A DNA stretch of 64,000 nt, taken from positions 1-64,000 of the forward strand of contig CANHQP010000017.1 in NCBI GenBank assembly GCA_947462925.1, read 5' to 3'. The DNA comes from Flavobacteriia bacterium (lineage in GTDB: Bacteria > Bacteroidota > Bacteroidia > Flavobacteriales_D > Crocinitomicaceae). Below, one piece after another: positions 1 to 64,000 of this stretch. The number at the start of each line of letters is the position of its first letter. The first letter of the stretch is position 1. A program made the position numbers and the translations under genes. The notes under the pieces are model-generated. The model did no database searches, had not been told where the DNA came from, and saw only the letters and a list, made by a program, of their open reading frames with translations.

Positions 1-61
1 TTGATTAAAAAAGAACTCTGAAGAGCAATATAATAACTTCTTAACCTAATATCAGTTCCAA

Positions 62-107
62 TAAAAAAAGCGATTACGAAAAATCGAAACTTTTCATAAT
101 CGCCTTT
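62..107 (-). terminator. Rho-independent terminator of pgk
   Basis: Read on the minus strand, a stem built from GGCGATTA and TAATCGC, extended by GAAAA/TTTTC pairing, is followed by a run of T. It sits about 80 bases after the pgk stop codon. Bases 1-61 hold no recognisable gene. Confidence 0.8.
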
Positions 108-189
108 AAGAAATACTTTTGAAAAAGTCATCCTTTTTCAGTGCCCTCGTAAGAACTCCAATCCTTTTAAAATATATTCGATTATTCGT

Positions 190-1386
190 TTATTTGTCGT
201 TGATTGCTTTGATTCCTGGCAATTCAATTCCTTCCAAATACTCTAACATAGCACCACCTCCAGTTGATACGTAACTTACTTTGTCAGCTAGATTAAATTT
301 GTTAATTGCTGCAACAGAATCTCCTCCTCCAATCAATGAAAAAGCACCATTTACCGTTGCATCAACAATCGCCATGGCTACATCTTTCGTCCCTTGTTGG
401 AAATTATCCATTTCAAAAACGCCCATTGGTCCGTTCCACAAAATCAATTTGGAATTCAAAATAATATCCCTGCAAGCTTTCGACGTTTCAGAACCTGTAT
501 CAAGTCCCATCCATCCAGCAGGAATTTCTCCGATTTTCACTTCTTTGCGATTGGCATCATTGTCAAATTTATCTGCAATGATCGTATCTGTTGGAATGTA
601 TAAATTTACACCGTTTGCTTTCGCTTTGGCTATAATGTCTTTTGCCATGTCCAAGTAATCATCCTCCACCAATGAATTTCCAACATTTCCACCTTGTGCT
701 TTAACAAAAGTGTACGCCATTCCACCGCCGACAATTAAATTGTCAACTTTATCCAATAACTGTTGGATAATGGTGATTTTAGAAGAAACTTTTGCTCCAC
801 CAACAATCGCAGTCAATGGCTTTTCTGTACTATTCAATACTTTATCTACTGCTTTAATTTCTCCTTCAAGCAAAAAGCCAAACATTTTGTCATTTGGAAA
901 AAACTTAGCAACAACGGTTGTACTAGCATGGGCTCTGTGTGCAGTTCCAAAAGCGTCGTTAACATAAACATCACCCAATTTAGACAATGATTCAGCAAAA
1001 CTTTCAGTACCAGCGGTTTCTTGTTTGTAAAAACGTAAATTTTCCAACAATAATACTTCTCCAGCCTTTAAACCAGCACTTAAATTTTCAGCTTCTCGAC
1101 CAATGCAATCGCTTGCAAATTTTACTTCACGATGCAACAATTCACTTGTGTGTTTTACAATATGTTTCAAAGAAAACTTGTCTTCAAATCCTTCTTTCGG
1201 ACGACCTAAATGTGACATTAAAACTACGCTTCCACCTGCGTCTAAAATATGATTGATTGTAGGAAGTGCAGCGCGGATTCTTGTGTCGTCAGTGATTTCT
1301 AGCGTTTCTTTGTCTAAAGGAACATTGAAATCAACACGGATTAATGCACGTTTTCCGTTAAAGTCATAAGAATGAATATCAGCCAT
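190..1386 (-). CDS. pgk: Phosphoglycerate kinase
   Basis: Transfers phosphate between 1,3-bisphosphoglycerate and ADP in cytosolic glycolysis and gluconeogenesis. The 398-residue length is usual for the bacterial enzyme. Visible family motifs are RVDFNVPLD (residues 17-25), MSHLGRP (57-63, substrate binding), the GGAKVSSKI segment near 195, [10 protein letters not shown] near 315 and the nucleotide-binding GGGDS loop near 352. The start codon lies 25 bases from a TACTTTTG promoter element, so the gene probably has its own transcript. A terminator follows. The frame is intact with no odd features. Confidence 0.98.
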
Positions 1387-1411
1387 TTCTGTAAATTTAA
1401 ATTTATGCGAA

Positions 1412-1419
1412 CAAAAGTA
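1412..1419 (-). promoter_or_regulatory. Promoter -7 element of pgk
   Basis: TACTTTTG on the minus strand matches the Bacteroidota -7 consensus TAnnTTTG, about 25 bases before the pgk ATG. A clear -33 TTG at normal spacing was not found. Confidence 0.55.
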
Positions 1420-1496
1420 GCAAAAATCTAGAGACTTAAGGGCTGACGAGAGGGATTTAAATCTTCCTAGAACTTCAAAAATATAGATTTAAATAT

Positions 1497-1898
1497 TTAA
1501 TTATCAAGTAAATCTTGACTAACCATTTTTTCGGTATCTATATACTTCGCATCTCCGAAAGCCAAAATTGGAAAGAAAATATAGGGCAAAAAGATTATTC
1601 CAACAGTGAATCCTTCTGATTTTCCGAAGTTTTTAACTAATCCGTTAATAATCATAATCATGAAAACAAAATTTGCCAAAGGAACAAACATCATCCCAAA
1701 CCACCAAGTTGGTTTTTTTGCGATTTCAACCATGACGTAATAATTGTAAAAAGGAACAATTGCTGCCCAACCAGGTTGATTGGCTTTGACGAAAATTTTC
1801 CACATGGAAACAATCATCAATGCAATAACGCCAATGTACAATAGAAAGAAAATGATAAAAAAAGCAATCAAGGAACCTGAAGGAGAAACCATTTCCAT
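1497..1898 (-). CDS. Small integral membrane protein, DUF5684-like
   Basis: A 133-residue protein with four hydrophobic segments (about residues 10-32, 42-58, 65-90, 98-113). The pattern FVKANQPGWAAIVPFYNYYV and the PTWWFGM segment resemble the DUF5684 family, sometimes found fused to or beside signal peptidase I; no peptidase catalytic residues are present here. Its ATG lies one base after the stop of the upstream GT2 glycosyltransferase, so the two are co-transcribed. The function is unknown; a role in membrane or envelope assembly is only implied by the operon. Confidence 0.75.
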   Translation of the reverse strand: MEMVSPSGSLIAFFIIFFLLYIGVIALMIVSMWKIFVKANQPGWAAIVPFYNYYVMVEIAKKPTWWFGMMFVPLANFVFMIMIINGLVKNFGKSEGFTVGIIFLPYIFFPILAFGDAKYIDTEKMVSQDLLDN

Positions 1899-1899
1899 A

Positions 1900-2619
1900 T
1901 TATTTTACAAAACGATATTTCAAAATACACCAAATGGCTCTAAATCCATCTTTCCAGCCTATTTTCTTGCCTTCTTCATAAGTGCGACCGTAGTATGAAA
2001 TTCCAACTTCATAAATCCTAACTTTCGGTACACGCGCTAATTTGGCTGTTATTTCAGGCTCAATACCAAAACGATTTTCTTTAATCTCAATATTTTTAGC
2101 AATGGATGTGCGAATCAACTTGTAACAAGTTTCCATGTCAGTCAAATTCAAATTTGTCATCATATTAGACAATCGCGTCAGAAATTTATTTCCGATTGAA
2201 TGCCAGAAAAACAAGATTCTATGCGGATGATGGCCAACAAAACGTGAACCATATACAACATCGGCATTATCCATGAAAACGGGTTTCAACAATAAATTAT
2301 ATTCCTGCGGATCGTATTCCAAATCTGCATCTTGAACAATCAAATAATCTCCAGAACATTCTTTGATTGCACGATTGATTGCTGCTCCTTTTCCTTGATT
2401 ATGGGTTTGTGAAAACAATCGAATATCCATTTCTGCATTTTGTGAAATATATTCTTCCACTTTTTCAATTGTCTTGTCTTTTGAACAATCATTTACAATC
2501 ACGATTTCCTTCACGATTCCGTTTGGCAATACAACTTCTTTGACTCGCTCTAAAATCAATTGAATGGTGTTTTCCTCGTTATATGCAGGAATAAGAATAG
2601 ACAATTTATGGATACTCAT
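1900..2619 (-). CDS. Glycosyltransferase family 2, polyprenyl-phosphate sugar synthase type
   Basis: A 239-residue GT-A fold enzyme resembling dolichyl-phosphate mannose synthases. It shows the N-terminal LIPAYNEENTI motif (about residues 9-19), VNDCSKDKT (about 43-51) and the metal-binding VQDADLEYDP near 97. There is no C-terminal membrane anchor. Such enzymes load a sugar from a nucleotide donor onto a polyprenyl phosphate. This fits the neighbourhood: the two GT-C membrane proteins in the same run (2670-4397 and 5074-6870) belong to a fold that uses lipid-linked sugars. The donor sugar cannot be read from sequence. Confidence 0.88.
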   Translation of the reverse strand: MSIHKLSILIPAYNEENTIQLILERVKEVVLPNGIVKEIVIVNDCSKDKTIEKVEEYISQNAEMDIRLFSQTHNQGKGAAINRAIKECSGDYLIVQDADLEYDPQEYNLLLKPVFMDNADVVYGSRFVGHHPHRILFFWHSIGNKFLTRLSNMMTNLNLTDMETCYKLIRTSIAKNIEIKENRFGIEPEITAKLARVPKVRIYEVGISYYGRTYEEGKKIGWKDGFRAIWCILKYRFVK

Positions 2620-2669
2620 TTTAAACTTTAAATATTCAAATTGGTGAAAAAACTTTCTGAAAGCAGAAA

Positions 2670-4397
2670 TCAGTCAGTAAAGAAACGAATTTTCATTGAA
2701 TCTATTGTCAATGTTTCCTTTTTCGTCAAAATTACAAACACACATTTTATCTTTTTAGGAAATCCTTTATCAATGTAAAAACGATAATCAGCTAATTTTT
2801 TGTTCCTTTTTTCATCAATAACATGCAATAAAGTGGTGTAATGATTGAATAAAAGCGAATCTTTATCATTTAATACTCGAATTTCTAAAGATTCACCAAG
2901 GTCCTTTGTATGCGCATTAAATAATATTTGCCCACCATGAATCAAAGTGTCTTTTGGCAGATCTAAATTTAAAGTATCCAAAATGTACCAAGTATCTTTT
3001 GACATCATCTTAAAATTTGTCCATCTAGATTGTTTCGCACAGGTTCTAAATACTATGTTTTCTTTTGAAAGATAGTTGATATACTTTGAATCTGTTTTCA
3101 AGAAAACTTTCCAATAAGATTCTTTGTCCATGTGATCTATTCTCAAAATCCCCTTTTGAAATTGATATGTTTGCGTAATCATCACCACTGCGAAAACAGG
3201 TATGGTCAAAAGAATGGACAATTTCAATAAGTTAAGTTTCGAAGCTAAAATGGGAGCGACAAAAACCAAAAATAAGGGATAAAAATCGATCATTGGTCTG
3301 GAACCTATGCTTCCACCGTAACTCCAAATCCACCAGCTTGAAAAAACATAAATTAATAAGGAAAATGTCACGATTATATAAGTCAATCTTTGATAAAACT
3401 TTAAAAATATGTGTCCAATAATTCCAACAACAAAAACGATAAAAAACCAAGGTGCCCACAAGAAAAAACCCTTTCTGTAGCTAAAAAGAAATTCAAAAAA
3501 ATGTGGCTCTGTCCAATTGAATGTTTCTTCACCGTAAGTATAATTTATCCAATGTCCAGTTTGTAAATACCAACTTAAACATTGAATTTGTAAAATACAA
3601 AATACGATTATAACTGCAAAAATAGTTGTTTTTAAATACTTTAAATAAAGGTTTTTAAGAGATAAAAATAAGCAACTAAAATTTTCGGCTAAAACTGGAA
3701 TAAAAATCAAAACCAATCCATTGACAGGACGAACTAAAAAAATAATTCCAAGAAAAATAATTGCCCAAAAAAGCGATTTACTTTTGTCTTCTAGAAAATA
3801 ATTTCTTGTGCAAAATAAAAATCCTGCAATCAGAAAAAATGAATACACATGACTATATGCCGCATCCCAGTGCATATAATCAAGCATAGATGTGCAAAAA
3901 ACAATACCAAATTGAGCAACTAAAATCCAAGTGCGGTTAACTTGATACGATTTTAACAACAAACGAATGAAAACAAGTCCGCAAAAAGTATAAAATAGCG
4001 CAGCTAAAAAAATACTTATTTGATATGGAGTTGAAAAGCCATCTGCTGCATAATGACTTGAATTGCTTACCCATAAATGTCCGATAGCAAAAAATGGAGC
4101 TTGTAAAATAGCCGTTCCAATGAAATATTTATCGTATCGTTGACCATTTTCCAATCTTGGATAAAAGTCACGCGCGATCATCTCATCGTCGTAAAACTCA
4201 GTTTGTAAAGTGTCTAAATAATTAAAATGTAAATCTTTGTAGATAAAAGTAGCCGGAAGAAACTCATAGTAACCACGACCATCCGCTTCTATCAAATTGT
4301 TGCGCGTTGACAAATAACTTTTCGATACAAATAAGAAAAAAAGTATCAGAATGATTTCACCAAAGTAGACACGAATTAGCCGAAAAATACTTCTCAC
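2670..4397 (-). CDS. Multi-pass GT-C type membrane glycosyltransferase (putative)
   Basis: A 575-residue protein with about eleven predicted membrane helices and a soluble C-terminal tail of roughly 130 residues. The first loop after helix 1 holds acidic residues (EADGRGYYEF, about residue 37), as expected for the catalytic loop of GT-C enzymes. Further loop residues include HWDAAYSHVY and RPVNGLVLIF, common in Bacteroidota membrane proteins of this class. Translation starts at GTG 13 bases after the scoB stop codon; an overlapping ATG is out of frame. It is probably part of the same transcript as scoB and the GT2 gene. Donor and acceptor are unknown. Confidence 0.7.
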   Translation of the reverse strand: MRSIFRLIRVYFGEIILILFFLFVSKSYLSTRNNLIEADGRGYYEFLPATFIYKDLHFNYLDTLQTEFYDDEMIARDFYPRLENGQRYDKYFIGTAILQAPFFAIGHLWVSNSSHYAADGFSTPYQISIFLAALFYTFCGLVFIRLLLKSYQVNRTWILVAQFGIVFCTSMLDYMHWDAAYSHVYSFFLIAGFLFCTRNYFLEDKSKSLFWAIIFLGIIFLVRPVNGLVLIFIPVLAENFSCLFLSLKNLYLKYLKTTIFAVIIVFCILQIQCLSWYLQTGHWINYTYGEETFNWTEPHFFEFLFSYRKGFFLWAPWFFIVFVVGIIGHIFLKFYQRLTYIIVTFSLLIYVFSSWWIWSYGGSIGSRPMIDFYPLFLVFVAPILASKLNLLKLSILLTIPVFAVVMITQTYQFQKGILRIDHMDKESYWKVFLKTDSKYINYLSKENIVFRTCAKQSRWTNFKMMSKDTWYILDTLNLDLPKDTLIHGGQILFNAHTKDLGESLEIRVLNDKDSLLFNHYTTLLHVIDEKRNKKLADYRFYIDKGFPKKIKCVFVILTKKETLTIDSMKIRFFTD

Positions 4398-4410
4398 ATT
4401 ACCTAAATTC

Positions 4411-5070
4411 TTATGCCAGATTCATTTCTGGAACAAAATCTGGTACAACCAAATCCCCTTCAGTTTTTGAAACAATTTCTTCAACGGAAACACCTGGTGC
4501 CCTTTCAATTAAGTGAAATTTTCCGTCTTTTATTTCCATTACTGCCAATTCAGTAACTACTTTTTTAACGCAACCAACACCCGTAAGTGGCAAGGTGCAT
4601 GCTTTTAAAATTTTAGATTCACCCGCTTTATTGCTGTGCATCATGGCAACAATGATATTCTCTGCAGACGCAACCAAATCCATTGCACCACCCATTCCTT
4701 TCACCATTTTTCCTGGAATTTTCCAGTTTGCAATGTCTCCATTTTGTGAAACTTCCATCGCACCCAACACGGTTAATTGAACATGCTGTCCACGAATCAT
4801 GGCAAAAGACATGGCAGAATCAAAAAATGAAGCGCCTTCTCTTGCTGTAATTGTTTGTTTTCCAGCGTTGATTAAATCTGCATCTTCCTCACCTTCAAAT
4901 GGAAAAGGCCCCATACCAAGTACGCCATTTTCAGATTGAAATTCAACTTCAATTCCTTCAGGAATATAGTTTGCAACCAAGGTTGGAATACCAATCCCAA
5001 GATTTACATACCATCCATCTCTCAATTCTTGAGCGATTCGTTTTGCGATTCCAATTTTATCTAAAGCCAT
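4411..5070 (-). CDS. scoB: 3-oxoacid CoA-transferase subunit B
   Basis: Beta subunit of succinyl-CoA:3-ketoacid (acetoacetate) CoA-transferase, which moves CoA between succinyl-CoA and acetoacetate for ketone-body and butyrate-type metabolism. The SENG motif near residue 46 carries the catalytic glutamate that forms the CoA thioester. The GMGPFPFEGEEDADLINAGK segment and the MVKGMGGAMDLV stretch are typical. Length (219 residues) is normal. The alpha subunit scoA is not adjacent: a 1.8-kb GT-C gene lies between them, with gaps of 10 and 3 bases, which is unusual for this pair. Confidence 0.95.
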   Translation of the reverse strand: MALDKIGIAKRIAQELRDGWYVNLGIGIPTLVANYIPEGIEVEFQSENGVLGMGPFPFEGEEDADLINAGKQTITAREGASFFDSAMSFAMIRGQHVQLTVLGAMEVSQNGDIANWKIPGKMVKGMGGAMDLVASAENIIVAMMHSNKAGESKILKACTLPLTGVGCVKKVVTELAVMEIKDGKFHLIERAPGVSVEEIVSKTEGDLVVPDFVPEMNLA

Positions 5071-5073
5071 TTT

Positions 5074-6870
5074 TTATTCTTTTAATTTATAAAAATGTAC
5101 GCTGCCATTTTCAAAATCTATTTTACTATGTTGTGGATTCCAAATATACAATCTAAATTCGATTTCTTCGGGATAAAAACGTTTAAAAACGGAATTTATC
5201 TTCACTTTAAATTGACCCTTATTTGCACCATGAATCCATCTTTGATCATAGGTTTCGTACCTAACAGTTTCATTTTTTGCATTGAAAGTTGTAAAAATCA
5301 ATCTTACATCGTGAAAAGGTGTGATGATTTTAAAGTTGCCAGCGAGTTTGATCAATAAATCTTCATTTCGAATTGAATCTAAACTTTTTAATTCCAACAA
5401 GTTGATGTATTCTTCGTTGGATGCAATTTTATTAATTTTACTAGATCTAATATTAATTTTTTGATATGGTTTTGTCCGTTTAAAGGCGACAAATCCACTT
5501 GGTAAATCTTGACAAAGCAATTGATAATTTTTCAAATCTCGCACATTGAGTTCAGAACTCTTATTGATAATCACATCGTACAATGGAGAAAATTCATTCA
5601 AAATATTGGGCTGAATTTTTACCTCATCTTTGGTTTGGCGCTCCAATAAATCCCAATTTAAAGCCATTGTGTGGTAAACTGATACAGTTGTGGATGTATC
5701 AATTGATTTCTTGACTTGCTGATAAAAAGATTCGTCCAAACGCTCGTCAGGTGTGAAGACAGATGTATTCAAATTCAATTGCAAAATGGCGGTAATTGGA
5801 AAAAACAACAAAATAAATTGCACATATCGCCATTTGTAAAATTCGTGGCTAAAAAATCCAACTAACAATATAATTAAAGGAACGAAATACATCCCTGCTC
5901 TATCCTCTGGATAATTGACTTTCAAGAAAATGGCAAGCACAAAAATGGCAACCATATTTCCGAATAAAAACCAAGATAAAATCGTTGTTTCTTGTGCTGC
6001 TTGTTTCCAAAATCCTCTTTTGAACAACAAATAAATGAGCAATCCTAAAAACAAAATGAAAAGCAAAATGAAAAACCACTTCAACCAATCTGCATCATAA
6101 TAAAGTACATATTTAGAAAGTGTTTTTCCTGTAACCATCCAAAATCCATCTAAACTTCCATAATACAAAGCACCATGTTCTTTCAATAATTGTCCGAATG
6201 AAATAATCGGTAGTAAACTATAAATGAAACCAAAATGAACAAACAATAAAAAGACATTCTTTGCAACGGGAAAAGATCGAATATTCTTTAGATGAATAAT
6301 CAATGCTAAAACGAGCGCCAAACAAGCGGAAACCAAAAAAACCAAATTCGAAAAAACCGCCAAAAAGCTGAAAACATAAAGTAAAATTAAACTCTTAGTT
6401 TTCGATTCTTTGACAAATCTTTGCGCGTGCACCAAAATCCAAATAAAAAAGGAGATTGCCATGGCATATCCGCGTGAATAGGAGAAATAATCGTTCATGT
6501 AAACGACCGTGACAGCCGCTGTGAGCAAGATTATTTGTGTAAACCGATTGTCGATGGATTTTAAAAAAGTATAAATTCCCCAAAAATAAATCGGGAAACA
6601 AAGCAAGCTTGGCAAACGAAAAAGGAAAAATTCATTTCCAAAAATAGAATGAAGTAAACTTCCTACAAATGAATTAAATAAATGATTATTTGCGTCGAGC
6701 ATGACCGCATCACCAAACCATATTTCTGGTTCGATAAAATGCAAAAAAGTAGCAGATTCATCATGTAAAGGCGCTAAAAATAAAGCACGTAAAACAAAAT
6801 AAACCAGCAAAAATGAAAAAAGTATCCAACTGTAATTTCTATAGCTGAATACTTTTCTACCTAATTCCAT
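5074..6870 (-). CDS. Multi-pass GT-C/PMT-like membrane glycosyltransferase (putative)
   Basis: A 598-residue protein with roughly ten membrane helices and a soluble C-terminal region of about 180 residues. The first periplasmic loop contains LHDES (near residue 35 of the chosen start), which resembles the acidic catalytic motif of GT39/PMT-like GT-C enzymes. I chose the ATG at 6870, ten bases after the scoA stop; an upstream in-frame ATG at 6954 would overlap scoA by 74 bases. It lies between scoA and scoB and looks co-transcribed with both. The likely donor is a polyprenyl-phosphate sugar made by the GT2 enzyme at 1900-2619 (inference). Confidence 0.7.
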   Translation of the reverse strand: MELGRKVFSYRNYSWILFSFLLVYFVLRALFLAPLHDESATFLHFIEPEIWFGDAVMLDANNHLFNSFVGSLLHSIFGNEFFLFRLPSLLCFPIYFWGIYTFLKSIDNRFTQIILLTAAVTVVYMNDYFSYSRGYAMAISFFIWILVHAQRFVKESKTKSLILLYVFSFLAVFSNLVFLVSACLALVLALIIHLKNIRSFPVAKNVFLLFVHFGFIYSLLPIISFGQLLKEHGALYYGSLDGFWMVTGKTLSKYVLYYDADWLKWFFILLFILFLGLLIYLLFKRGFWKQAAQETTILSWFLFGNMVAIFVLAIFLKVNYPEDRAGMYFVPLIILLVGFFSHEFYKWRYVQFILLFFPITAILQLNLNTSVFTPDERLDESFYQQVKKSIDTSTTVSVYHTMALNWDLLERQTKDEVKIQPNILNEFSPLYDVIINKSSELNVRDLKNYQLLCQDLPSGFVAFKRTKPYQKINIRSSKINKIASNEEYINLLELKSLDSIRNEDLLIKLAGNFKIITPFHDVRLIFTTFNAKNETVRYETYDQRWIHGANKGQFKVKINSVFKRFYPEEIEFRLYIWNPQHSKIDFENGSVHFYKLKE

Positions 6871-6880
6871 TAAAATGTTT

Positions 6881-7579
6881 TTATGATTTTTGACGAACTG
6901 TTCGTTGCTCAATTCGCTTCTCAAATTTTTCACCTTTGAAAATGCGTTGAACAAAAATTCCTGGCGTATGAATTTGATTTGGATCTAATTCGCCTGCAGG
7001 AACCAATTCTTCCACTTCAGCAATGGTTATTTTTCCAGCCATGGCCATCATTGGATTGAAATTTCTGGCTGTTGCTTTGAAAACTAAATTTCCTTCCGTG
7101 TCGCCTTTCCAAGCTTTCACAATCGCAAAATCTGCAGTTAATGCCGATTCTAAAATATGCGGTTTACCGTTGTAAATTCTTACTTCTTTGCCTTCAGCAA
7201 CTTCCGTTCCATAACCAGCAGGCGTGAAAAAAGCAGGAATTCCAGCTCCGCCAGCACGACATCTTTCAGCCAGAGAACCTTGTGGAATCAAATCTACTTC
7301 TAATTCTCCTGACAACATTTGTCTTTCAAACTCATCGTTTTCGCCCACATAAGAACTAATCATTTTTTTGACTTGTTTGTTTTGCAAAAGCAATCCCAAA
7401 CCAAAATCGTCCACACCTGCATTATTTGAAATGCAAGTTAGATTTTTGACACCTTTTTTGACCAATTCTGCAATAGAATTTTCAGGAATTCCGCACAATC
7501 CAAAACCACCAACCATCAAAGTCATATTGTCTTCAATTCCTTGGCAAGCTTCCGAAACGTTTTTTACTACTTTATTCAT
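6881..7579 (-). CDS. scoA: 3-oxoacid CoA-transferase subunit A
   Basis: Alpha subunit of succinyl-CoA:3-ketoacid CoA-transferase. The N-terminal [13 protein letters not shown] motif (about residues 24-36) is the family's oxyanion/CoA glycine loop, and the [14 protein letters not shown] and [11 protein letters not shown] segments are also characteristic. Length (232 residues) is normal. It starts 33 bases after the PBP1A stop codon, so it may share the mrcA transcript. Its partner scoB is separated by the GT-C gene at 5074-6870. Confidence 0.95.
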
Positions 7580-7612
7580 TTTAATAATGTTGTTATTCGT
7601 CTAGAATTCAAA

Positions 7613-10150
7613 TTACATAGAAATAATTGGATCACCATTTTCATCTAACTCAGGTGTTTCCTCATCTTCTGCTGGTGGCAATATATTGTCTGAACCAACA
7701 CAAGAAAACTGACTATCATCGTATCCTTTCGGTTTTTCAAAATCAGTAGTTGAAATTGCAATATTGGCATCCTTGTACACTTTCTGCATGAAATAACCGT
7801 AAATCGGTGCAGCAGTTCTTCCACCTTGCCCCTCTCTGGTTGAACGGAAATGGACTCCTCTATCTTCAGCTCCAACCCAAACACCTGTTGCCAAATCTGG
7901 CGTCAATCCAACGAACCAACCATCAGAGTTATTTTGTGTTGTACCCGTTTTTCCAGCTGTTGGATAAATCAAATTACCCCACGAAGCGCCACTTCTAAGC
8001 GTGCTTGCCGTTCCACCTTGAACAACTGCCTCCATCATTTTCAATACAGAATAAGCGACTTGCTCATTGATTGCTTCACGCATCGTTGGTTTAGCATTGT
8101 AAATCACGTGTCCATTTCTGTCCTCGATGCGTAAAATCGTTGTAGGTTTATTAAAAATTCCTTTGTTTACAAAAGTTGCTTGAGCACCAACCAACTCATA
8201 TAATGACAAATCCATTGAACCCAAACACATTGCCGGAACAATATCATTTGGAAGCAATTCAATATCCAAACTTTTCATCAATTTGGCAACCGTTTGCGGT
8301 CCTGCCTGCGCACCCATCTTCGCCATAATTGCAACAGTAATGTTGTTTTTTGACATTTGTAAGCCACGTCTTACAGAACACATTCCACCAGAAATTTCAC
8401 CATCTGAATTTTTTGGACACCATTGTCCATCAGGATTTCCACTAGGATCAAAAAGATCTACACAATGTCTGATATCGGGAATTTGTGTACATGGTTTTAC
8501 CACATTCATTGCGATTCCTGAAGCGTAAATAAAAGGTTTGATAGTTGACCCCACTTGACGCTTTCCTAGGCGCACATGGTCAAAGGCAAAATGGTCAATA
8601 TTTGTGCCTCCGACCCAAGCCTTTACAAATCCTGTCTCTGGTTCTATTGAAATCAATCCTGCTTGCAAATAAGATTTATAATACAACATTGAATCATAAG
8701 GGGACATAAGTGTATCGATATCACCGTCCCATGAAAAGACACGCATTTGTACTTTTTCTTTGAAGCTTTTCTCAATTTGTGCTTCTGCTATTCCTTGAGA
8801 AGCCATATTAATGTACCTATTTGAGCGCTTCATTGAAGTTCTCATGATTTTGTCAACTTCTTCTTTCGTTAAATTATTTGAGAATGGGAAATTTTTAAGT
8901 CCTCTGTTATTTCTATCAAAAGCAGGTTGTAAATTTTCTTTCAAATGACGTTCTACTGCTTCTTCTGCATATTCTTGCATGTCAGCATTCAATGTCGTAT
9001 AGATTTTTAATCCATCGCTGTAAATATTCCACGGAACACCATCTTCGCGTTTGTATTTCAAAGATCCATCAGAATTTTTTTCACTCAAAATGGAAGTAAC
9101 TTCTGCCCTAACTGATTCGCGGAAATAAGGAGCTATACCTTTCTTGTGATCAACTACTTGATAATCCGTAACCAAAGGTTTAACTTTCAATTGATCGTAT
9201 TCTGCTTGGGTCAATTTCACGCGCAAACTTTCATTACCATCATTAGAATTTTTCAACCATTGAAATAACACTTGATTTCTTCTTTCTAGTGCACGAATAC
9301 TATCAGCAGCCCTAGCCTCAGCAATTTCAGCCAATGTAATTTGACTTGGTGGAACTTCTTTTTTGTTAGCCAATCTTTGTCTGTAGTTGCGAATTTTAAA
9401 AGTGTAAGGATTATACAAATCTGGATTTTTACACATTCCAATCAACATCGCAGCTTCGTCTTTGGTAAGTTGAATTGGTTTTTTATTGAAATATACTTTC
9501 GACGCATTGGCAATTCCAACCGCGTTGTATAAGAAATCAAATTGATTCAAATACATCGTGATGATTTCTTCTTTCGTGTAACGTTCTTCCAAACGAGTTG
9601 CGATGATGTTTTCGCGTGCTTTTTCGTTCAAACGACTGAAAATTCGGCCAATTTTCCCAGTGCTTTCGCTTCCTACATCTTCCCCATTTGCGCGTGCAAT
9701 TGCTTCTCTATCGCGCATTTGTAATGTAAACAAAAGTTTAGCCAATTGTTGAGAAATCGTCGACGCACCTCCTGCACCACCTACACTTACCACAGCACGA
9801 CCAATTGCTTTGATATCTACACCTGAATGTTCGTGAAAACGCTCATCTTCAGTTGCAATCAACGCATCAGTTACAAAAGGAGAAATCGCTTTGTATTCAA
9901 CACTTGAACGATTTATTTTCCAATATTTTCCTAATTCTGTTTCACCATCGTCTGCATATATCACAGAAGCCAACAATTCTGGTGGATTGTCGAGCATTGC
10001 TACTGGCGGCAAGTCATCTTCCGATTGAAAAAGCAATAAGCAAGCAATAAATAAAAGTGGAAATAAAGCGCCACCCCAAAAAACGATTGTCATTTTTTTC
10101 TTTCCCTGATCGGAAAAAAAGGGTGATGAATTGGATACTTTTTTACTCAT
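7613..10150 (-). CDS. mrcA: Bifunctional penicillin-binding protein 1A (class A PBP)
   Basis: Polymerises and crosslinks peptidoglycan in the periplasm. The 845-residue protein has a short cytoplasmic N-terminus, one membrane anchor (about residues 22-42), a GT51 transglycosylase domain with ATEDERFHEHSGVD (glutamate nucleophile region near residue 98) and a transpeptidase domain with STIK (SxxK), SKN (SxN) and KTGTT. The C-terminus is acidic (EDEETPELDENGDP). It heads the minus-strand run that continues into scoA. No clear TAnnTTTG element was found in the 244-base divergent gap upstream. Confidence 0.95.
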   Translation of the reverse strand: MSKKVSNSSPFFSDQGKKKMTIVFWGGALFPLLFIACLLLFQSEDDLPPVAMLDNPPELLASVIYADDGETELGKYWKINRSSVEYKAISPFVTDALIATEDERFHEHSGVDIKAIGRAVVSVGGAGGASTISQQLAKLLFTLQMRDREAIARANGEDVGSESTGKIGRIFSRLNEKARENIIATRLEERYTKEEIITMYLNQFDFLYNAVGIANASKVYFNKKPIQLTKDEAAMLIGMCKNPDLYNPYTFKIRNYRQRLANKKEVPPSQITLAEIAEARAADSIRALERRNQVLFQWLKNSNDGNESLRVKLTQAEYDQLKVKPLVTDYQVVDHKKGIAPYFRESVRAEVTSILSEKNSDGSLKYKREDGVPWNIYSDGLKIYTTLNADMQEYAEEAVERHLKENLQPAFDRNNRGLKNFPFSNNLTKEEVDKIMRTSMKRSNRYINMASQGIAEAQIEKSFKEKVQMRVFSWDGDIDTLMSPYDSMLYYKSYLQAGLISIEPETGFVKAWVGGTNIDHFAFDHVRLGKRQVGSTIKPFIYASGIAMNVVKPCTQIPDIRHCVDLFDPSGNPDGQWCPKNSDGEISGGMCSVRRGLQMSKNNITVAIMAKMGAQAGPQTVAKLMKSLDIELLPNDIVPAMCLGSMDLSLYELVGAQATFVNKGIFNKPTTILRIEDRNGHVIYNAKPTMREAINEQVAYSVLKMMEAVVQGGTASTLRSGASWGNLIYPTAGKTGTTQNNSDGWFVGLTPDLATGVWVGAEDRGVHFRSTREGQGGRTAAPIYGYFMQKVYKDANIAISTTDFEKPKGYDDSQFSCVGSDNILPPAEDEETPELDENGDPIISM

Positions 10151-10394
10151 GAAACAAAAGATTTGGTGTAAAAATAAGGAAAATCGCGACTTGATATAAA
10201 ATTCGTTTCACAAAAGAATTAAAAAGGAGTTTTTGATAAAGTCCATCGAAAATATTTATTCGAAATATATTTTTTTTAACACTCATTAGAACATAATTAT
10301 TACATCAAATTTTCCGCAATATTATGGTTGACTTGTGCACAAAACAAAACAATTCTACCTCTCATTCCTTATACAATTATAGAATCTAAAATAA

Positions 10395-11111
10395 ATGGCG
10401 AAAACATTTCTATCCGCACGTTGGGAAAATTTGATCATGGCAAACTATGCGGTGAATCCCGAAGTGTTGCTTCCTTATTTACCTAAAGGTGTGGAACTGG
10501 ACTTTTACGATGGAAAAGCGATGGTCAGTTTGGTGGGTTTTATGTTCAAAAAAACAAGTTTATTTCGCATTCCTATTCCTCTAATGGGGACATTTGAAGA
10601 AGTAAATTTGCGGTTTTATGTGAAAAGAATTGATGGTGATGAAATCAAACGTGGAGTTGTTTTTATAAATGAAACGGTTCCTTACAAGCCGGTTGCTTGG
10701 ATTGCAAATAAACTTTACAAAGAACATTACATCGCCATTCCAACGAAAAATGAAATTCGAGTCTCTGCTGACAATCAATTGATTCATTACGGATGGAAAA
10801 TAAACCAACACTGGAACGAAATCAATGTAAACACCTCCATTGAAAGTATTGAAATGACTCCAGAAAGTATTGAAGAATTCATCTTTGAGCATTATTATGG
10901 TTACACAAAAATCACCGAGGAAGTTTCTCAGGAATACCGTGTGAATCATCCACGATGGAAAGTGAACAAAGTAATGGATTATTCTATCAATTGCGATTTT
11001 CAAGCGATGTATGGCAATGATTTTTCTTTGCTAAGTAATCAAGAACCACATTCTGTTATTTTTGCTTCAGGTTCCGACGTATCTGTTGATTGGAAAAGAA
11101 GAAAGTTTTAG
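10395..11111 (+). CDS. DUF2071 (YqjF-like) family protein
   Basis: A 238-residue cytoplasmic protein of the DUF2071/YqjF family, whose biochemical role is not established. Family features are the start [18 protein letters not shown], the [16 protein letters not shown] segment and VNLRFYVKR. Eight bases downstream lies a small DUF2256 gene, so the two are probably co-transcribed. The 244-base gap to the divergent mrcA gene contains no recognisable TAnnTTTG element in this direction, and nothing else was seen there. Confidence 0.88.
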
Positions 11112-11119
11112 TTCTAAAC

Positions 11120-11257
11120 ATGAAAAAACGCGACCTACCAACAAAAATTTGCATTGTTTGCAAACGCCCGTTCACTTGGCGCAAGAAATGGGAGAAGATT
11201 TGGGATGAAGTGAAATATTGCAGTGATAAATGTCGGATCAATCGCAATAAAGATTGA
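11120..11257 (+). CDS. DUF2256 small zinc-ribbon-like protein
   Basis: A 45-residue open frame starting with ATG eight bases after the DUF2071 stop. It encodes a basic protein with CxxC (Cys11, Cys14) and CxxxC (Cys34, Cys38) pairs, plus [17 protein letters not shown] between them, which is the signature of the DUF2256 family (about 40-60 residues). The four cysteines suggest one zinc ion. The family is widespread but its function is unknown; its place in an operon with DUF2071 is the only context. Confidence 0.88.
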
Positions 11258-11420
11258 ATCAGTCTTCAAATCAAAACTTATAATTATACAACATTCTTTA
11301 AAAATTGTGTAACGATACTTCTATCGAAAGTAAACACCTTTAAACTTTGATTTATTTAAACAATGAAAAAGATAATTTTTCAGTTTAAACTCCAAGTAAT
11401 CAAACTTTAAAACACAATTT

Positions 11421-11978
11421 ATGAAAAAATATCTTCCTATTTATCTGTATGGATTTAGTATTATTTTGGCAGGAATTTTCTTGTTTAGTTCGGCTTACAG
11501 TTCTTTCAAAGAAGTAAATATAATCATAGGTTATATGGTAACTATTGGAGCTGGATTTGCATTTACGGCCGCCATGATTAACCAAAGAAAGCAAGTTCAA
11601 TTTGCTTACCACAATTTACATGCAATGGTAATGGTTGTCTTTGGCATTTTTATTCTTTTGTTTTGCGATACAATGGATAAATTACTGTCAGCCACATCCT
11701 ATCTCTTTATTTTTTATGCTGTTTCAGAAATCACTTTTTGCAGTTGGATTTTTAATTTGCGTCAAAAAGTAGTCTTTAAAATCTTATTTATTCGGATCAT
11801 TTTGGGTTTAGGAATTGGAATTGGAACTGTAGTAACGATGTATTTTACGACATTTCAGCTTGAAAGTTTTGGTATTTTGTTCACTTTAATTGGAATTAAT
11901 ATACTGCTTTATGTTCCGATTATGAAAGGAAATGAATCGAGTGAAGTTGAAAATGTGATTCAAAAACAACAAACATGA
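11421..11978 (+). CDS. Integral membrane protein, HdeD/DUF308-like topology
   Basis: A 185-residue protein with about six hydrophobic helices (residues roughly 7-24, 34-51, 67-85, 90-108, 119-140, 148-168). The layout resembles DUF308/HdeD membrane proteins linked to acid stress, but no diagnostic motif was found, so the family is tentative. Its stop codon overlaps the ATG of the next gene (ATGA), indicating translational coupling with the SOUL protein. The 163 bases upstream hold only short frames, none with coding support. Confidence 0.6.
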   Translation: MKKYLPIYLYGFSIILAGIFLFSSAYSSFKEVNIIIGYMVTIGAGFAFTAAMINQRKQVQFAYHNLHAMVMVVFGIFILLFCDTMDKLLSATSYLFIFYAVSEITFCSWIFNLRQKVVFKILFIRIILGLGIGIGTVVTMYFTTFQLESFGILFTLIGINILLYVPIMKGNESSEVENVIQKQQT

Positions 11979-12889
11979 AGATCTTCTTAACTACTACAAT
12001 TGCATTTACAGGCTTATTAACTTTCTTTCAAATTTACAACATCATGGCAAAAAGCAAAACAGAAACACAAGGTTACTCAGTAATTAAAGTCGAAAAATTA
12101 TTTGAGATTAGATTTTATCCAGCCGCAAACTTGGCCAAAATCACTTCAACATCAAAATCTTACCGTGACTTAGGTTATTCTGGATTTGGTAAATTGGCAA
12201 AATACATTTTTGGAGGTAATAGTGAAAACAAAAAAATTGCCATGACCTCTCCTGTTCACATGGACATTGGAGATTCAATTTCAACCATGGCGTTTGTCAT
12301 GCCTGCTCATTTAACCATCAATGATCTTCCAAAACCCAATAATGCTGAAATCACTTTTGAAACTAGCAATCCCGAATATGTGGCCGCCATCAAATTTGGC
12401 GGTTTTGCAAATACAGCCACTATAGAAAAACAAAAACTAATCTTGAAAAACGCCTTAGGGCAAAAAGGTCTCACCTATTTTGGAAATTTCAGATACTTAG
12501 GGTATAATCCTCCTTATCAAATATTTGGAAGAAGAAACGAAGTGATTGTTTCATTAAATGACGCCAATTTTAGCACTGAAAAAAAAGCTACCAACAATGA
12601 AAATTTGGAAGGCTATCCACCATATCCTGCTTCGGAGGACATTTACAGTCAACTGAAAGAGGAAAAAGATTTGGACCCTGAAGATATTACAAAGAAAAAA
12701 GCACCAAACGAAAAAGAAGGTGGACGCAATGAAAAGAATTTCAAAAATCATATGTCAGGCGACGATTTAGACATTCCCGGTAGTGATTTAGACGATCATG
12801 AAGAGCAAATTGGAAATGAAGATGAAGAAAACAACAACTACAGCCTAGGTGGAGACGATCACAATGACTTGGAAGAAAATAAAAATTAA
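11975..12889 (+). CDS. SOUL haem-binding domain protein with acidic C-terminal extension
   Basis: Residues 1-20 form a signal peptide or membrane anchor. Residues about 30-200 are a SOUL/HBP haem-binding domain: YSVIKVEKLFEIRFYP, then KIAMTSPVHM and the closing GYNPPYQIFGRRNEV segment. Residues about 210-304 are a separate hydrophilic, acidic region beginning GYPPYPASEDIY and ending SLGGDDHNDLEE. From memory, that tail matches a small free-standing Bacteroidota protein family of about 100 residues, so this looks like a fusion. The start overlaps the preceding membrane protein gene and the next gene follows eight bases later. The physiological role is unknown; a stress role is inferred from neighbours. 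Confidence 0.8.
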   Translation: MKIFLTTTIAFTGLLTFFQIYNIMAKSKTETQGYSVIKVEKLFEIRFYPAANLAKITSTSKSYRDLGYSGFGKLAKYIFGGNSENKKIAMTSPVHMDIGDSISTMAFVMPAHLTINDLPKPNNAEITFETSNPEYVAAIKFGGFANTATIEKQKLILKNALGQKGLTYFGNFRYLGYNPPYQIFGRRNEVIVSLNDANFSTEKKATNNENLEGYPPYPASEDIYSQLKEEKDLDPEDITKKKAPNEKEGGRNEKNFKNHMSGDDLDIPGSDLDDHEEQIGNEDEENNNYSLGGDDHNDLEENKN

Positions 12890-12897
12890 ATCAAACT

Positions 12898-13293
12898 ATG
12901 GAAAACACTAAAAAAATTGGCATCTGGATGGATCATTCCACTGCCAACTTCATTAACTTAGACAAAGAAAAATACAATTTTTCCATTCAATCAAATTTTA
13001 CTTTTAATGACAAAGAAGCTGCGCTTCGAAGAAGTGAAAGTTTAATGCACAATAAAGAAAATCAAATGCATGAAACGTACTTCAAAGAAATTGGGCATGA
13101 AATTTTGAAATACCATCACATTTTAATATTCGGTCCAACACAAGCTAAAACCGAACTTTTGAATTTTTTAAACAAAGATTTGCATTATAAAAACATCCAA
13201 ATTGATGTTAAATCAGCAGATAAAATGACTGAAAATGAAAAACGTGCCTTTGTGTGGTCGCATTTTGAAAAAGATAAAAAACAGCAATTTTAG
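12898..13293 (+). CDS. Conserved Bacteroidota protein, possibly eRF1/host-attachment-like fold
   Basis: A 131-residue cytoplasmic protein. The opening KIGIWMDHSTANFI, the central RRSESLMHNKENQMHE and the ILIFGPTQAKTELLNFL segment define a family I recall as common hypothetical proteins in Bacteroidota. The pattern of an N-terminal sheet with a conserved DHS, then a GPTxAKxEL loop, resembles the eRF1 domain 3/host-attachment (VLRF1/baeRF-like) fold; this is inference. It closes the three-gene cluster with the membrane and SOUL genes. Confidence 0.65.
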   Translation: MENTKKIGIWMDHSTANFINLDKEKYNFSIQSNFTFNDKEAALRRSESLMHNKENQMHETYFKEIGHEILKYHHILIFGPTQAKTELLNFLNKDLHYKNIQIDVKSADKMTENEKRAFVWSHFEKDKKQQF

Positions 13294-13312
13294 TTTACAA
13301 AATCTTCAACAA

Positions 13313-13346
13313 AAAAAAGCGCATCCCCGAAAGAGGTGCGCTTTTC
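13313..13346. terminator. Bidirectional terminator
   Basis: The inverted repeat AAAAGCGCA / TGCGCTTTT with a 13-base loop lies between two convergent genes (131-residue protein and hemD). A-run and T-run flanks allow use in both directions. Confidence 0.85.
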
Positions 13347-13364
13347 AATTTATTCAAATCTGAA

Positions 13365-14114
13365 TTATTTTTTCTTCAAAGAATCTTTGATAAAATTTTC
13401 AATCGCAGCAGTCATCGATGGCACGTTTGGTTGAGGTGCATGCAGATCCAATCGCAAATTATTTTTAATAACCGCATTTGCAGTTGTAGGACCAAAAGCA
13501 GCAATCATTGTTTTGTTTTGTTTGAAATCAGGGAAGTTTTTAAATAATGATTCAATTCCTCCTGGACTAAAGAAAACAAGCAAATCATAATACACATCTT
13601 CCAAATCACTTAAATCAGAAGCAACTGTCTTGTACAACATTGCTTTCGTAAAATTGATTTTAAATTGTTCTAAGGTTTCTGGAATTTTATCTCTCAAAAT
13701 ATCTGTGCATGGCAACAAAAACTTATCAGTCTTGTGCTTTTTCATCATTTCTGCTAATTCCTCTATATTTTGCTTCCCATGAAAAATCTTTCTTTTTCTG
13801 TAGGTAACATATTTTTGTAAGTAAAGTGCAACAGCTTCTGAGATACAGAAATACTTCATCGTATCTGGCACAGCGAAACGAGTTTCTTCAGCTATTCTAA
13901 AAAAGTGATCAACTGCAGTTTTAGAAGTCATGATGACAGCAGTATGTTCAGGGATATTTACTCTTTGTGTTCTAAAATCTTGAACACTAACTCCCTCCAC
14001 GTGAATAAAAGGCCTAAAATCTATTTTAAGCTTATATTTTTCTGCGAGATCGTAATATGGTGATTTGTCCCCCTCTGGTTTGGGTTGAGAAACCAAAATT
14101 GTTTTGATGCTCAA
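13365..14114 (-). CDS. hemD: Uroporphyrinogen-III synthase
   Basis: Closes hydroxymethylbilane to uroporphyrinogen III in haem biosynthesis. The protein opens SIKTILVSQPKPEGDKSPYY and carries VIMTSKTAVDHFF (about residue 72), LLPCTDILRDKIPE and the FFSPGGIESLF and AAFGPTTANAV motifs of the family. I chose the TTG at 14114, preceded by AGAGGA and giving 249 residues as in relatives; a TTG at 14141 is also possible. DUF4271 lies upstream and ends at 14126, a pairing common in Bacteroidota. Confidence 0.9.
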   Translation of the reverse strand: MSIKTILVSQPKPEGDKSPYYDLAEKYKLKIDFRPFIHVEGVSVQDFRTQRVNIPEHTAVIMTSKTAVDHFFRIAEETRFAVPDTMKYFCISEAVALYLQKYVTYRKRKIFHGKQNIEELAEMMKKHKTDKFLLPCTDILRDKIPETLEQFKINFTKAMLYKTVASDLSDLEDVYYDLLVFFSPGGIESLFKNFPDFKQNKTMIAAFGPTTANAVIKNNLRLDLHAPQPNVPSMTAAIENFIKDSLKKK

Positions 14115-14125
14115 TTTCCTCTGTA

Positions 14126-14851
14126 TTAATTTAACAACCAATTAAATTGCTCCAAAATTTTGTCATATAGTGCGAAATAAATTAACACAAATGGCAAAAT
14201 TTCGAGCGTGCAAAAATACAAAATAATATAATACCATGTTACACCTTTCTTTATTGCAAAAATAAATCCTCTAAAAAAGCGATAAATCCACAAAACAAAA
14301 GTAAACCATACAAAAACATGGAAAAAAATACTTGACCACTGAATATTAAAAGCCCAGATTAGTAGCATCAAACTATAAATAATCCCCGCAAAATGTGCAA
14401 AAATGAAAGTGTTAATCTTACTTTCAATCACAGTGTTCTTTTCGCCCGTTAAGAAACCAACCAAAAACAATGAAAACCAAGGTAAAAAAACCATCAAAAA
14501 AGGAATAGGCAAGAGTAAAAATACCACCTTTGGGTCTAAGCTGTCTTTTACAGGTATGCATAAAAATAAGAGTGCACTCGTGCTAACTATGTAATTTAAT
14601 ATTAAAAAAAAGGAAGAGGCATTATTCAATGGATACTCATCTTGAATGATTTTATCAATTTGTTTATTTTTATAAATTGCTTTGACCATTCCTAAAACCA
14701 TTTGTTTGGAACTCAGTCTTGCAAATGCAATAATGAAAAATGAAATTGCCAGCATTAATGAAGCCACAAGAGCTACATTTTCCGAACGAATCGAAAGACT
14801 GGAGGGAATTTCATTGTTTGCTCCGACAATTCCAAAACTTAATTCAAACAA
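14126..14851 (-). CDS. DUF4271 membrane protein
   Basis: A membrane protein with about seven hydrophobic helices, of the Bacteroidota DUF4271 family usually found next to hemD; its function is unknown. The frame is open up to an ATG at 14980, but that start would overlap the divergent glutaryl-CoA dehydrogenase gene and its promoter. The TTG at 14851 lies about 27 bases downstream of a TAATTTTG element on this strand and still precedes the first helix, giving 241 residues. This start choice is inference; the frame itself is secure. Confidence 0.78.
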   Translation of the reverse strand: MFELSFGIVGANNEIPSSLSIRSENVALVASLMLAISFFIIAFARLSSKQMVLGMVKAIYKNKQIDKIIQDEYPLNNASSFFLILNYIVSTSALLFLCIPVKDSLDPKVVFLLLPIPFLMVFLPWFSLFLVGFLTGEKNTVIESKINTFIFAHFAGIIYSLMLLIWAFNIQWSSIFFHVFVWFTFVLWIYRFFRGFIFAIKKGVTWYYIILYFCTLEILPFVLIYFALYDKILEQFNWLLN

Positions 14852-14877
14852 AACAGTTCTTTTTAGTGTTAAAGAAG

Positions 14878-14885
14878 CAAAATTA
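14878..14885 (-). promoter_or_regulatory. Candidate -7 element for DUF4271-hemD
   Basis: TAATTTTG on the minus strand fits TAnnTTTG and would place transcription start near 14871, about 20 bases before the TTG at 14851. No convincing -33 element is visible. Confidence 0.45.
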
Positions 14886-14938
14886 GTATTTGTTCTGCTA
14901 GAAATGGTTTTAAAAATCAGATTTTGCGTTTTTAATAT

Positions 14939-14946
14939 TAATTTTG
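14939..14946 (+). promoter_or_regulatory. Candidate -7 element of glutaryl-CoA dehydrogenase
   Basis: TAATTTTG matches TAnnTTTG, 28 bases before the ATG at 14974. The -33 element is not clear. Confidence 0.5.
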
Positions 14947-14973
14947 TCGTCACTTTAAATAAAAGGCTGAAAT

Positions 14974-16182
14974 ATGGCAACAGATTTATATGTACATCCA
15001 GATTATTATAATATGGATGATTTGCTTACAGAAGAGCAAAAATTAGTTCGCGATGCGGCTCGTGCTTGGGTGAAAAAAGAAGTTTCTCCAATCATTGATG
15101 AGCATTATGAAAAAGCAACTTTCCCTATGCATTTATTGCGTGGTTTAGGAGAAATTGGTGCTTTTGGACCTTATATTCCTGAAGAGTATGGTGGACCAGG
15201 TTTGGATCAAATTTCTTACGGTTTGATCATGCAAGAATTAGAAAGATGTGATTCTGGTTTGCGCTCAACTGCTTCAGTGCAAAGTTCTTTGGTGATGTAT
15301 CCAATTTGGAAATATGGTTCAGAAGAACAAAAGATGAAATATTTGCCTAAATTAGCTACAGGTGAAATGATGGGTTGTTTTGGATTGACAGAGCCAGATC
15401 ATGGTTCAAATCCTTCTGGAATGATTTCAAATTTCAAAGATGCGGGCGATCACGTTATCTTAAATGGTGCAAAAATGTGGATTTCAAACGCACCATTCGC
15501 AGATATCGCTGTGGTTTGGGCAAAAGATGAAACAGGAAGAATCCATGGTTTAATTGTTGAAAGAGGAATGGAAGGTTTCTCAACGCCAGAAATGCATGGA
15601 AAACTTTCTTTGCGCGCTTCATCTACAGGTGAGTTGATTTTCGTAGACGTTAAAGTACCAAAAGCAAATATTTTACCAGGAAGAACCGGTTTGGGTGCTC
15701 CATTAAGTTGTTTAGATTCAGCAAGATTTGGAATTGCTTGGGGAGCTCTTGGTGCTGCTATGGATTGCTATGATCAAGCTTTGAGATATTCAAAAGAAAG
15801 AACACAATTTGGTGTTCCTATCGCTTCTTTTCAATTGATCCAGAAAAAATTGGCTGAAATGATTACTGAAATTACGAAAGCACAATTATTAACGCTAAGA
15901 GTAGGTCAATTAAGAAATGAAGGAAGAGCTACAAGTGCTCAGATTTCGATGGCTAAAAGAAACAATGTTGAAATCGCATTGAACATCGCTCGTGAGGCTA
16001 GACAAATCCACGGTGCAATGGGAATTACTAGCGAGTATTCTATCATGCGTCACATGGCAAACTTGGAATCAGTGGTGACTTATGAAGGTACACATGATAT
16101 TCATTTGTTGATCACAGGGCTTGACATCACGGGAATTTCTGCTTTTACACGTGACACACCAGATTTATCTAATATGAAATAA
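14974..16182 (+). CDS. gcdH: Glutaryl-CoA dehydrogenase (acyl-CoA dehydrogenase family)
   Basis: FAD enzyme that oxidises and decarboxylates glutaryl-CoA to crotonyl-CoA in lysine, hydroxylysine and tryptophan breakdown. Of the acyl-CoA dehydrogenase families, the glutaryl-CoA branch is suggested by RSTASVQSSLVMYPI, CFGLTEPDHGSNPSGM, the YSKERTQFGVPIASFQLIQ segment and the C-terminal YEGTHDIH containing the catalytic glutamate. The 402-residue length is normal. It stands alone, divergent from DUF4271-hemD, and ends at a bidirectional terminator. The ALDH7-type dehydrogenase at 35619-37175 belongs to the same lysine route. Confidence 0.9.
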   Translation: MATDLYVHPDYYNMDDLLTEEQKLVRDAARAWVKKEVSPIIDEHYEKATFPMHLLRGLGEIGAFGPYIPEEYGGPGLDQISYGLIMQELERCDSGLRSTASVQSSLVMYPIWKYGSEEQKMKYLPKLATGEMMGCFGLTEPDHGSNPSGMISNFKDAGDHVILNGAKMWISNAPFADIAVVWAKDETGRIHGLIVERGMEGFSTPEMHGKLSLRASSTGELIFVDVKVPKANILPGRTGLGAPLSCLDSARFGIAWGALGAAMDCYDQALRYSKERTQFGVPIASFQLIQKKLAEMITEITKAQLLTLRVGQLRNEGRATSAQISMAKRNNVEIALNIAREARQIHGAMGITSEYSIMRHMANLESVVTYEGTHDIHLLITGLDITGISAFTRDTPDLSNMK

Positions 16183-16199
16183 TTTCAAATAAAACTCAT

Positions 16200-16232
16200 A
16201 AAAAAAGCGGAATTTTAGTTCCGCTTTTTTTA
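16200..16232. terminator. Bidirectional terminator
   Basis: AAAAAGCGGAA / TTCCGCTTTTTT with a six-base loop between the convergent gcdH and GT9 genes. Confidence 0.85.
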
Positions 16233-16248
16233 TACTATTGGACTGGGA

Positions 16249-17265
16249 TTATTTAATTAATTGAATCACTCTTGATGATTCAATTTGTCCAATTGAATTC
16301 ATAGAAGGCTTAATTTTTGAACCTTCTTTATTCTCATCATTGACAATAATTTGAACATTTTCTCCCACTGCTTTCCATCTCCCAGGATGGATAGGTCTTT
16401 TGGGTGAATATAAACCTATGGTTTGCAACCCCAAAACACCAGCTAAATGCAATGGTCCAGTGCTACAAGCAACTAAAATATGACTTTTCGAAATCAAATT
16501 GATTAATTGATCCAAAGTTAATTTTCCTGTAGTATCAATGCAGTTTTCATGTTGAGGAATAAAGGAACGAATGTAAATTCCATCTTTCTCAGTTCCTGTA
16601 AAAATAACGCTAAAGCCTCTTTCTAGCAAATCATTGGCAACAATTGCATACTTCTCAATCGGCCATTCCATAGCACTTCCTTGTGATTTGGTATGTAAAA
16701 TTACTTTTCTTGTGGATTTAGCCATTTCTGTTTCCAAATTCACTGGTAAAGACAAATCTTTGGCTTTAAAATGTTTCATCCAAGAAGATATTTCTTCAAT
16801 GGTTGGTAAAACATCAATTCCAAATGGCTTAAGAAGTTCAAAATTAAGCTGAGATTCATGAAAATCAGAACTTTTCCTTGAAAAGCTTAATTTAATATTG
16901 CATGTCAAAAGATGAAAAGCCCTATGAGAAGTACCTACACGCGTTTCTATCTTTGCTTTTTTGATCAAGGCAGCAATTTCTTTTCTAGGAAAAACATGAA
17001 TACAAACATCAATCTTTTTTGATTTTAAGAATTCAACTTTGCTGTTTTCAGGCATTTTAACCATTTCTGCCCATTGAATGATTTCGTCAATTTCAGGTAA
17101 ACATTCGATAACCGGTTTAGTATAGGTATTACCTAAAAAAATAATTTTGGCAGTCGGATATTTTTTTTTAATCCAAACACACATAGGCAATGTCAAAACA
17201 ACATCCCCAATACTGTCGGTTCTGCTTATTAAAACTGTTTTATTGTTCAATTCCATCATTGTCAT
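16249..17265 (-). CDS. Glycosyltransferase family 9 (heptosyltransferase-like)
   Basis: A 338-residue GT-B enzyme resembling the ADP-heptose:LPS heptosyltransferases, which act at the cytoplasmic face of the inner membrane on the LPS core. The N-terminal ISRTDSIGDVVLTLP is the family's acceptor-binding region; the C-terminal half has GTEKDGIYIRSF, ACSTGPLHLAGVLG and LYSPKRPIHPGRW, the donor site. The GT2 gene upstream is 12 bases away, so the two form one operon, consistent with LPS core or lipooligosaccharide assembly. The sugar is not certain. Confidence 0.88.
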   Translation of the reverse strand: MTMMELNNKTVLISRTDSIGDVVLTLPMCVWIKKKYPTAKIIFLGNTYTKPVIECLPEIDEIIQWAEMVKMPENSKVEFLKSKKIDVCIHVFPRKEIAALIKKAKIETRVGTSHRAFHLLTCNIKLSFSRKSSDFHESQLNFELLKPFGIDVLPTIEEISSWMKHFKAKDLSLPVNLETEMAKSTRKVILHTKSQGSAMEWPIEKYAIVANDLLERGFSVIFTGTEKDGIYIRSFIPQHENCIDTTGKLTLDQLINLISKSHILVACSTGPLHLAGVLGLQTIGLYSPKRPIHPGRWKAVGENVQIIVNDENKEGSKIKPSMNSIGQIESSRVIQLIK

Positions 17266-17277
17266 TATACTATTTGA

Positions 17278-18036
17278 TTAGCCTTTTAGTTTTGATAAAA
17301 TTCTAATCTTTTTATATTTCAAAAAAGTTGCATATGCGGAAATTCGCGCAATAGTAAAACCTACTTTCCCGTCCAAAAATCCCATTTTAAAAAAATAATC
17401 TCTGATGAATTTAATAACAGGACTAAAAATCAACTTATATAAAGGACTCTTTTTTCCCAATTCAAAAAGCTCTTTGGATTGAATTGAGGTAAACTTCTCG
17501 GTTTGATTATAATGTTGTTCGATTGTGTAATAGCTATAATGAAGACAATCTCCCTTTAGATGAAAAATTTCCTTTTCGACATTGAACTTCAAAATTTCAT
17601 GAATACCACCTTCCCAACAAGTGTTGGATCTATCAAAAAGTCTAATTTTAGCATCTGGATACCAACCCCCATTTTTAACCCATTTGCCGCAGTAATTCGT
17701 CAATCTATTGAATTTAGCAGGTTTGTTTATTGAGTTTTGCTTCCATTCTTGTATAGATTGTATCAATGTCTCTGATAATGCTTCATCTGCATCTAATGAT
17801 AAAATCCAATCATATTTTGCCAAAGAATTTCCCTTGTTTTTAGAGCCCGAATAACCTTCCCAAGGATGGGAAACAAAACGAACTTGTAAGTTTTCACAAA
17901 TTTCTTTGGTTCGGTCAGTTGAAAAAGAATCAATCACAATGATTTCATCTGCAACACTTTTAACAGATTCGATACATCTTTCGATATTTCGCTCTTCGTT
18001 AAAAGTGATTATTACAACTGAAATCGGCGTTAACAT
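17278..18036 (-). CDS. Glycosyltransferase family 2 (WaaE/KdtX-like)
   Basis: A 252-residue GT-A enzyme of the group that includes LPS core beta-1,4-glucosyltransferases. Motifs are VIITFNEERNIERC (about residues 8-21), IDSFSTDRTKEIC and LSLDADEALSETL (DxD-like, near residue 79), with WEGGIHE near 145. First gene of a two-gene operon with the GT9 enzyme. A TACCTTTG element lies 20 bases before the ATG. The acceptor is probably LPS core, by family and context. Confidence 0.87.
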   Translation of the reverse strand: MLTPISVVIITFNEERNIERCIESVKSVADEIIVIDSFSTDRTKEICENLQVRFVSHPWEGYSGSKNKGNSLAKYDWILSLDADEALSETLIQSIQEWKQNSINKPAKFNRLTNYCGKWVKNGGWYPDAKIRLFDRSNTCWEGGIHEILKFNVEKEIFHLKGDCLHYSYYTIEQHYNQTEKFTSIQSKELFELGKKSPLYKLIFSPVIKFIRDYFFKMGFLDGKVGFTIARISAYATFLKYKKIRILSKLKG

Positions 18037-18055
18037 TAATTTAATATTGGGGGTG

Positions 18056-18063
18056 CAAAGGTA
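18056..18063 (-). promoter_or_regulatory. -7 element of the GT2-GT9 operon
   Basis: TACCTTTG on the minus strand, 20 bases before the GT2 start, fits TAnnTTTG. Confidence 0.5.
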
Positions 18064-18201
18064 GTAGAAAAATTAAGAAACAAATCACTACAACACGTTA
18101 AAAGTTAAGTAAACACTGTGATAAATTAACATTTTAATACTTGTAAATCAAGCTTTAGCGGGCAATTAATAAGAAAGAAAAATTAGTTTAAAAAAATCAC
18201 T

Positions 18202-20268
18202 TTATCTTATTTCTCCACCAGCTTCGAAACTTTTTTCGGGGAACATAAAACTTAACTCACCTTTTTGATTTTCTGCCATCAAAATCATTCCTTGAGATTC
18301 CACTCCTCTTATTTTTCTTGGCTCTAAATTTAGCAAAACAGATACCGTTTTACCAATAATCTCTTCTGGTGTATAATGTTCCGCAATACCTGAAACAATT
18401 GTTCGAATGTCCAATCCTGTATCTACTGTCAATTTCAACAATTTATCAGCCTTTGGAACTTTTTCAGCTTCTAAAATAGTTCCCAATCGAATATCTAGTT
18501 TACTAAAATCATCAAAACTAACATTTACTTTTTGAGGTGAAACAGTCTTTCCTTCAGCTACCTGATTTTGTTGGCTTTGTTTCAAAAATTCGATTTCTGC
18601 CTCTACCAAACTATCTTCGATTTTTGGAAACAAAATTTCAGGTGTCTTAACTAAATCTCCTAATTTTAAAATATTTGCTTTTCCTGTTTCGCTCCAAGTT
18701 GGTAAATTCAAGTTTAAGAAAGTTCTCAATCTTTTTGCGGTCGATGGCAAAAACGGCTCTAATAAAAGTGAAAGATTTGCAGTAATTTGAAGTGCAATGT
18801 GCATGATTGTTTCAACACGTTTTGGATCTACTTTCACCAATTTCCATGGTTCATTTTCAGCCAAATATTTGTTACCTAATCTGGCTAAATTCATCACCTC
18901 AGTTTGCGCATCACGCAATTTGTAAGCGTAAATTAATTTTTCAATTTTTGCGGGGAAATGCTCTAAATCTGACAAAACTTGTTTATCAACATCCGTTAAT
19001 TCACCCAATTCAGGAACTTTCCCTTCGTAATATTTTTGAGTTAAAACCAATGCGCGATTAACGAAATTGCCCAAAATATCAGCCAATTCACTATTGACTC
19101 TCGTTTGAAATTCTTTCCAAGTAAATTCGCTGTCTTTGCTTTCTGGAGCGATGGCTGTCAAAGTATATTTCAACTCATCCATTTTATCTGGATAACGTTC
19201 CAAATATTCATGTAACCAAACTGCCCAATTGCGGGAAGTTGAAAATTTATCTCCCTCTAAATTCAAGAATTCATAGGCAGGAACATTGTCTGGCAAAATC
19301 AAATCTCCGTGATCTTTCAATAAAATTGGAAAAATAATGGCGTGAAATACAATGTTATCTTTTCCAATAAAATGCACCAGCTTAGTATCTCCTGTCCAGT
19401 AGTCTTTCCAATCTTTGTTGTTATCACTTGCCCATTGTTTAGTGGCTGAAATATAACCAATTGGCGCATCCAACCAAACATACAACACTTTTCCGTCAGC
19501 ACCTTTCAAAGGAACTTTTACACCCCAATCCAAATCTCTTGTCATGGCACGAGAATGCAATCCGCTGTCAATCCAAGATAAAGATTGACCAATCACTTGA
19601 TTTCTCCAAGCTTTTGGGTCGTGTTGTTGCTTACCGTCCAGAATCCCTTCCTTAATCCAAGGTCTGAGCCACGATTCGTGTCTATCCATAGGTAAAAACC
19701 AATGGGAAGTTGATTTCAAAACGGGCGTTTTTCCGCTTAAAGTCGATTTTGGATTGATTAATTCAGTTGGACTTAAATCTGTACCGCATTTCTCACACTG
19801 ATCTCCATAAGCATTTGGATTTTGGCATTTAGGACATTCACCCGTAATGTATCGATCCGCTAGAAACTGCTGAAATTCTTCGTCAAAATATTGTTCTGTT
19901 GTTTCTTCAACAAACTTATTATTTTGATTCAGTTTCAAGAAAAAATCTTGCGCCGTTTGGTGATGTAATTCAGACGAAGTGCGGTGAAAAATATCAAAAG
20001 AAATATCAAATTTTTTGAAAGAATCACCAATGATTTTGTTGTATTTATCTACAATTTCTTGTGGCGTAATCCCTTCTTTTTTAGCGCGCAAAGTGATTGC
20101 AGCCCCATGTTCATCACTTCCACAAATGAAAGCTACATCGTGGCCATTCATTCTCAAAAAACGCACAAAAATATCAGCTGGAAGGTAAACTCCAGCTACA
20201 TGTCCGAGGTGTAAAGGACCATTTGCATAAGGCAACGCAGCAGTTACTGTATATCTTGATTTTGTCAT
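18202..20268 (-). CDS. metG: Methionyl-tRNA synthetase
   Basis: Charges tRNA-Met in the cytosol. The catalytic domain carries the HIGH-type motif in YANGPLHLGHVAG, a zinc knuckle with CPKC and CEKC (about residues 140-160) and the KMSKS-type motif as DKFSTSR. The C-terminal 110 residues form a tRNA-binding (EMAP/Trbp111) domain with KLDIRLGTILEAEKVPKADK, used for dimerisation and tRNA binding. I chose the ATG at 20268 (688 residues) because the longer frame from 20310 starts before a TATCTTTG promoter element at 20291-20298 and its extra residues are not conserved in the family. Confidence 0.96.
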   Translation of the reverse strand: MTKSRYTVTAALPYANGPLHLGHVAGVYLPADIFVRFLRMNGHDVAFICGSDEHGAAITLRAKKEGITPQEIVDKYNKIIGDSFKKFDISFDIFHRTSSELHHQTAQDFFLKLNQNNKFVEETTEQYFDEEFQQFLADRYITGECPKCQNPNAYGDQCEKCGTDLSPTELINPKSTLSGKTPVLKSTSHWFLPMDRHESWLRPWIKEGILDGKQQHDPKAWRNQVIGQSLSWIDSGLHSRAMTRDLDWGVKVPLKGADGKVLYVWLDAPIGYISATKQWASDNNKDWKDYWTGDTKLVHFIGKDNIVFHAIIFPILLKDHGDLILPDNVPAYEFLNLEGDKFSTSRNWAVWLHEYLERYPDKMDELKYTLTAIAPESKDSEFTWKEFQTRVNSELADILGNFVNRALVLTQKYYEGKVPELGELTDVDKQVLSDLEHFPAKIEKLIYAYKLRDAQTEVMNLARLGNKYLAENEPWKLVKVDPKRVETIMHIALQITANLSLLLEPFLPSTAKRLRTFLNLNLPTWSETGKANILKLGDLVKTPEILFPKIEDSLVEAEIEFLKQSQQNQVAEGKTVSPQKVNVSFDDFSKLDIRLGTILEAEKVPKADKLLKLTVDTGLDIRTIVSGIAEHYTPEEIIGKTVSVLLNLEPRKIRGVESQGMILMAENQKGELSFMFPEKSFEAGGEIR

Positions 20269-20290
20269 TATTTGATTTTCGAATGAACCA

Positions 20291-20298
20291 CAAAGATA
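20291..20298 (-). promoter_or_regulatory. -7 element of metG
   Basis: TATCTTTG on the minus strand, 22 bases before the chosen metG ATG. It decides the start, since the longer frame would begin upstream of transcription. Confidence 0.55.
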
Positions 20299-20340
20299 AT
20301 GAAAACCCAAAGGATTAAGAATAGAGAATTATTATAAAAC

Positions 20341-20375
20341 AAAAAAAGACCACTCCTTTTCGAGAATGATCTTTT
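20341..20375 (-). terminator. Terminator of the outer-membrane protein gene
   Basis: Minus-strand stem AAAAGATCATTC / GAGTGGTCTTTT with two G-U pairs, followed by TTTTTTT, just after the gene at 20410-21252. Confidence 0.8.
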
Positions 20376-20409
20376 ATTGATTTGTATTTTGTTGCTATGA
20401 AATACCGTT

Positions 20410-21252
20410 TTAAAAATTATAAGTTAAACCAAAAGTCAATGGATAAACCTCGTCTGTTTTGTTAGTATCAAACATGGGCAATAAGCTGTAATTGGCAAAA
20501 ACACCCCAGTCACTGTAACCCATTCTCACTGTACCGTCTAATTTAAAAGCATTCAAACCATAAGCTCCTTTGATTTTTTCTTTAGCATCAACTCCTGCTT
20601 GATCCAATTTTCTCTTCACGCTTGATCCAATTCTAATTCCACCAATAACCCCTGCAGCAAAGTAAAATGATTTGTCTTCATTCGCATTTGTATTGAATTC
20701 AAGTAGCAAAGGAACCTGCAAGTAAGTAGCTCTCAATTTATTTTTTGAATATTTATTAATTGTATCTTGAACCACCCAAATTGAATCAGCGTTTTCATTC
20801 AAAATATAGTTGTTTTTTAAACCTATTTGATTGAAATTAAATCCAATTCCAGTAGTGATACCAATATATTCTTTGTAGATGTTAAATCGGTGATCCACTA
20901 TATTTAAATTCCAATAAAATGATTTTCCTGGATCATTTTCCCATTGAGGACTGTTTGGAAAACTTGACTTAAATTGACCATTCGTCAACATGTTTACACC
21001 AAAATCAACTCCCGCCCAATGACCGTCGTGTGAATTATTGTCTTTTTCGTCGCCATCTTCGACATCAATCGTATCAGTTGGTTCAGTTTCACCATCCACA
21101 ACTACAGTTCCTTTTGGTGTTTTAATGATTAGTACTTGTGTTTCTCCCATATTGATACGCGTTGTATCTGGAACGTTTTCTTTCTTCTCTTCTTGTGCTT
21201 GAACAGACAGTAATCCCATTATTGCCAGTCCTGTGATAAGTAGTTTTTTCAT
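20410..21252 (-). CDS. Outer membrane beta-barrel protein, PorT-like
   Basis: A 280-residue exported protein with a signal peptide ending near ALA/VQA (LLSVQAQEEKK). After an acidic linker (about residues 60-75) comes a region of alternating hydrophobic strands (GVDFGVNMLTNGQF, YIGITTGIGFNFNQI, LQVPLLLEFNTN, FYFAAGVIGGIRIG) ending in a C-terminal aromatic strand LTFGLTYNF. This matches the outer-membrane-protein beta-barrel (PorT/OmpW-like) families of Bacteroidota. It stands alone with its own terminator. No ligand or partner can be named. Confidence 0.8.
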   Translation of the reverse strand: MKKLLITGLAIMGLLSVQAQEEKKENVPDTTRINMGETQVLIIKTPKGTVVVDGETEPTDTIDVEDGDEKDNNSHDGHWAGVDFGVNMLTNGQFKSSFPNSPQWENDPGKSFYWNLNIVDHRFNIYKEYIGITTGIGFNFNQIGLKNNYILNENADSIWVVQDTINKYSKNKLRATYLQVPLLLEFNTNANEDKSFYFAAGVIGGIRIGSSVKRKLDQAGVDAKEKIKGAYGLNAFKLDGTVRMGYSDWGVFANYSLLPMFDTNKTDEVYPLTFGLTYNF

Positions 21253-21493
21253 TTTATATATTTTTTAAAATTTAATAATCTATTTGAAAACCGGTATTTC
21301 TATTCTAATCTAATTTCTCGTTAGACCTTCACATGATTTAAAAGTTACAGAGAAAATAAAATTTTTTAAAAAACAACTTAAAAACCTGGAAAACAGAAAG
21401 AAAAAAATTTACTTTTCTTAAAAGATATTTAATCCTTTTGTGGATTTTTTGTGATTTAAGGAATATTGGCTAAATTGAGCACCTCTAAAGACT

Positions 21494-24178
21494 ATGAAAA
21501 TGAAAAAAAGCTTCAAAACTATTGCTATTGTCTTTGCTTTGTCAAGTATTTCGCTGACAAACGCGCAAGTAAAATCAACGCCAACATATTGGGAGAAATC
21601 AGGTGAACCCTCAATTCCAGCGATGGGTTCAAGAATTATTCAACCCAATGTTTATTTGAATTTTCAATTAAATGTTGAAGAATTAAAAAACAAACTCTTG
21701 ACAGCCAGTTTAAGAACAGAATCCAACCCGAGTCAAATTTATATTGCATTACCTCATCCTGACGGTCAATTTTATGAATATCAGGTATTTTTGAACACAA
21801 CGATGCACCCTGGTTTACAAACAAAATTTTCTGAAATTAGATCTTACGATGCGTTTGCGACCAATAATTCTGGTAATACAGTAAAATTAGACATAACTCC
21901 GCAAGGCTTTCACGCAATGATTTTATCACCTAATGAATCAACGATATTTATTGATCCATATTCATTTGGTGGTGGAGACATTTCACACTACATGGTTTAC
22001 TATAAAAAAGATTTCAAAACAGACAAAGTTTTTGACTGCTCATTCGTTTCGGAAGAAAATTCAATTGATGTCGGTCAAGAAGATATTACGCCAAAAGCAT
22101 TTGGTACTTGTGAATTGAGAACCTATAGATTAGCACTTTCTGCTTCTGCTGAATACACTGCATTTCACGGTGGGACAGTGGCTTTAGCTCAAGCTGCACA
22201 AGTTACTACGATGAATCGTGTTAATGGAGTATATGAAAGAGACATGGCTATTACCATGGTCATTATTCCTAACAATGATTTATTAATTTATACAAATGCT
22301 TCAACAGATCCGTTTACCAATGGTACACCAAATTCCATGATTACTCAAAACCAAACAGCAGTAAACAATGCTATTGGGAGTTCAAACTACGATATTGGAC
22401 ACGTTTTCGGAACCAACAGTGGTGGTTTGGCTGGATTAGGTGTAGTTTGTGGGTCACAAAAAGCGCGCGGAGTAACAGGAAGTGGAGCGCCGATAGGGGA
22501 TCCATTTGACATTGATTATGTGGCACATGAAATGGGTCATCAATTTTCGGGAAATCACTCGTTTAATAACTCATGTAGTGGAAATAGAAACAACAATACA
22601 GCAGTGGAACCTGGAAGTGGAACAACGATTATGGCATACGCTGGTATTTGTGCGCCCAATGTGCAATCAAATAGTGACGATCATTTTCATGGTAGAAATT
22701 TACAAGAAATTGGAGCTTTCATAACTGGTGGTTCTCATACTTGTCCTGTAAAAACACCTTTAAATAACAACGCGCCATCAATTTCATCTACAGTTGGAAC
22801 AGTTACCATTCCTGCAAATACTCCTTTTGCATTAACAGCAATTGCCACCGATATTGATGGAAATACGTTGACTTACTGTTGGGAACAAATTGACAACCAA
22901 ATTTCAACTCAAGCACCGGTTGCTACTTCTACTGGAGGTCCTAATTTTAGATCTATTACACCTTCAACAAGTCCAACACGTTATTTTCCGACAATTGCAA
23001 GTCAAATGGCAAATGGACCATTCACGTGGGAGGTAATTCCTTCTGTTTCCAGAACTATGAATTTTAGAGTAACGGTGAGAGATAATGCAACAGGTGGAGG
23101 TTGTAATGACCATGAAGATGTTACTGTTACAACAACGTCAACGGCAGGACCTTTTTTAGTAAATTATCCAAGCGTTACTGGAATTAGTTGGGCTGTTGGA
23201 GACACAAAAACAGTCACTTGGAGTGTAGCAAACACAGATGTTTCGCCAGTAGCTTGTGCCAATGTTAATATCATGCTTTCAGTAGATGGGGGAGAAACTT
23301 TCACGACGGTACTTTCCAATACACCCAATGACGGTTCTCAAGACATTCTTGTGCCAAACTCTCCTTCAACAACAGCAATTATCATGGTAATTTGTGAAAA
23401 CGGAACTTTCTTTGATATTTCTAATAATTTCTTTGCAATTACTGCAGGTGTAAGTTGTGATGGTCCTACTTTGCCAACAATCGGTGGAAATAATACCATT
23501 TGTGCTGGAGGTACTGGAACCTTAACAGTCACTGGCGGTTCATTGAACGATGCAACAGATTGGCATTGGTATTCTGGAAGCTGCGGAGGAACTGCTGTTG
23601 GAGTTGGAAATTCGATTACAGTAGGAACACCTGGTATCTATTATGTGAGAGGTGAAGGAGGATGTGTGACTCCAGGAAATTGTTCAACAGTTAATTTACA
23701 AACTCAAACAATCGTTAATACAGTTGTTGTTTCTGGTGTTCAAATGACCGCCAATCAATCAAGTGCTACTTATCAATGGATTGATTGTGCTAATGGAAAC
23801 GCAATTATTACTGGTCAAACAGCACAATCTTATACAGCAACTGTCAATGGTCAATATGCAGTGATTATTACCAGAAATGGGTGCACTGACACTTCTAATT
23901 GCATCACAATTAATAGTGCTGGGTTAGAAAATCTAGACCTAATAAATATTAAGATGTATCCAAACCCAGTTTCATCTACCTTGACGGTTGATTTTGGACA
24001 AACAGTTGATTTAGATAACGTTGAACTAACAGATGCCATAGGTAGAGTGATACAAAAATTCAAAAACTTCAAGGGAAATCAAATACAAATTGAGTTGGCT
24101 AAGGAAAGCGATGGTGTTTATTTCTTAAACTTAAATCACGCTGAAATTTCAAAAACCTTAAGGGTCATCAAACAATAA
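21494..24178 (+). CDS. Secreted metzincin-type metalloprotease with T9SS type A sorting domain
   Basis: An 894-residue exported protein. It has a signal peptide (about 1-24), a prodomain, then a reprolysin-like catalytic domain with HEMGHQFSGNH at residues 345-355 (zinc ligands His345, His349, His355; catalytic Glu346) and the Met-turn segment GTTIMAYAG. At position 8 of HExxHxxGxxH it has Ser352 where glycine is usual, with Gly353 next. Ig-like and PKD-like beta domains follow, and the last 75 residues (MYPNPVSSTLTVDF to the C-terminus) are a type A T9SS sorting domain. It is predicted to be released at or beyond the outer membrane. ATGs at 21494 and 21500 are both possible. Confidence 0.9.
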   Translation: MKMKKSFKTIAIVFALSSISLTNAQVKSTPTYWEKSGEPSIPAMGSRIIQPNVYLNFQLNVEELKNKLLTASLRTESNPSQIYIALPHPDGQFYEYQVFLNTTMHPGLQTKFSEIRSYDAFATNNSGNTVKLDITPQGFHAMILSPNESTIFIDPYSFGGGDISHYMVYYKKDFKTDKVFDCSFVSEENSIDVGQEDITPKAFGTCELRTYRLALSASAEYTAFHGGTVALAQAAQVTTMNRVNGVYERDMAITMVIIPNNDLLIYTNASTDPFTNGTPNSMITQNQTAVNNAIGSSNYDIGHVFGTNSGGLAGLGVVCGSQKARGVTGSGAPIGDPFDIDYVAHEMGHQFSGNHSFNNSCSGNRNNNTAVEPGSGTTIMAYAGICAPNVQSNSDDHFHGRNLQEIGAFITGGSHTCPVKTPLNNNAPSISSTVGTVTIPANTPFALTAIATDIDGNTLTYCWEQIDNQISTQAPVATSTGGPNFRSITPSTSPTRYFPTIASQMANGPFTWEVIPSVSRTMNFRVTVRDNATGGGCNDHEDVTVTTTSTAGPFLVNYPSVTGISWAVGDTKTVTWSVANTDVSPVACANVNIMLSVDGGETFTTVLSNTPNDGSQDILVPNSPSTTAIIMVICENGTFFDISNNFFAITAGVSCDGPTLPTIGGNNTICAGGTGTLTVTGGSLNDATDWHWYSGSCGGTAVGVGNSITVGTPGIYYVRGEGGCVTPGNCSTVNLQTQTIVNTVVVSGVQMTANQSSATYQWIDCANGNAIITGQTAQSYTATVNGQYAVIITRNGCTDTSNCITINSAGLENLDLINIKMYPNPVSSTLTVDFGQTVDLDNVELTDAIGRVIQKFKNFKGNQIQIELAKESDGVYFLNLNHAEISKTLRVIKQ

Positions 24179-24191
24179 TTTATTTTAAATT

Positions 24192-24229
24192 TGAAAGGAA
24201 AGGAGGCTAATTGCTTTCTTTCCTTTTTT
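24192..24229 (+). terminator. Terminator of the metalloprotease gene
   Basis: Stem GAAAGGAAAG / CTTTCTTTC with a bulge, followed by CTTTTTT. Confidence 0.65.
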
Positions 24230-24343
24230 ATTTATGAATGCGAAGGTTTTCGAAAATTCAATCATTTTGCAGATATTGTGACAAGTCATCTATTATTTCA
24301 TCGACAAAATTTCAACAGTCTTTGATTTCAAAACAAATTTTAA

Positions 24344-24880
24344 ATGGAAATTGAAACTTCAAAAGGTGTCATTTTTATTGAAAAACTAGAAGATGAAAAT
24401 CTGGAAAAAAAGGTTGTTTCTCAAAAAATTAACACCTTACTTAAGAATAAACTTCAAATAGGTGAAATTGACATCCAACATTTAGAAACCGGTCAACCCT
24501 TTATCAAAAATATTCCTCAATTAAATATTTCTATTTCACATTCTAGTCAGTGGATAAGCGTATATATTTCTGAAGATTATGCAGTTGGAATTGATGTGGA
24601 AGTGCGCAATGAAAAATTGAAAATCATTGTAAATCAATTTATCAACAATCGAGAAAAATTACTTTTTGATACCAATAATTTAGAAATACTACATCTTATT
24701 TGGGGTGCAAAAGAAGCAATTTACAAATATTTTGCAGGTGAATTTACAGCTTTAGAAAATCAGGTATCAATAGAAAAAATTGACTTAGAAAACCATAAAA
24801 TCAATGCAAAAACAGTTTATGGTGAATGTGAATGCACATTTGAACAAATTGACTTTGGGGTATATCTAGTTTGGGTATAG
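24344..24880 (+). CDS. 4'-phosphopantetheinyl transferase superfamily protein
   Basis: A 178-residue enzyme that attaches phosphopantetheine from CoA to a carrier-protein serine. The Mg/CoA motifs are visible: GIDVEVRNEKL (about residues 85-95) and WGAKEAIYKYF (about 123-133), with ISISHSSQWISVYIS before them. It has only one short insert, nearer Sfp than AcpS. No carrier protein, fatty-acid or polyketide gene is adjacent, so the target is unknown. A 115-base gap follows before the YitT gene. Confidence 0.88.
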   Translation: MEIETSKGVIFIEKLEDENLEKKVVSQKINTLLKNKLQIGEIDIQHLETGQPFIKNIPQLNISISHSSQWISVYISEDYAVGIDVEVRNEKLKIIVNQFINNREKLLFDTNNLEILHLIWGAKEAIYKYFAGEFTALENQVSIEKIDLENHKINAKTVYGECECTFEQIDFGVYLVWV

Positions 24881-24995
24881 AAAAAAAGTTAAAATTTACT
24901 CATTTACAGATACTTTCTTGTAAGAAGTTATATCTTTAAAGACTAGGAGAATTTTCCTTCCTTTTTAGGAATTTTAGTAACGCTAAATTTACAAA

Positions 24996-25961
24996 ATGAG
25001 TGCTTTTTGGAAAAAAATAATCCTTCAAATGTTCTTTAAAAAAGAAATCAATCAAAAAGGATTCTCATCTTTTAAAACTGCAAAACGATACCGTGAACTC
25101 ACAATCGTAGGAAAACGAAATGCGAAAGATTTTTTTCTAATTTCCGCAGGAATATTTTCAGCAACTTTTGGATTTAAAGGATTTTTATTGACTAATCATT
25201 TTATTGATGGAGGTGCCACTGGTATTTCTTTGTTGCTTTCGGCCATGACTTCAATACCCTTATATTGGTTAATATTAGCCGTCAATGTTCCTTTTATTTT
25301 TCTAGCTCACAAAGTCATGGGGCGTACATTTGCTATCAAAACTGCTTTGGGTATAACAGGACTGGCGATTTGTCTAGCCACCCTACATTTTCCGAATGTA
25401 ACAAACGACAATTTGCTTGTTGCAATTTTTGGAGGGTTTTTTCTTGGAGCGGGAATTGGCTTGGCAGTGAGAGGTGGCGCGGTGATAGATGGAACAGAAG
25501 TACTCGCTATATTTTTAAGCCGAAAATTTGGAACTACAATTGGCGACATCATTATCGTTATCAATGTCTTCATTTTTGCTTCAGCTGCATACTTATTGGG
25601 TATTGAAATTGCCATGTATTCCATGATAACTTATTTGGCAGCATCTAAAACCCTAGATTTTTTAGTCGAAGGAATAGATGAATATATTGGTGTAACAATT
25701 GTTTCAACACATAGTGAAAAAATTAGACAAATGATTATCAATACAATGGGTCGTGGTGTAACAGTTTACTCTGGAAAAACTGGATATGGGAAAAGAGGTG
25801 AAACAAAGGAGACTGAGATAATTTACACTGTAATTACGCGCTTAGAACTAAATAAACTAAACACTGAAATTGAAAAAATTGAACCTACCGCATTCGTAGT
25901 CATGCATCCAGTGAAAGACACTAAAGGTGGAATGATCAAAAAAAGAGCATTAAAGCACTGA
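24996..25961 (+). CDS. YitT family membrane protein (DUF161/DUF2179)
   Basis: A 321-residue protein. After a basic cytoplasmic N-terminus of about 45 residues come five or six membrane helices (about 48-235) typical of the YitT/DUF161 family, including GFKGFLLTNHFIDGGATGISLL and AVRGGAVIDGTEVLAI. The last 80 residues are the soluble DUF2179 domain (TIVSTHSEKIRQMI, GRGVTVYSGKTGYGKR). Function is not established in the family, though transport has been proposed for homologues. It appears to stand alone. Confidence 0.88.
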   Translation: MSAFWKKIILQMFFKKEINQKGFSSFKTAKRYRELTIVGKRNAKDFFLISAGIFSATFGFKGFLLTNHFIDGGATGISLLLSAMTSIPLYWLILAVNVPFIFLAHKVMGRTFAIKTALGITGLAICLATLHFPNVTNDNLLVAIFGGFFLGAGIGLAVRGGAVIDGTEVLAIFLSRKFGTTIGDIIIVINVFIFASAAYLLGIEIAMYSMITYLAASKTLDFLVEGIDEYIGVTIVSTHSEKIRQMIINTMGRGVTVYSGKTGYGKRGETKETEIIYTVITRLELNKLNTEIEKIEPTAFVVMHPVKDTKGGMIKKRALKH

Positions 25962-26059
25962 TTTTTTCATATAAACCTCTCAATAGATTTATCTTTAAAA
26001 TATTTACCCTGGTAACAAAACAATTTGTAATTTGGTCTGTTTAATAAAGAAATTTAAGT

Positions 26060-26899
26060 ATGAAAAAAATAATCTTTTCGATCTTCATTATTACTATATC
26101 CAATAGTTTAAATGCACAAAGAAGTTGTTGTGCAAAACCTGAATCAACAGAAACCTTTGCGATGTTGACCCAAGATGAAAACTTTATTGCCACGCATCTG
26201 GACCCAAAACCATTCACTTTAGAAAACCCAATTGGGAAAGAAATCACATTCAAAACCAAAGACGGAGTAAATGGTCACGCTTATGAAATTAAAGCGAAGG
26301 TAACAACCAACAATTATGTCTTGGTAATTCATGAATGGTGGGGCTTGAATGATTATATTAAACAAGAATCAGAAAAAATATACAATTCTTTAGGAAATGT
26401 GAATGTGATTGCCATCGATCTATACGATCAAAAAGTGGCGATAGTGAAGGATTCTGCAGCTAAATACATGCAATCTGTTCAAACAGCAAGAGCAGAAAAC
26501 ATTATCAATGGTGTCTTTTCACACATAGGTAAAAAAGCGAATATTGCAACTATTGGTTGGTGTTTCGGAGGCGGTTGGAGCATGCAAACAAGTTTACTAG
26601 GAGGTAAAAGAAGTAAAGCTTGTGTAATGTATTACGGAATGCCTGAAGAAAAAATTGAAAAGATCTAAACCTTGCGCTCACCTGTGCTTTTTGTTTGGCC
26701 AAAACAAGATCAGTGGATTAACAAAGACATGGTAAACAGGTTTGAAAACAACATGAAAACTGCAGATAAAAAGCTCACTGTTGAAGCCTATGAAGCAGAT
26801 CATGCTTTTGCGAATCCAAGTAACCCAAAATACAGTAAAACATTTGCTGATGATGCATTTAACAAGGCAATGGAATTTATCAAAATAAATTTAAAGTAG
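26060..26899 (+). pseudogene. Dienelactone hydrolase family protein interrupted by an in-frame stop
   Basis: A secreted alpha/beta hydrolase (signal peptide ending NSLNA-Q) whose frame is broken by TAA at 26666-26668 (codon 203). The same frame continues and closes at 26899. Restored, it is 279 residues with a dienelactone-hydrolase triad: Cys168 in GWCFGGG, Asp217 in WPKQDQW and His248 in EADHAFANP, with spacings of 49 and 31 like the known enzymes. The truncated product lacks Asp and His, so it should be inactive. The rest of the frame shows no decay, so this is a recent nonsense mutation or a sequencing error; the restored protein would be a carboxylesterase-like hydrolase. Confidence 0.88.
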
Positions 26900-26926
26900 C
26901 ACAAAATCTTTGTCTTGCAAATGGTT

Positions 26927-26961
26927 AAAACGCTTCTGGAATATTCTAGAAGCGTTTTTTT
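26927..26961 (+). terminator. Terminator after the hydrolase gene
   Basis: AAAACGCTTCT / AGAAGCGTTTTTTT with a short loop, 28 bases after the gene end. Confidence 0.88.
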
Positions 26962-26973
26962 ATTAAATTTTCG

Positions 26974-26981
26974 TAGTTTTG
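26974..26981 (+). promoter_or_regulatory. Candidate -7 element of the 27002 gene
   Basis: TAGTTTTG fits TAnnTTTG, 21 bases before the ATG at 27002. No -33 element is evident. Confidence 0.45.
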
Positions 26982-27001
26982 AATGATTAAAAAAATCCAT
27001 T

Positions 27002-29119
27002 ATGTTAAAATTTTTCACTTTCATTTTATCAGTGACTTCCCTTAACTTAGTTTTTGCTCAACCAGCAGGAAGTCTAGACCAAAGTTTTGGATCAGCAGGT
27101 AAAGTAACCACTTCAATTACTAATGGGGAAGAAAAAGCTTATGGCATTTCTATACTTTCAAACGGAAAAATTTTAGTTGCTGGACAAGCTTCAAGTACCG
27201 TTACAGGAAAAGATTTTATTCTGCTTTGTTATAATTCAGATGGAACTTTGGACAATACATTCGGCAACGGAGGATATGTAACTACTGATATTCAACTTGG
27301 AAGTGATGATGTGGCATACAGCATTGCAGTTCAAGCTGATGGAAAAATAATTCTCGGAGGATACAGTGACAATGGTTCTGACAAAAATGCAGCATTGGTC
27401 CGCTATGAAAATGATGGATCTTTAGACCTTACGTTTGGAACAAATGGAAAAGTATTGACTGATTTTGACGGTGCATCAGATGAAATCAAAGTAATCAAAA
27501 TTCACGCATTAACAGGAAACATCGTTGTTGGAGGATCATCTATAATCAGCTCTTCTATTTCAAAACCAGTCGTAGCTAGATTCTTATCGGATGGAAGTTT
27601 AGATGTAAGCTTCAACGCAACAGGAATTAAATTACTTTGGATCACAAATCTAGACTATCAGTATCTTTTTTCAGTTGAAGACCTTGTTGTCCAACCAAAT
27701 GGTAAAATAACCGCAACAGGTTGGAGAGATTTTCCAGGGCTTCAGTGGGACTCTGATTATTGGGTTGGAAGAATTAATAGTGATGGCGCCATGGACAACA
27801 CTTTTTCAACTGATGGTGTCAATGTGTATAACGGCACTTTTAATGGTCACGACAGGGCTTATTCAATGATATTAAAATCAAATAATAACATTTTAATTGC
27901 AGGTGGTGGATATCTTGATAATCTTAAATATGATTATACAATGTTTGAAATCAATTCTAACGGAACAACTGGTTCTATAGCAGGATCAACCAATTATGGA
28001 AACTTACTAGATGATATAAGTTATGCTTTGGTTGAAGACATAAATGGTAAATTCGTTCTTGCTGGTTCTACGGGTGATGCAACTAATAAATCGTTTGGAA
28101 TTTCGCGCAAAAACGCAGATGGAACAGCAGACTTAACTTTTGACACAGACGGAATGACTACTACAACATTTGGTGCAAACACACTAAATGAATGTTTTGA
28201 CATGCAAATTCAATCAGACAATAAGATTGTTGCTGTAGGATATTCTGGTGGTGATATTGCAATTGCCAGATATTTAGGAAACGCACAACCACAACTAAAC
28301 ACTTTCAATCTTTTGCTTCCTGCCAATGCAGCGACGGGTCAAGACTATTCTACTATTCTATTAGATTGGAGCGATGCTTTTGGTGCTACAAACTATGAAA
28401 TTGAATATGACATTAATGTAAATATGACTGCTCCACAAACCTTAACATCTACACTTTCTAATAAGTCAGTTTCTGGTTTACAACCAAATACAACTTATTT
28501 TTGGCGTGTCAAAGCTGGTGACGGAACCAATTTTGGAACCTACAGCAACATTTGGAGTTTTACAACAAACTCATTAGAAAATTTTAATTTGTTGCTTCCT
28601 ACAAACAATGCGATAAATCAACCATTTGCTTCCGTTCTTTGCGATTGGTCAAATGCTATGGGAGCAACTTCTTACCAAATAGAAATCGATTCAAATATCA
28701 ATTTCACGGACAATCCACAACTGATTAATGCAGGAAATTCCACATTCTACACCTTTTCAGATTTAGAACCGGGAACCAGCTATTTTTGGCATGTTCGAGC
28801 TAGTAATAATGGTTCAACATATGGGCAATGGAGCAATACTTGGAAATTTACTACAGAAATAAATACTGCATCTTTAAATAAACAAAATATAAATCCCTTT
28901 TTATTTTATCCAAATCCAGCAACGGAAAATGTTCAAATTCAAATTGGTGAAAACTTAGTTGGTACAGCTTTTAAAATTATTGATATCACTGGTAAAGTAA
29001 TTGATTTGGGAAATTTTAGTGATACAAAACAAATAATTTCCATTGAAAAACTACCAATTGGACTCTACTATTTTGAAATAGAAGAAATGAATTCAATTTT
29101 AAAATTTATTAAAGAATAA
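27002..29119 (+). CDS. Secreted delta-60 repeat and fibronectin III protein, T9SS type A
   Basis: A 705-residue exported protein with a signal peptide (1-19). From about residue 24 to 425 it has delta-60 repeats of about 50 residues each (GSLDQSFGSAGKV, GTLDNTFGNGGYV, GSLDLTFGTNGKV, GTADLTFDTDG and others), predicted to build a beta-propeller. Two fibronectin type III-like domains follow (about 435-525 and 530-620, ending NTTYFWRVKAG and GTSYFWHVRAS). The last 70 residues are a T9SS type A sorting domain (FYPNPATENVQI). A surface or extracellular role is likely, but the substrate or partner is unknown. Confidence 0.87.
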   Translation: MLKFFTFILSVTSLNLVFAQPAGSLDQSFGSAGKVTTSITNGEEKAYGISILSNGKILVAGQASSTVTGKDFILLCYNSDGTLDNTFGNGGYVTTDIQLGSDDVAYSIAVQADGKIILGGYSDNGSDKNAALVRYENDGSLDLTFGTNGKVLTDFDGASDEIKVIKIHALTGNIVVGGSSIISSSISKPVVARFLSDGSLDVSFNATGIKLLWITNLDYQYLFSVEDLVVQPNGKITATGWRDFPGLQWDSDYWVGRINSDGAMDNTFSTDGVNVYNGTFNGHDRAYSMILKSNNNILIAGGGYLDNLKYDYTMFEINSNGTTGSIAGSTNYGNLLDDISYALVEDINGKFVLAGSTGDATNKSFGISRKNADGTADLTFDTDGMTTTTFGANTLNECFDMQIQSDNKIVAVGYSGGDIAIARYLGNAQPQLNTFNLLLPANAATGQDYSTILLDWSDAFGATNYEIEYDINVNMTAPQTLTSTLSNKSVSGLQPNTTYFWRVKAGDGTNFGTYSNIWSFTTNSLENFNLLLPTNNAINQPFASVLCDWSNAMGATSYQIEIDSNINFTDNPQLINAGNSTFYTFSDLEPGTSYFWHVRASNNGSTYGQWSNTWKFTTEINTASLNKQNINPFLFYPNPATENVQIQIGENLVGTAFKIIDITGKVIDLGNFSDTKQIISIEKLPIGLYYFEIEEMNSILKFIKE

Positions 29120-29216
29120 AATTTCAATCTGTTTTTAATTGTAATTCAAACAAATTACGAAATTTTACTTAGAGCACGTTTTTTCATTATGCCTTAATTT
29201 GAAGAAAATTAAAGCT

Positions 29217-29630
29217 ATGAAAAAAACAATTTTATTTTTCTTGTTGCTAGCGCTAGCTTCAACTTCCTACGATAAAAATTACAGGGGAATAAACAAATTA
29301 TCTGGAAACTGGTATTTAAAAAGTATAGAAAGAAATGGTGTTTCCGAAGATATGAATATTCTTAAAATTAAACTGAAATCTACCTATGATGTTGGAGACA
29401 GTTGGTTTGGATATTATTATGAAGACAATGTAACTTCAAGCGGTTTGCCAGTCAACATAAAATATGATTTACAAATCGAAATCAGTAATAAAGGAAAAAC
29501 AGCCACTTTTTTCTACAACTATGGATCTATCAATGGATGGTCAGAGGTCTATGACATTTTAAAATTGAAAAAAAATGCCCTTGAACTGAAAGCGGTTGGC
29601 GAAGAAAACTATTATGTTTTTGAACGATAA
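29217..29630 (+). CDS. Small exported protein, lipocalin-like
   Basis: A 137-residue protein with a signal peptide (residues 1-16) and a beta-rich body beginning KLSGNWYLKSIERNG, which resembles Bacteroidota lipocalin-like domains. The hydrophobic core LFFLLLALAS ends at STSYDKN with no cysteine, so it lacks a lipobox and should be a soluble periplasmic protein. I chose ATG at 29217 over an in-frame TTG at 29199. It follows a T9SS cargo gene by 97 bases and is convergent with the next. Family assignment is tentative. Confidence 0.6.
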   Translation: MKKTILFFLLLALASTSYDKNYRGINKLSGNWYLKSIERNGVSEDMNILKIKLKSTYDVGDSWFGYYYEDNVTSSGLPVNIKYDLQIEISNKGKTATFFYNYGSINGWSEVYDILKLKKNALELKAVGEENYYVFER

Positions 29631-29645
29631 AAACATATTTATAAC

Positions 29646-29681
29646 ATAAAAAAGGCTGATCAACTCCGTGACCAGCCTATA
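29646..29681 (-). terminator. Terminator of the 29700-32366 gene
   Basis: Minus-strand stem AGGCTGGTCA / TGATCAGCCT (one G-U pair) followed by TTTTTT. On the plus strand the downstream T-run is poor, so it acts mainly for the minus-strand gene. Confidence 0.75.
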
Positions 29682-29699
29682 TTCTACTTAGAATGAAAT

Positions 29700-32366
29700 C
29701 TATTGTTTGGAAATCTTTCTAATACTTTTACGGTTTTCTGTACTCAAATCAATCAAATATATTCCATTAGGATAATTTGATAAATCAATTTGTGTATCAA
29801 GATTTCCACTAGCAGTATGAAATAAATCTTGTGTCAAAATAACTTCACCTAATATATTCATCACTGTAATTTTAGAAGTTAAAGCATTTGAATTCAAATG
29901 AATATTATATAATCCTTTACTTGGATTTGGATAAACATTGAAATCTAACTTGTTTGATTCGCTTACCTCATCAATTGTTGCTGTTCCAACTAATATCTGT
30001 CTGATAATTGAATCTTGACAACCAGCAGCTGAAGTAACAACTAATTTAACAACATAAAGTCCAGCAGTTGGATAAATGTGCGATGGGTTATCAGCAAAAA
30101 CATCCGTACCGTCACCAAAATACCAATGTGATGTTTCTGCATTTGTAGAAGTATTGGTAAAATAGGCATCATTTATTCCTCCTGTTATGTGCGTAAAATT
30201 TGGAGTTGGAGGCGCTCCAAAAGAAACAGTAACCGATGCGCTAGAGGTGCAACCAATAAGATTTGTTGCTGAAACAGTATAAGTCGAAGTTGTTGTAGGA
30301 GTAACAACAACAGTGTCATTAGTTGAAATAATGGTGGAAGGCGACCACAAATAAGTAACTTGAGGATCACTGGATGTAGCAAATAAACTTACAGGTACTG
30401 ATTCACCTTCACATAATCCTGAAGTAGAAGCCGTTAAACCAATTGTTGGACCAACTTGATTAGGGTCAACAGTAATCAAAATTGAATCCATTTTGGAACA
30501 TCCGTATTGACTTGTTACGTTAACATTTTGGTATCCTGTAGAAGTTGGATTAACAATGACACTTGGCCCTATCAAACCAGCTGGTGTCCAAATAGCGGTA
30601 TAGGTATTTGTGGCATCACCACCAGTATTTCCAATAAATAAATTAATTACCGTACTGCCATTCAAACAAACAGTTTGATTGGTTGCAACTAGATTTGTAG
30701 ATGGAATTGGACGAACTGTAATAGTGGAAGTTCCTGTGGAATTACAACCATTAACAGGATTGGTTACCAAAACAGTATAACTTTCTGTTTGAAAAGGAAT
30801 CGCTACTGAAATAGTATCATTTACAGAAGTAATTGTTCCACCCGCGGTTGTTGTCCATTGAAAAGTTGCACCTGGCGTGGAAGTACTTGCAGCAATTATA
30901 CTGTTTCCAGTTGCTCCAGCACAAACATTCAAATTTGAAAAATTCATGGCAACAACAGGACCTACGAGATTGTCATCAATTGTAACAACAGTGGTATCTT
31001 TTCTGAAACATCCATATTGACCGTACACTGTAACAATATATTCCGTCGTGACCGTTGGTGAAGCAGAAATTGTGGCTGTTGATTCTAAAGTTGGAGACCA
31101 TAAATAGCTCAAAGTAACTCCTGTTCCCGCTGAAGCATTAACACTTAATACAGAACTTCCGCCCTGACAAAGTACAGGTAAAGAATTTGATAAATTGTTT
31201 ATCGTTGGTCGAGCACCAACAACGATTGTTTTTGTAACTGGCAACGAAACGCAACCATCTGCATCAGTACCTACAAGCGTATATACTCTTGTATTTGCTG
31301 GTGAAATTGTTATACTTGAAGAACTTGAATAAGTAGGGTTTGAAGCTGTACTCCACTGATAAGAATTAGCGCCACTAGCATACAATGTTAAATTATCACC
31401 ACTACAAATTGTATCAGTAACACTCAAAATTTCAACCACTGGAGTAGGATTTTGACTTACCAAAATTTGCAAAGGAATGGTAAATGAAGATTGATTAGAG
31501 TAACTACAAAATGAGCTGCATCTAATGTAAGTAGTACTTGTGACATTTGGTAAACTTGCAGTTGTAGAATTAGAACCAAAAGTTGCCCATGGACCTGATG
31601 GCGTTGGAGCAGAAAACCATGCATGGGTAATTCCTAAATCCGACGTACCATTCAGCAAAGTGAAGTCAACGGGACCTGAATTACCACAAAACAAAGAATC
31701 GGACGCAGCAACATTCCCTGCAGTCGGCGCGCCTGAACATAAAACTGGGTATTCATCCCAATTAATATCATCTAGGTAAATTCTTCTTGAAAGCGATTGA
31801 GGACCATAGACAGTTCCTTTAAAAATCAAATAATTTGTTTCGGTATTATATCCTGTAGGAATTGCATACGAATATTGATACCAACCATTTAATGCTTGAA
31901 CATTAGGTAAATTAACAGATTTCAACCTTGAAACAATCCCCAATCTTGTTGCGCCTGTTAGTGAAACGGAAGTATTGATATATACCGCCAAACTATCCGG
32001 ATTACTAGTTTCTAAAGAATCTCTATATATCCAAAAACTTACTATTGGTGTATTATTTCCCCTACCCTCCAACGTGAATGAAGGTGTTACAATCGATTCT
32101 GTATGAAAAGTTACAGTTTGATTAATTGGGTATCTCATTCTAGCCATTCCCGTTCCTGAATGAGAATTTCCGTCTAAAGGAGCTAGCAATGAACTTACCC
32201 TAGACCAATTTGCAGTTCCACCAATGGTGCTCCATCCTGGAGGTAGAAATAATGTGGAATCAAAACTTTCAGAATGCACAATTTGCGCAGTAGTAAGGTT
32301 AGAAAACTGCAAGAAAAAAAGCAGAATAGCCAATTTTCCAATAATTGTTTGGTAGTTTTTCTTCAT
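29700..32366 (-). CDS. Large secreted multi-Ig/PKD protein, T9SS type A
   Basis: An 888-residue exported protein. A signal peptide (about 1-27) precedes a MAM-like/choice-of-anchor domain (SESFDSTLFLPPGW to IYLDDINWDEYP, about 32-210). Residues about 215-720 are seven or so Ig-like repeats of 80-90 residues (CSGDNLTLYASGANSYQW, LCQGGSSVLSVNAS and similar). A PKD domain follows near 740-800 (FTNTSTNAETSHWYFGDG). The C-terminal 75 residues are a type A sorting domain (FNVYPNPSKGLYNIHL). It should be exported by the T9SS and probably acts as an adhesin or surface-layer protein, but this is inference. Confidence 0.88.
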   Translation of the reverse strand: MKKNYQTIIGKLAILLFFLQFSNLTTAQIVHSESFDSTLFLPPGWSTIGGTANWSRVSSLLAPLDGNSHSGTGMARMRYPINQTVTFHTESIVTPSFTLEGRGNNTPIVSFWIYRDSLETSNPDSLAVYINTSVSLTGATRLGIVSRLKSVNLPNVQALNGWYQYSYAIPTGYNTETNYLIFKGTVYGPQSLSRRIYLDDINWDEYPVLCSGAPTAGNVAASDSLFCGNSGPVDFTLLNGTSDLGITHAWFSAPTPSGPWATFGSNSTTASLPNVTSTTYIRCSSFCSYSNQSSFTIPLQILVSQNPTPVVEILSVTDTICSGDNLTLYASGANSYQWSTASNPTYSSSSSITISPANTRVYTLVGTDADGCVSLPVTKTIVVGARPTINNLSNSLPVLCQGGSSVLSVNASAGTGVTLSYLWSPTLESTATISASPTVTTEYIVTVYGQYGCFRKDTTVVTIDDNLVGPVVAMNFSNLNVCAGATGNSIIAASTSTPGATFQWTTTAGGTITSVNDTISVAIPFQTESYTVLVTNPVNGCNSTGTSTITVRPIPSTNLVATNQTVCLNGSTVINLFIGNTGGDATNTYTAIWTPAGLIGPSVIVNPTSTGYQNVNVTSQYGCSKMDSILITVDPNQVGPTIGLTASTSGLCEGESVPVSLFATSSDPQVTYLWSPSTIISTNDTVVVTPTTTSTYTVSATNLIGCTSSASVTVSFGAPPTPNFTHITGGINDAYFTNTSTNAETSHWYFGDGTDVFADNPSHIYPTAGLYVVKLVVTSAAGCQDSIIRQILVGTATIDEVSESNKLDFNVYPNPSKGLYNIHLNSNALTSKITVMNILGEVILTQDLFHTASGNLDTQIDLSNYPNGIYLIDLSTENRKSIRKISKQ

Positions 32367-32500
32367 AAGTAGTATGATAAAAATTTATTTTTCATTCACT
32401 AAACGTTCAAAATTGAACAAAAGTGAACAAATATAGATTATTTATTCAAGAAAGAAAAAAGTTTCTTAAAGTCAAAGAGATACCAAATACCAAAATTAAT

Positions 32501-34192
32501 CTATTTTGGTTCAAAGCTTCCTTTCACTTTGAGTTGACCATACTCATATTCTCTTTCAGTAAGTACTTTTCCTCTGCTATCGTAAGTTCGTAAAAATCCG
32601 TGTTTCATTCCATCTTTATAATTTACTTCAGAGGTAACTTCACCCCTCCTTGTATATTCGCGCATTGGTCCGTCTAACTTGCCATTTTTATAAGTAGAAG
32701 TTACAGCTGGAATTTTTCCTCCAGGAAAATAATCTTTCCATTCTCCGTCTTTTTCACCGTCTTTGTAATTCCCTTCTTCAGTCTTTTTAAAATCTTTTGA
32801 TGAGAAAGAAACCGCATATCCATCTTTAACACTTTCATAAGTTATTCGTCCTTTTGACGGGCCGTATTTTACTTTTGATTTGATTTTTAAGATTTTATAA
32901 GTAAACAAATCTTTTTGTCTTCCATTTTCAAAATATTCGACCCATTCTTTATTTTTTAGTCCATTTTTGTAATATCCTGTCAATTTTAAAACACCTTTAA
33001 AAGAATAAGATTTCCACTCACCATGCAAAACACCGGCTTTAAAAGTGGTTTCATTTTTCAACTTCCCATTTTCCCAGTTGTTAATCCATCTTCCCTCTTC
33101 TTTTCCTGCAACGTATTTTCCAGACATTAACAATGTACCGTCTTCATACCATGTTTCCCACAAACCTTCTTTTTCATCATTGGAAAAGCTTCCCACTTTG
33201 AATTTTGAACCGTCTTTGTAAAAGTAATTCCAGTTTCCATCTTTCAAACCCATCTTGTATTGGGCAGTATAAGCAATTTCACCTGTAGGATACCAGTAAG
33301 TCCAGTCTCCATGTTGTTGGTCTTCTTTGAAATTACCAGACATATCTCGAACGCCAAATTTGGTATACCAAGTCCACAACCCATTTTTCTGTCCAGATTT
33401 ATAAAAACCTTCTGTATTCACTTGTCCATTATCATAAAAATATTGGTACTTACCTTCCATTCTATCTTCATCATAATTGCAAATTTTCTCAATTTTTCCC
33501 GTGTAATAGTAGAACTTCCAAAGGCCTGATTTTTTGCCATTTTTATAGGAACCAGACAGCGATGAATCGCCCAAAATGCTTTTTTCTAAAAAAATGCCAT
33601 TCAAAACACCAGATGTATAGAAATAATAATGCTTTAACAATCCATTGTTATGCATTTCAACCACTTTTCCTGTTCCATTGATCAGCGTTTGTGTGTGCAA
33701 CGAATCATCTATCCAAAAAGACTGAACAAACCTTGTAGAATCAATAATTTCCTCCACCATTTTCGGGCTTCCATCAATGTGAAATGTTTTCCAAATGCCA
33801 AATTCTTTATTGTCCTTGAAATAACCTTCTGTCTCTAAAACACCACTTTCGTTCCATAGTCTATAAACGCTATCTTGTAAATCGTTGATAAAATATCCTT
33901 CTTGACGCATTAAACCATTAGGGTATTTCAAAATCACTGGTCCATGAAGTTTTCCTTTGTAATAATTTCGAATTTCAGTTAATTTTCCTTCTCTGTCGAA
34001 ATATTCCCATTTACCATGTTCAAGCGCTGTTTCTCCTAGAGGATCCTTATAATAAGAGCCTATAGATTGGGGCTTTGTATTTTGAAAATCCCAATAGAAA
34101 GTTTTCTTTTTAGTCAGGTTTTCTTTCAATACTTTTTGGCTGTTGGCATTAAAAGATGCAAAAATCAGCAAACAAAAAATGAATCTTAACAT
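32501..34192 (-). CDS. YwqK-like/MORN-type repeat protein, exported
   Basis: A 563-residue protein with a signal peptide (about 1-18) followed by about twenty repeats of about 22 residues of the form GxYKNGKKxGxWxxYYxxG (for example GYFKDNKEFGIWKTFHIDG, GFYKSGQKNGLWTWYTKFG, GNYKDGEKDGEWKDYFPGG). This is the pattern annotated as the YwqK family or MORN repeats; despite the usual database name, no toxin-antitoxin pairing is visible here. Repeats of this kind form curved beta-sheets. The 517-residue product at 62426-63970 is a second member. Function is unknown. Confidence 0.82.
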   Translation of the reverse strand: MLRFIFCLLIFASFNANSQKVLKENLTKKKTFYWDFQNTKPQSIGSYYKDPLGETALEHGKWEYFDREGKLTEIRNYYKGKLHGPVILKYPNGLMRQEGYFINDLQDSVYRLWNESGVLETEGYFKDNKEFGIWKTFHIDGSPKMVEEIIDSTRFVQSFWIDDSLHTQTLINGTGKVVEMHNNGLLKHYYFYTSGVLNGIFLEKSILGDSSLSGSYKNGKKSGLWKFYYYTGKIEKICNYDEDRMEGKYQYFYDNGQVNTEGFYKSGQKNGLWTWYTKFGVRDMSGNFKEDQQHGDWTYWYPTGEIAYTAQYKMGLKDGNWNYFYKDGSKFKVGSFSNDEKEGLWETWYEDGTLLMSGKYVAGKEEGRWINNWENGKLKNETTFKAGVLHGEWKSYSFKGVLKLTGYYKNGLKNKEWVEYFENGRQKDLFTYKILKIKSKVKYGPSKGRITYESVKDGYAVSFSSKDFKKTEEGNYKDGEKDGEWKDYFPGGKIPAVTSTYKNGKLDGPMREYTRRGEVTSEVNYKDGMKHGFLRTYDSRGKVLTEREYEYGQLKVKGSFEPK

Positions 34193-34234
34193 GTGAAATT
34201 TTGATTTATTGAATAATGAAAAATACGCTTTTTG

Positions 34235-34882
34235 TTACAACTTTGAGAGGATGCCTTGCGCAAACAATACGATTCCGAACAAAAATAAAATGGTACCCGT
34301 AATTCTGTTCAATGAAGTTAGTACGCGATCAGTAATAAATGGTCTCAGCTTTTTAGCGCCTAGAATTTTTAGAAAATCAATAGAAAAAAAGACAAAAAGT
34401 AAAATTGAAATGTAAATAAATGTTGGCGCCCAAATAGCAGAATTAGCTTTTTGTTTAGTTCCCAAAGCCATCACACTAAACCAATAAACAATCACCAACG
34501 GATTTGCCAAATTGAGTACCAATCCTTTAACAAAAAGCATCAAATAATCTCTTGAATTGTGAATGGCATTTCCTAAATCATCTTGTTTGTGTGGTTTCGG
34601 TTTTTTAAAAAAAGAAACGCTTCCGTAAATTAAAAATAAACATCCACCAAAAATTTTCAAAATTCCTTCATTTTCTCCTTTGGTAAGTGCCGAAACTTCA
34701 GCATAAAAAATATAAGCAATGAGGATATATATCAAATCACTAATAAAAATACCCGCATCAAAAGCAAGTGCCGGTCTCACACCTTTTCGAATGCTTATTT
34801 CAAGCAAAACAAAAAAAGCAGGTCCTAGCATGATGCTTAAAATGAAACCTGTACCAACCGCACTTAAGACTAATTCGAGCAA
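34235..34882 (-). CDS. LysE family exporter
   Basis: A 215-residue inner-membrane protein with six helices resembling LysE/RhtB amino-acid exporters. Family features are the N-terminal LSIMLGPAFFVLLEISIRKG and the loop FLIYGSVSFF followed by NLANPLVIVYWFSVM. I chose the TTG at 34882 because a TATTTTTG promoter element at 34905-34912 lies just upstream and homologues begin at this point; an open frame continues up to an ATG at 35005 whose extra residues look non-coding. Substrate is unknown. Confidence 0.85.
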   Translation of the reverse strand: MLELVLSAVGTGFILSIMLGPAFFVLLEISIRKGVRPALAFDAGIFISDLIYILIAYIFYAEVSALTKGENEGILKIFGGCLFLIYGSVSFFKKPKPHKQDDLGNAIHNSRDYLMLFVKGLVLNLANPLVIVYWFSVMALGTKQKANSAIWAPTFIYISILLFVFFSIDFLKILGAKKLRPFITDRVLTSLNRITGTILFLFGIVLFAQGILSKL

Positions 34883-34904
34883 TGGAGAATTTTTATAGTT
34901 GATA

Positions 34905-34912
34905 CAAAAATA
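34905..34912 (-). promoter_or_regulatory. -7 element of the LysE gene
   Basis: TATTTTTG on the minus strand, 22 bases before the TTG start at 34882. It decides the start. Bases 34883-35187 (305 bases) hold only this element, the one at 35073 and no gene. Confidence 0.5.
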
Positions 34913-35072
34913 ATGAAACGATTGAGTTTTGAATAAAAACCGATATGTTATTTGAAAGTTTTTAAGCAGGAATAGCGTTTTAAAGAACCGAAAATTGTGA
35001 TTCAACCATCCAAAATCAATAATAACTTTTGTATTTATGCTTTCAACAGTGTAAAAAATTGAAGGAAGTGAT

Positions 35073-35080
35073 TACATTTG
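35073..35080 (+). promoter_or_regulatory. Candidate -7 element of the 35188 gene
   Basis: TACATTTG fits TAnnTTTG and would give a leader of about 100 bases before the ATG at 35188. A -33 TTG at 17-23 bases was not found, so this is weak. Confidence 0.35.
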
Positions 35081-35187
35081 CAAGAAATAACTGGTCGATA
35101 AACGAGTTTTTCTCCAATTTGAAGCCAAAAAGCATGGAATAATCACCAAATTGAATATTTCAGCAACCATTTAAAAATTGTGTATTT

Positions 35188-35547
35188 ATGAAAATTGCAG
35201 CTGCAAATAAAAAACTAGATTCAATCATTGAAAAAGTTGAAAAAGAAGGAATTCTTGCAAAAGGTCTTATTGATGATTTAAAAGAATTACGCGAATTTGC
35301 TTTAAAAGAACAAGATCCCTTGGTTACCAAAGTATTGAGATTGACTTATGAGTTTCTTACCGAACGTGAAGCATTTGATGTTCAAGCGCAATATGAGGAA
35401 GACGAAGAGGAAAATGAATATCCAATTGAGATTGAAGACAATGAAAACTTGCTGTATTTGTTGAACTTGCTTAAAAATGCTGAACACAAAATCAACCGTG
35501 AAGAAATTAAAGATTATAGAACGGCTTTGAAAGAAGAGCTTTATTAA
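35188..35547 (+). CDS. Conserved hypothetical acidic protein
   Basis: A 119-residue cytoplasmic, mostly helical protein (LDSIIEKVEKEG, LKELREFALKEQDPLVTKV) with a very acidic central stretch (EEDEEENEYPIEIEDNEN) and a C-terminal helix. I recognise it as a conserved Bacteroidota family of unknown function. It lies alone between the LysE gene and a bidirectional terminator, with no operon partners. No catalytic motif is visible. Confidence 0.65.
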   Translation: MKIAAANKKLDSIIEKVEKEGILAKGLIDDLKELREFALKEQDPLVTKVLRLTYEFLTEREAFDVQAQYEEDEEENEYPIEIEDNENLLYLLNLLKNAEHKINREEIKDYRTALKEELY

Positions 35548-35565
35548 TCAATAAAAAACGACATA

Positions 35566-35600
35566 AAAAAGGCGATTAAAATAAATTAATCGCCTTTTTC
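35566..35600. terminator. Bidirectional terminator
   Basis: AAAAAGGCGATTAA / TTAATCGCCTTTTT between the convergent 35188 gene and the aldehyde dehydrogenase gene. Confidence 0.88.
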
Positions 35601-35618
35601 TTTGTTTAATATTTCGAT

Positions 35619-37175
35619 TTACAAATCAAACTTAATTCCTTGTGCCAAAGGCAAACTGTCAGAATAATTAATTGTATTCGTTTGTCTTCTCATGTAAACT
35701 TTCCAAGCATCAGAACCAGACTCACGTCCACCTCCCGTTTCTTTTTCACCTCCAAAAGCGCCTCCAATTTCAGCACCTGAAGTTCCGATGTTTACGTTTG
35801 CAATTCCACAATCTGAACCTGCAGCTGACAAAAATGCTTCTGCTTCTTTCAAGTTATTGGTCATAATTGCTGATGACAATCCTTGTGGAACACCATTTTG
35901 CAATGCAATCGCATCTTCAACAGTTCCACTATATTTCATCAAGTATAAAATCGGTGCAAAAGTTTCATGTTGTACGATAGCATATTCATTGCTTGCCTCA
36001 GCAATGGCTGGTTTTACATAGCATCCAGATTCATATCCTTCGCCTGTCAATACTCCACCTTCAACGATGATTTTTCCACCTTCTTCAACTACTTTTTGCA
36101 AAGCATTTTGATATGCTGCAACTGCATCTTTGTCAATCAATGGTCCAACGTGCATATTTTGATCCAATGGATTTCCAATTTTCAATTGTCCATAAGCTTT
36201 CACAATGGCATTTTTTACAGTTTCGTAAACGTCTTCATGAATAATCAATCTGCGAGTAGAAGTACATCTTTGTCCAGCAGTTCCGATTGCGCCAAATACA
36301 GCACCAGGAACCACAACTTTCAAATCAGCAGTTGGTGTGATAATAATCGCATTATTTCCTCCTAATTCAAGTAAAGAACGACCTAAACGCTCTCCTACTA
36401 CTTGTCCAACAGATTTTCCCATTCTAGTCGAACCTGTTGCAGAAATTAAAGGAACTCTTTTGTCTGCAGTCATTGCTTTTCCTAATTCAGGTCCGCCAAT
36501 CACCAAACAAGAAACACCTTCTGGAACATCGTTATCGGTAAATACTTCTTCTGCTATTTTTTGACAAGCAATGGCAGTCAAAGGTGTTTTTTCAGATGGT
36601 TTCCAAATACAAACATCACCACAAACCCACGCTAAAGCTGCGTTCCAACTCCAAACAGCCACAGGAAAATTAAATGCTGAAATAATTCCAACCAATCCTA
36701 GTGGATGATATTGTTCATACATTCTATGACTTGGTCGCTCAGAATGCATTGTTAATCCATATAATTGACGTGAAAGTCCAACTGCAAAATCACAGATGTC
36801 AATCATTTCTTGAACCTCACCCAAACCTTCTTGCAAAGATTTTCCCATTTCGTAGGAAACCAATTTTCCAAGTGGTTCTTTGTAATCTCTCAATTTATCT
36901 CCCAATTGTCTTACAATTTCACCACGTTTTGGTGCAGGAATTTGTCTCCAAACTTTGAAAGCTTCTTGAGATTTTAAGATTGCAGCTTCGTAATCCGCTT
37001 GAGATGCGGCAGAAACAGAAGCAATTAATTTTCCATCAACTGGAGAATAAGAGTCAATTTGTTCACCACTGGTGTTAAACCAATAACTTCCTGTTGAAGC
37101 TCCTGGATTGATGGATTCAATTCCTAATTGATCCAATATTTCTTGAATTTCAAGACCTGATTGCACGTTAGACAT
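35619..37175 (-). CDS. amaB: ALDH7-type aldehyde dehydrogenase (alpha-aminoadipic semialdehyde dehydrogenase-like)
   Basis: A 518-residue NAD(P)-dependent aldehyde dehydrogenase. The C-terminal GGGRESGSDAWKVYMRRQTN and SLPLAQGIKF are hallmarks of the ALDH7A1/antiquitin group, which oxidises alpha-aminoadipic semialdehyde (in equilibrium with piperideine-6-carboxylate) in lysine degradation. Catalytic residues are visible: the glutamate in LLELGGNNAI and cysteine in AGQRCTSTRRLI. A TAATTTTG element lies 30 bases upstream. The glutaryl-CoA dehydrogenase at 14974-16182 fits further down the same pathway. The gene symbol is by homology. Confidence 0.88.
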   Translation of the reverse strand: MSNVQSGLEIQEILDQLGIESINPGASTGSYWFNTSGEQIDSYSPVDGKLIASVSAASQADYEAAILKSQEAFKVWRQIPAPKRGEIVRQLGDKLRDYKEPLGKLVSYEMGKSLQEGLGEVQEMIDICDFAVGLSRQLYGLTMHSERPSHRMYEQYHPLGLVGIISAFNFPVAVWSWNAALAWVCGDVCIWKPSEKTPLTAIACQKIAEEVFTDNDVPEGVSCLVIGGPELGKAMTADKRVPLISATGSTRMGKSVGQVVGERLGRSLLELGGNNAIIITPTADLKVVVPGAVFGAIGTAGQRCTSTRRLIIHEDVYETVKNAIVKAYGQLKIGNPLDQNMHVGPLIDKDAVAAYQNALQKVVEEGGKIIVEGGVLTGEGYESGCYVKPAIAEASNEYAIVQHETFAPILYLMKYSGTVEDAIALQNGVPQGLSSAIMTNNLKEAEAFLSAAGSDCGIANVNIGTSGAEIGGAFGGEKETGGGRESGSDAWKVYMRRQTNTINYSDSLPLAQGIKFDL

Positions 37176-37204
37176 TTGCCCTTGTATTTTTAATTAATAG
37201 ACTA

Positions 37205-37212
37205 CAAAATTA
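37205..37212 (-). promoter_or_regulatory. -7 element of the ALDH7 gene
   Basis: TAATTTTG on the minus strand, 30 bases before the ATG at 37175. No clear -33 element. Confidence 0.45.
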
Positions 37213-37359
37213 CATGAATTATTTAACTCTTTAATTCAATTTTGAGAAATAAAAAAGTTAAGATTTTGAACTAATTTTAAGATAGAATACATAATACTGC
37301 ACGAGAATCGATTCTTTTTCTCTTAATCTCTTGTTAATTTTACTGTTTTCATCGCTCAA

Positions 37360-37392
37360 TTGTAATCTTTGGATTATAATTCCCTAAATTTG
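37360..37392 (+). promoter_or_regulatory. Promoter of tatA
   Basis: TTG (37360-37362), a 22-base spacer and TAAATTTG (37385-37392) match the Bacteroidota promoter layout. Transcription would start near 37399, 18 bases before the chosen ATG. Confidence 0.6.
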
Positions 37393-37416
37393 CAACAAAT
37401 TAAATTACAAAAAGAG

Positions 37417-37587
37417 ATGGGTAAGTTTGGTATGATGGAAATTATTCTGATTTTGGCAATTGTTGTTTTGCTATTCGGAGGTAAAAAAATTCCAGAATTA
37501 ATGAAAGGCCTTGGAAAAGGAATCAAAGAATTTAAAGATGCTTCTAAAGGAGAATCTTCAAGCACAGAAGTTGAAGAAAAAAAATAA
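37417..37587 (+). CDS. tatA: Twin-arginine translocase subunit TatA/TatE
   Basis: A 56-residue inner-membrane protein that forms the pore of the Tat system for folded proteins. It has one N-terminal helix ([19 protein letters not shown]), then the [16 protein letters not shown] amphipathic hinge typical of TatA, and an acidic tail. The ATG at 37417 is preceded by AAAGAG, and the promoter at 37360-37392 excludes the longer frame from 37369. gatA follows 18 bases later, so they share a transcript. No tatC is in the window. Confidence 0.93.
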
Positions 37588-37605
37588 GTTCTAAATTCCT
37601 ATTTC

Positions 37606-39018
37606 ATGTATCACAATTTTGCTGAGGTAAAGATCGCCCTTTCTTCGGGTAAATCTGTTTTGGATATCGTTGAAGAATACCTTCTAAATATCAGTCAAAA
37701 CAAAGACCTAAATGCTTTCTTGGAAGTTTTTGAAGATTCTGTGCGCCAACAAGCCGCAGCTGTCGATTTAAAAATCAAAGCAGGAAATGCAGGCAAACTT
37801 GCTGGTCTAGTAGTTGGAATCAAAGACAATATTTGTTTTAAAGGTCATAAAGTTTCCGCCTCCTCAAAAATCCTTGAAGGTTTTGAATCACTTTACACTG
37901 CCACAGCGCTCCAAAGATTAATTGACGAAGACGCTGTTGTGATTGGTCGCTTAAATTGTGATGAATTTGCAATGGGAAGCTCCAATGAAAATTCAGCTTT
38001 TGGACCTGTGTTAAACCCCGTGAATAGAAAAACTGTCCCTGGTGGTTCATCAGGTGGTTCTGCCGCTGCAGTCGCTGCACATTTGTGCACGGTAGCTTTG
38101 GGAAGTGATACAGGAGGGTCAATTCGTCAGCCTGCTTCTTTCACCGGAACATTTGGAATAAAACCAACTTATGGTAGGATTAGTCGTTATGGTTTGATTG
38201 CTTATGCATCTTCATTTGATCAGATTGGCGTTTTTTCTAATTCTTTAGAAGACAACGCATTGGTTACAGAAATCATGGCTGGTTCAGATGAATTTGACAG
38301 TACGGCTTCTTCAAAACCAGTTGGAAATTACCACCCTGAAAATCAAATTGGCAAAAAACGAATCGCTTTCATCCAAGAAAGTTTTGAAACTGATGGAATC
38401 AATCCAGAAGTGAAAAATAGAATGTTGGAAATCATTGAAAAACTAAAATCGGAAGGACATGTCGTAGAGCCTGTTTCTTTCCCTTATTTAGATTATATGG
38501 TTCCAACTTATTACGTTTTGACAACCGCTGAAGCTTCCTCCAATTTATCTAGATTTGATGGTGTTCATTATGGACACAGAGCAGCAAATGCAAAAGGTGT
38601 TGAAGCAACTTACAAAGAATCAAGAACAGAAGGTTTTGGACCTGAAGTTTTGAGAAGAATCATGGCTGGAACATTTGTTTTATCTCATGGATATTATGAT
38701 GCGTATTACACTAAAGGTCAAAAAGTAAGACGTGTTTTACAAAATAAAACCAAAGAAATTTTCAATGATTTTGATTTTATTTTAACTCCCACTACTCCAT
38801 CTTCTGCATTTGAATTAAACGCTGTTTCGGATCCAATTCAAATGTATTTACAAGATATTTTTACGGTTCACGCCAATTTAACTGGAAATCCAGCTATTTC
38901 ACTTCCTTTTGGAAAAACAGCTGAAAACATGCCCTTTGGAATTCAAGTAATGGCCAAACCGTTTGAAGAAAAAGTACTTTATGATTTTTCTTCCTATTTA
39001 GAAAAAATTACGCTGTAA
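37606..39018 (+). CDS. gatA: Aspartyl/glutamyl-tRNA amidotransferase subunit A
   Basis: Amidase subunit of GatCAB, which makes Gln-tRNA(Gln) or Asn-tRNA(Asn) by transamidation of mischarged tRNA. The amidase-signature triad Ser-cisSer-Lys is visible: lysine in GIKDNI (about residue 75), then PGGSSGGSAAAVA and DTGGSIRQPAS near 145-175. Length (470 residues) is normal. It directly follows tatA; gatB and gatC are not in the window. A lytic transglycosylase gene follows after 57 bases. Confidence 0.95.
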   Translation: MYHNFAEVKIALSSGKSVLDIVEEYLLNISQNKDLNAFLEVFEDSVRQQAAAVDLKIKAGNAGKLAGLVVGIKDNICFKGHKVSASSKILEGFESLYTATALQRLIDEDAVVIGRLNCDEFAMGSSNENSAFGPVLNPVNRKTVPGGSSGGSAAAVAAHLCTVALGSDTGGSIRQPASFTGTFGIKPTYGRISRYGLIAYASSFDQIGVFSNSLEDNALVTEIMAGSDEFDSTASSKPVGNYHPENQIGKKRIAFIQESFETDGINPEVKNRMLEIIEKLKSEGHVVEPVSFPYLDYMVPTYYVLTTAEASSNLSRFDGVHYGHRAANAKGVEATYKESRTEGFGPEVLRRIMAGTFVLSHGYYDAYYTKGQKVRRVLQNKTKEIFNDFDFILTPTTPSSAFELNAVSDPIQMYLQDIFTVHANLTGNPAISLPFGKTAENMPFGIQVMAKPFEEKVLYDFSSYLEKITL

Positions 39019-39075
39019 AGCGAAGCATTAATTAACTGAAAGCATTATTTTAGGCTTTCGATAGAAGCTATTGTT

Positions 39076-40848
39076 ATGAAAAATTGCTTGTCCGTATTAT
39101 TAATTTTTGTTAGTTTTTCTAGTTTAAATTCTCAAACTAGAACACCAAAACCAGCAGTAAAAGACAGCATCAGTAGTGAAGCTTTTATGCGCGTAATTGA
39201 TGAAACCTTAAATGCATATTACGCCGATTTTGCCAATCAATCCAATTTTGACTCAATTATCAATGCATTGGAATATGAGCCAAATACAATTCCGGTGGTT
39301 TCTGATGAAGTTTACTGTCAGAGATTAGAGAAAATGAGTGAAATGACACCATTTCATTTAGATTGTAATTCAATATCTCTCTCAACAATCCGCTTTTTTG
39401 CAAGCAATCGAAGAAGTTTTGCTAAGGTCGTTTTAGGTCGATCTGCTCTTTATTTTGACATGTATGAAGAAGCTTTAGCAAAGTATGATTTACCTATTGA
39501 ATTAAAATATTTATCGGTTATCGAAAGTGGATTACGACCACAAATAAAATCTCCAGCTGGAGCTTTGGGTTTGTGGCAATTCATGTATGGAACAGGTAAA
39601 ATGTATGGTTTAAATGAAAATTCATATATCGATGAGCGCATGGATCCTGTCAAAGAAACAGATGCGGCATGTCGTTATCTCAAGAAACTTTTCGGAATTT
39701 ATGGTGATTGGAATTTAGCTTTAGCTGCTTATAATGCAGGTCCAGGAAACATTAATAAAGCAATTCGCCGTTCTGGTGGCAAACGAACTTATTGGGAAGT
39801 AAGGCCTTTTCTTCCACGTGAAACTCAAGGATATGTACCTAATTTTATCGCAGCTGCTTATTTATTAACTTACCACGCAGAGCACAACATTGAACCAGCT
39901 CCTGCCAAAATTCATTATTACCAACTTGACACCATGTGTCTAACAAAAGGTGTCCACATGTCAACAATTGCGAGCTTAATTGATTGGACTGTAGATGATA
40001 TTAAAACATTAAATCCTGTTTATAAAGCACAATATATTCCATTGACTCAACCAAATCAATGCATTTCCGGACCATTGACTAAAATTGGAAAATTAGTGAG
40101 TTTGGAGGATTCATTGTATAAACTAGAAAATAGTTTGTACGGTTCAGCTGGTAAATTAACTCCACTTCCTGTTGAAAGTATAGCAGATACGAACGAAGTA
40201 GTTGCGGTAGAAGCACCAGTGAATCCCAACAACAAAGAGTATGTTTATCACAAAGTAAAATCTGGGGAAACTTTAAGTTCCATTGCTAGAAAATACAATG
40301 TAACAAATAGTCAAATTACGAAATATAATAGATTGAGAAGTTCACGTGTTACCAAAGGTCAGACCTTAAAAATTCCACAAAAAACGACAACAACAATTGT
40401 CCCTCCTGTAATTACTGCTCCTATCAAAAAAGACAGCCTCTCAATGACTATGGGAACGATCTATTATGACTCTTCTGTAACAGTGTTTCACATTGTGCAA
40501 CGAAACGAAAGTTTAACAGTCATTGCTGGAAAATACAACACCACTGTTGAGAAAATTAAAGAACTAAATGGGTTGAAAGACAATTGGTTAAATATTGGTC
40601 AAAAACTTAAAGTAAACACAGTTATCAAGCTTTCCAAGCCTGGATTAGTAAAAAAAGAAGTCATTAAAGTAGAACCAACTCCTGTGGTTCCAAAAGCTGA
40701 AGTAAAAAAATATTACAAAGTAAAATCTGGCGATTTGTTTGGCAGAATAGCTGATAAACACGGATTAACGCCGGCGCAATTGCAAAAATTAAATCCAGGT
40801 ATCAAGCCAGATAGAATTAATGTTGGTCAAGAAATTCGTGTAAAATAA
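39076..40848 (+). CDS. mltD: Membrane-bound lytic murein transglycosylase D-like, three LysM domains
   Basis: A 590-residue exported protein (signal peptide about 1-19) that cleaves peptidoglycan glycan strands. The SLT domain has the catalytic glutamate Glu150 in VIESGLRP, then SPAGALGLWQFM and ALAAYNAGPGNINKAI. Three C-terminal LysM modules bind peptidoglycan at about residues 389-434, 470-513 and 546-590, separated by Thr/Pro-rich linkers. It resembles MltD without a lipobox cysteine. Gene order with tatA-gatA suggests one transcript. The name is by family and not proven function. Confidence 0.88.
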   Translation: MKNCLSVLLIFVSFSSLNSQTRTPKPAVKDSISSEAFMRVIDETLNAYYADFANQSNFDSIINALEYEPNTIPVVSDEVYCQRLEKMSEMTPFHLDCNSISLSTIRFFASNRRSFAKVVLGRSALYFDMYEEALAKYDLPIELKYLSVIESGLRPQIKSPAGALGLWQFMYGTGKMYGLNENSYIDERMDPVKETDAACRYLKKLFGIYGDWNLALAAYNAGPGNINKAIRRSGGKRTYWEVRPFLPRETQGYVPNFIAAAYLLTYHAEHNIEPAPAKIHYYQLDTMCLTKGVHMSTIASLIDWTVDDIKTLNPVYKAQYIPLTQPNQCISGPLTKIGKLVSLEDSLYKLENSLYGSAGKLTPLPVESIADTNEVVAVEAPVNPNNKEYVYHKVKSGETLSSIARKYNVTNSQITKYNRLRSSRVTKGQTLKIPQKTTTTIVPPVITAPIKKDSLSMTMGTIYYDSSVTVFHIVQRNESLTVIAGKYNTTVEKIKELNGLKDNWLNIGQKLKVNTVIKLSKPGLVKKEVIKVEPTPVVPKAEVKKYYKVKSGDLFGRIADKHGLTPAQLQKLNPGIKPDRINVGQEIRVK

Positions 40849-41466
40849 GTGGATGAATCTATTGAAAATATCATTTTCGATTTAGGCGGTGTTATCTTAA
40901 ATATCGATTATCAACTGACTGAAAATGCTTTTAAATCATTGGGATTAAAGGATTTTGATTCGATGTACACCCAAGCTGCACAATCAGGTTTATTTGACAA
41001 TTACGAAAAAGGAGATTGTTCTACCCCCTATTTTATCAATGCACTGCTAGATTTTTTACCTCCAAATACGAGCGCGAATAAAGTGGTGGCCGCATGGAAT
41101 GCCATGATTTTAGATTTTCCAATACAAAATTTAGAATTGCTACAAAAACTCAAAAGTAACTATAGAATCTTTCTTTTAAGTAACACCAATGATATCCATT
41201 TACAAGCTGTCAATAGAGCACTAAATAAGGTTTCTAAGGAAAAAAACCTAGATCCTTTTTTCGAAAAAACCTATTATTCTTTTGAAATGGGAATGAGAAA
41301 ACCAGATGCTGAAATTTTCAGTAAAGTTTGTTTGGACAATGATTTGGACGTAAGTAAAACCTTGTTTATTGACGATACTGAACGACACATACTAGGCGCC
41401 AAAAGCGTTGGACTTAACACGCATTTTTTAACTCGGGGAAAAACTATTTCTCAGCTTTTTTCTTGA
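40849..41466 (+). CDS. HAD family hydrolase
   Basis: A 205-residue HAD phosphatase-like protein. Motif I is IIFDLGGVILNID (nucleophile aspartate), motif II LLSNTND, motif III GMRKPDAEIF and motif IV FIDDTERHI, with a small helical cap. It starts at GTG immediately after the transglycosylase stop codon, so translation is coupled. Its 3' end overlaps the convergent methylmalonyl-CoA epimerase gene by 16 bases. The substrate is not evident. Confidence 0.9.
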   Translation: MDESIENIIFDLGGVILNIDYQLTENAFKSLGLKDFDSMYTQAAQSGLFDNYEKGDCSTPYFINALLDFLPPNTSANKVVAAWNAMILDFPIQNLELLQKLKSNYRIFLLSNTNDIHLQAVNRALNKVSKEKNLDPFFEKTYYSFEMGMRKPDAEIFSKVCLDNDLDVSKTLFIDDTERHILGAKSVGLNTHFLTRGKTISQLFS

Positions 41467-41852
41467 CACAATTCAACCAAAATTCCATCTGTCGATTTTG
41501 GATGTAAAAACGCAATTATTTTATTGTCTGCACCAGACTTTGGAGTTAAATTAATCAATTCAAAACCCTCACCTTTCAATCTTTCAATCTCTGAGTAAAT
41601 ATCTGTTACATCAAATGCAATGTGATGAATTCCTTGTCCTTTTTTGGCAATAAATTTAGCAATAGGACTGTCATCTGTAGTTGCTTGTAGCAATTCAATT
41701 TTGGATTCTCCAATTTTATAAAAAGCTGTCTTGACTCCTTCCGATTCAACCTCTTCCATTTTATAGCAAGCGCTACCTAATAATTTTTCGTAGATTTTGG
41801 CAGATTCTTCGATATTCGATACAGCAATTCCTAAATGTTCAATTTTATTCAT
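41451..41852 (-). CDS. mce: Methylmalonyl-CoA epimerase
   Basis: Interconverts (R)- and (S)-methylmalonyl-CoA, linking propionyl-CoA to succinyl-CoA. A 133-residue vicinal-oxygen-chelate fold with two beta-alpha-beta units: KIEHLGIAVSNIEESAKIY at the N-terminus and GIHHIAFDVTD midway; the histidines and the C-terminal LVELCQ glutamate form the metal site. Orphan gene; no mutase is in the window. Its end overlaps the HAD gene on the other strand by 16 bases. Confidence 0.9.
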   Translation of the reverse strand: MNKIEHLGIAVSNIEESAKIYEKLLGSACYKMEEVESEGVKTAFYKIGESKIELLQATTDDSPIAKFIAKKGQGIHHIAFDVTDIYSEIERLKGEGFELINLTPKSGADNKIIAFLHPKSTDGILVELCQEKS

Positions 41853-41862
41853 TTCTTAGATA

Positions 41863-42660
41863 TTATCCTCTGAAAAACTTTTCTGTTTTGTTGTCGAAAT
41901 TGATGTAATAGGCGCCTTTAAGCAGGTTTTCGCAATCAACTGATGTACCACTTCCTTTTTTCACAATGTTTCCGTACGCATCAAAGATTTCGTATTTCGT
42001 TTCAACTGGCTTTCCATTGGTTGTAAATTGAATGGACGTTTTTACAATGACAGGGGATTTTTGAACTCCTGGAATCTGCGATTTAAACTTAACTTCTTTA
42101 GAAATTCGTTTTTCATCAGTGTGATCAATTTGAACTACACGCAATGTGTTTTCACCAGAATGCGGTGCAATTTGTAATTCATAATTGTTAGGTCCAATTG
42201 TTCCTTTTCCTTGTATTTCTCCAACTTGAACCCATTTGTCCCAACGATATTGTTCTACAAAAAATGGTAATTTTCCTTTTTCACCAGTTGTTGTCCAACT
42301 GATTTTTCCGTCAGAATTTACATTAATCGCTGTTACAACAAAGGTACTTCTTGGCAACAAAACTTCAGGATTCAAAATTTTTGGTTTACAGCTTTCGCTG
42401 TGTTCAATTACAATAAAAAGCGGCTCTCCAATGGCGATATTGAACAAAGAAAAATCTATTTCAAAAGCGCTCGTTCCGGTTCCTCCGGGCATAACATCGC
42501 CATTCACAGTAACCTTCGAAACACAAAAACCAAATCCATCTTCATTTTCCGGATTTTGAACATAAAGGTTCTTGCCCTGATAAGTTCCTTCTATCGACAA
42601 AGTGGCATTTGCAATAACTTGAAAAAACAAGACCAAACAAAAAGTAAAAAGAATTCTCAT
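41863..42660 (-). CDS. Hypothetical exported protein with a C-terminal sorting-like domain
   Basis: A 265-residue protein with a signal peptide (about 1-20) and a body of beta-rich, Ig-like character; cysteines near residues 48 and 90 could pair. The last 60 residues (TKYEIFDAYGNIVKKGSG to the KTEKFFRG end) resemble the strand pattern of T9SS type A sorting domains, but the usual NP motif is missing, so this is uncertain. I chose the ATG at 42660 over a GTG at 42669. It lies ten bases after the epimerase gene on the same strand. Function is unknown. Confidence 0.55.
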   Translation of the reverse strand: MRILFTFCLVLFFQVIANATLSIEGTYQGKNLYVQNPENEDGFGFCVSKVTVNGDVMPGGTGTSAFEIDFSLFNIAIGEPLFIVIEHSESCKPKILNPEVLLPRSTFVVTAINVNSDGKISWTTTGEKGKLPFFVEQYRWDKWVQVGEIQGKGTIGPNNYELQIAPHSGENTLRVVQIDHTDEKRISKEVKFKSQIPGVQKSPVIVKTSIQFTTNGKPVETKYEIFDAYGNIVKKGSGTSVDCENLLKGAYYINFDNKTEKFFRG

Positions 42661-42849
42661 CAAAAACACTTTGATAGTAAGTATATAAGAATTACAAGTT
42701 TACTGTTTTTTATTGTAAAACCAAAGAAAAAGCTTCGTGGAGAGTTAATTTTTACGCCTTAAATAAATCTTGTTGCTTTTAAACAATCACAAGATGAAAT
42801 CTATTTTTTGATATTCAAAATCTTTATCTTCGCATTCAAAATAAATAAG

Positions 42850-44124
42850 ATGTTGGTTTTTAAATTTGGTGGTGCGTCCGTTAAAAATGCTGAAGCAATT
42901 CAAAATGTTTCAAAAATCCTATCGTTGTACGCAACAGAAAAAAGATTGGTAGTAATCTCTGCTATGGGAAAAACGACCAATGCACTTGAAGAAATCGTAC
43001 AAGCACTTTGGGATAAAAATGTTTCAACTTATAAATACTTGGTGGAAGAAACTTATAATTTCCACTTAAAAATCTTAAATCAACTTTTCAAAGAACATCA
43101 TTATGCTGTTCATCAAGAGGTTGAATCTGTTTTCGATTTTCTAAGAAACAAAATTGACCAACCAATTTCTGATAATTTTGATTTCGAATACGACCAAATT
43201 GTTTCGCTCGGTGAAATTTTAAGTACACTTATTGTTGATGCTTATTTGAGAGAAGAAGGTCATTTATCTGTATGGGCAGACACAAGAAAATTGATTCGGA
43301 CGGACCGCCAGTACAGAGATTCAAATGTTGATTGGACAAAAACCCAAGAATTGATTAATGAAAGATTGCTTCCATTGTATAAATCAGCAAAACTAGTTGT
43401 AACGCAAGGTTTTATTGGACATACGTCTGAAGGTTTTACAACAACTTTAGGTAGAGAAGGATCTGACTATACAGCTGGTATACTGGCATATTGCACAGAT
43501 GCGAAAAGCGTGACCATTTGGAAAGACGTCCCAGGAATGTTGAATGCAGATCCAAAATGGTTTGAAAACACAATCAAATTGGAACAAATTTCCTTCAAGG
43601 AAGCGATAGAATTGGCATATTATGGTGCATCAGTTATTCATCCGAAAACAATCAAACCGTTACAAAACAAGCAAATATCTTTGTATGTAAAATCATTCAT
43701 TGATCCAAGCGCCGCAGGAACAGTCATTCAATCTTCTATGGATTATGACCACCTGATTCCATCATTTATTTTTAAATTAGAGCAGGTTTTATTTTCAATT
43801 ACACCAAAAGATTTCTCTTTTATTGTTGAAGAGAACTTGAGCGACATTTTTGAAACACTTTCTAAATCAGGAATTAAAATCAATTTGATGCAAAATTCTG
43901 CCTTGAGTTTTTCTTTTGCCGTCGATCAAAATAAAATCAATATTGACAAAGTTTTAGATCTTTTCAAAGATAAGTACGAAGTAAAATTCAATGCAAATTT
44001 GGAGTTAATCACCATCAGACATTACGACGACGAAACGATTACCAAAATGATTCACAATAAGACAGTATTGATTGAGCAAAAAACAAGACAAACAGTACGC
44101 TTTTTGGCAAGAAAAATTGATTAA
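42850..44124 (+). CDS. Aspartokinase
   Basis: Phosphorylates aspartate at the head of lysine, threonine and methionine biosynthesis. The 424-residue protein has the N-terminal VFKFGGASVKNAEAIQNV motif and a central TLGREGSDYTAGILA ATP/aspartate site, with LNADPKWFENT. The C-terminal ~120 residues look like regulatory ACT domains, so feedback control by an amino acid is expected, but which one is not visible. The ATG at 42850 was chosen since 42808 starts in poor coding sequence. The last four bases overlap the convergent S4 gene. No homoserine dehydrogenase domain is fused. Confidence 0.92.
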   Translation: MLVFKFGGASVKNAEAIQNVSKILSLYATEKRLVVISAMGKTTNALEEIVQALWDKNVSTYKYLVEETYNFHLKILNQLFKEHHYAVHQEVESVFDFLRNKIDQPISDNFDFEYDQIVSLGEILSTLIVDAYLREEGHLSVWADTRKLIRTDRQYRDSNVDWTKTQELINERLLPLYKSAKLVVTQGFIGHTSEGFTTTLGREGSDYTAGILAYCTDAKSVTIWKDVPGMLNADPKWFENTIKLEQISFKEAIELAYYGASVIHPKTIKPLQNKQISLYVKSFIDPSAAGTVIQSSMDYDHLIPSFIFKLEQVLFSITPKDFSFIVEENLSDIFETLSKSGIKINLMQNSALSFSFAVDQNKINIDKVLDLFKDKYEVKFNANLELITIRHYDDETITKMIHNKTVLIEQKTRQTVRFLARKID

Positions 44125-44495
44125 TCCCAATTTAAATAGTCTTCGATGTCTTTCCGATCATGTTTGGATGGTCTGCCAGTACCATACTCTCTGTAAGCAC
44201 TTTGCGCTATTTGATAGGTTTTATATTTTTCGATTTCCTCAGCTGGTGTAACATCAACAATGTATTCAGCAACTAATTTTGGACCAACTCGCTTCTCTAA
44301 CAATTGGATGATTTTATAGGAAAAAACAGCAGTGTTTTTATAAACATAAATATAATCACCCACCTTTACATCACGTGCTGGTTTTACCTGGGATTGGTTT
44401 AGTTTAATTTTTCCTTTTGATATCAATTCCGAGGCCTGTGAGCGTGTTTTTGCTATTCGCACGGCCCACACAAATTTATCAACCCTGCAACTCAT
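44121..44495 (-). CDS. S4 domain RNA-binding protein (Hsp15-like)
   Basis: A 124-residue basic protein with an S4 RNA-binding domain (RVDKFVWAVRIAKTRSQASELIS, then GKIKLNQSQVKPARDVKVGD) and a charged C-terminal tail (RPSKHDRKDIEDY). It matches the Hsp15/RqcH-partner type of small S4 proteins that bind stalled ribosomal subunits. It overlaps the upstream MmcQ gene by 17 bases (co-transcribed) and the aspartokinase stop by four bases. Confidence 0.88.
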   Translation of the reverse strand: MSCRVDKFVWAVRIAKTRSQASELISKGKIKLNQSQVKPARDVKVGDYIYVYKNTAVFSYKIIQLLEKRVGPKLVAEYIVDVTPAEEIEKYKTYQIAQSAYREYGTGRPSKHDRKDIEDYLNWD

Positions 44496-44829
44496 TTTGA
44501 AGCTTTTTTGTCAGTTTTAAAAACACCTGCTGATATGAATGGGCAATCAATTCATAAATCAACTTATCAGAAACATCGCTATTGATTTTGACGGTATTCC
44601 ACAGCGACTTATTCATATGAAAACCAGGAGTAATTCCTTCGTGCTGTTCTCTCAGCAAAACTGCATTTTCAGGATCGCATTTAAGATTGATTGAATTAAA
44701 TGAATCAACGTCTAACAACGCAAACATTTTACCCATTACTTTAAAAACCAAAGTCTTTTGATCAAAAGGAAAACCTTCGGAAGTTCCTTTCAAACTCAAA
44801 CAATAAGACCTTAATTCTTCAATATTCAT
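44479..44829 (-). CDS. MmcQ/YjbR family protein
   Basis: A 116-residue cytoplasmic protein of the MmcQ/YjbR fold (LRSYCLSLKGTSEGFPFDQKTLVFKVMGKMFALLDV), a small double-wing-like fold sometimes proposed to bind DNA. The C-terminal LIAHSYQQVFLKLTKK is typical. Just downstream of the desaturase gene (five-base gap), so it is likely transcribed with it. Function is not established. Confidence 0.85.
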   Translation of the reverse strand: MNIEELRSYCLSLKGTSEGFPFDQKTLVFKVMGKMFALLDVDSFNSINLKCDPENAVLLREQHEGITPGFHMNKSLWNTVKINSDVSDKLIYELIAHSYQQVFLKLTKKLQNELQG

Positions 44830-44834
44830 TTGGA

Positions 44835-45941
44835 CTAGTGAATTCCAGGTGCAAAATCATTATTTCCCAGGTTTTTCAACATGATCGTGTGCTCACGTAA
44901 AGCACCATACCACGTTTTTTGAGAAATATAAGGTAAATTGAATTCTTTTGCTGTTTCTTTGACAATTTTCGCCAATTTATCATAGTGTACATGACAAATG
45001 TTTGGAAACAAATGGTGTTCAATTTGAAAATTTAAACCGCCAACATACCAAGAAAACAATTTCGCTTTAGGTGCAAAATTAGCTGTGTTATATAATTGAC
45101 TAACAGCCCAGTCGGCATCAATATTTCCTGATTCATCAGGCACAGGATAATAAGAAGTCGGCACAACGTGAGCAGGCTGAAAAATCATTGCCAAAATTAA
45201 TCCTGCGATAAATTGCATCGCCAAGAAACCTAAAATTGTCGCCCACCAAGGCAAAGAAGAAAACACAAACGGAAGTCCAAAAATCACAGCGAAATACAAG
45301 ACTTTCGAAATAATTATTGAAGTTAACAATTGACCATAAGTAATGTCTTGCGTTTTCATCAAATCCATTTTATTATACCTTACTGCCTGACGATAGTCCT
45401 TTACAGTACACCACATTAAAGTCATCAAACAATACAAAAACCAAGCGTAAATGTGTTGGTATTTATGCAATTTATATCTTTTTGCGTGCGGTGAAAAGCG
45501 CATCACTTTACCAGGATTGATATCCTCATCCATACCTGTAACATTCGTGTAAGTATGGTGTAGAATATTGTGCTGAATTCTCCAGTTTACATCAGAACCA
45601 CCTAAAGCGAAAATGACAAAACCAAGTGCTTTATTGATGTATTTGTTCTTTGAATAAGCCCCATGATTTGCATCGTGCATAATTGATAAGCCAATTCCAG
45701 CCATTCCGAAACCCATCACAAGCCACATCAAAAACGAAATCAAAGGACTTTCAATGACTGTTAAAAGTAAAACAAAGGGAACAACATACAAGGCAATCAT
45801 GAAAATGGTCTTGATTACCATATTTGTATTAGCAAATCTCGATTTTTTTGTCTCTTTAAAATATTCTCTAACGCGCTGTTGCAACGTTTTATAAAACTCC
45901 ACATTGTGACTTTTGGAGAAAGAAATAGAAGGAATACTCAT
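44835..45941 (-). CDS. Membrane fatty acid desaturase
   Basis: A 368-residue diiron desaturase embedded in the inner membrane, introducing a double bond in acyl chains. Three histidine boxes are present: HDANH (about residue 90), HNILHH (about 125) and QIEHH (about 305); glutamine before the last box occurs in front-end and acyl-CoA/acyl-lipid desaturases. Hydrophobic helices flank the boxes. I chose ATG at 45941 over GTG at 45950; the TATCTTTG element lies 22 bases upstream. No electron-transfer domain is fused. Acyl position is not predictable. Confidence 0.9.
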   Translation of the reverse strand: MSIPSISFSKSHNVEFYKTLQQRVREYFKETKKSRFANTNMVIKTIFMIALYVVPFVLLLTVIESPLISFLMWLVMGFGMAGIGLSIMHDANHGAYSKNKYINKALGFVIFALGGSDVNWRIQHNILHHTYTNVTGMDEDINPGKVMRFSPHAKRYKLHKYQHIYAWFLYCLMTLMWCTVKDYRQAVRYNKMDLMKTQDITYGQLLTSIIISKVLYFAVIFGLPFVFSSLPWWATILGFLAMQFIAGLILAMIFQPAHVVPTSYYPVPDESGNIDADWAVSQLYNTANFAPKAKLFSWYVGGLNFQIEHHLFPNICHVHYDKLAKIVKETAKEFNLPYISQKTWYGALREHTIMLKNLGNNDFAPGIH

Positions 45942-45962
45942 AGTTTTCACATAAATTTAACA

Positions 45963-45970
45963 CAAAGATA
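45963..45970 (-). promoter_or_regulatory. -7 element of the desaturase-MmcQ-S4 operon
   Basis: TATCTTTG on the minus strand, 22 bases before the ATG at 45941. Confidence 0.55.
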
Positions 45971-46055
45971 AGAAATTTAAAACTATGTAATCTTTAATTC
46001 GATTAAATAGTCCATGGTAAATTGTTCAAAAACTGAACTTGAACATAAATAACAC

Positions 46056-46063
46056 TAATTTTG
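46056..46063 (+). promoter_or_regulatory. -7 element of ispG
   Basis: TAATTTTG fits TAnnTTTG and lies 30 bases before the ATG at 46093. It decides the start: the longer frame from 46039 would begin upstream of it. Confidence 0.5.
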
Positions 46064-46092
46064 TTGTGTTAACGGCAATATCAAAAAAAGCG

Positions 46093-48024
46093 ATGGAAAA
46101 TAAGCAAAGTTCGAAAAAATACTGTGTAGATTATTTTAATAGAAATAGGTACGTTACACGTGAAATCTCGATTGGAAATCTAAAAATTGGAGGAAATCAA
46201 CCAATCAGACCACAATCGATGACAACGACGGACACGATGGATACAGATAAATCCGTTGAACAATCAATTCGAATGATTGAAGCTGGATGTGAACTCGTTA
46301 GACTAACTGCACCAAGCAAAAAAGAAGCTGAAAACTTAGGTAAAATCAGCGATAAACTAAAATCGCTTGGATATAATACTCCGCTTGTTGCAGACATACA
46401 TTTTACGCCAAATGCAGCGGAAATTGCTGCCAAATTGATTGAAAAAGTTCGTGTAAATCCTGGAAATTACGCTGACAAGAAAAAATTTGAAGAAATTGAT
46501 TTTACAGATGATTCATATCTTGCTGAATTAAAGAGAATTGAAGAAAAATTCATGCCGCTTGTTCAGATATGTAAAGATCATGGAACCGCAATGCGAATTG
46601 GCACGAATCACGGATCACTTTCTGATAGAATCTTGAGTCGATTCGGAGATACACCGGAAGGAATGGTAGAATCGGCAATGGAATTTTTAAGAATTTGCCA
46701 AAAAATGGACTACCACAACCTTGCCATCTCAATGAAAGCAAGTAATACTTTAGTCATGGTTCAAGCATACCGACTATTAGTTGCAACTATGGAAGCTGAA
46801 GGTATGAATTATCCATTACATTTAGGTGTAACAGAAGCTGGAGACGGCGAAGATGGAAGAATTAAATCTGCAGTTGGAATTGGAGCACTTCTTGAAGACG
46901 GATTAGGTGATACCATTAGAGTTTCTTTAACTGAAGATCCTGAATTTGAAATACCTGTGGCTAAAAAATTAATTAACAAATACAGTTCAAAAAACAATAA
47001 TTTTAACATTAAAACTAATTTATTAGTTAATTATAATCCTTATAATTATTCAAAAAGACATAGCCAAACAATTCAAAATATTGGAGGGAAAAATGTCCCA
47101 ATTGTATTTGCAGACCTATCAAAAAAAGATGAAATATTACCAGCAAATTTTTACGGATTTGGATACAATTATTCTGTAAGTCTAGATAAATGGAATTTAC
47201 AAGATCTAGCTGCAGACTTTGTTTTTCTGGGAGAAAATGAATTAAACTTCGAAATTCCAGGAACCTTGGGGGCTGTTTTTGAATACAAAAAATGGAAAGA
47301 AAAATACCAAAACCAAAAACATTGTTACCCAATTCTAACAAGTGGCGAAGCAAAGGATATACGTTTGGAAAATTTACACTTTATGGAACTGACTGCTGAC
47401 TCTATAGATATAGAAACATGCAAAAACAGACCTAACTGTGTATTCGTATTCACGACCAAATACGACAATAAAACCCAAGTTTACCGATATGCAAGAACAC
47501 TTTTAGAAAACAACCAAATTAATAACCCAGTAATTCTAAAATACACAAGCGAAATTGAAGACCTAGAAACATTTCAATTGAATGTATCGAGTGATTCCGG
47601 AAATCAATTCATCGACGGTTTTGGAGACGGAATTTGGATTGAAGCAAAGCAACCAATGACCATAATTAATTCTTTGTCTTTTGGAATTTTACAAGCAACA
47701 AGAACAAGAATTTCAAAAACGGAATACATTTCTTGTCCATCTTGTGGAAGAACACTTTTCGATTTACAAGAAACAACTGCCAAAATTAGAAACAGAACAT
47801 CTCATCTTAAAGGTATAAAAATCGGTATTATGGGATGCATTGTAAATGGTCCAGGTGAAATGGCTGATGCAGATTATGGATATGTCGGAACAGGTCCAGG
47901 TAAAATCCATTTATACAAAGAAAAAGAAATTGTAAGAAAAAATGTTCCTGAACAAGAAGCAGTAGATACATTAATTGAACTGATTAAAGAAAACGGCGAC
48001 TGGATAGAACCAATCAAAAACTAA
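46093..48024 (+). CDS. ispG: 4-hydroxy-3-methylbut-2-enyl-diphosphate synthase, large Bacteroidota form
   Basis: Converts methylerythritol cyclodiphosphate to HMBPP in the MEP isoprenoid pathway. At 643 residues it is the large three-domain form known from Bacteroidota, Chlamydiae and plants, with an extra domain inserted between the TIM barrel (PQSMTTTDTMDTDKSVEQ near residue 38, ADIHFTPNAAE, MRIGTNHGSL) and the Fe-S domain. The [4Fe-4S] ligands are in SCPSCGRTLF and MGCIVNGPGE near the C-terminus. It stands alone with its own promoter and terminator. Confidence 0.95.
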   Translation: MENKQSSKKYCVDYFNRNRYVTREISIGNLKIGGNQPIRPQSMTTTDTMDTDKSVEQSIRMIEAGCELVRLTAPSKKEAENLGKISDKLKSLGYNTPLVADIHFTPNAAEIAAKLIEKVRVNPGNYADKKKFEEIDFTDDSYLAELKRIEEKFMPLVQICKDHGTAMRIGTNHGSLSDRILSRFGDTPEGMVESAMEFLRICQKMDYHNLAISMKASNTLVMVQAYRLLVATMEAEGMNYPLHLGVTEAGDGEDGRIKSAVGIGALLEDGLGDTIRVSLTEDPEFEIPVAKKLINKYSSKNNNFNIKTNLLVNYNPYNYSKRHSQTIQNIGGKNVPIVFADLSKKDEILPANFYGFGYNYSVSLDKWNLQDLAADFVFLGENELNFEIPGTLGAVFEYKKWKEKYQNQKHCYPILTSGEAKDIRLENLHFMELTADSIDIETCKNRPNCVFVFTTKYDNKTQVYRYARTLLENNQINNPVILKYTSEIEDLETFQLNVSSDSGNQFIDGFGDGIWIEAKQPMTIINSLSFGILQATRTRISKTEYISCPSCGRTLFDLQETTAKIRNRTSHLKGIKIGIMGCIVNGPGEMADADYGYVGTGPGKIHLYKEKEIVRKNVPEQEAVDTLIELIKENGDWIEPIKN

Positions 48025-48044
48025 ATTCCAACGCAAAAAAATAA

Positions 48045-48081
48045 AAAAAGGGTGAAACTGTTAAAAATTTCACCCTTTCTA
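48045..48081. terminator. Bidirectional terminator
   Basis: AAAGGGTGAAA / TTTCACCCTTT with A- and T-rich flanks between the convergent ispG and methyltransferase genes. Confidence 0.82.
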
Positions 48082-48145
48082 ATTTAATATCTCTAATGAC
48101 CCAATGTGATTCTATCCCAAACAAGATAAAACGCGCTCAAATCGC

Positions 48146-49027
48146 TTAAATTTTCTTAAAAACATAGATTTGGGAACTAAACCCACCACTTTTTGCGTTA
48201 AAATTTGATTTTAGTCCATTAATTACACCAGACACAATATTTCCTGACTTATACTTTTCAGAAAGCATACTTACATAAAATGCGTCAAATTTCATTGGCA
48301 GCACTTCAACACATTCCATCTCAAATTGAGAAAATAAATTTCTGATGGTCTTTTCTTGGAAATGATATAAATGTCGAGGCACATCAAATGCCGCCCAAAA
48401 GGAACCATAGTGTTTAGCATCCCAAGATGACATGTTAGGAACGGCAACAATAAATACACCGTCCTTTTTCAACACTCTCACAAATTCCTTCAAGTCTCTT
48501 TTCAAATGATAAACATGTTCTAGAACGTGCCACATGGTAATCACATCTTTAGAATCAGATGCCATGGTTTGAATCTCCGACAAATTCTGTAAAGACAAAC
48601 CAAACTCTTTTTTTGCAAAATCCTTTGCATCTTGATCAGGTTCTAATCCCTGAACTTGGAATCCTGAAATTCTTGAAGCGTTTAAAAAGTGTCCTGTACC
48701 TGAACCAATATCAAGTAAGTTTTTTCCCTTTGCTAATCGACTAACTAAATTTACTTTTCTTTTTAAAGTGATATTTCTTACAACATTGTAAGCTTTATTA
48801 ATCAAACCAGACTTAGAACTTGAATGAGAAATATAATTTTCACTCTTATAATAATTACCTATAAATTCTTCCGAAGGAATAGGGTTAGTAAAATGAAACC
48901 CACAAGAATTGCAATTTACTATTTTAAAAATTTCCTTAGTAATCATGTGATCAGGCAGAGTCATAAATTCAGACAACAATATACCTTCACAAACAGGACA
49001 ATTTGTATATGTTTTAATTTGTTCCAC
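48146..49027 (-). CDS. Class I SAM-dependent methyltransferase with N-terminal zinc-ribbon-like motif
   Basis: A 293-residue enzyme. The N-terminus has CPVC (about residue 10) and CNSCGFHFTNPIP (about 39-50), a zinc-ribbon-like pair seen in SAM methyltransferases of envelope sugar clusters. Motif I is NLLDIGSGTGHFLN (about residue 103) and the GVFIVAVPNMSSWDAKHYG stretch follows. It begins at GTG in the same frame as the mnmG stop, inside a parS-like site (49020-49035), with no other start that keeps the ribbon. The substrate is unknown. It is last in the DUF4175-RsbW-ybeY-mnmG run. Confidence 0.8.
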   Translation of the reverse strand: MEQIKTYTNCPVCEGILLSEFMTLPDHMITKEIFKIVNCNSCGFHFTNPIPSEEFIGNYYKSENYISHSSSKSGLINKAYNVVRNITLKRKVNLVSRLAKGKNLLDIGSGTGHFLNASRISGFQVQGLEPDQDAKDFAKKEFGLSLQNLSEIQTMASDSKDVITMWHVLEHVYHLKRDLKEFVRVLKKDGVFIVAVPNMSSWDAKHYGSFWAAFDVPRHLYHFQEKTIRNLFSQFEMECVEVLPMKFDAFYVSMLSEKYKSGNIVSGVINGLKSNFNAKSGGFSSQIYVFKKI

Positions 49028-49035
49028 GTGAAACT
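49020..49035. promoter_or_regulatory. parS: parS-like centromere site
   Basis: TGTTCCACGTGAAACT is a near-palindrome differing from TGTTNCACGTGAAACA at one base. It covers two bases of the mnmG stop codon and the GTG start of the methyltransferase. Confidence 0.75.
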
Positions 49036-50905
49036 ATCTCCCTAAATAAATTAACAAAACAGAAATATCACTAGGTGATATCCCACTAATTCTTGAAGCC
49101 TGACCTATGGTAGCAGGCTTAATAGCAATAAATTTCTCGCGCGCCTCGAGGCTAATACTCTTTAACTCTTTATAATCTATGTCCAAAGGAATCTTTAAAT
49201 CGTCTAAACGATTCATCTTAGACGCCATTTCTTCTTCTCTTTGAATATAACCTTCATATTTCAATTGAATTTCAGTTTGTATAGAAATATCGGGATGGAC
49301 TGAATCAAATTCATTGACCAACGAATCTATTTCAGTACTCATTTCCTTTAGTTCACTCAAACCTATCAGAGGTCGCGTAATTAAGGAAGAAAACTTTACT
49401 TGTTGATTAATCTCAGCTGAACCCAACATTTCTAAAACAGGATTGGCTTGACTAGGAGTTACACCAATAGATTTAAGTTTTATCTTAAAATCAGACACCC
49501 CTTGCTTCTTTGCAGACACTTTCTCCATAGCGTCATCATCTAACAAACCTATTGCATGCCCTAAAGGAGAAAGACGCAAATCTGCATTATCTTGCCGCAA
49601 TAAAATTCTATACTCAGCACGACTTGTAAACATACGATAAGGCTCTTTAGTGCCTTTGGTAATCAAATCATCGATCAGTACACCAATGTATGCATCAGAC
49701 CGTGTAAGAATAAAATCGTCTTTGCTTTGCACTTTTCTACTTGCATTTATTCCCGCCATTAAACCTTGACAAGCCGCTTCTTCATAACCGGTAGTACCAT
49801 TAATCTGTCCAGCAAAAAACAAACCACTTACCAATTTAGTTTCCAAAGTATGTTTTAATTGAGTAGGAGGGAAGTAGTCATACTCAATCGCATAACCTGG
49901 CCTAAACATCTTTGCATTCTCGAACCCAGGAACAGAGTGCAAAGCTTGCAATTGAATTTCCTCTGGTAAAGAAGTACTAAAACCATTAACATAAATCTCA
50001 CAAGTGTTCCAACCTTCAGGCTCTACAAATAATTGATGTCGATCTCTCTCCGCAAAACGATTAATCTTGTCCTCAATACTTGGACAATAACGTGGTCCTC
50101 TACTTTGAATAGAACCATTAAACATCGGCGAACGATCAAAACCTGTTCTCAGAATATCATGAGTCTCTTCATTCGTATATGTTATGTGACATGCACGCTG
50201 TTTACTTAAAGCTAAAGTATCAGAAAAGCTAAACTTGGAAGGATTAACATCACCATCTTGAACCTCCATTTTAGAATAATCCAAAGATCTGCCATCAATT
50301 CTAGGAGGAGTACCGGTCTTCATACGACCAGATTCAAAACCTAATCGCTCCAAATCTTCAGTGATTCCAAACGAAGCTTTCTCTCCAATTCTACCACCAC
50401 CAAACTGTTTTTCTCCAAGATGAATCAAACCATTCAAAAAAGTACCATTTGTCAAGACAACAGCATCCGCATAAACCTCCATACCAATGGAAGTTTTAAC
50501 TCCGGCAATTGAATCACCAGAAACAATTAAACCAGTAACAGTATCCTGCCAAAAATCAACATTGTGATTTCTCTCCAACAACAACCTCCATTCTTCAGCG
50601 AATTTCATCCTGTCATTTTGCGTCCGTGGACTCCACATAGCTGGTCCTTTTGACAAATTCAACATCCTAAACTGAATTGCACTCAAATCTGAAACAATTC
50701 CACTTCCACCACCCAAAGCATCAATTTCACGAACAATCTGACCTTTTGCAACACCACCCATAGCAGGATTACAACTCATTTGAGCAATGGAATTCATATT
50801 CATTGTAATCAACAACACACAACTTCCCAACTTAGCAGCAGCATTAGCGGCTTCACAACCAGCATGACCACCACCCACAACAATGACATCGTATTTTTTA
50901 AGCAT
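49034..50905 (-). CDS. mnmG: tRNA uridine-5-carboxymethylaminomethyl modification enzyme MnmG (GidA)
   Basis: With MnmE it builds cmnm5U at the wobble position of tRNAs, using FAD and NADH. The 623-residue length is normal. The N-terminal [21 protein letters not shown] is the FAD-binding dinucleotide motif; family blocks [31 protein letters not shown] and [16 protein letters not shown] are intact. It follows ybeY by 58 bases that hold two parS sites. The classic gidA location near chromosome origins fits the parS cluster here. Confidence 0.97.
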
Positions 50906-50912
50906 TTTTTAA

Positions 50913-50928
50913 TGTTTCACGTGAAACA
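50913..50928. promoter_or_regulatory. parS: parS centromere site (exact consensus)
   Basis: TGTTTCACGTGAAACA is a perfect palindrome and an exact match to the ParB/Spo0J-binding parS consensus. It lies 8 bases before the mnmG ATG, in the ybeY-mnmG gap. Confidence 0.92.
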
Positions 50929-50959
50929 AAATTAGTTGGAAAGGAAGAATGAAACTAAA

Positions 50960-50975
50960 TGTTTCACGTGAAACT
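50960..50975. promoter_or_regulatory. parS: parS centromere site
   Basis: TGTTTCACGTGAAACT matches 15 of 16 consensus bases. It overlaps the last codons and TGA stop of ybeY, whose final residues it encodes. Confidence 0.85.
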
Positions 50976-51383
50976 AATAAGCTCCAACGCTGCGTCTTCC
51001 TTGTGACGCATAAGGATTTCCTCCTCTTTCGATTTATCCTTAAAACCACACAAGTGTAAAACACCATGAGCAATAACTCGATGCAATTCCTGGAAGAAAG
51101 GAACATCATAGACTGCGGAATTTTCGAACACACGATCAACGCTAATAAATAAATCACCAGAAATCAAATCATCAACACAATAATCAAAAGTGACAATATC
51201 AGTAAAATAATCGTGATTCAAATGCTGTTGGTTAATTTCCAACAAATAATTATCTGAACAAAAAATAAGAGAAACAGCATCTAAAGATTTACCTTCAACG
51301 TTACACAATTGAACTAACCAAGACTCAATCGTAGAAACGGAAAGTTCTAAATCATCTGTTTCCTCATAATTAATATCAACCAT
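50964..51383 (-). CDS. ybeY: rRNA maturation RNase YbeY
   Basis: Metal-dependent endoribonuclease acting in 16S rRNA processing and ribosome quality control. The 139-residue protein has the metal site HGVLHLCGFKD (three ligands, near residue 109) and the FDYCVDDLISGDLFIS segment. ATG at 51383 was chosen over GTG at 51386; it overlaps the stop codon of the upstream ATP-binding protein as TGATG, so translation is coupled. Its 3' end is embedded in a parS site. Confidence 0.93.
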   Translation of the reverse strand: MVDINYEETDDLELSVSTIESWLVQLCNVEGKSLDAVSLIFCSDNYLLEINQQHLNHDYFTDIVTFDYCVDDLISGDLFISVDRVFENSAVYDVPFFQELHRVIAHGVLHLCGFKDKSKEEEILMRHKEDAALELISFT

Positions 51384-51793
51384 CACGCTCTGTTAAAAAA
51401 AATATTTACAACGCGACCACCCTCATCAAACACCAAATCATCAGCAAGATTCTTGATAAGAAAAATTCCGCGACCGTTTTCCTTTTCTATATTTTCAGGA
51501 GCAGTAGGATCAGGTAAATTATCAAAATCAAAACCATTTCCTCTATCTTTGATACTAAAGCAAAGTCGGTCATCTACATCTAAAACTTCCACATCAATAT
51601 CAACATTTGAATTAAATTGATTGCCATGGATCACAGCATTATTGACAGCCTCAGTAACAGCTATCAAAATATTTCCATAAGCATCCTCATGAACACCAAG
51701 GGAACCACAAACACGATCAATCAAAGACTCCACAATAGAAAGACTAGATAATTCTGATGGAACGCTTAATTTTTCAATAACTGTTAAACTCAT
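51383..51793 (-). CDS. RsbW-like ATP-binding (GHKL) regulatory protein
   Basis: A 136-residue serine-kinase/anti-sigma-like protein with a GHKL ATPase fold: N-box AVTEAVNNAVIHGNQ (about residue 47), G1 FSIKDRGNGFDF and the GRGIFLIKNLAD G2 region. RsbW/SpoIIAB relatives phosphorylate STAS antagonist proteins and hold sigma factors, but no STAS or partner sigma gene is adjacent; the nearest ECF sigma factor (58249) has its own anti-sigma gene. ATG at 51793 was preferred over 51811. Middle gene of the DUF4175-ybeY-mnmG operon. Confidence 0.85.
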   Translation of the reverse strand: MSLTVIEKLSVPSELSSLSIVESLIDRVCGSLGVHEDAYGNILIAVTEAVNNAVIHGNQFNSNVDIDVEVLDVDDRLCFSIKDRGNGFDFDNLPDPTAPENIEKENGRGIFLIKNLADDLVFDEGGRVVNIFFNRA

Positions 51794-51816
51794 TTTATAA
51801 GTATTAATCAAAACAA

Positions 51817-54800
51817 TTACAAAACACCATTAAAATACTCACTCGCTTTATCTCTATAGTACTTACGATACATAGGATCAACGGCACGAAGCAATTCAAC
51901 TTGTTTTAGTTTTTGCTGATTATACTCATCAATTCGCTTTTGGTTACTATAATTGAAATTTTTTCCAGATTTAGATTCTCGCTTCTCCTCAAAACCCCTT
52001 TCATTCAAGGCTTTTTCACTCTCCAAAAGTCGCGTTAAAATATCCTGTTGACGCTTTATCATCTCCTTAGAAAAACGCTTATTAATCAAATCCTTTTCTT
52101 GCTGCTCAAGTTCATTGATAAGAGGATTAAGTTTGTTTCCAAGAACCTTTCCTTCTTTATTCATTTCATTTCGCATTTGTTCTAATCGCTGACGAATGGC
52201 AGTTTGCTGAGCCGCCATTTTTGCAATTTCCTTATTACCTAAACCAGGCATGCCTTGAGAACCTTCCCCTTCTTTTTCACCAGGACTTTTACCACCAGGA
52301 TTATTGCCTTTTTTCATCTGCTCTAACTGCTTCTTAAGCATTTCCTTCATGTCACCAGCATCATCACCAGACTTGGGTTTAGAACCTTTACCACCAGGTT
52401 TATCGCAACTGCCAGAGCCGGGCATTTCACTTTGCATTTGGTTTTGCATACTTTGTAAACTCTCATTGAGCATCAACGCCAAATTATTGTAAGCAGTCAT
52501 GACAAATTGCAAGTGCTGACCAAGTTCACGTCTTCTATGTTCATCGATATCCTCTAAACCTAATTCGAAATTTTGTTTAATATCATTGAGTTCCTTGTCA
52601 ATGAAAGTAGCAATCTTAGGTTGTCTTTTTGCAAGCGCTTCTAGACTATCTGCAACAATCTTAGTGTCGTCAATAATATTACGTTGCACACGTCCCAATT
52701 TTCTATAAAAAGGATCGTTGTCACGCACTTTTGAGAACCTCAACATTGTTTCTTCTTGTGTAAAACTTAAAGTCATCAAACTCTCTAAGATAGATCTCAA
52801 AAGATTTATATCCTCATCCTCTTGTTTCTTGTTAGCAGCGGATTGCATCATCTCAAGCTCATCAGCCATTTTCTTCATTTCCTCCGATGACTTTTGTTGA
52901 TTATCACCTGCCTTTTTCTCTTTCTGTTTTTGTAAATTTTCTTTGGCTTCATTCAATTCATTGGTAATCTCTTCCTTCTCTTTCTCTTGATCACCCAAAT
53001 TCATCGGTTTATCTAACGACTCGTTTAAATCTTTTAATTCCTTTAGGTCTTCTTTAACTTGTTCAAACTTATCATTGATCTCCTTTTGTTTTTCTTCAGC
53101 CTTTTGACCATTTAATTGACTTTTCTCAATAGACTCTTTCAATTCTTTCTGCTCTTTAGATAACTCATTCAATTCTTTCTGAATGTCATCCAACTTTTCG
53201 TTGACTTGCAATTTTTTAAGCATTTCCAAACTTCTATCCAACTGCTTTTTCATGTCCTCAGACTTCATTTCAAGCTGGTCCATCTTCTGATTCATTTGGT
53301 TCTTATCTGGAGACTTCATTAAGTCTTCTAACTGTTTCAATAAATCCAATAACTCATCATCCATTACTTCTTCAAGTAACTTCTCAAGCATCTCTTGTTT
53401 CTCAAGTAACTCAGGATCCATTTCAGATAATTGATTCTTCTCATCAATGCTTTCCTGCATTTGCATTTGCATCTGCTCAAGTGACTTCTGTAAGGATTCT
53501 TGTTCCTCTTTCAATTGATTGACTTGATTCAATTTATTCCATTCATTGGACTTAGAATTTAAAGTCTCTTTCTTCAAACGTTGAATATCTTTCTGAAACT
53601 CTTTAGTTCGATTAAGTAAATCGTTTAGTTCCTTCTTAGTCTGATTTTGCGCCTCATCTCTCAATTCATTCAATTCTGACAATGAAGGCAATTCATATAC
53701 AAACATTTGAGAACGAACACTTTTACTTCCGTTCACACCATCATTATCACTTACAATGAAATAATACTCAATCTTATCATTTACAGCAAGTTCCTCACGT
53801 CGAAAATCTATTGCAAACGTGAATGGCATGTCAGTTCCATAAGTTTTAGCAACAGAAAGTTTCTGCTGCTTTTTTATCCCCTTTTCTGATACTATTTGAT
53901 AATAGAAAGTCAAAGAGCTTAATCCGTAATCATCCGAAATTTGACCCTCAAAAAAGCGTATTGCATCAGAAACAGTATCACTAGTCTCCTTGGCTTGAAT
54001 ACTCGGGAAAGCATCTTTCAAAACGGCAATTGAATAGTTCAAAGAATCTTTTTTGGAGGTCGAAGCATTGGTTAAAGATACTTTCAAATCGGTAGAGTTT
54101 CTAAACTTTCTTCTAACCTTAAAGTCTTGTTCACTAAAAAACTGCGTCGAATCATTCCACTTGAACGAAACTTTTGATGTGTTTTTAGTCAACACACTCC
54201 ATTCTACAATTGTTCCCTCTGGAATTTCCAAATCACCCGCATTTGAAACAATTTCATCTTTCTTACCTAAATAAGATGGGTAATGAATCGATGCCTGAAA
54301 ACGCCCAATGGCAGACTTTGGAACCACAGGAAGTAAATATTCCTTACTTGAGAAACCATTGGCTTCAAAATGAAAAACAGCGTCTTCCTTTAGGTTCTTA
54401 AAAATATAAAAGCTAGCTATCTTAGAAGTTCTATTCATTAGAAACTTCCCTTGAGAACTTACCAAATAAATCTTTTCTGGCAATTCATCACCCTTCAATT
54501 TAACGGCCACAGGAATGTCTTGACCTTCCTCAAAACCGTCAAGTGGAGTGGTCAAAATAAAATCAAACGGCGCTTCAATGGCAAATTCTTGATTGTAATG
54601 TACAATGCGGTTTGTACCCTGAGTAATTAACTTTGGAAAAGCCAAAGAAATGAATACAAAAACAACCATAATAGGCACAACATATTTGGCATACTTTAAA
54701 TTTTTCTTCAAATCAATCCCGTTTACAAACGGAACGATAGACAAACTTTGAGATTTTTGTACCACGCTGGCCCTGATCAATTCGAAATTAACATCTTGAT

Positions 54801-55158
54801 TAGATAAAGAGTCGTTCAATTGAAGCGTGTTCAACAACCTGTCGGAGACATTTGGAAAAAAAGAACCAATAATCGCTGAAGCTTGATATCTATCAATACG
54901 TTTTCCAAAGGAAATTAATTTAAGTAAAGGAATGATTAAATACTTGACCAATAAAAATAAATTGGTAGCCAAAAAGCTGAAAAACAAAAAAGCCCTAACG
55001 GAAGAAGAAAATCTTCCAAAAAACTCCAAAGAAGCAACAATAAGATAACTCAACAACAAAACGCCTAAGAATAAAATTCCTCCTTTTAGCATTTCATTTT
55101 TGTAATACTTTCTAATAAAAGCATCTATCTGATTTAATAAATGTTCAAAAGGTTCCAT
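51817..55158 (-). CDS. DUF4175 family membrane protein with long coiled-coil region
   Basis: A 1113-residue protein of the DUF4175 family. Three hydrophobic helices lie near residues 25-45, 55-75 and 130-150. Residues about 180-480 form beta-rich domains (IPVAVKLKGDELPEKIYLV, FRRKFRNSTDLKVSL), and residues about 490-760 are predicted long coiled coils rich in Lys, Glu and Gln. A Gly/Pro/Ser-rich stretch (GGKGSKPKSGDD) separates them from the basic C-terminus. ATG at 55158 chosen; 55209 looks non-coding. Its function is not established. First gene in the run with the RsbW-like, ybeY and mnmG genes. Confidence 0.85.
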   Translation of the reverse strand: MEPFEHLLNQIDAFIRKYYKNEMLKGGILFLGVLLLSYLIVASLEFFGRFSSSVRAFLFFSFLATNLFLLVKYLIIPLLKLISFGKRIDRYQASAIIGSFFPNVSDRLLNTLQLNDSLSNQDVNFELIRASVVQKSQSLSIVPFVNGIDLKKNLKYAKYVVPIMVVFVFISLAFPKLITQGTNRIVHYNQEFAIEAPFDFILTTPLDGFEEGQDIPVAVKLKGDELPEKIYLVSSQGKFLMNRTSKIASFYIFKNLKEDAVFHFEANGFSSKEYLLPVVPKSAIGRFQASIHYPSYLGKKDEIVSNAGDLEIPEGTIVEWSVLTKNTSKVSFKWNDSTQFFSEQDFKVRRKFRNSTDLKVSLTNASTSKKDSLNYSIAVLKDAFPSIQAKETSDTVSDAIRFFEGQISDDYGLSSLTFYYQIVSEKGIKKQQKLSVAKTYGTDMPFTFAIDFRREELAVNDKIEYYFIVSDNDGVNGSKSVRSQMFVYELPSLSELNELRDEAQNQTKKELNDLLNRTKEFQKDIQRLKKETLNSKSNEWNKLNQVNQLKEEQESLQKSLEQMQMQMQESIDEKNQLSEMDPELLEKQEMLEKLLEEVMDDELLDLLKQLEDLMKSPDKNQMNQKMDQLEMKSEDMKKQLDRSLEMLKKLQVNEKLDDIQKELNELSKEQKELKESIEKSQLNGQKAEEKQKEINDKFEQVKEDLKELKDLNESLDKPMNLGDQEKEKEEITNELNEAKENLQKQKEKKAGDNQQKSSEEMKKMADELEMMQSAANKKQEDEDINLLRSILESLMTLSFTQEETMLRFSKVRDNDPFYRKLGRVQRNIIDDTKIVADSLEALAKRQPKIATFIDKELNDIKQNFELGLEDIDEHRRRELGQHLQFVMTAYNNLALMLNESLQSMQNQMQSEMPGSGSCDKPGGKGSKPKSGDDAGDMKEMLKKQLEQMKKGNNPGGKSPGEKEGEGSQGMPGLGNKEIAKMAAQQTAIRQRLEQMRNEMNKEGKVLGNKLNPLINELEQQEKDLINKRFSKEMIKRQQDILTRLLESEKALNERGFEEKRESKSGKNFNYSNQKRIDEYNQQKLKQVELLRAVDPMYRKYYRDKASEYFNGVL

Positions 55159-55258
55159 CCGCACATATTGTATATAGAATAACTTACTAAAGTAAAACTT
55201 ATTCATCAAAGAACAAACAAAAACTAAACTGGAACAAGAAATTTGATGTTCAAAAGAT

Positions 55259-55266
55259 TATCTTTG
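55259..55266 (+). promoter_or_regulatory. -7 element of gltX-folB
   Basis: TATCTTTG fits TAnnTTTG, 18 bases before the gltX ATG at 55284. Confidence 0.6.
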
Positions 55267-55283
55267 CGATAAAATTATCAAGT

Positions 55284-56804
55284 ATGTCAGACAAACCAGT
55301 TCGCGTTCGTTTTGCTCCTTCACCAACGGGTCCGTTGCACATGGGAGGCGTTCGTACAGCATTGTACAATTATCTTTTTGCCAAAAAAAACAACGGTACT
55401 TTCATCATTAGAATAGAAGATACAGATCAAACAAGATTTGTTGAAGGCGCACAAGAATATATTTTGGATGCACTTAAGTGGTGTGGAATTCACGCAACTG
55501 AAGGTCCAGGAATAGGAGGAAACTACGGTCCATATATCCAATCTGAAAGAAAAGAACTTTACAAACCTTTTGCGGAAGAACTGGTTGCCAATGATAAAGC
55601 TTATTACGCTTTTGATACAGCCGAAGAATTAGACAATGTTCGAGCACAAGCGAAAGCAATGGGTATGCCTAACTGGCAATACAACACCGTTACAAGAATG
55701 TCGCTGAAAAACTCTTTGACATTATCTGCAGACGAAGTTAAAAGAAGACTTGAAAATGGCGATCAATATGTGATTCGTATGAAAATGCCAAGAAACATTG
55801 ATGTTCGTTTTGAAGACATTATCAGAGGTTGGGTTGTTGTGAATACCAATAACTTGGACGACAAAGTTTTGTTCAAAAGCGACGGAATGCCAACATATCA
55901 TTTAGCAAATATTGTAGATGATCATTTGATGGAAATCAGTCATGTAATTAGGGGAGAAGAATGGTTGCCTTCTGCGCCACTTCACGTTCTGCTTTATGAT
56001 GCATTTGGTTGGGATTGTCCAAAATTTGCACACTTACCTTTGTTGTTAAGACCTGATGGAAACGGAAAACTTTCCAAAAGAGATGGAGACAGATTAGGGT
56101 TTCCTGTTTTCCCAACAGATTGGCTTTCAGCAGAAGGAGAAAAATACACGGGATATAGAGAATCTGGATACTTTCCAGAAGCATTTGTAAATATGTTGGC
56201 ATTCTTAGGATGGAATCCAGGAACGACACAAGAATTGTTTTCAATTGAAGAATTAGCTGAAATTTTTACCCTAGAAAGAGTAGGAAAAGCAGGAGCAAAA
56301 TTTGACGCAGATAAAACAAAATGGTTTCAACAACAATATTTAAGAAATACTTCTAACGAGGACCTAGCAGACATATTATCGCAAAAATTAAACAATAAAT
56401 ACGATAAAGATGCCTTGGTTGATGTTGCAAGACTGATGAAAGAACGCGCAACATTTGTTGAAGACATTTTAACAGAAGGCGATTATTTATTGCACAGACC
56501 TGAAAATTTTGACGAGCAAACAGTTTCTAAAAAATGGAAATCAGATTCTGCCACTTTGATGTCTGATTGGAACGATAGATTGAAATCATTGACAGATTTT
56601 TATCCAAGTACGATTGAAGTAGCATTTAAATCATTTTTAGAAGCAAAACAACTTGGAATTGGTGCTGTGTTGCCTTTGTTCAGATTGCTTATTACAGGAG
56701 CAGGAATGGGACCAAGTATGTTTGAAATTGCCTCATTCATTGGACAAGAAGAATGTGTTGAAAGAATGTATGAAGGATTAGAAAAACTGAAATCACATTC
56801 TTAA
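55284..56804 (+). CDS. gltX: Glutamyl-tRNA synthetase
   Basis: Charges tRNA-Glu in the cytosol. The 506-residue enzyme has the HIGH-type motif in RFAPSPTGPLHMGGVRTALY (about residues 9-28), a KMSKS-type motif as GKLSKRDGDRLGF (about 260) and the C-terminal anticodon-binding helical domain. It also may glutamylate tRNA-Gln, since a gatA gene is at 37606-39018 (inference). folB follows one base after the stop codon. Confidence 0.97.
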   Translation: MSDKPVRVRFAPSPTGPLHMGGVRTALYNYLFAKKNNGTFIIRIEDTDQTRFVEGAQEYILDALKWCGIHATEGPGIGGNYGPYIQSERKELYKPFAEELVANDKAYYAFDTAEELDNVRAQAKAMGMPNWQYNTVTRMSLKNSLTLSADEVKRRLENGDQYVIRMKMPRNIDVRFEDIIRGWVVVNTNNLDDKVLFKSDGMPTYHLANIVDDHLMEISHVIRGEEWLPSAPLHVLLYDAFGWDCPKFAHLPLLLRPDGNGKLSKRDGDRLGFPVFPTDWLSAEGEKYTGYRESGYFPEAFVNMLAFLGWNPGTTQELFSIEELAEIFTLERVGKAGAKFDADKTKWFQQQYLRNTSNEDLADILSQKLNNKYDKDALVDVARLMKERATFVEDILTEGDYLLHRPENFDEQTVSKKWKSDSATLMSDWNDRLKSLTDFYPSTIEVAFKSFLEAKQLGIGAVLPLFRLLITGAGMGPSMFEIASFIGQEECVERMYEGLEKLKSHS

Positions 56805-56805
56805 G

Positions 56806-57174
56806 ATGAAACATATCATCGAGGTCAACGGAATAAAACTCTATGCTTTTCATGGCTGTCTGCCAGAAGAAGGTAAGATTGGCGGAAACTATTTAGTAGA
56901 CGTGTGGATGGAAACAGATTTTCAGTTGGCCGCAGAAACAGACACCTTAGAAAATACAATAGACTATGTCATCGTAAATAAAATTGTGGCTGAAGAAATG
57001 GCAATCCGTTCAAAACTAATTGAGCATGTTGGATACCGAATCATCGAAAAATTAAAAACTACTTTGAATAACTTACATCAGATCAAAGTGAAAATCACGA
57101 AGATTTGTCCACCAATAAACGGTGATGTTGAAAATGTAGCAATAATTATAGAGGAAAGCATCAAAAAGGTTTGA
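56806..57174 (+). CDS. folB: Dihydroneopterin aldolase
   Basis: Cleaves dihydroneopterin to hydroxymethyldihydropterin in folate biosynthesis. The 122-residue protein carries the family pattern IIEVNGIKLYAFHGCLPEEGK, with the catalytic tyrosine/histidine region, and VMVIN-like YVIVNKIVAEEM. Starts one base after the gltX stop codon, so the pair is co-transcribed. Length is normal. Confidence 0.93.
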   Translation: MKHIIEVNGIKLYAFHGCLPEEGKIGGNYLVDVWMETDFQLAAETDTLENTIDYVIVNKIVAEEMAIRSKLIEHVGYRIIEKLKTTLNNLHQIKVKITKICPPINGDVENVAIIIEESIKKV

Positions 57175-57199
57175 TTCAAAAGAAATTTTGCTAATTTTG
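57170..57199 (+). promoter_or_regulatory. Promoter of tRNA-Cys
   Basis: TTTG (57170-57173), an 18-base spacer and TAATTTTG (57192-57199) match the Bacteroidota layout well. Transcription would start near 57206, five bases before the tRNA. Confidence 0.78.
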
Positions 57200-57210
57200 C
57201 AATCCGTTCT

Positions 57211-57281
57211 GGTCTCGTGGCCGAGCGGTTAGGCAGCGGTCTGCAAAACCGTCTACAGCGGTTCGAATCCGCTCGAGACCT
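57211..57281 (+). tRNA. tRNA-Cys (anticodon GCA)
   Basis: Seventy-one bases fold as a cloverleaf. The acceptor GGTCTCG pairs with CGAGACC. The anticodon loop CTGCAAA (anticodon GCA) is closed by GCGGT/ACCGT. The T arm is AGCGG/CCGCT around TTCGAAT. The discriminator base is T, as in tRNA-Cys, and CCA is not encoded. Confidence 0.97.
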
Positions 57282-57282
57282 C

Positions 57283-57317
57283 AAAAACCCGTAAATGAAT
57301 AAGTTACGGGTTTTTTT
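57283..57317 (+). terminator. Terminator of tRNA-Cys
   Basis: AAACCCGTAA / TTACGGGTTTTTTT directly after the tRNA gene. Confidence 0.88.
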
Positions 57318-57333
57318 ATGTATATAAATTACA

Positions 57334-57363
57334 AAAAAAGAGGCCTCATCAGAAACCTCTTTA
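57334..57363 (-). terminator. Terminator of the sigma/anti-sigma operon
   Basis: Minus-strand AAAGAGG / CCTCTTTTTTT hairpin, 36 bases after the anti-sigma gene. Confidence 0.8.
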
Positions 57364-57398
57364 ATTTAGAAATACAGGAGTAATTATTTCTAAGAAAC

Positions 57399-58259
57399 TT
57401 ACTTGATTGTTAAGCTTTTGAACATTTTAATGCTTTTTCCGTTCAAATCGGTGGCGAAAATCACATATCCATAATTGCCAGCTTCAACCATATTACCGGC
57501 TGGATCCAAGCCAAACCATTTAAAATCTTTGTCTGTAGATTGAAACACAAATTCATTTCTTTCATTGAAAATTCGGATGGTAAAATCTTTTAAATTTTCT
57601 GATCTAAGAAAGAAATAGTCATTCATTCCGTCTCCATTTGGCGTAAACACATTGAAAAACTCTTCAATTTTACCGTCTTCGAATGTCTTCGTTTCAACTG
57701 GATCTGGTGTAGCATTATTAGTATTACTTGCTGAATTACTCGCGTCGTTAACACCTGCTTTATCGATAGAACCTTGATCTTCATCAGCGGGAGGTGTAAC
57801 TTGCTTACTTAAAATATCACTACCATACAATTGTCTTTCTCTCGAAATCCATTCGTCAAGATAGCTGTTAGACGGCAATTCAATTTGAGGAACAATTGGT
57901 GACGTTTGTGTAGCAATTGCATCAACATTAGTACTATTTGTTACACCCGATTTTACCCCGGTTTTTGTTACTTCTTTGGCGTTTTCATTTCCATTGTTTT
58001 GTGCGATTTGCACTTGTTGTTGTTCCTTGCTCTTTTCTGGAGAAGAAGCAATCCAAACGGTAGTTCCAATTACCGCAACAGAAGAAGCTATTCCAATCAT
58101 CCATTTCAAAGAAGACGAAATACCCTTTGCAACCACAGTTGAAGTGGCTGTGTTTCCAATTTGAGACTGAATTCCAGACCACAAGTCACTCCTTACAGGA
58201 ACCTCATGGTTGGCCAGTTTCTCAGAAAACAAATCTTTTATGTAGTCTTTATCTTTCAA
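57399..58259 (-). CDS. Putative anti-sigma factor with gliding-motility-type (CHU_C) C-terminal domain
   Basis: A 286-residue single-pass membrane protein. An N-terminal helical region of about 50 residues (KDLFSEKLANHEVPVRSDLW) would face the cytoplasm, then a membrane helix at about 52-72. A low-complexity Asn/Ser/Thr linker leads to a C-terminal domain near 195-286 with NVFTPNGDGMNDYF, the CHU_C/gliding-motility-associated pattern, ending DLNGKSIKMFKSLTIK. It starts at TTG and overlaps the ECF sigma gene by 11 bases, so an anti-sigma role is inferred from order and topology. No signal peptide precedes the helix. Confidence 0.75.
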   Translation of the reverse strand: MKDKDYIKDLFSEKLANHEVPVRSDLWSGIQSQIGNTATSTVVAKGISSSLKWMIGIASSVAVIGTTVWIASSPEKSKEQQQVQIAQNNGNENAKEVTKTGVKSGVTNSTNVDAIATQTSPIVPQIELPSNSYLDEWISRERQLYGSDILSKQVTPPADEDQGSIDKAGVNDASNSASNTNNATPDPVETKTFEDGKIEEFFNVFTPNGDGMNDYFFLRSENLKDFTIRIFNERNEFVFQSTDKDFKWFGLDPAGNMVEAGNYGYVIFATDLNGKSIKMFKSLTIK

Positions 58260-58809
58260 TTTCTAATTTTTCTAATTGCATTCTTAAATGAGCCCTTGCC
58301 CTCGAATATTGTGATTTAGATGTGTTTTCACTCACACCCAATAAATCTGCTATTTCTTTGTGACTATAACCTTCAATTGCAAAAAGATTAAAAACAACTT
58401 TATAACCTTCAGGCAATAATTGAACTAGTTTTAACAAGTCTTCTGCTTGCAATTGATCTGAGGCAGACTCTAAAGACATTACTTTATATTCTACATCTTC
58501 CAATTTAGCATCAGTTAAATATTTTTTGTTTTTGCGAAGCGCATCGAGTGACGTGTTGACCATAATTCTACGAATCCAACCCTCCAACGAACCTTCCATT
58601 TTGAAGTCCGACAACTTACCAAACACTTTTACAAAACCTTCTTGCAAAACATCTTCAGCTTCTGTCGTATCTTTTGCGTAGCGCAAACAAACAGTCAACA
58701 TTTTAGGAGCAAATTTATCAAACAACAATCGCTGAGCCTTGGGATTACATTTAACACATTCTATAACCAAAGTGTTGTCATCCATAACGCTTGCTTGAGT
58801 ATTAGACAT
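58249..58809 (-). CDS. ECF-type RNA polymerase sigma factor
   Basis: A 186-residue sigma-70 family protein with only regions 2 and 4. Region 2 includes LRYAKDTTEAEDVLQEGFVKVF (about 42-63) and region 4 the helix-turn-helix YSHKEIADLLGVSENTSKSQYSRARAHL (about 147-174). Overlaps the downstream membrane-protein gene, as is usual for sigma/anti-sigma pairs. The target promoter is unknown. Confidence 0.9.
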   Translation of the reverse strand: MSNTQASVMDDNTLVIECVKCNPKAQRLLFDKFAPKMLTVCLRYAKDTTEAEDVLQEGFVKVFGKLSDFKMEGSLEGWIRRIMVNTSLDALRKNKKYLTDAKLEDVEYKVMSLESASDQLQAEDLLKLVQLLPEGYKVVFNLFAIEGYSHKEIADLLGVSENTSKSQYSRARAHLRMQLEKLEIER

Positions 58810-58887
58810 TATTTCTTTCTAAAAAGTTGCATTCTACAAATATTTTAAAGAAAAAAAGTATTTTCGTCATCTGAATCAAAGTTAGAG

Positions 58888-60120
58888 ATGTTTTTAAAAT
58901 CAACCACTATTTTCTTTTTGAGTTTATTTTTGAGCTTTTATACAAGTACAATAAATGGGCTTTTTGCGCAATCTAAAATTCAATCTGGAAAATGGAATGG
59001 CACACTGCAATTGAACAACGAAACCGTTTTACCTTTTAGAATGGAAATAGAAAAACAGAAGAAACAAATGGTTTTTTCTATTCACAATGCGGAAGAAAAG
59101 ATTGTTTTAAATCAACTCGTTTTTGAAAATGATTCCATAAAAATCGATTTTCCAAATTTTCATTCTACGCTAAAATTCAAAGTAGAAAACAAAAAATTAC
59201 TCGTAGGATATTGGAAAAATTTCAACAAAGGAAACCAATACAAAATCCCTTTTAAAGCTGTTTATGGGGAAACCGAAAGATCTACATCAATAAATAATTT
59301 TGATTTTTCTGGGCGATGGAAAACAACTTTCGATCCAAGTACGGAAGATGAATCTATGGCAATAGGTGTTTTTAAATCAAAAGACGCCAAAATAACAGGA
59401 ACTTTCTTGACAGAAACAGGTGATTATCGCTTTTTAGAAGGAACAGTAACCGGAAAGCATTTTTCACTATCCTGTTTCGATGGATCTCATGCATTTCATT
59501 TTTCTGGGTTACTTGATTCAACAGCAACTATTCAAGGAAAGTTTTATTCAGGAAAACATTATTCAACCAATTGGATTGCTGTAAATGATTCTACTTTTCA
59601 GCTTAGAAACCCAGATTCTTTGACTTATGTTGTAAAAAAAGAACCTTTCTCTTTTAAAATGAAAACACTGGAGGGAAAAGATTTTATTTATCCAAATCCT
59701 GTCTTCGATAAAAAAGTAACCATTGTTCAGATTATGGGAACTTGGTGTCCAAACTGTATGGATGAAACCAAATTTTTCAAAGAATTGTTCGCAAAATACC
59801 ATGAAAAAGGATTAGAAATAATCGCTGTTGGTTATGAAACACCAAATGATTTTGAAGGTCAAGCCAATAAAATAAAACTATTAAAAGAAAGACATCATTT
59901 AGATTTTCAATTTTTAGTAGGTGGTTCTGCGAGCAAAGGTTTGGCATCTGAACAATTTTCTATGTTAAATCAGATAATGTCTTTTCCAACCGCTATCGTC
60001 ATTGGCAGAGATGGAGAAGTAAAAAGAGTACATACAGGATTCAATGGACCAGGAACAGGAAAATTGTATGAAGACTATGTAAAAGAAATGGATCTATTTA
60101 TCCAAGATCTTTTGAAATAA
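58888..60120 (+). CDS. Exported thioredoxin-like protein (TlpA/ResA type)
   Basis: A 410-residue exported protein (signal peptide about 1-27). Residues about 30-255 are a beta-rich domain unique to Bacteroidota TlpA relatives (SGKWNGTLQLNNETVLPFRM). The C-terminal ~150 residues are a thioredoxin fold with the active site WCPNC in IMGTWCPNCMDETKFF. The CPNC motif predicts a thiol-disulfide reductase in the periplasm. Stands alone; the sigma-factor operon is divergent from it. Confidence 0.88.
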   Translation: MFLKSTTIFFLSLFLSFYTSTINGLFAQSKIQSGKWNGTLQLNNETVLPFRMEIEKQKKQMVFSIHNAEEKIVLNQLVFENDSIKIDFPNFHSTLKFKVENKKLLVGYWKNFNKGNQYKIPFKAVYGETERSTSINNFDFSGRWKTTFDPSTEDESMAIGVFKSKDAKITGTFLTETGDYRFLEGTVTGKHFSLSCFDGSHAFHFSGLLDSTATIQGKFYSGKHYSTNWIAVNDSTFQLRNPDSLTYVVKKEPFSFKMKTLEGKDFIYPNPVFDKKVTIVQIMGTWCPNCMDETKFFKELFAKYHEKGLEIIAVGYETPNDFEGQANKIKLLKERHHLDFQFLVGGSASKGLASEQFSMLNQIMSFPTAIVIGRDGEVKRVHTGFNGPGTGKLYEDYVKEMDLFIQDLLK

Positions 60121-60121
60121 A

Positions 60122-61525
60122 TTAATTCAAAACAGGACGGTTTTTTGCATTTCCTAACATCCATGTAGTGTGAAAAACCATTTTAGAAATCTGTTCAATT
60201 TTTCTAAAATTAATACTTTCAATATCATCTGTTATTTTGTGATAATCATCATGAAATCCACCAAAGTAAAAAACACTCGGAATCCCATTTTTCGCAAAAT
60301 TAAAGTGATCTGAGCGATAATAAAGTCGCAATGGTTCATTAAGATCGTTATACATGTAATCTAAATTCAATTTTGTATACCGCTTATTTGCCAATTCTTG
60401 GGTATTATGTAAATCATCACTCAACATATTTGAACCTATTACATACACAGAAAATGTATCTTTTTCTTCTAGTTTTGACGCTCTACCAATCATATCAATA
60501 TTGATATCAGCAACCGTGTTTTTTAAAGGAATCCATGGATTTGAAACATAATAAGAAGAGCCAAACAATCCCATTTCTTCACCTGTCAAAGCAATAAACA
60601 AAATAGATCTTTTTGGATTTTTTCCATCATTTTTTGCTTGTTGAAAAGCCTGCGCAATTTCTAATAATGCGGTTGTACCAGAACCATTGTCGTCAGCACC
60701 ATTAAAAACTTTTCTTTTTTCTACACCTAAATGATCATAATGCGCACTTATTACAATGACTTCATTTTTCAAAATAGAATCACTGCCTTCAATAAATCCA
60801 ATTACATTTTCAGTTGTTTTATATTTTGGTTTTGGATTCAACTGAAAGTTCAAAGCAAAATAATTTGATTTATTTAAAACCAAGGACTGAATGAACTTCA
60901 CAGGAAGTTCCTTTTTATTTAAATAAATCATAGGAATTTTAACTTCCTCTTGAATCATAGCCAAATCTTTTGTTTGACGAGATACATAATCATCAGCTTG
61001 ATAATTATTTACTAAAAAAATAATTCCTCTACTTTTAATGTTTTCTACCAAATCAAAATCAAAGGTTTGGAAATTATCAATTTCAATCAAAACAAACTCA
61101 TTATTAAAATTTGTTTTGGTAGCAATAAGATCTTTACCTAAAATATAAAAAGCTGATTTTACATCAAAATCTAAGGTTTGATATAAACTCTTAAAACCAA
61201 AATCTTCAGGAAAACAATATTTTTTGTTTTCAAAAATCATGGTTCCTGATTTCTTTTTTTGAAGCAAATTAAATTTTTGATAATAATCTTTTCCAGGAAA
61301 AGGAGCTACACCAGATTTTTTAAATTGTGATTCAATATAAGCAGCAGCTTTCTTTTGTCCTTTTTGTCCTGTCTTTCTCCCTTGTAATTTATTAGAAGCT
61401 AAGTAATCTAAATTCTTGTATAAATCAACAGTATCTATATTTTTTACGTAAAATTCACTTAAATCTTGCGAAAAAGAATAAAAATTCAAACAAAGAAAAC
61501 AATGGAAGAGCAACTTTTTGAACAT
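60122..61525 (-). CDS. M28 family zinc aminopeptidase, exported
   Basis: A 467-residue exported protein (signal peptide about 1-19) of the M28 metallopeptidase family. After a PA-like region comes the dinuclear-zinc domain: SAHYDHLG (about 263-270), GADDNGSGTTALLE (about 278-291) and LTGEEMGLFGSSYY (about 315-328), with IDMIGRAS later. Such enzymes are aminopeptidases or carboxypeptidases. The gene is adjacent to rpiB (nine-base gap) on the same strand, perhaps co-transcribed. Confidence 0.9.
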   Translation of the reverse strand: MFKKLLFHCFLCLNFYSFSQDLSEFYVKNIDTVDLYKNLDYLASNKLQGRKTGQKGQKKAAAYIESQFKKSGVAPFPGKDYYQKFNLLQKKKSGTMIFENKKYCFPEDFGFKSLYQTLDFDVKSAFYILGKDLIATKTNFNNEFVLIEIDNFQTFDFDLVENIKSRGIIFLVNNYQADDYVSRQTKDLAMIQEEVKIPMIYLNKKELPVKFIQSLVLNKSNYFALNFQLNPKPKYKTTENVIGFIEGSDSILKNEVIVISAHYDHLGVEKRKVFNGADDNGSGTTALLEIAQAFQQAKNDGKNPKRSILFIALTGEEMGLFGSSYYVSNPWIPLKNTVADINIDMIGRASKLEEKDTFSVYVIGSNMLSDDLHNTQELANKRYTKLNLDYMYNDLNEPLRLYYRSDHFNFAKNGIPSVFYFGGFHDDYHKITDDIESINFRKIEQISKMVFHTTWMLGNAKNRPVLN

Positions 61526-61534
61526 GATAAATGC

Positions 61535-61975
61535 TTATTTACATGGAATTTTTTCTATTCTATTTTGGTGTCTTCCTCCTTCAAATTCAGTAGAGAAAAA
61601 AACATCAACCATTTCTAATGCTTCTTCTTCAGTAATAAAACGAGCAGGCAAAGTCAAAATATTTGCATCATTGTGTTGTCTTGCTAATTCAGCAATTTCT
61701 TTCGTCCAACACAAAGCGCTTCGCACACCTTGGTGTTTATTTGCTGTCATGCTAATTCCATTTCCACTTCCACACAACAAAATTCCTTTAGTACCAGGAT
61801 TATTTTCAACCAACGTTGCTACTGGATGCGCATAATCTGCATAATCAATACTATCATTAGAAAAACATCCTTGATCATTTACAGAAAAACCCTTATCTTG
61901 CAGGTGTTTAATAATGGTTTGTTTCATTTCAAATCCGGCGTGATCACAACCGATGGAAATTACATTTTGTTGCAT
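61535..61975 (-). CDS. rpiB: Ribose 5-phosphate isomerase B
   Basis: Interconverts ribose 5-phosphate and ribulose 5-phosphate. The 146-residue protein has GCDHAGFEMKQ (about residue 9), the phosphate-binding/active-site LLCGSGNGISMTANKHQGVR with the catalytic cysteine, and GLAxxxN-like NDANILTLPARF. ATG at 61975 was chosen; the longer start at 62029 lies upstream of a well-formed promoter. Confidence 0.93.
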   Translation of the reverse strand: MQQNVISIGCDHAGFEMKQTIIKHLQDKGFSVNDQGCFSNDSIDYADYAHPVATLVENNPGTKGILLCGSGNGISMTANKHQGVRSALCWTKEIAELARQHNDANILTLPARFITEEEALEMVDVFFSTEFEGGRHQNRIEKIPCK

Positions 61976-61991
61976 AATTTTGATTTTTGAC

Positions 61992-62023
61992 CAAAGGTAA
62001 TGGATATTAACAATTGATACAAA
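61992..62023 (-). promoter_or_regulatory. Promoter of rpiB
   Basis: On the minus strand, TTTG (62020-62023), a 20-base spacer and TACCTTTG (61992-61999) match the layout. Transcription would start near 61985, 10 bases before the ATG. Confidence 0.68.
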
Positions 62024-62029
62024 TTGCAA

Positions 62030-62416
62030 ACAAAACAGGTTTTTGATTTTTGTTAACTGTTTGGAAACATGAGGTTCATTTTATTAATTTTTCAACACAA
62101 AAAGTTTATAAATTGTTAATATTGGTTGAAAGAAAATTAAAACAAAAGCTTGGATTATTCACTTATAATTATAAACCAAATCATATTTGAATAATCCTAG
62201 GAAAGTTTGAGTCATTTTTGAGTGAAATACAAACCTAGTTATCTACAATTTTAAACCATCAAAATATAAAAAAGTTATTCAATATAGCGTTATTAACAAA
62301 GATGTTCATAAACATATATAACAACAGAAAAACAGTTATTTACAAATAATCGCTATGTTCATAAAATGACTAATTTTGGTAATAACTCAAAAATCAAATA
62401 AAAACACATTTATTTT
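62030..62416. other. AT-rich gene-free gap with DnaA-box-like nonamers (candidate origin)
   Basis: This part of the rpiB/YwqK divergent gap holds no gene; the longest frame is 16 codons at 62069-62119 with no support. Six nonamers each miss TTATNCACA by one base: 62155-62163, 62239-62247, 62290-62298, 62303-62311 (reverse), 62336-62344, 62356-62364 (reverse); 62275-62283 misses by two. An inverted repeat (ATAGCGTTATT near 62284 and AATAATCGCTAT near 62345) encloses four of them. Read with the parS cluster at 49-51 kb, an origin or DnaA-regulated region is possible. AT richness alone may explain some hits. Confidence 0.35.
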
Positions 62417-62425
62417 GTGCACAGT

Positions 62426-63970
62426 ATGAACAACTATAATAAAAGAAATAAATATCTTTTTAAAAAAATCTTTTCTTTTAATTATTTAAAAAGGGGATTG
62501 ACTGTTGTATTTTGTTTTTTGAATTTCTTTGCCTATCTTCAGAAAACGGACTCAATTTATTACCAAAAATACTTTTACAATTCAGGTAAATTATCGAGTG
62601 AAGGAAACATTAAAAACCGCTTGCCTGTTGGTGTTTGGAAAAATTATTATGAATCTGGAACAATAAAAAGTGAAGGAGAAAAAATAGAAGGAAAGTCAGA
62701 GGGAAAATGGATTTTTTATTCACCAAAAGGAGAAATTGAAAAGGAGATAGAATATGCCCAAAATTTAAAAAATGGATGTTATCAACAATTTGATTCTACG
62801 GGTCAATTAATCTTAGAAAATCAATATAGAAATGATACTTTGGTTGGTCTCTCCAAAGTTTTTAAAAACGGTAGGATAATAATCGAGTCAAATTATGAAG
62901 AAGGATTAAAATCAGGTGTAGAAAAAATTTATGATGAAAAGGATGGAAGATTGATAGAAACCATCAATTATAATAACAATGAAAAAATTTCAAATTTAGT
63001 AGTTAACCAGTTAGATTCGAAAAAGCAAAAAAAAGGATTATGGAGAACTTTTTATCCTGATGGGAAGTTAAAAAATGAATGTTTTTATGAAAATGGCAAA
63101 ACAGTAGGAAATTGTAAAGAATGGAATGAAAAAGGAATATTAATTCAAAATAATTCGCAAGTGGATTTCGAAAATGAAATTGACATCAAACAGACATTTT
63201 TTTCGAATGGAAAGCTTTCACATTTTCAATCTTATCAAGGTTCTTATAAAAATGGAGTAGGATCTTTTTATGATTCCTTGGGAAATTTACTTGGTTCTGA
63301 AATTTACAAGTTTGACACGCTAGTAGCAAGTGGATTTATTTTAGCGAGTGGTATTTATGATAGCACATGGACTTTTTTTCATCCAAATACGCAGAAATCA
63401 GCTTATGGCAAGTACAAAAATGGAATAAAAATAGGTGAGTGGGTTTATTTTAATGAGTTAGGAAAAACCATTCAAAAAGGAAAATATAGAAAGGGAATTA
63501 TTGATGGCGAATGGATTTGGTATCACAACAATGGACAAATTAGAAGAAAGGAAAGTTATCTCGGTGGCAAAAGAGAAGGTTTAAGTGTAGAATTTGATTC
63601 CCTGGGAAATAAGATTGCAGAAGGAAATTATATCAATGACATACAAGATGGAAATTGGTTTTATGAAAAAAATAACTTAACTGAATATGGTTTATTTAAA
63701 ATGGGATCAAAGGAAGGAGAATGGAAACATTTTTACAAAGAAAAAACACTTTGTTTTAAAGGAACATTTAAAAACAATATCCCTGTAGGTAAACATTATT
63801 ATTATTTTAATAATGGTCAGATAATGAAGTCAGGAAAATATAAAAAAGGTTTAAAAACAGGTGATTGGAGAACATTTAATAAAGAAGGTTTATTTATTCA
63901 TTCATACTGCTACAACAAAGGAAAATTAGTTTCGATTGATGGTGATAAATCGATTCGATATGAAGAGTAA
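62426..63970 (+). CDS. Second YwqK-like/MORN-type repeat protein
   Basis: A 514-residue protein, apparently complete at 63970. It has a hydrophobic N-terminal segment (about 25-40) that could be a signal peptide, then about twenty 20-24-residue repeats of the form GxYKNGxKxGxWxxY (GNIKNRLPVGVWKNYYESG, GKYRKGIIDGEWIWYHNNG, GTFKNNIPVGKHYYYFNNG). It is homologous in pattern to the product at 32501-34192. ATG at 62426 was chosen; an in-frame GTG at 62417 is possible. No partner is evident. Confidence 0.82.
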   Translation: MNNYNKRNKYLFKKIFSFNYLKRGLTVVFCFLNFFAYLQKTDSIYYQKYFYNSGKLSSEGNIKNRLPVGVWKNYYESGTIKSEGEKIEGKSEGKWIFYSPKGEIEKEIEYAQNLKNGCYQQFDSTGQLILENQYRNDTLVGLSKVFKNGRIIIESNYEEGLKSGVEKIYDEKDGRLIETINYNNNEKISNLVVNQLDSKKQKKGLWRTFYPDGKLKNECFYENGKTVGNCKEWNEKGILIQNNSQVDFENEIDIKQTFFSNGKLSHFQSYQGSYKNGVGSFYDSLGNLLGSEIYKFDTLVASGFILASGIYDSTWTFFHPNTQKSAYGKYKNGIKIGEWVYFNELGKTIQKGKYRKGIIDGEWIWYHNNGQIRRKESYLGGKREGLSVEFDSLGNKIAEGNYINDIQDGNWFYEKNNLTEYGLFKMGSKEGEWKHFYKEKTLCFKGTFKNNIPVGKHYYYFNNGQIMKSGKYKKGLKTGDWRTFNKEGLFIHSYCYNKGKLVSIDGDKSIRYEE

Positions 63971-63981
63971 ATTATTAAAAA

Positions 63982-64000
63982 ATGAATAAAAAAAACAAAT
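63982..64000 (+). CDS. Possible gene start cut by window edge
   Basis: ATG AAT AAA AAA AAC AAA runs off the window 12 bases after the preceding stop; only six codons are visible, so it cannot be identified. Confidence 0.2.

Follow-up and report, generated by a model that had tools for sequence, protein, structure and literature searches.

The window, which is the whole 64,000-nucleotide stretch that was analysed (contig CANHQP010000017.1, positions 1 to 64,000), contains a gene for an ECF sigma factor and, directly after it on the same strand, a gene for a predicted transmembrane anti-sigma factor. The features of the locus are as follows.

58804..58831, minus strand: ECF-type promoter, TGCAAC-N18-GTCT (-35 element TGCAAC at 58826-58831, -10 element GTCT at 58804-58807)
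58249..58785, minus strand: gene for the ECF sigma factor, 178 aa when read from the corrected ATG (the mechanical open reading frame reaches 58809)
57399..58259, minus strand: predicted transmembrane anti-sigma factor, 286 aa, TTG start, with full-length relatives across the order
58152..58259, minus strand: N-terminal cytoplasmic (anti-sigma) domain, aa 1-36, two helices (alignment and model)
58047..58103, minus strand: single transmembrane helix, aa 53-71 (hydropathy and model)
57696..58046, minus strand: disordered, fast-evolving periplasmic linker, aa 72-188 (low pLDDT and alignment)
57402..57695, minus strand: CHU_C / T9SS type-B-signal-like beta-sandwich, aa 189-286 (Pfam, model and motif counts)
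57612..57653, minus strand: NVFTPNGDGMNDYF motif, aa 203-216 (exact string match)
58888..60120, plus strand: divergent TlpA-like (redoxin) gene (Pfam Redoxin, 8.7e-11)

The sigma protein matches the NCBIfam profile TIGR02937 (E 1.2e-26), and Pfam finds both Sigma70_r2 and Sigma70_r4_2 in it, so that regions 2 and 4 are both present. Its listed start, ATG 58809, falls within the -10 element of the gene's own promoter. As that promoter occupies 58804-58831, the start is probably ATG 58785, from which the protein would begin MDDNTLV; the orthologous sigma proteins begin MDDxTLV. The initial annotation had placed here a sigma gene that overlaps a membrane protein gene, and both were located, on the minus strand, with the anti-sigma reading frame sharing 11 nt with the stop end of the sigma gene. 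An ECF sigma gene adjoining that of a membrane protein with an N-terminal cytoplasmic domain is the layout of an ECF sigma factor and its transmembrane anti-sigma factor, and homology, gene overlap and gene arrangement together suggest that the second protein binds the first.

The architecture of the anti-sigma factor was examined with an AlphaFold2 model built on an alignment of 35 relatives. The model contains helices at aa 4-16, 24-35 and 53-71, the last being the transmembrane helix, close to the hydropathy peak near aa 54. In the N-terminal domain, Trp27 is invariant and Val22 nearly so among the aligned relatives. Confidence is low over most of aa 72-188, a linker of about 117 disordered residues, and pLDDT exceeds 90 along most of the beta sandwich that follows (aa 189-286). 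The single helix and the C-terminal domain bearing NVFTPNGDGMNDYF were thereby found as the initial annotation had described them. No cleavable signal peptide was seen in the anti-sigma factor, which has one transmembrane helix instead; because of this combination, the N-terminus likely lies inside and the CHU_C domain outside.

The promoter upstream of the sigma gene is conserved. TGCAAC-N18-GTC, with exactly this spacing, was found there in 52 of 54 genomes, and the opposite strand of the same upstream DNA gave no match. A conserved ECF-type promoter in this position implies that the sigma gene is autoregulated. The divergent TlpA-like gene adjoins the sigma gene in 27 of the 29 loci of the family for which flanking sequence was available, and also in family f10; the two genes may share a divergent promoter region. 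Disulfide-linked outer-membrane proteins have recently been reported in gliding and T9SS energisation (PMC12635249). On the other side of the pair, the window has a tRNA-Cys gene (57211-57282) between the end of folB and the anti-sigma gene; in the relative G015 a gene block resembling an integrated element (L176:2733-7332) is found in that place.

Conservation of the pair, which had been proposed as a check on the initial annotation, was followed first within the family of the window. The anti-sigma query matched in some way in 99 of 100 genomes, many of the matches being to the CHU_C domains of cargo proteins only. At the best 30 places (one per genome) the same three-part protein is encoded in every case, and the sigma gene lies directly upstream, mostly overlapping, in all 29 loci that reach upstream; a close relative, a Flavobacteriia metagenome genome, is 95% identical. 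When 299 genomes of the order were searched with a profile and loci were read from the matches, complete matches turned up in the majority of the genomes sampled from the window's family, and the sigma gene with its CHU_C anti-sigma partner was found in families f3, f9 and f10 as well. The pair and its layout are therefore kept in the window's family and at least three others.

In f3, f9, f10 and some genera of f1 the anti-sigma factor is longer (~340-390 aa), with an extended linker that ends in a PKD domain ahead of CHU_C; the PKD assignment was confirmed by Pfam in L103, L105, L110, L161 and L162. The combination of PKD and CHU_C is common at the ends of T9SS adhesins. Some of these long anti-sigma factors also have a typical type B end (e.g., SGTVTLNR in L103), and in f9 the pair is immediately followed by giant genes with CHU_C-type ends (L169 and L174, and likewise the second pair of L170).

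The C-terminal domain matches Pfam CHU_C (PF13585) over aa 201-270 with 53.3 bits (E 3.2e-14, cutoff 27). With the NCBIfam profile TIGR04131 the window protein scores 30.9 bits, under the cutoff of 35, and all 35 orthologues scanned, from several families, match this profile with E values of 0.001 or better (best 1.3e-13). A chance resemblance of NVFTPNGDG, one of the outcomes that would have undone the initial annotation, is ruled out by the profile scores together with the conservation, and the domain is a genuine relative of the type B signal. A generic FlgD_ig domain was also considered and rejected, as its Pfam score of 18 bits is under the cutoff. Foldseek returned generic Ig-like folds only, including weak matches to PorU and PorZ; a 2025 paper states that no structure of a type B signal domain had been solved up to that year (PMC12618676).

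The anti-sigma domains differ from those of cargo in one motif. R[WYF]G is present in 61 of 64 cargo CHU_C domains, taken from the window's own genome, the predicted targets described below and other taxa, and in none of 51 anti-sigma CHU_C domains, whereas an FTPN-like motif and the W-x-G motif are retained in both groups. In Flavobacterium johnsoniae SprB, five type B motifs are conserved, and secretion is blocked when any one of them is mutated (PMC12618676). R[WYF]G may or may not be among these five, and the anti-sigma tail may not be exported. Because R[WYF]G is missing, the anti-sigma CHU_C domain is probably a sensor derived from a secretion signal rather than plain cargo; a tail of type B origin could attach to the recognition machinery and yet not be exported, or it may act in another way.

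In a tree of CHU_C domains a single branch has the type 1 anti-sigma domains to one side of it, but its support is low (58) and the columns are few. There was no clear trend for regulon cargo to be the closest kin of the anti-sigma domains (L014 came first and others were scattered). A 137-aa lipoprotein-like protein with a CHU_C domain that lacks R[WYF]G is encoded downstream of a sigma-like reading frame in an uncultured Bacteroidetes bacterium (L063:2848-3261), and may be a separate-gene form of such a tail.

Two other readings of the domain have to be weighed against a signal-derived sensor. The CHU_C fold might now serve as an ordinary periplasmic binding domain of the Ig-like kind, for a ligand or a state of the cell wall that has nothing to do with T9SS, with the control of adhesins merely downstream; the loss of R[WYF]G from all the anti-sigma factors, the generic nature of the beta sandwich and the degenerate FTPN of some members (e.g., L046 and L039) would all be in keeping with this. 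It is nevertheless regarded as quite improbable, given that FTPNxDGxND, the W-G motif and the C-terminal strand are kept across the order, that every scanned orthologue matches TIGR04131 and that several lineages keep PKD together with CHU_C. Alternatively, the anti-sigma factor might itself be true T9SS cargo, with export of the tail or its cleavage at the surface lifting the brake in the manner of FlgM. Secretion-coupled anti-sigma control is established for FlgM, and the canonical type B ends found in some families, such as SGTVTLNR, would suit such a role. An inner-membrane helix without a cleaved signal peptide, the missing R[WYF]G and the score of the window member under the TIGR04131 cutoff all argue against it, and this second reading is considered very improbable.

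The kinship of the anti-sigma factor was sought through its N-terminal domain, which, used alone, matched in 75 of the 395 genomes searched in the phylum. The proteins read there directly follow ECF sigma factors that match the window's sigma factor, mostly at 36-49% identity. Those examined outside the order end in outer-membrane beta barrels (PF13568 / PF13505) or are short (~260 aa). The possibility that the CHU_C type extends across the phylum was accordingly set aside, on a sample of matches rather than a census. The window's genome has three such pairs: that of the window, one at C13:4888-6694 (L171), in which the anti-sigma factor ends in a divergent CHU_C-like domain, and one at C28:21500-27000 (L152), in which a 493-aa anti-sigma factor overlaps the ECF sigma factor and ends in an outer-membrane beta barrel. 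In pairs of the second type (L171, L164 and L170) GGCAACC is found in the sigma promoters, together with a -10 element resembling GCGT/CGTC. The anti-sigma factor of this type in G107 has FSPNGDG as well as PKD domains, and three giant genes for secreted proteins come after it.

The layout of the C28 pair is that of the Dma family, whose members combine an anti-sigma domain, a transmembrane helix, a disordered tether and a C-terminal barrel, span from the outer membrane to the cytosol, and control vesiculation (PMC13088901). By comparison with this published layout, we take the window protein to be an anti-sigma factor of Dma-like build with an exchanged envelope module.

Candidate targets of the sigma factor were sought by searching its own genome for TGCAAC-N17-19-GTCT. 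The pattern occurs 24 times, and seven copies sit 30-143 nt ahead of a start codon; a copy was counted as promoter-like where no longer frame overlaps the gene to which that start codon belongs. The other copies lie within coding sequence, save one with no gene behind it, and matches in coding genes, such as that in the SOD gene at C13:8054, were judged to be chance. One of the seven promoter-like copies is that of the sigma gene. The other six all precede genes for T9SS cargo, five of type B and one of type A:

C3:47813: 118-aa secreted protein and 970-aa CHU_C adhesin
C3:44314: 125-aa protein and 1125-aa CHU_C adhesin
C15:50484: 131-aa protein and 920-aa CHU_C adhesin
C77:3508: 1059-aa CHU_C adhesin
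C33:25933: choice-of-anchor-L-like protein within the 751-aa CHU_C frame of C33 (domain assigned through coordinates and N-terminal sequence)
C58:499: type A cargo protein (TIGR04183, 41 bits)

The genome (3.36 Mb, with an estimated 3,000 or so genes) has ~42 type B and somewhat more than 120 type A domains over cutoff (~165 in total). If 5.5% of genes encode cargo, the probability of six cargo targets out of six is ~3e-8, a value that rises somewhat because three operons were counted by their second gene; it is very unlikely that the association arose by chance.

The same relationship was found in relatives. A stricter pattern, TGCAACYTT-N14-16-GTCT, run in 19 other genomes, gave 28 sites away from the sigma gene, 18 of them within 150 nt of a start codon. 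T9SS cargo follows 17 of these 18 promoter-like sites (CHU_C in the first or second gene at 13, type A at four); at the remaining site the contig ends. The sites are spread over one f9 genome and six or more genera of the window's family, and those that are orthologous between close relatives are not independent. The type A cargo was recognised by TIGR04183 / PF18962 in L229, L231 and L242, and in L234 by its likeness to L231. With a looser test, 17 of 32 sites of the motif precede cargo, in contrast to 2 of 20 for the reversed control pattern, both of which apparently lie inside coding sequence. The strict motif picks out mainly the sigma gene's own promoter in the f3 and f10 genomes sampled, and the link to a regulon is therefore seen mainly in the window's family. 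These observations suggest that the sigma factor partnered by the CHU_C-tailed anti-sigma factor probably drives the expression of type B cargo. Small secreted proteins of 118-131 aa are encoded directly before CHU_C adhesin genes of the predicted regulon across genera (L255, L256, L228, L239 and L244); Pfam gave no match in the three that were scanned.

The predicted regulon also bears on a reading suggested by the kinship with Dma, in which the CHU_C tail is an outer-membrane or surface anchor only and what the pair responds to is envelope distance, stress or lost contact rather than cargo load. The same N-terminal domain occurs with an outer-membrane barrel both in this genome and in other families, and a tether reaching from the outer membrane to the cytosol is a property of the vesiculation-controlling Dma members. 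However, the predicted regulon consists of T9SS cargo and not of vesiculation or PUL genes, and anchoring through T9SS is uncertain for a tail without R[WYF]G. Some weight is given to such a tether, which on balance is thought unlikely.

The preferred explanation is that an autoregulated pair with the Dma layout, in which a CHU_C domain from type B signals has replaced the barrel, matches adhesin synthesis to the capacity for export and anchoring; confidence in this stands at about even. It builds on features that can be read from the DNA itself, namely the gene pair, its architecture, its order-wide conservation, the putative autoregulatory promoter and the copies of that promoter before adhesin operons. 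The genome encodes SprA and 10 PorP/SprF shuttles, and because there are ~42 type B domains, many type B proteins must share shuttles. Type B shuttles are described as specific, as required stoichiometrically and as becoming limiting under overproduction of cargo (PMC12618676), properties that would make them a sensible quantity to sense. No shuttle gene adjoins the pair in the neighbourhoods read.

In the proposed mechanism, the N-terminal helices would hold the sigma factor at the inner membrane, and the linker, about 40 nm long if stretched, would reach across the periplasm so that the CHU_C tail could dock on a part of the machinery that recognises type B signals, either a PorP/SprF-like shuttle or the exit site of SprA. 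Where this site is free, docking or pulling would release the sigma factor, probably via proteolysis, and adhesins and the pair itself would be made; where cargo fills the site, the tail would be displaced and the sigma factor held. This direction of control, in which a free site releases the sigma factor, is preferred because activation by blocked export would add more blocked cargo. Docking on T9SS may not take place, or may not follow the way of cargo, given the missing R[WYF]G. That the machine or its shuttles engage the anti-sigma tail in competition with cargo, making a FlgM-like capacity sensor out of a secretion signal, is accordingly advanced tentatively, at rather less than even confidence.

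The suggestion in the initial annotation that the periplasmic tail reports on T9SS or surface status is thus borne out in part. The tail is a relative of type B signals, the pair is conserved and the predicted regulon is largely composed of T9SS-exported adhesins, but the R[WYF]G of cargo is missing in every case, and direct sensing of T9SS status by the tail is only plausible. What is added here is the conserved sigma promoter and the copies of it before T9SS adhesins, which provide a predicted link between the pair and T9SS beyond that earlier suggestion. The pair offers a defined promoter, targets and a swappable domain with which the matching of very large surface adhesins to T9SS capacity in Bacteroidota could be studied directly. 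It further suggests that the Dma layout is a platform with an exchangeable envelope module, be it an outer-membrane barrel or a T9SS-type signal.

A literature search, conducted without preprints and most subscription papers, found no CHU_C anti-sigma factor or T9SS analogue of FlgM, and several known systems are related in part. The Dma / Das ECF21 pairs of Bacteroides thetaiotaomicron (PMC13088901) share with the window pair the domain order, the long tether and the ECF sigma partner. Their C-terminus is a beta barrel in place of a type-B-like CHU_C domain (with PKD in several lineages), and their regulon comprises vesiculation and PUL genes, where that predicted for the window pair comprises T9SS adhesins. 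In the PorA / PorXY-SigP system of Porphyromonas gingivalis (PMC7712824), a protein with a T9SS C-terminal domain, PorA, likewise influences a T9SS-related ECF sigma factor. That route runs via a two-component system and SigP controls parts of the T9SS machine, whereas in the window pair a type-B-like domain is fused to the anti-sigma factor and the predicted targets are cargo. In Flavobacterium psychrophilum, ECF promoters (SM6) stand before T9SS components and before an ECF/anti-sigma pair, THC0290_1774/1773, so that such a pair is tied to T9SS genes there as well (PMC9723704). SM6 covers T9SS components, and the accessible part of that report describes no CHU_C domain on the THC0290 anti-sigma factor.

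Type B cargo such as SprB (TIGR04131 / PF13585) shares with the anti-sigma factor a common domain family, FTPNGDGxND, the W-G motif and the C-terminal strand; in the window, by contrast, the domain is fused to a membrane anti-sigma factor, with neither a cleavable signal peptide nor R[WYF]G. If the proposed model holds, the likeness to FlgM and sigma-28 would be one of principle, with the state of an export machine controlling an anti-sigma factor that governs late exported products. FlgM is soluble, exported and unrelated in sequence and secretion system, while the anti-sigma factor of the window is bound to the membrane.
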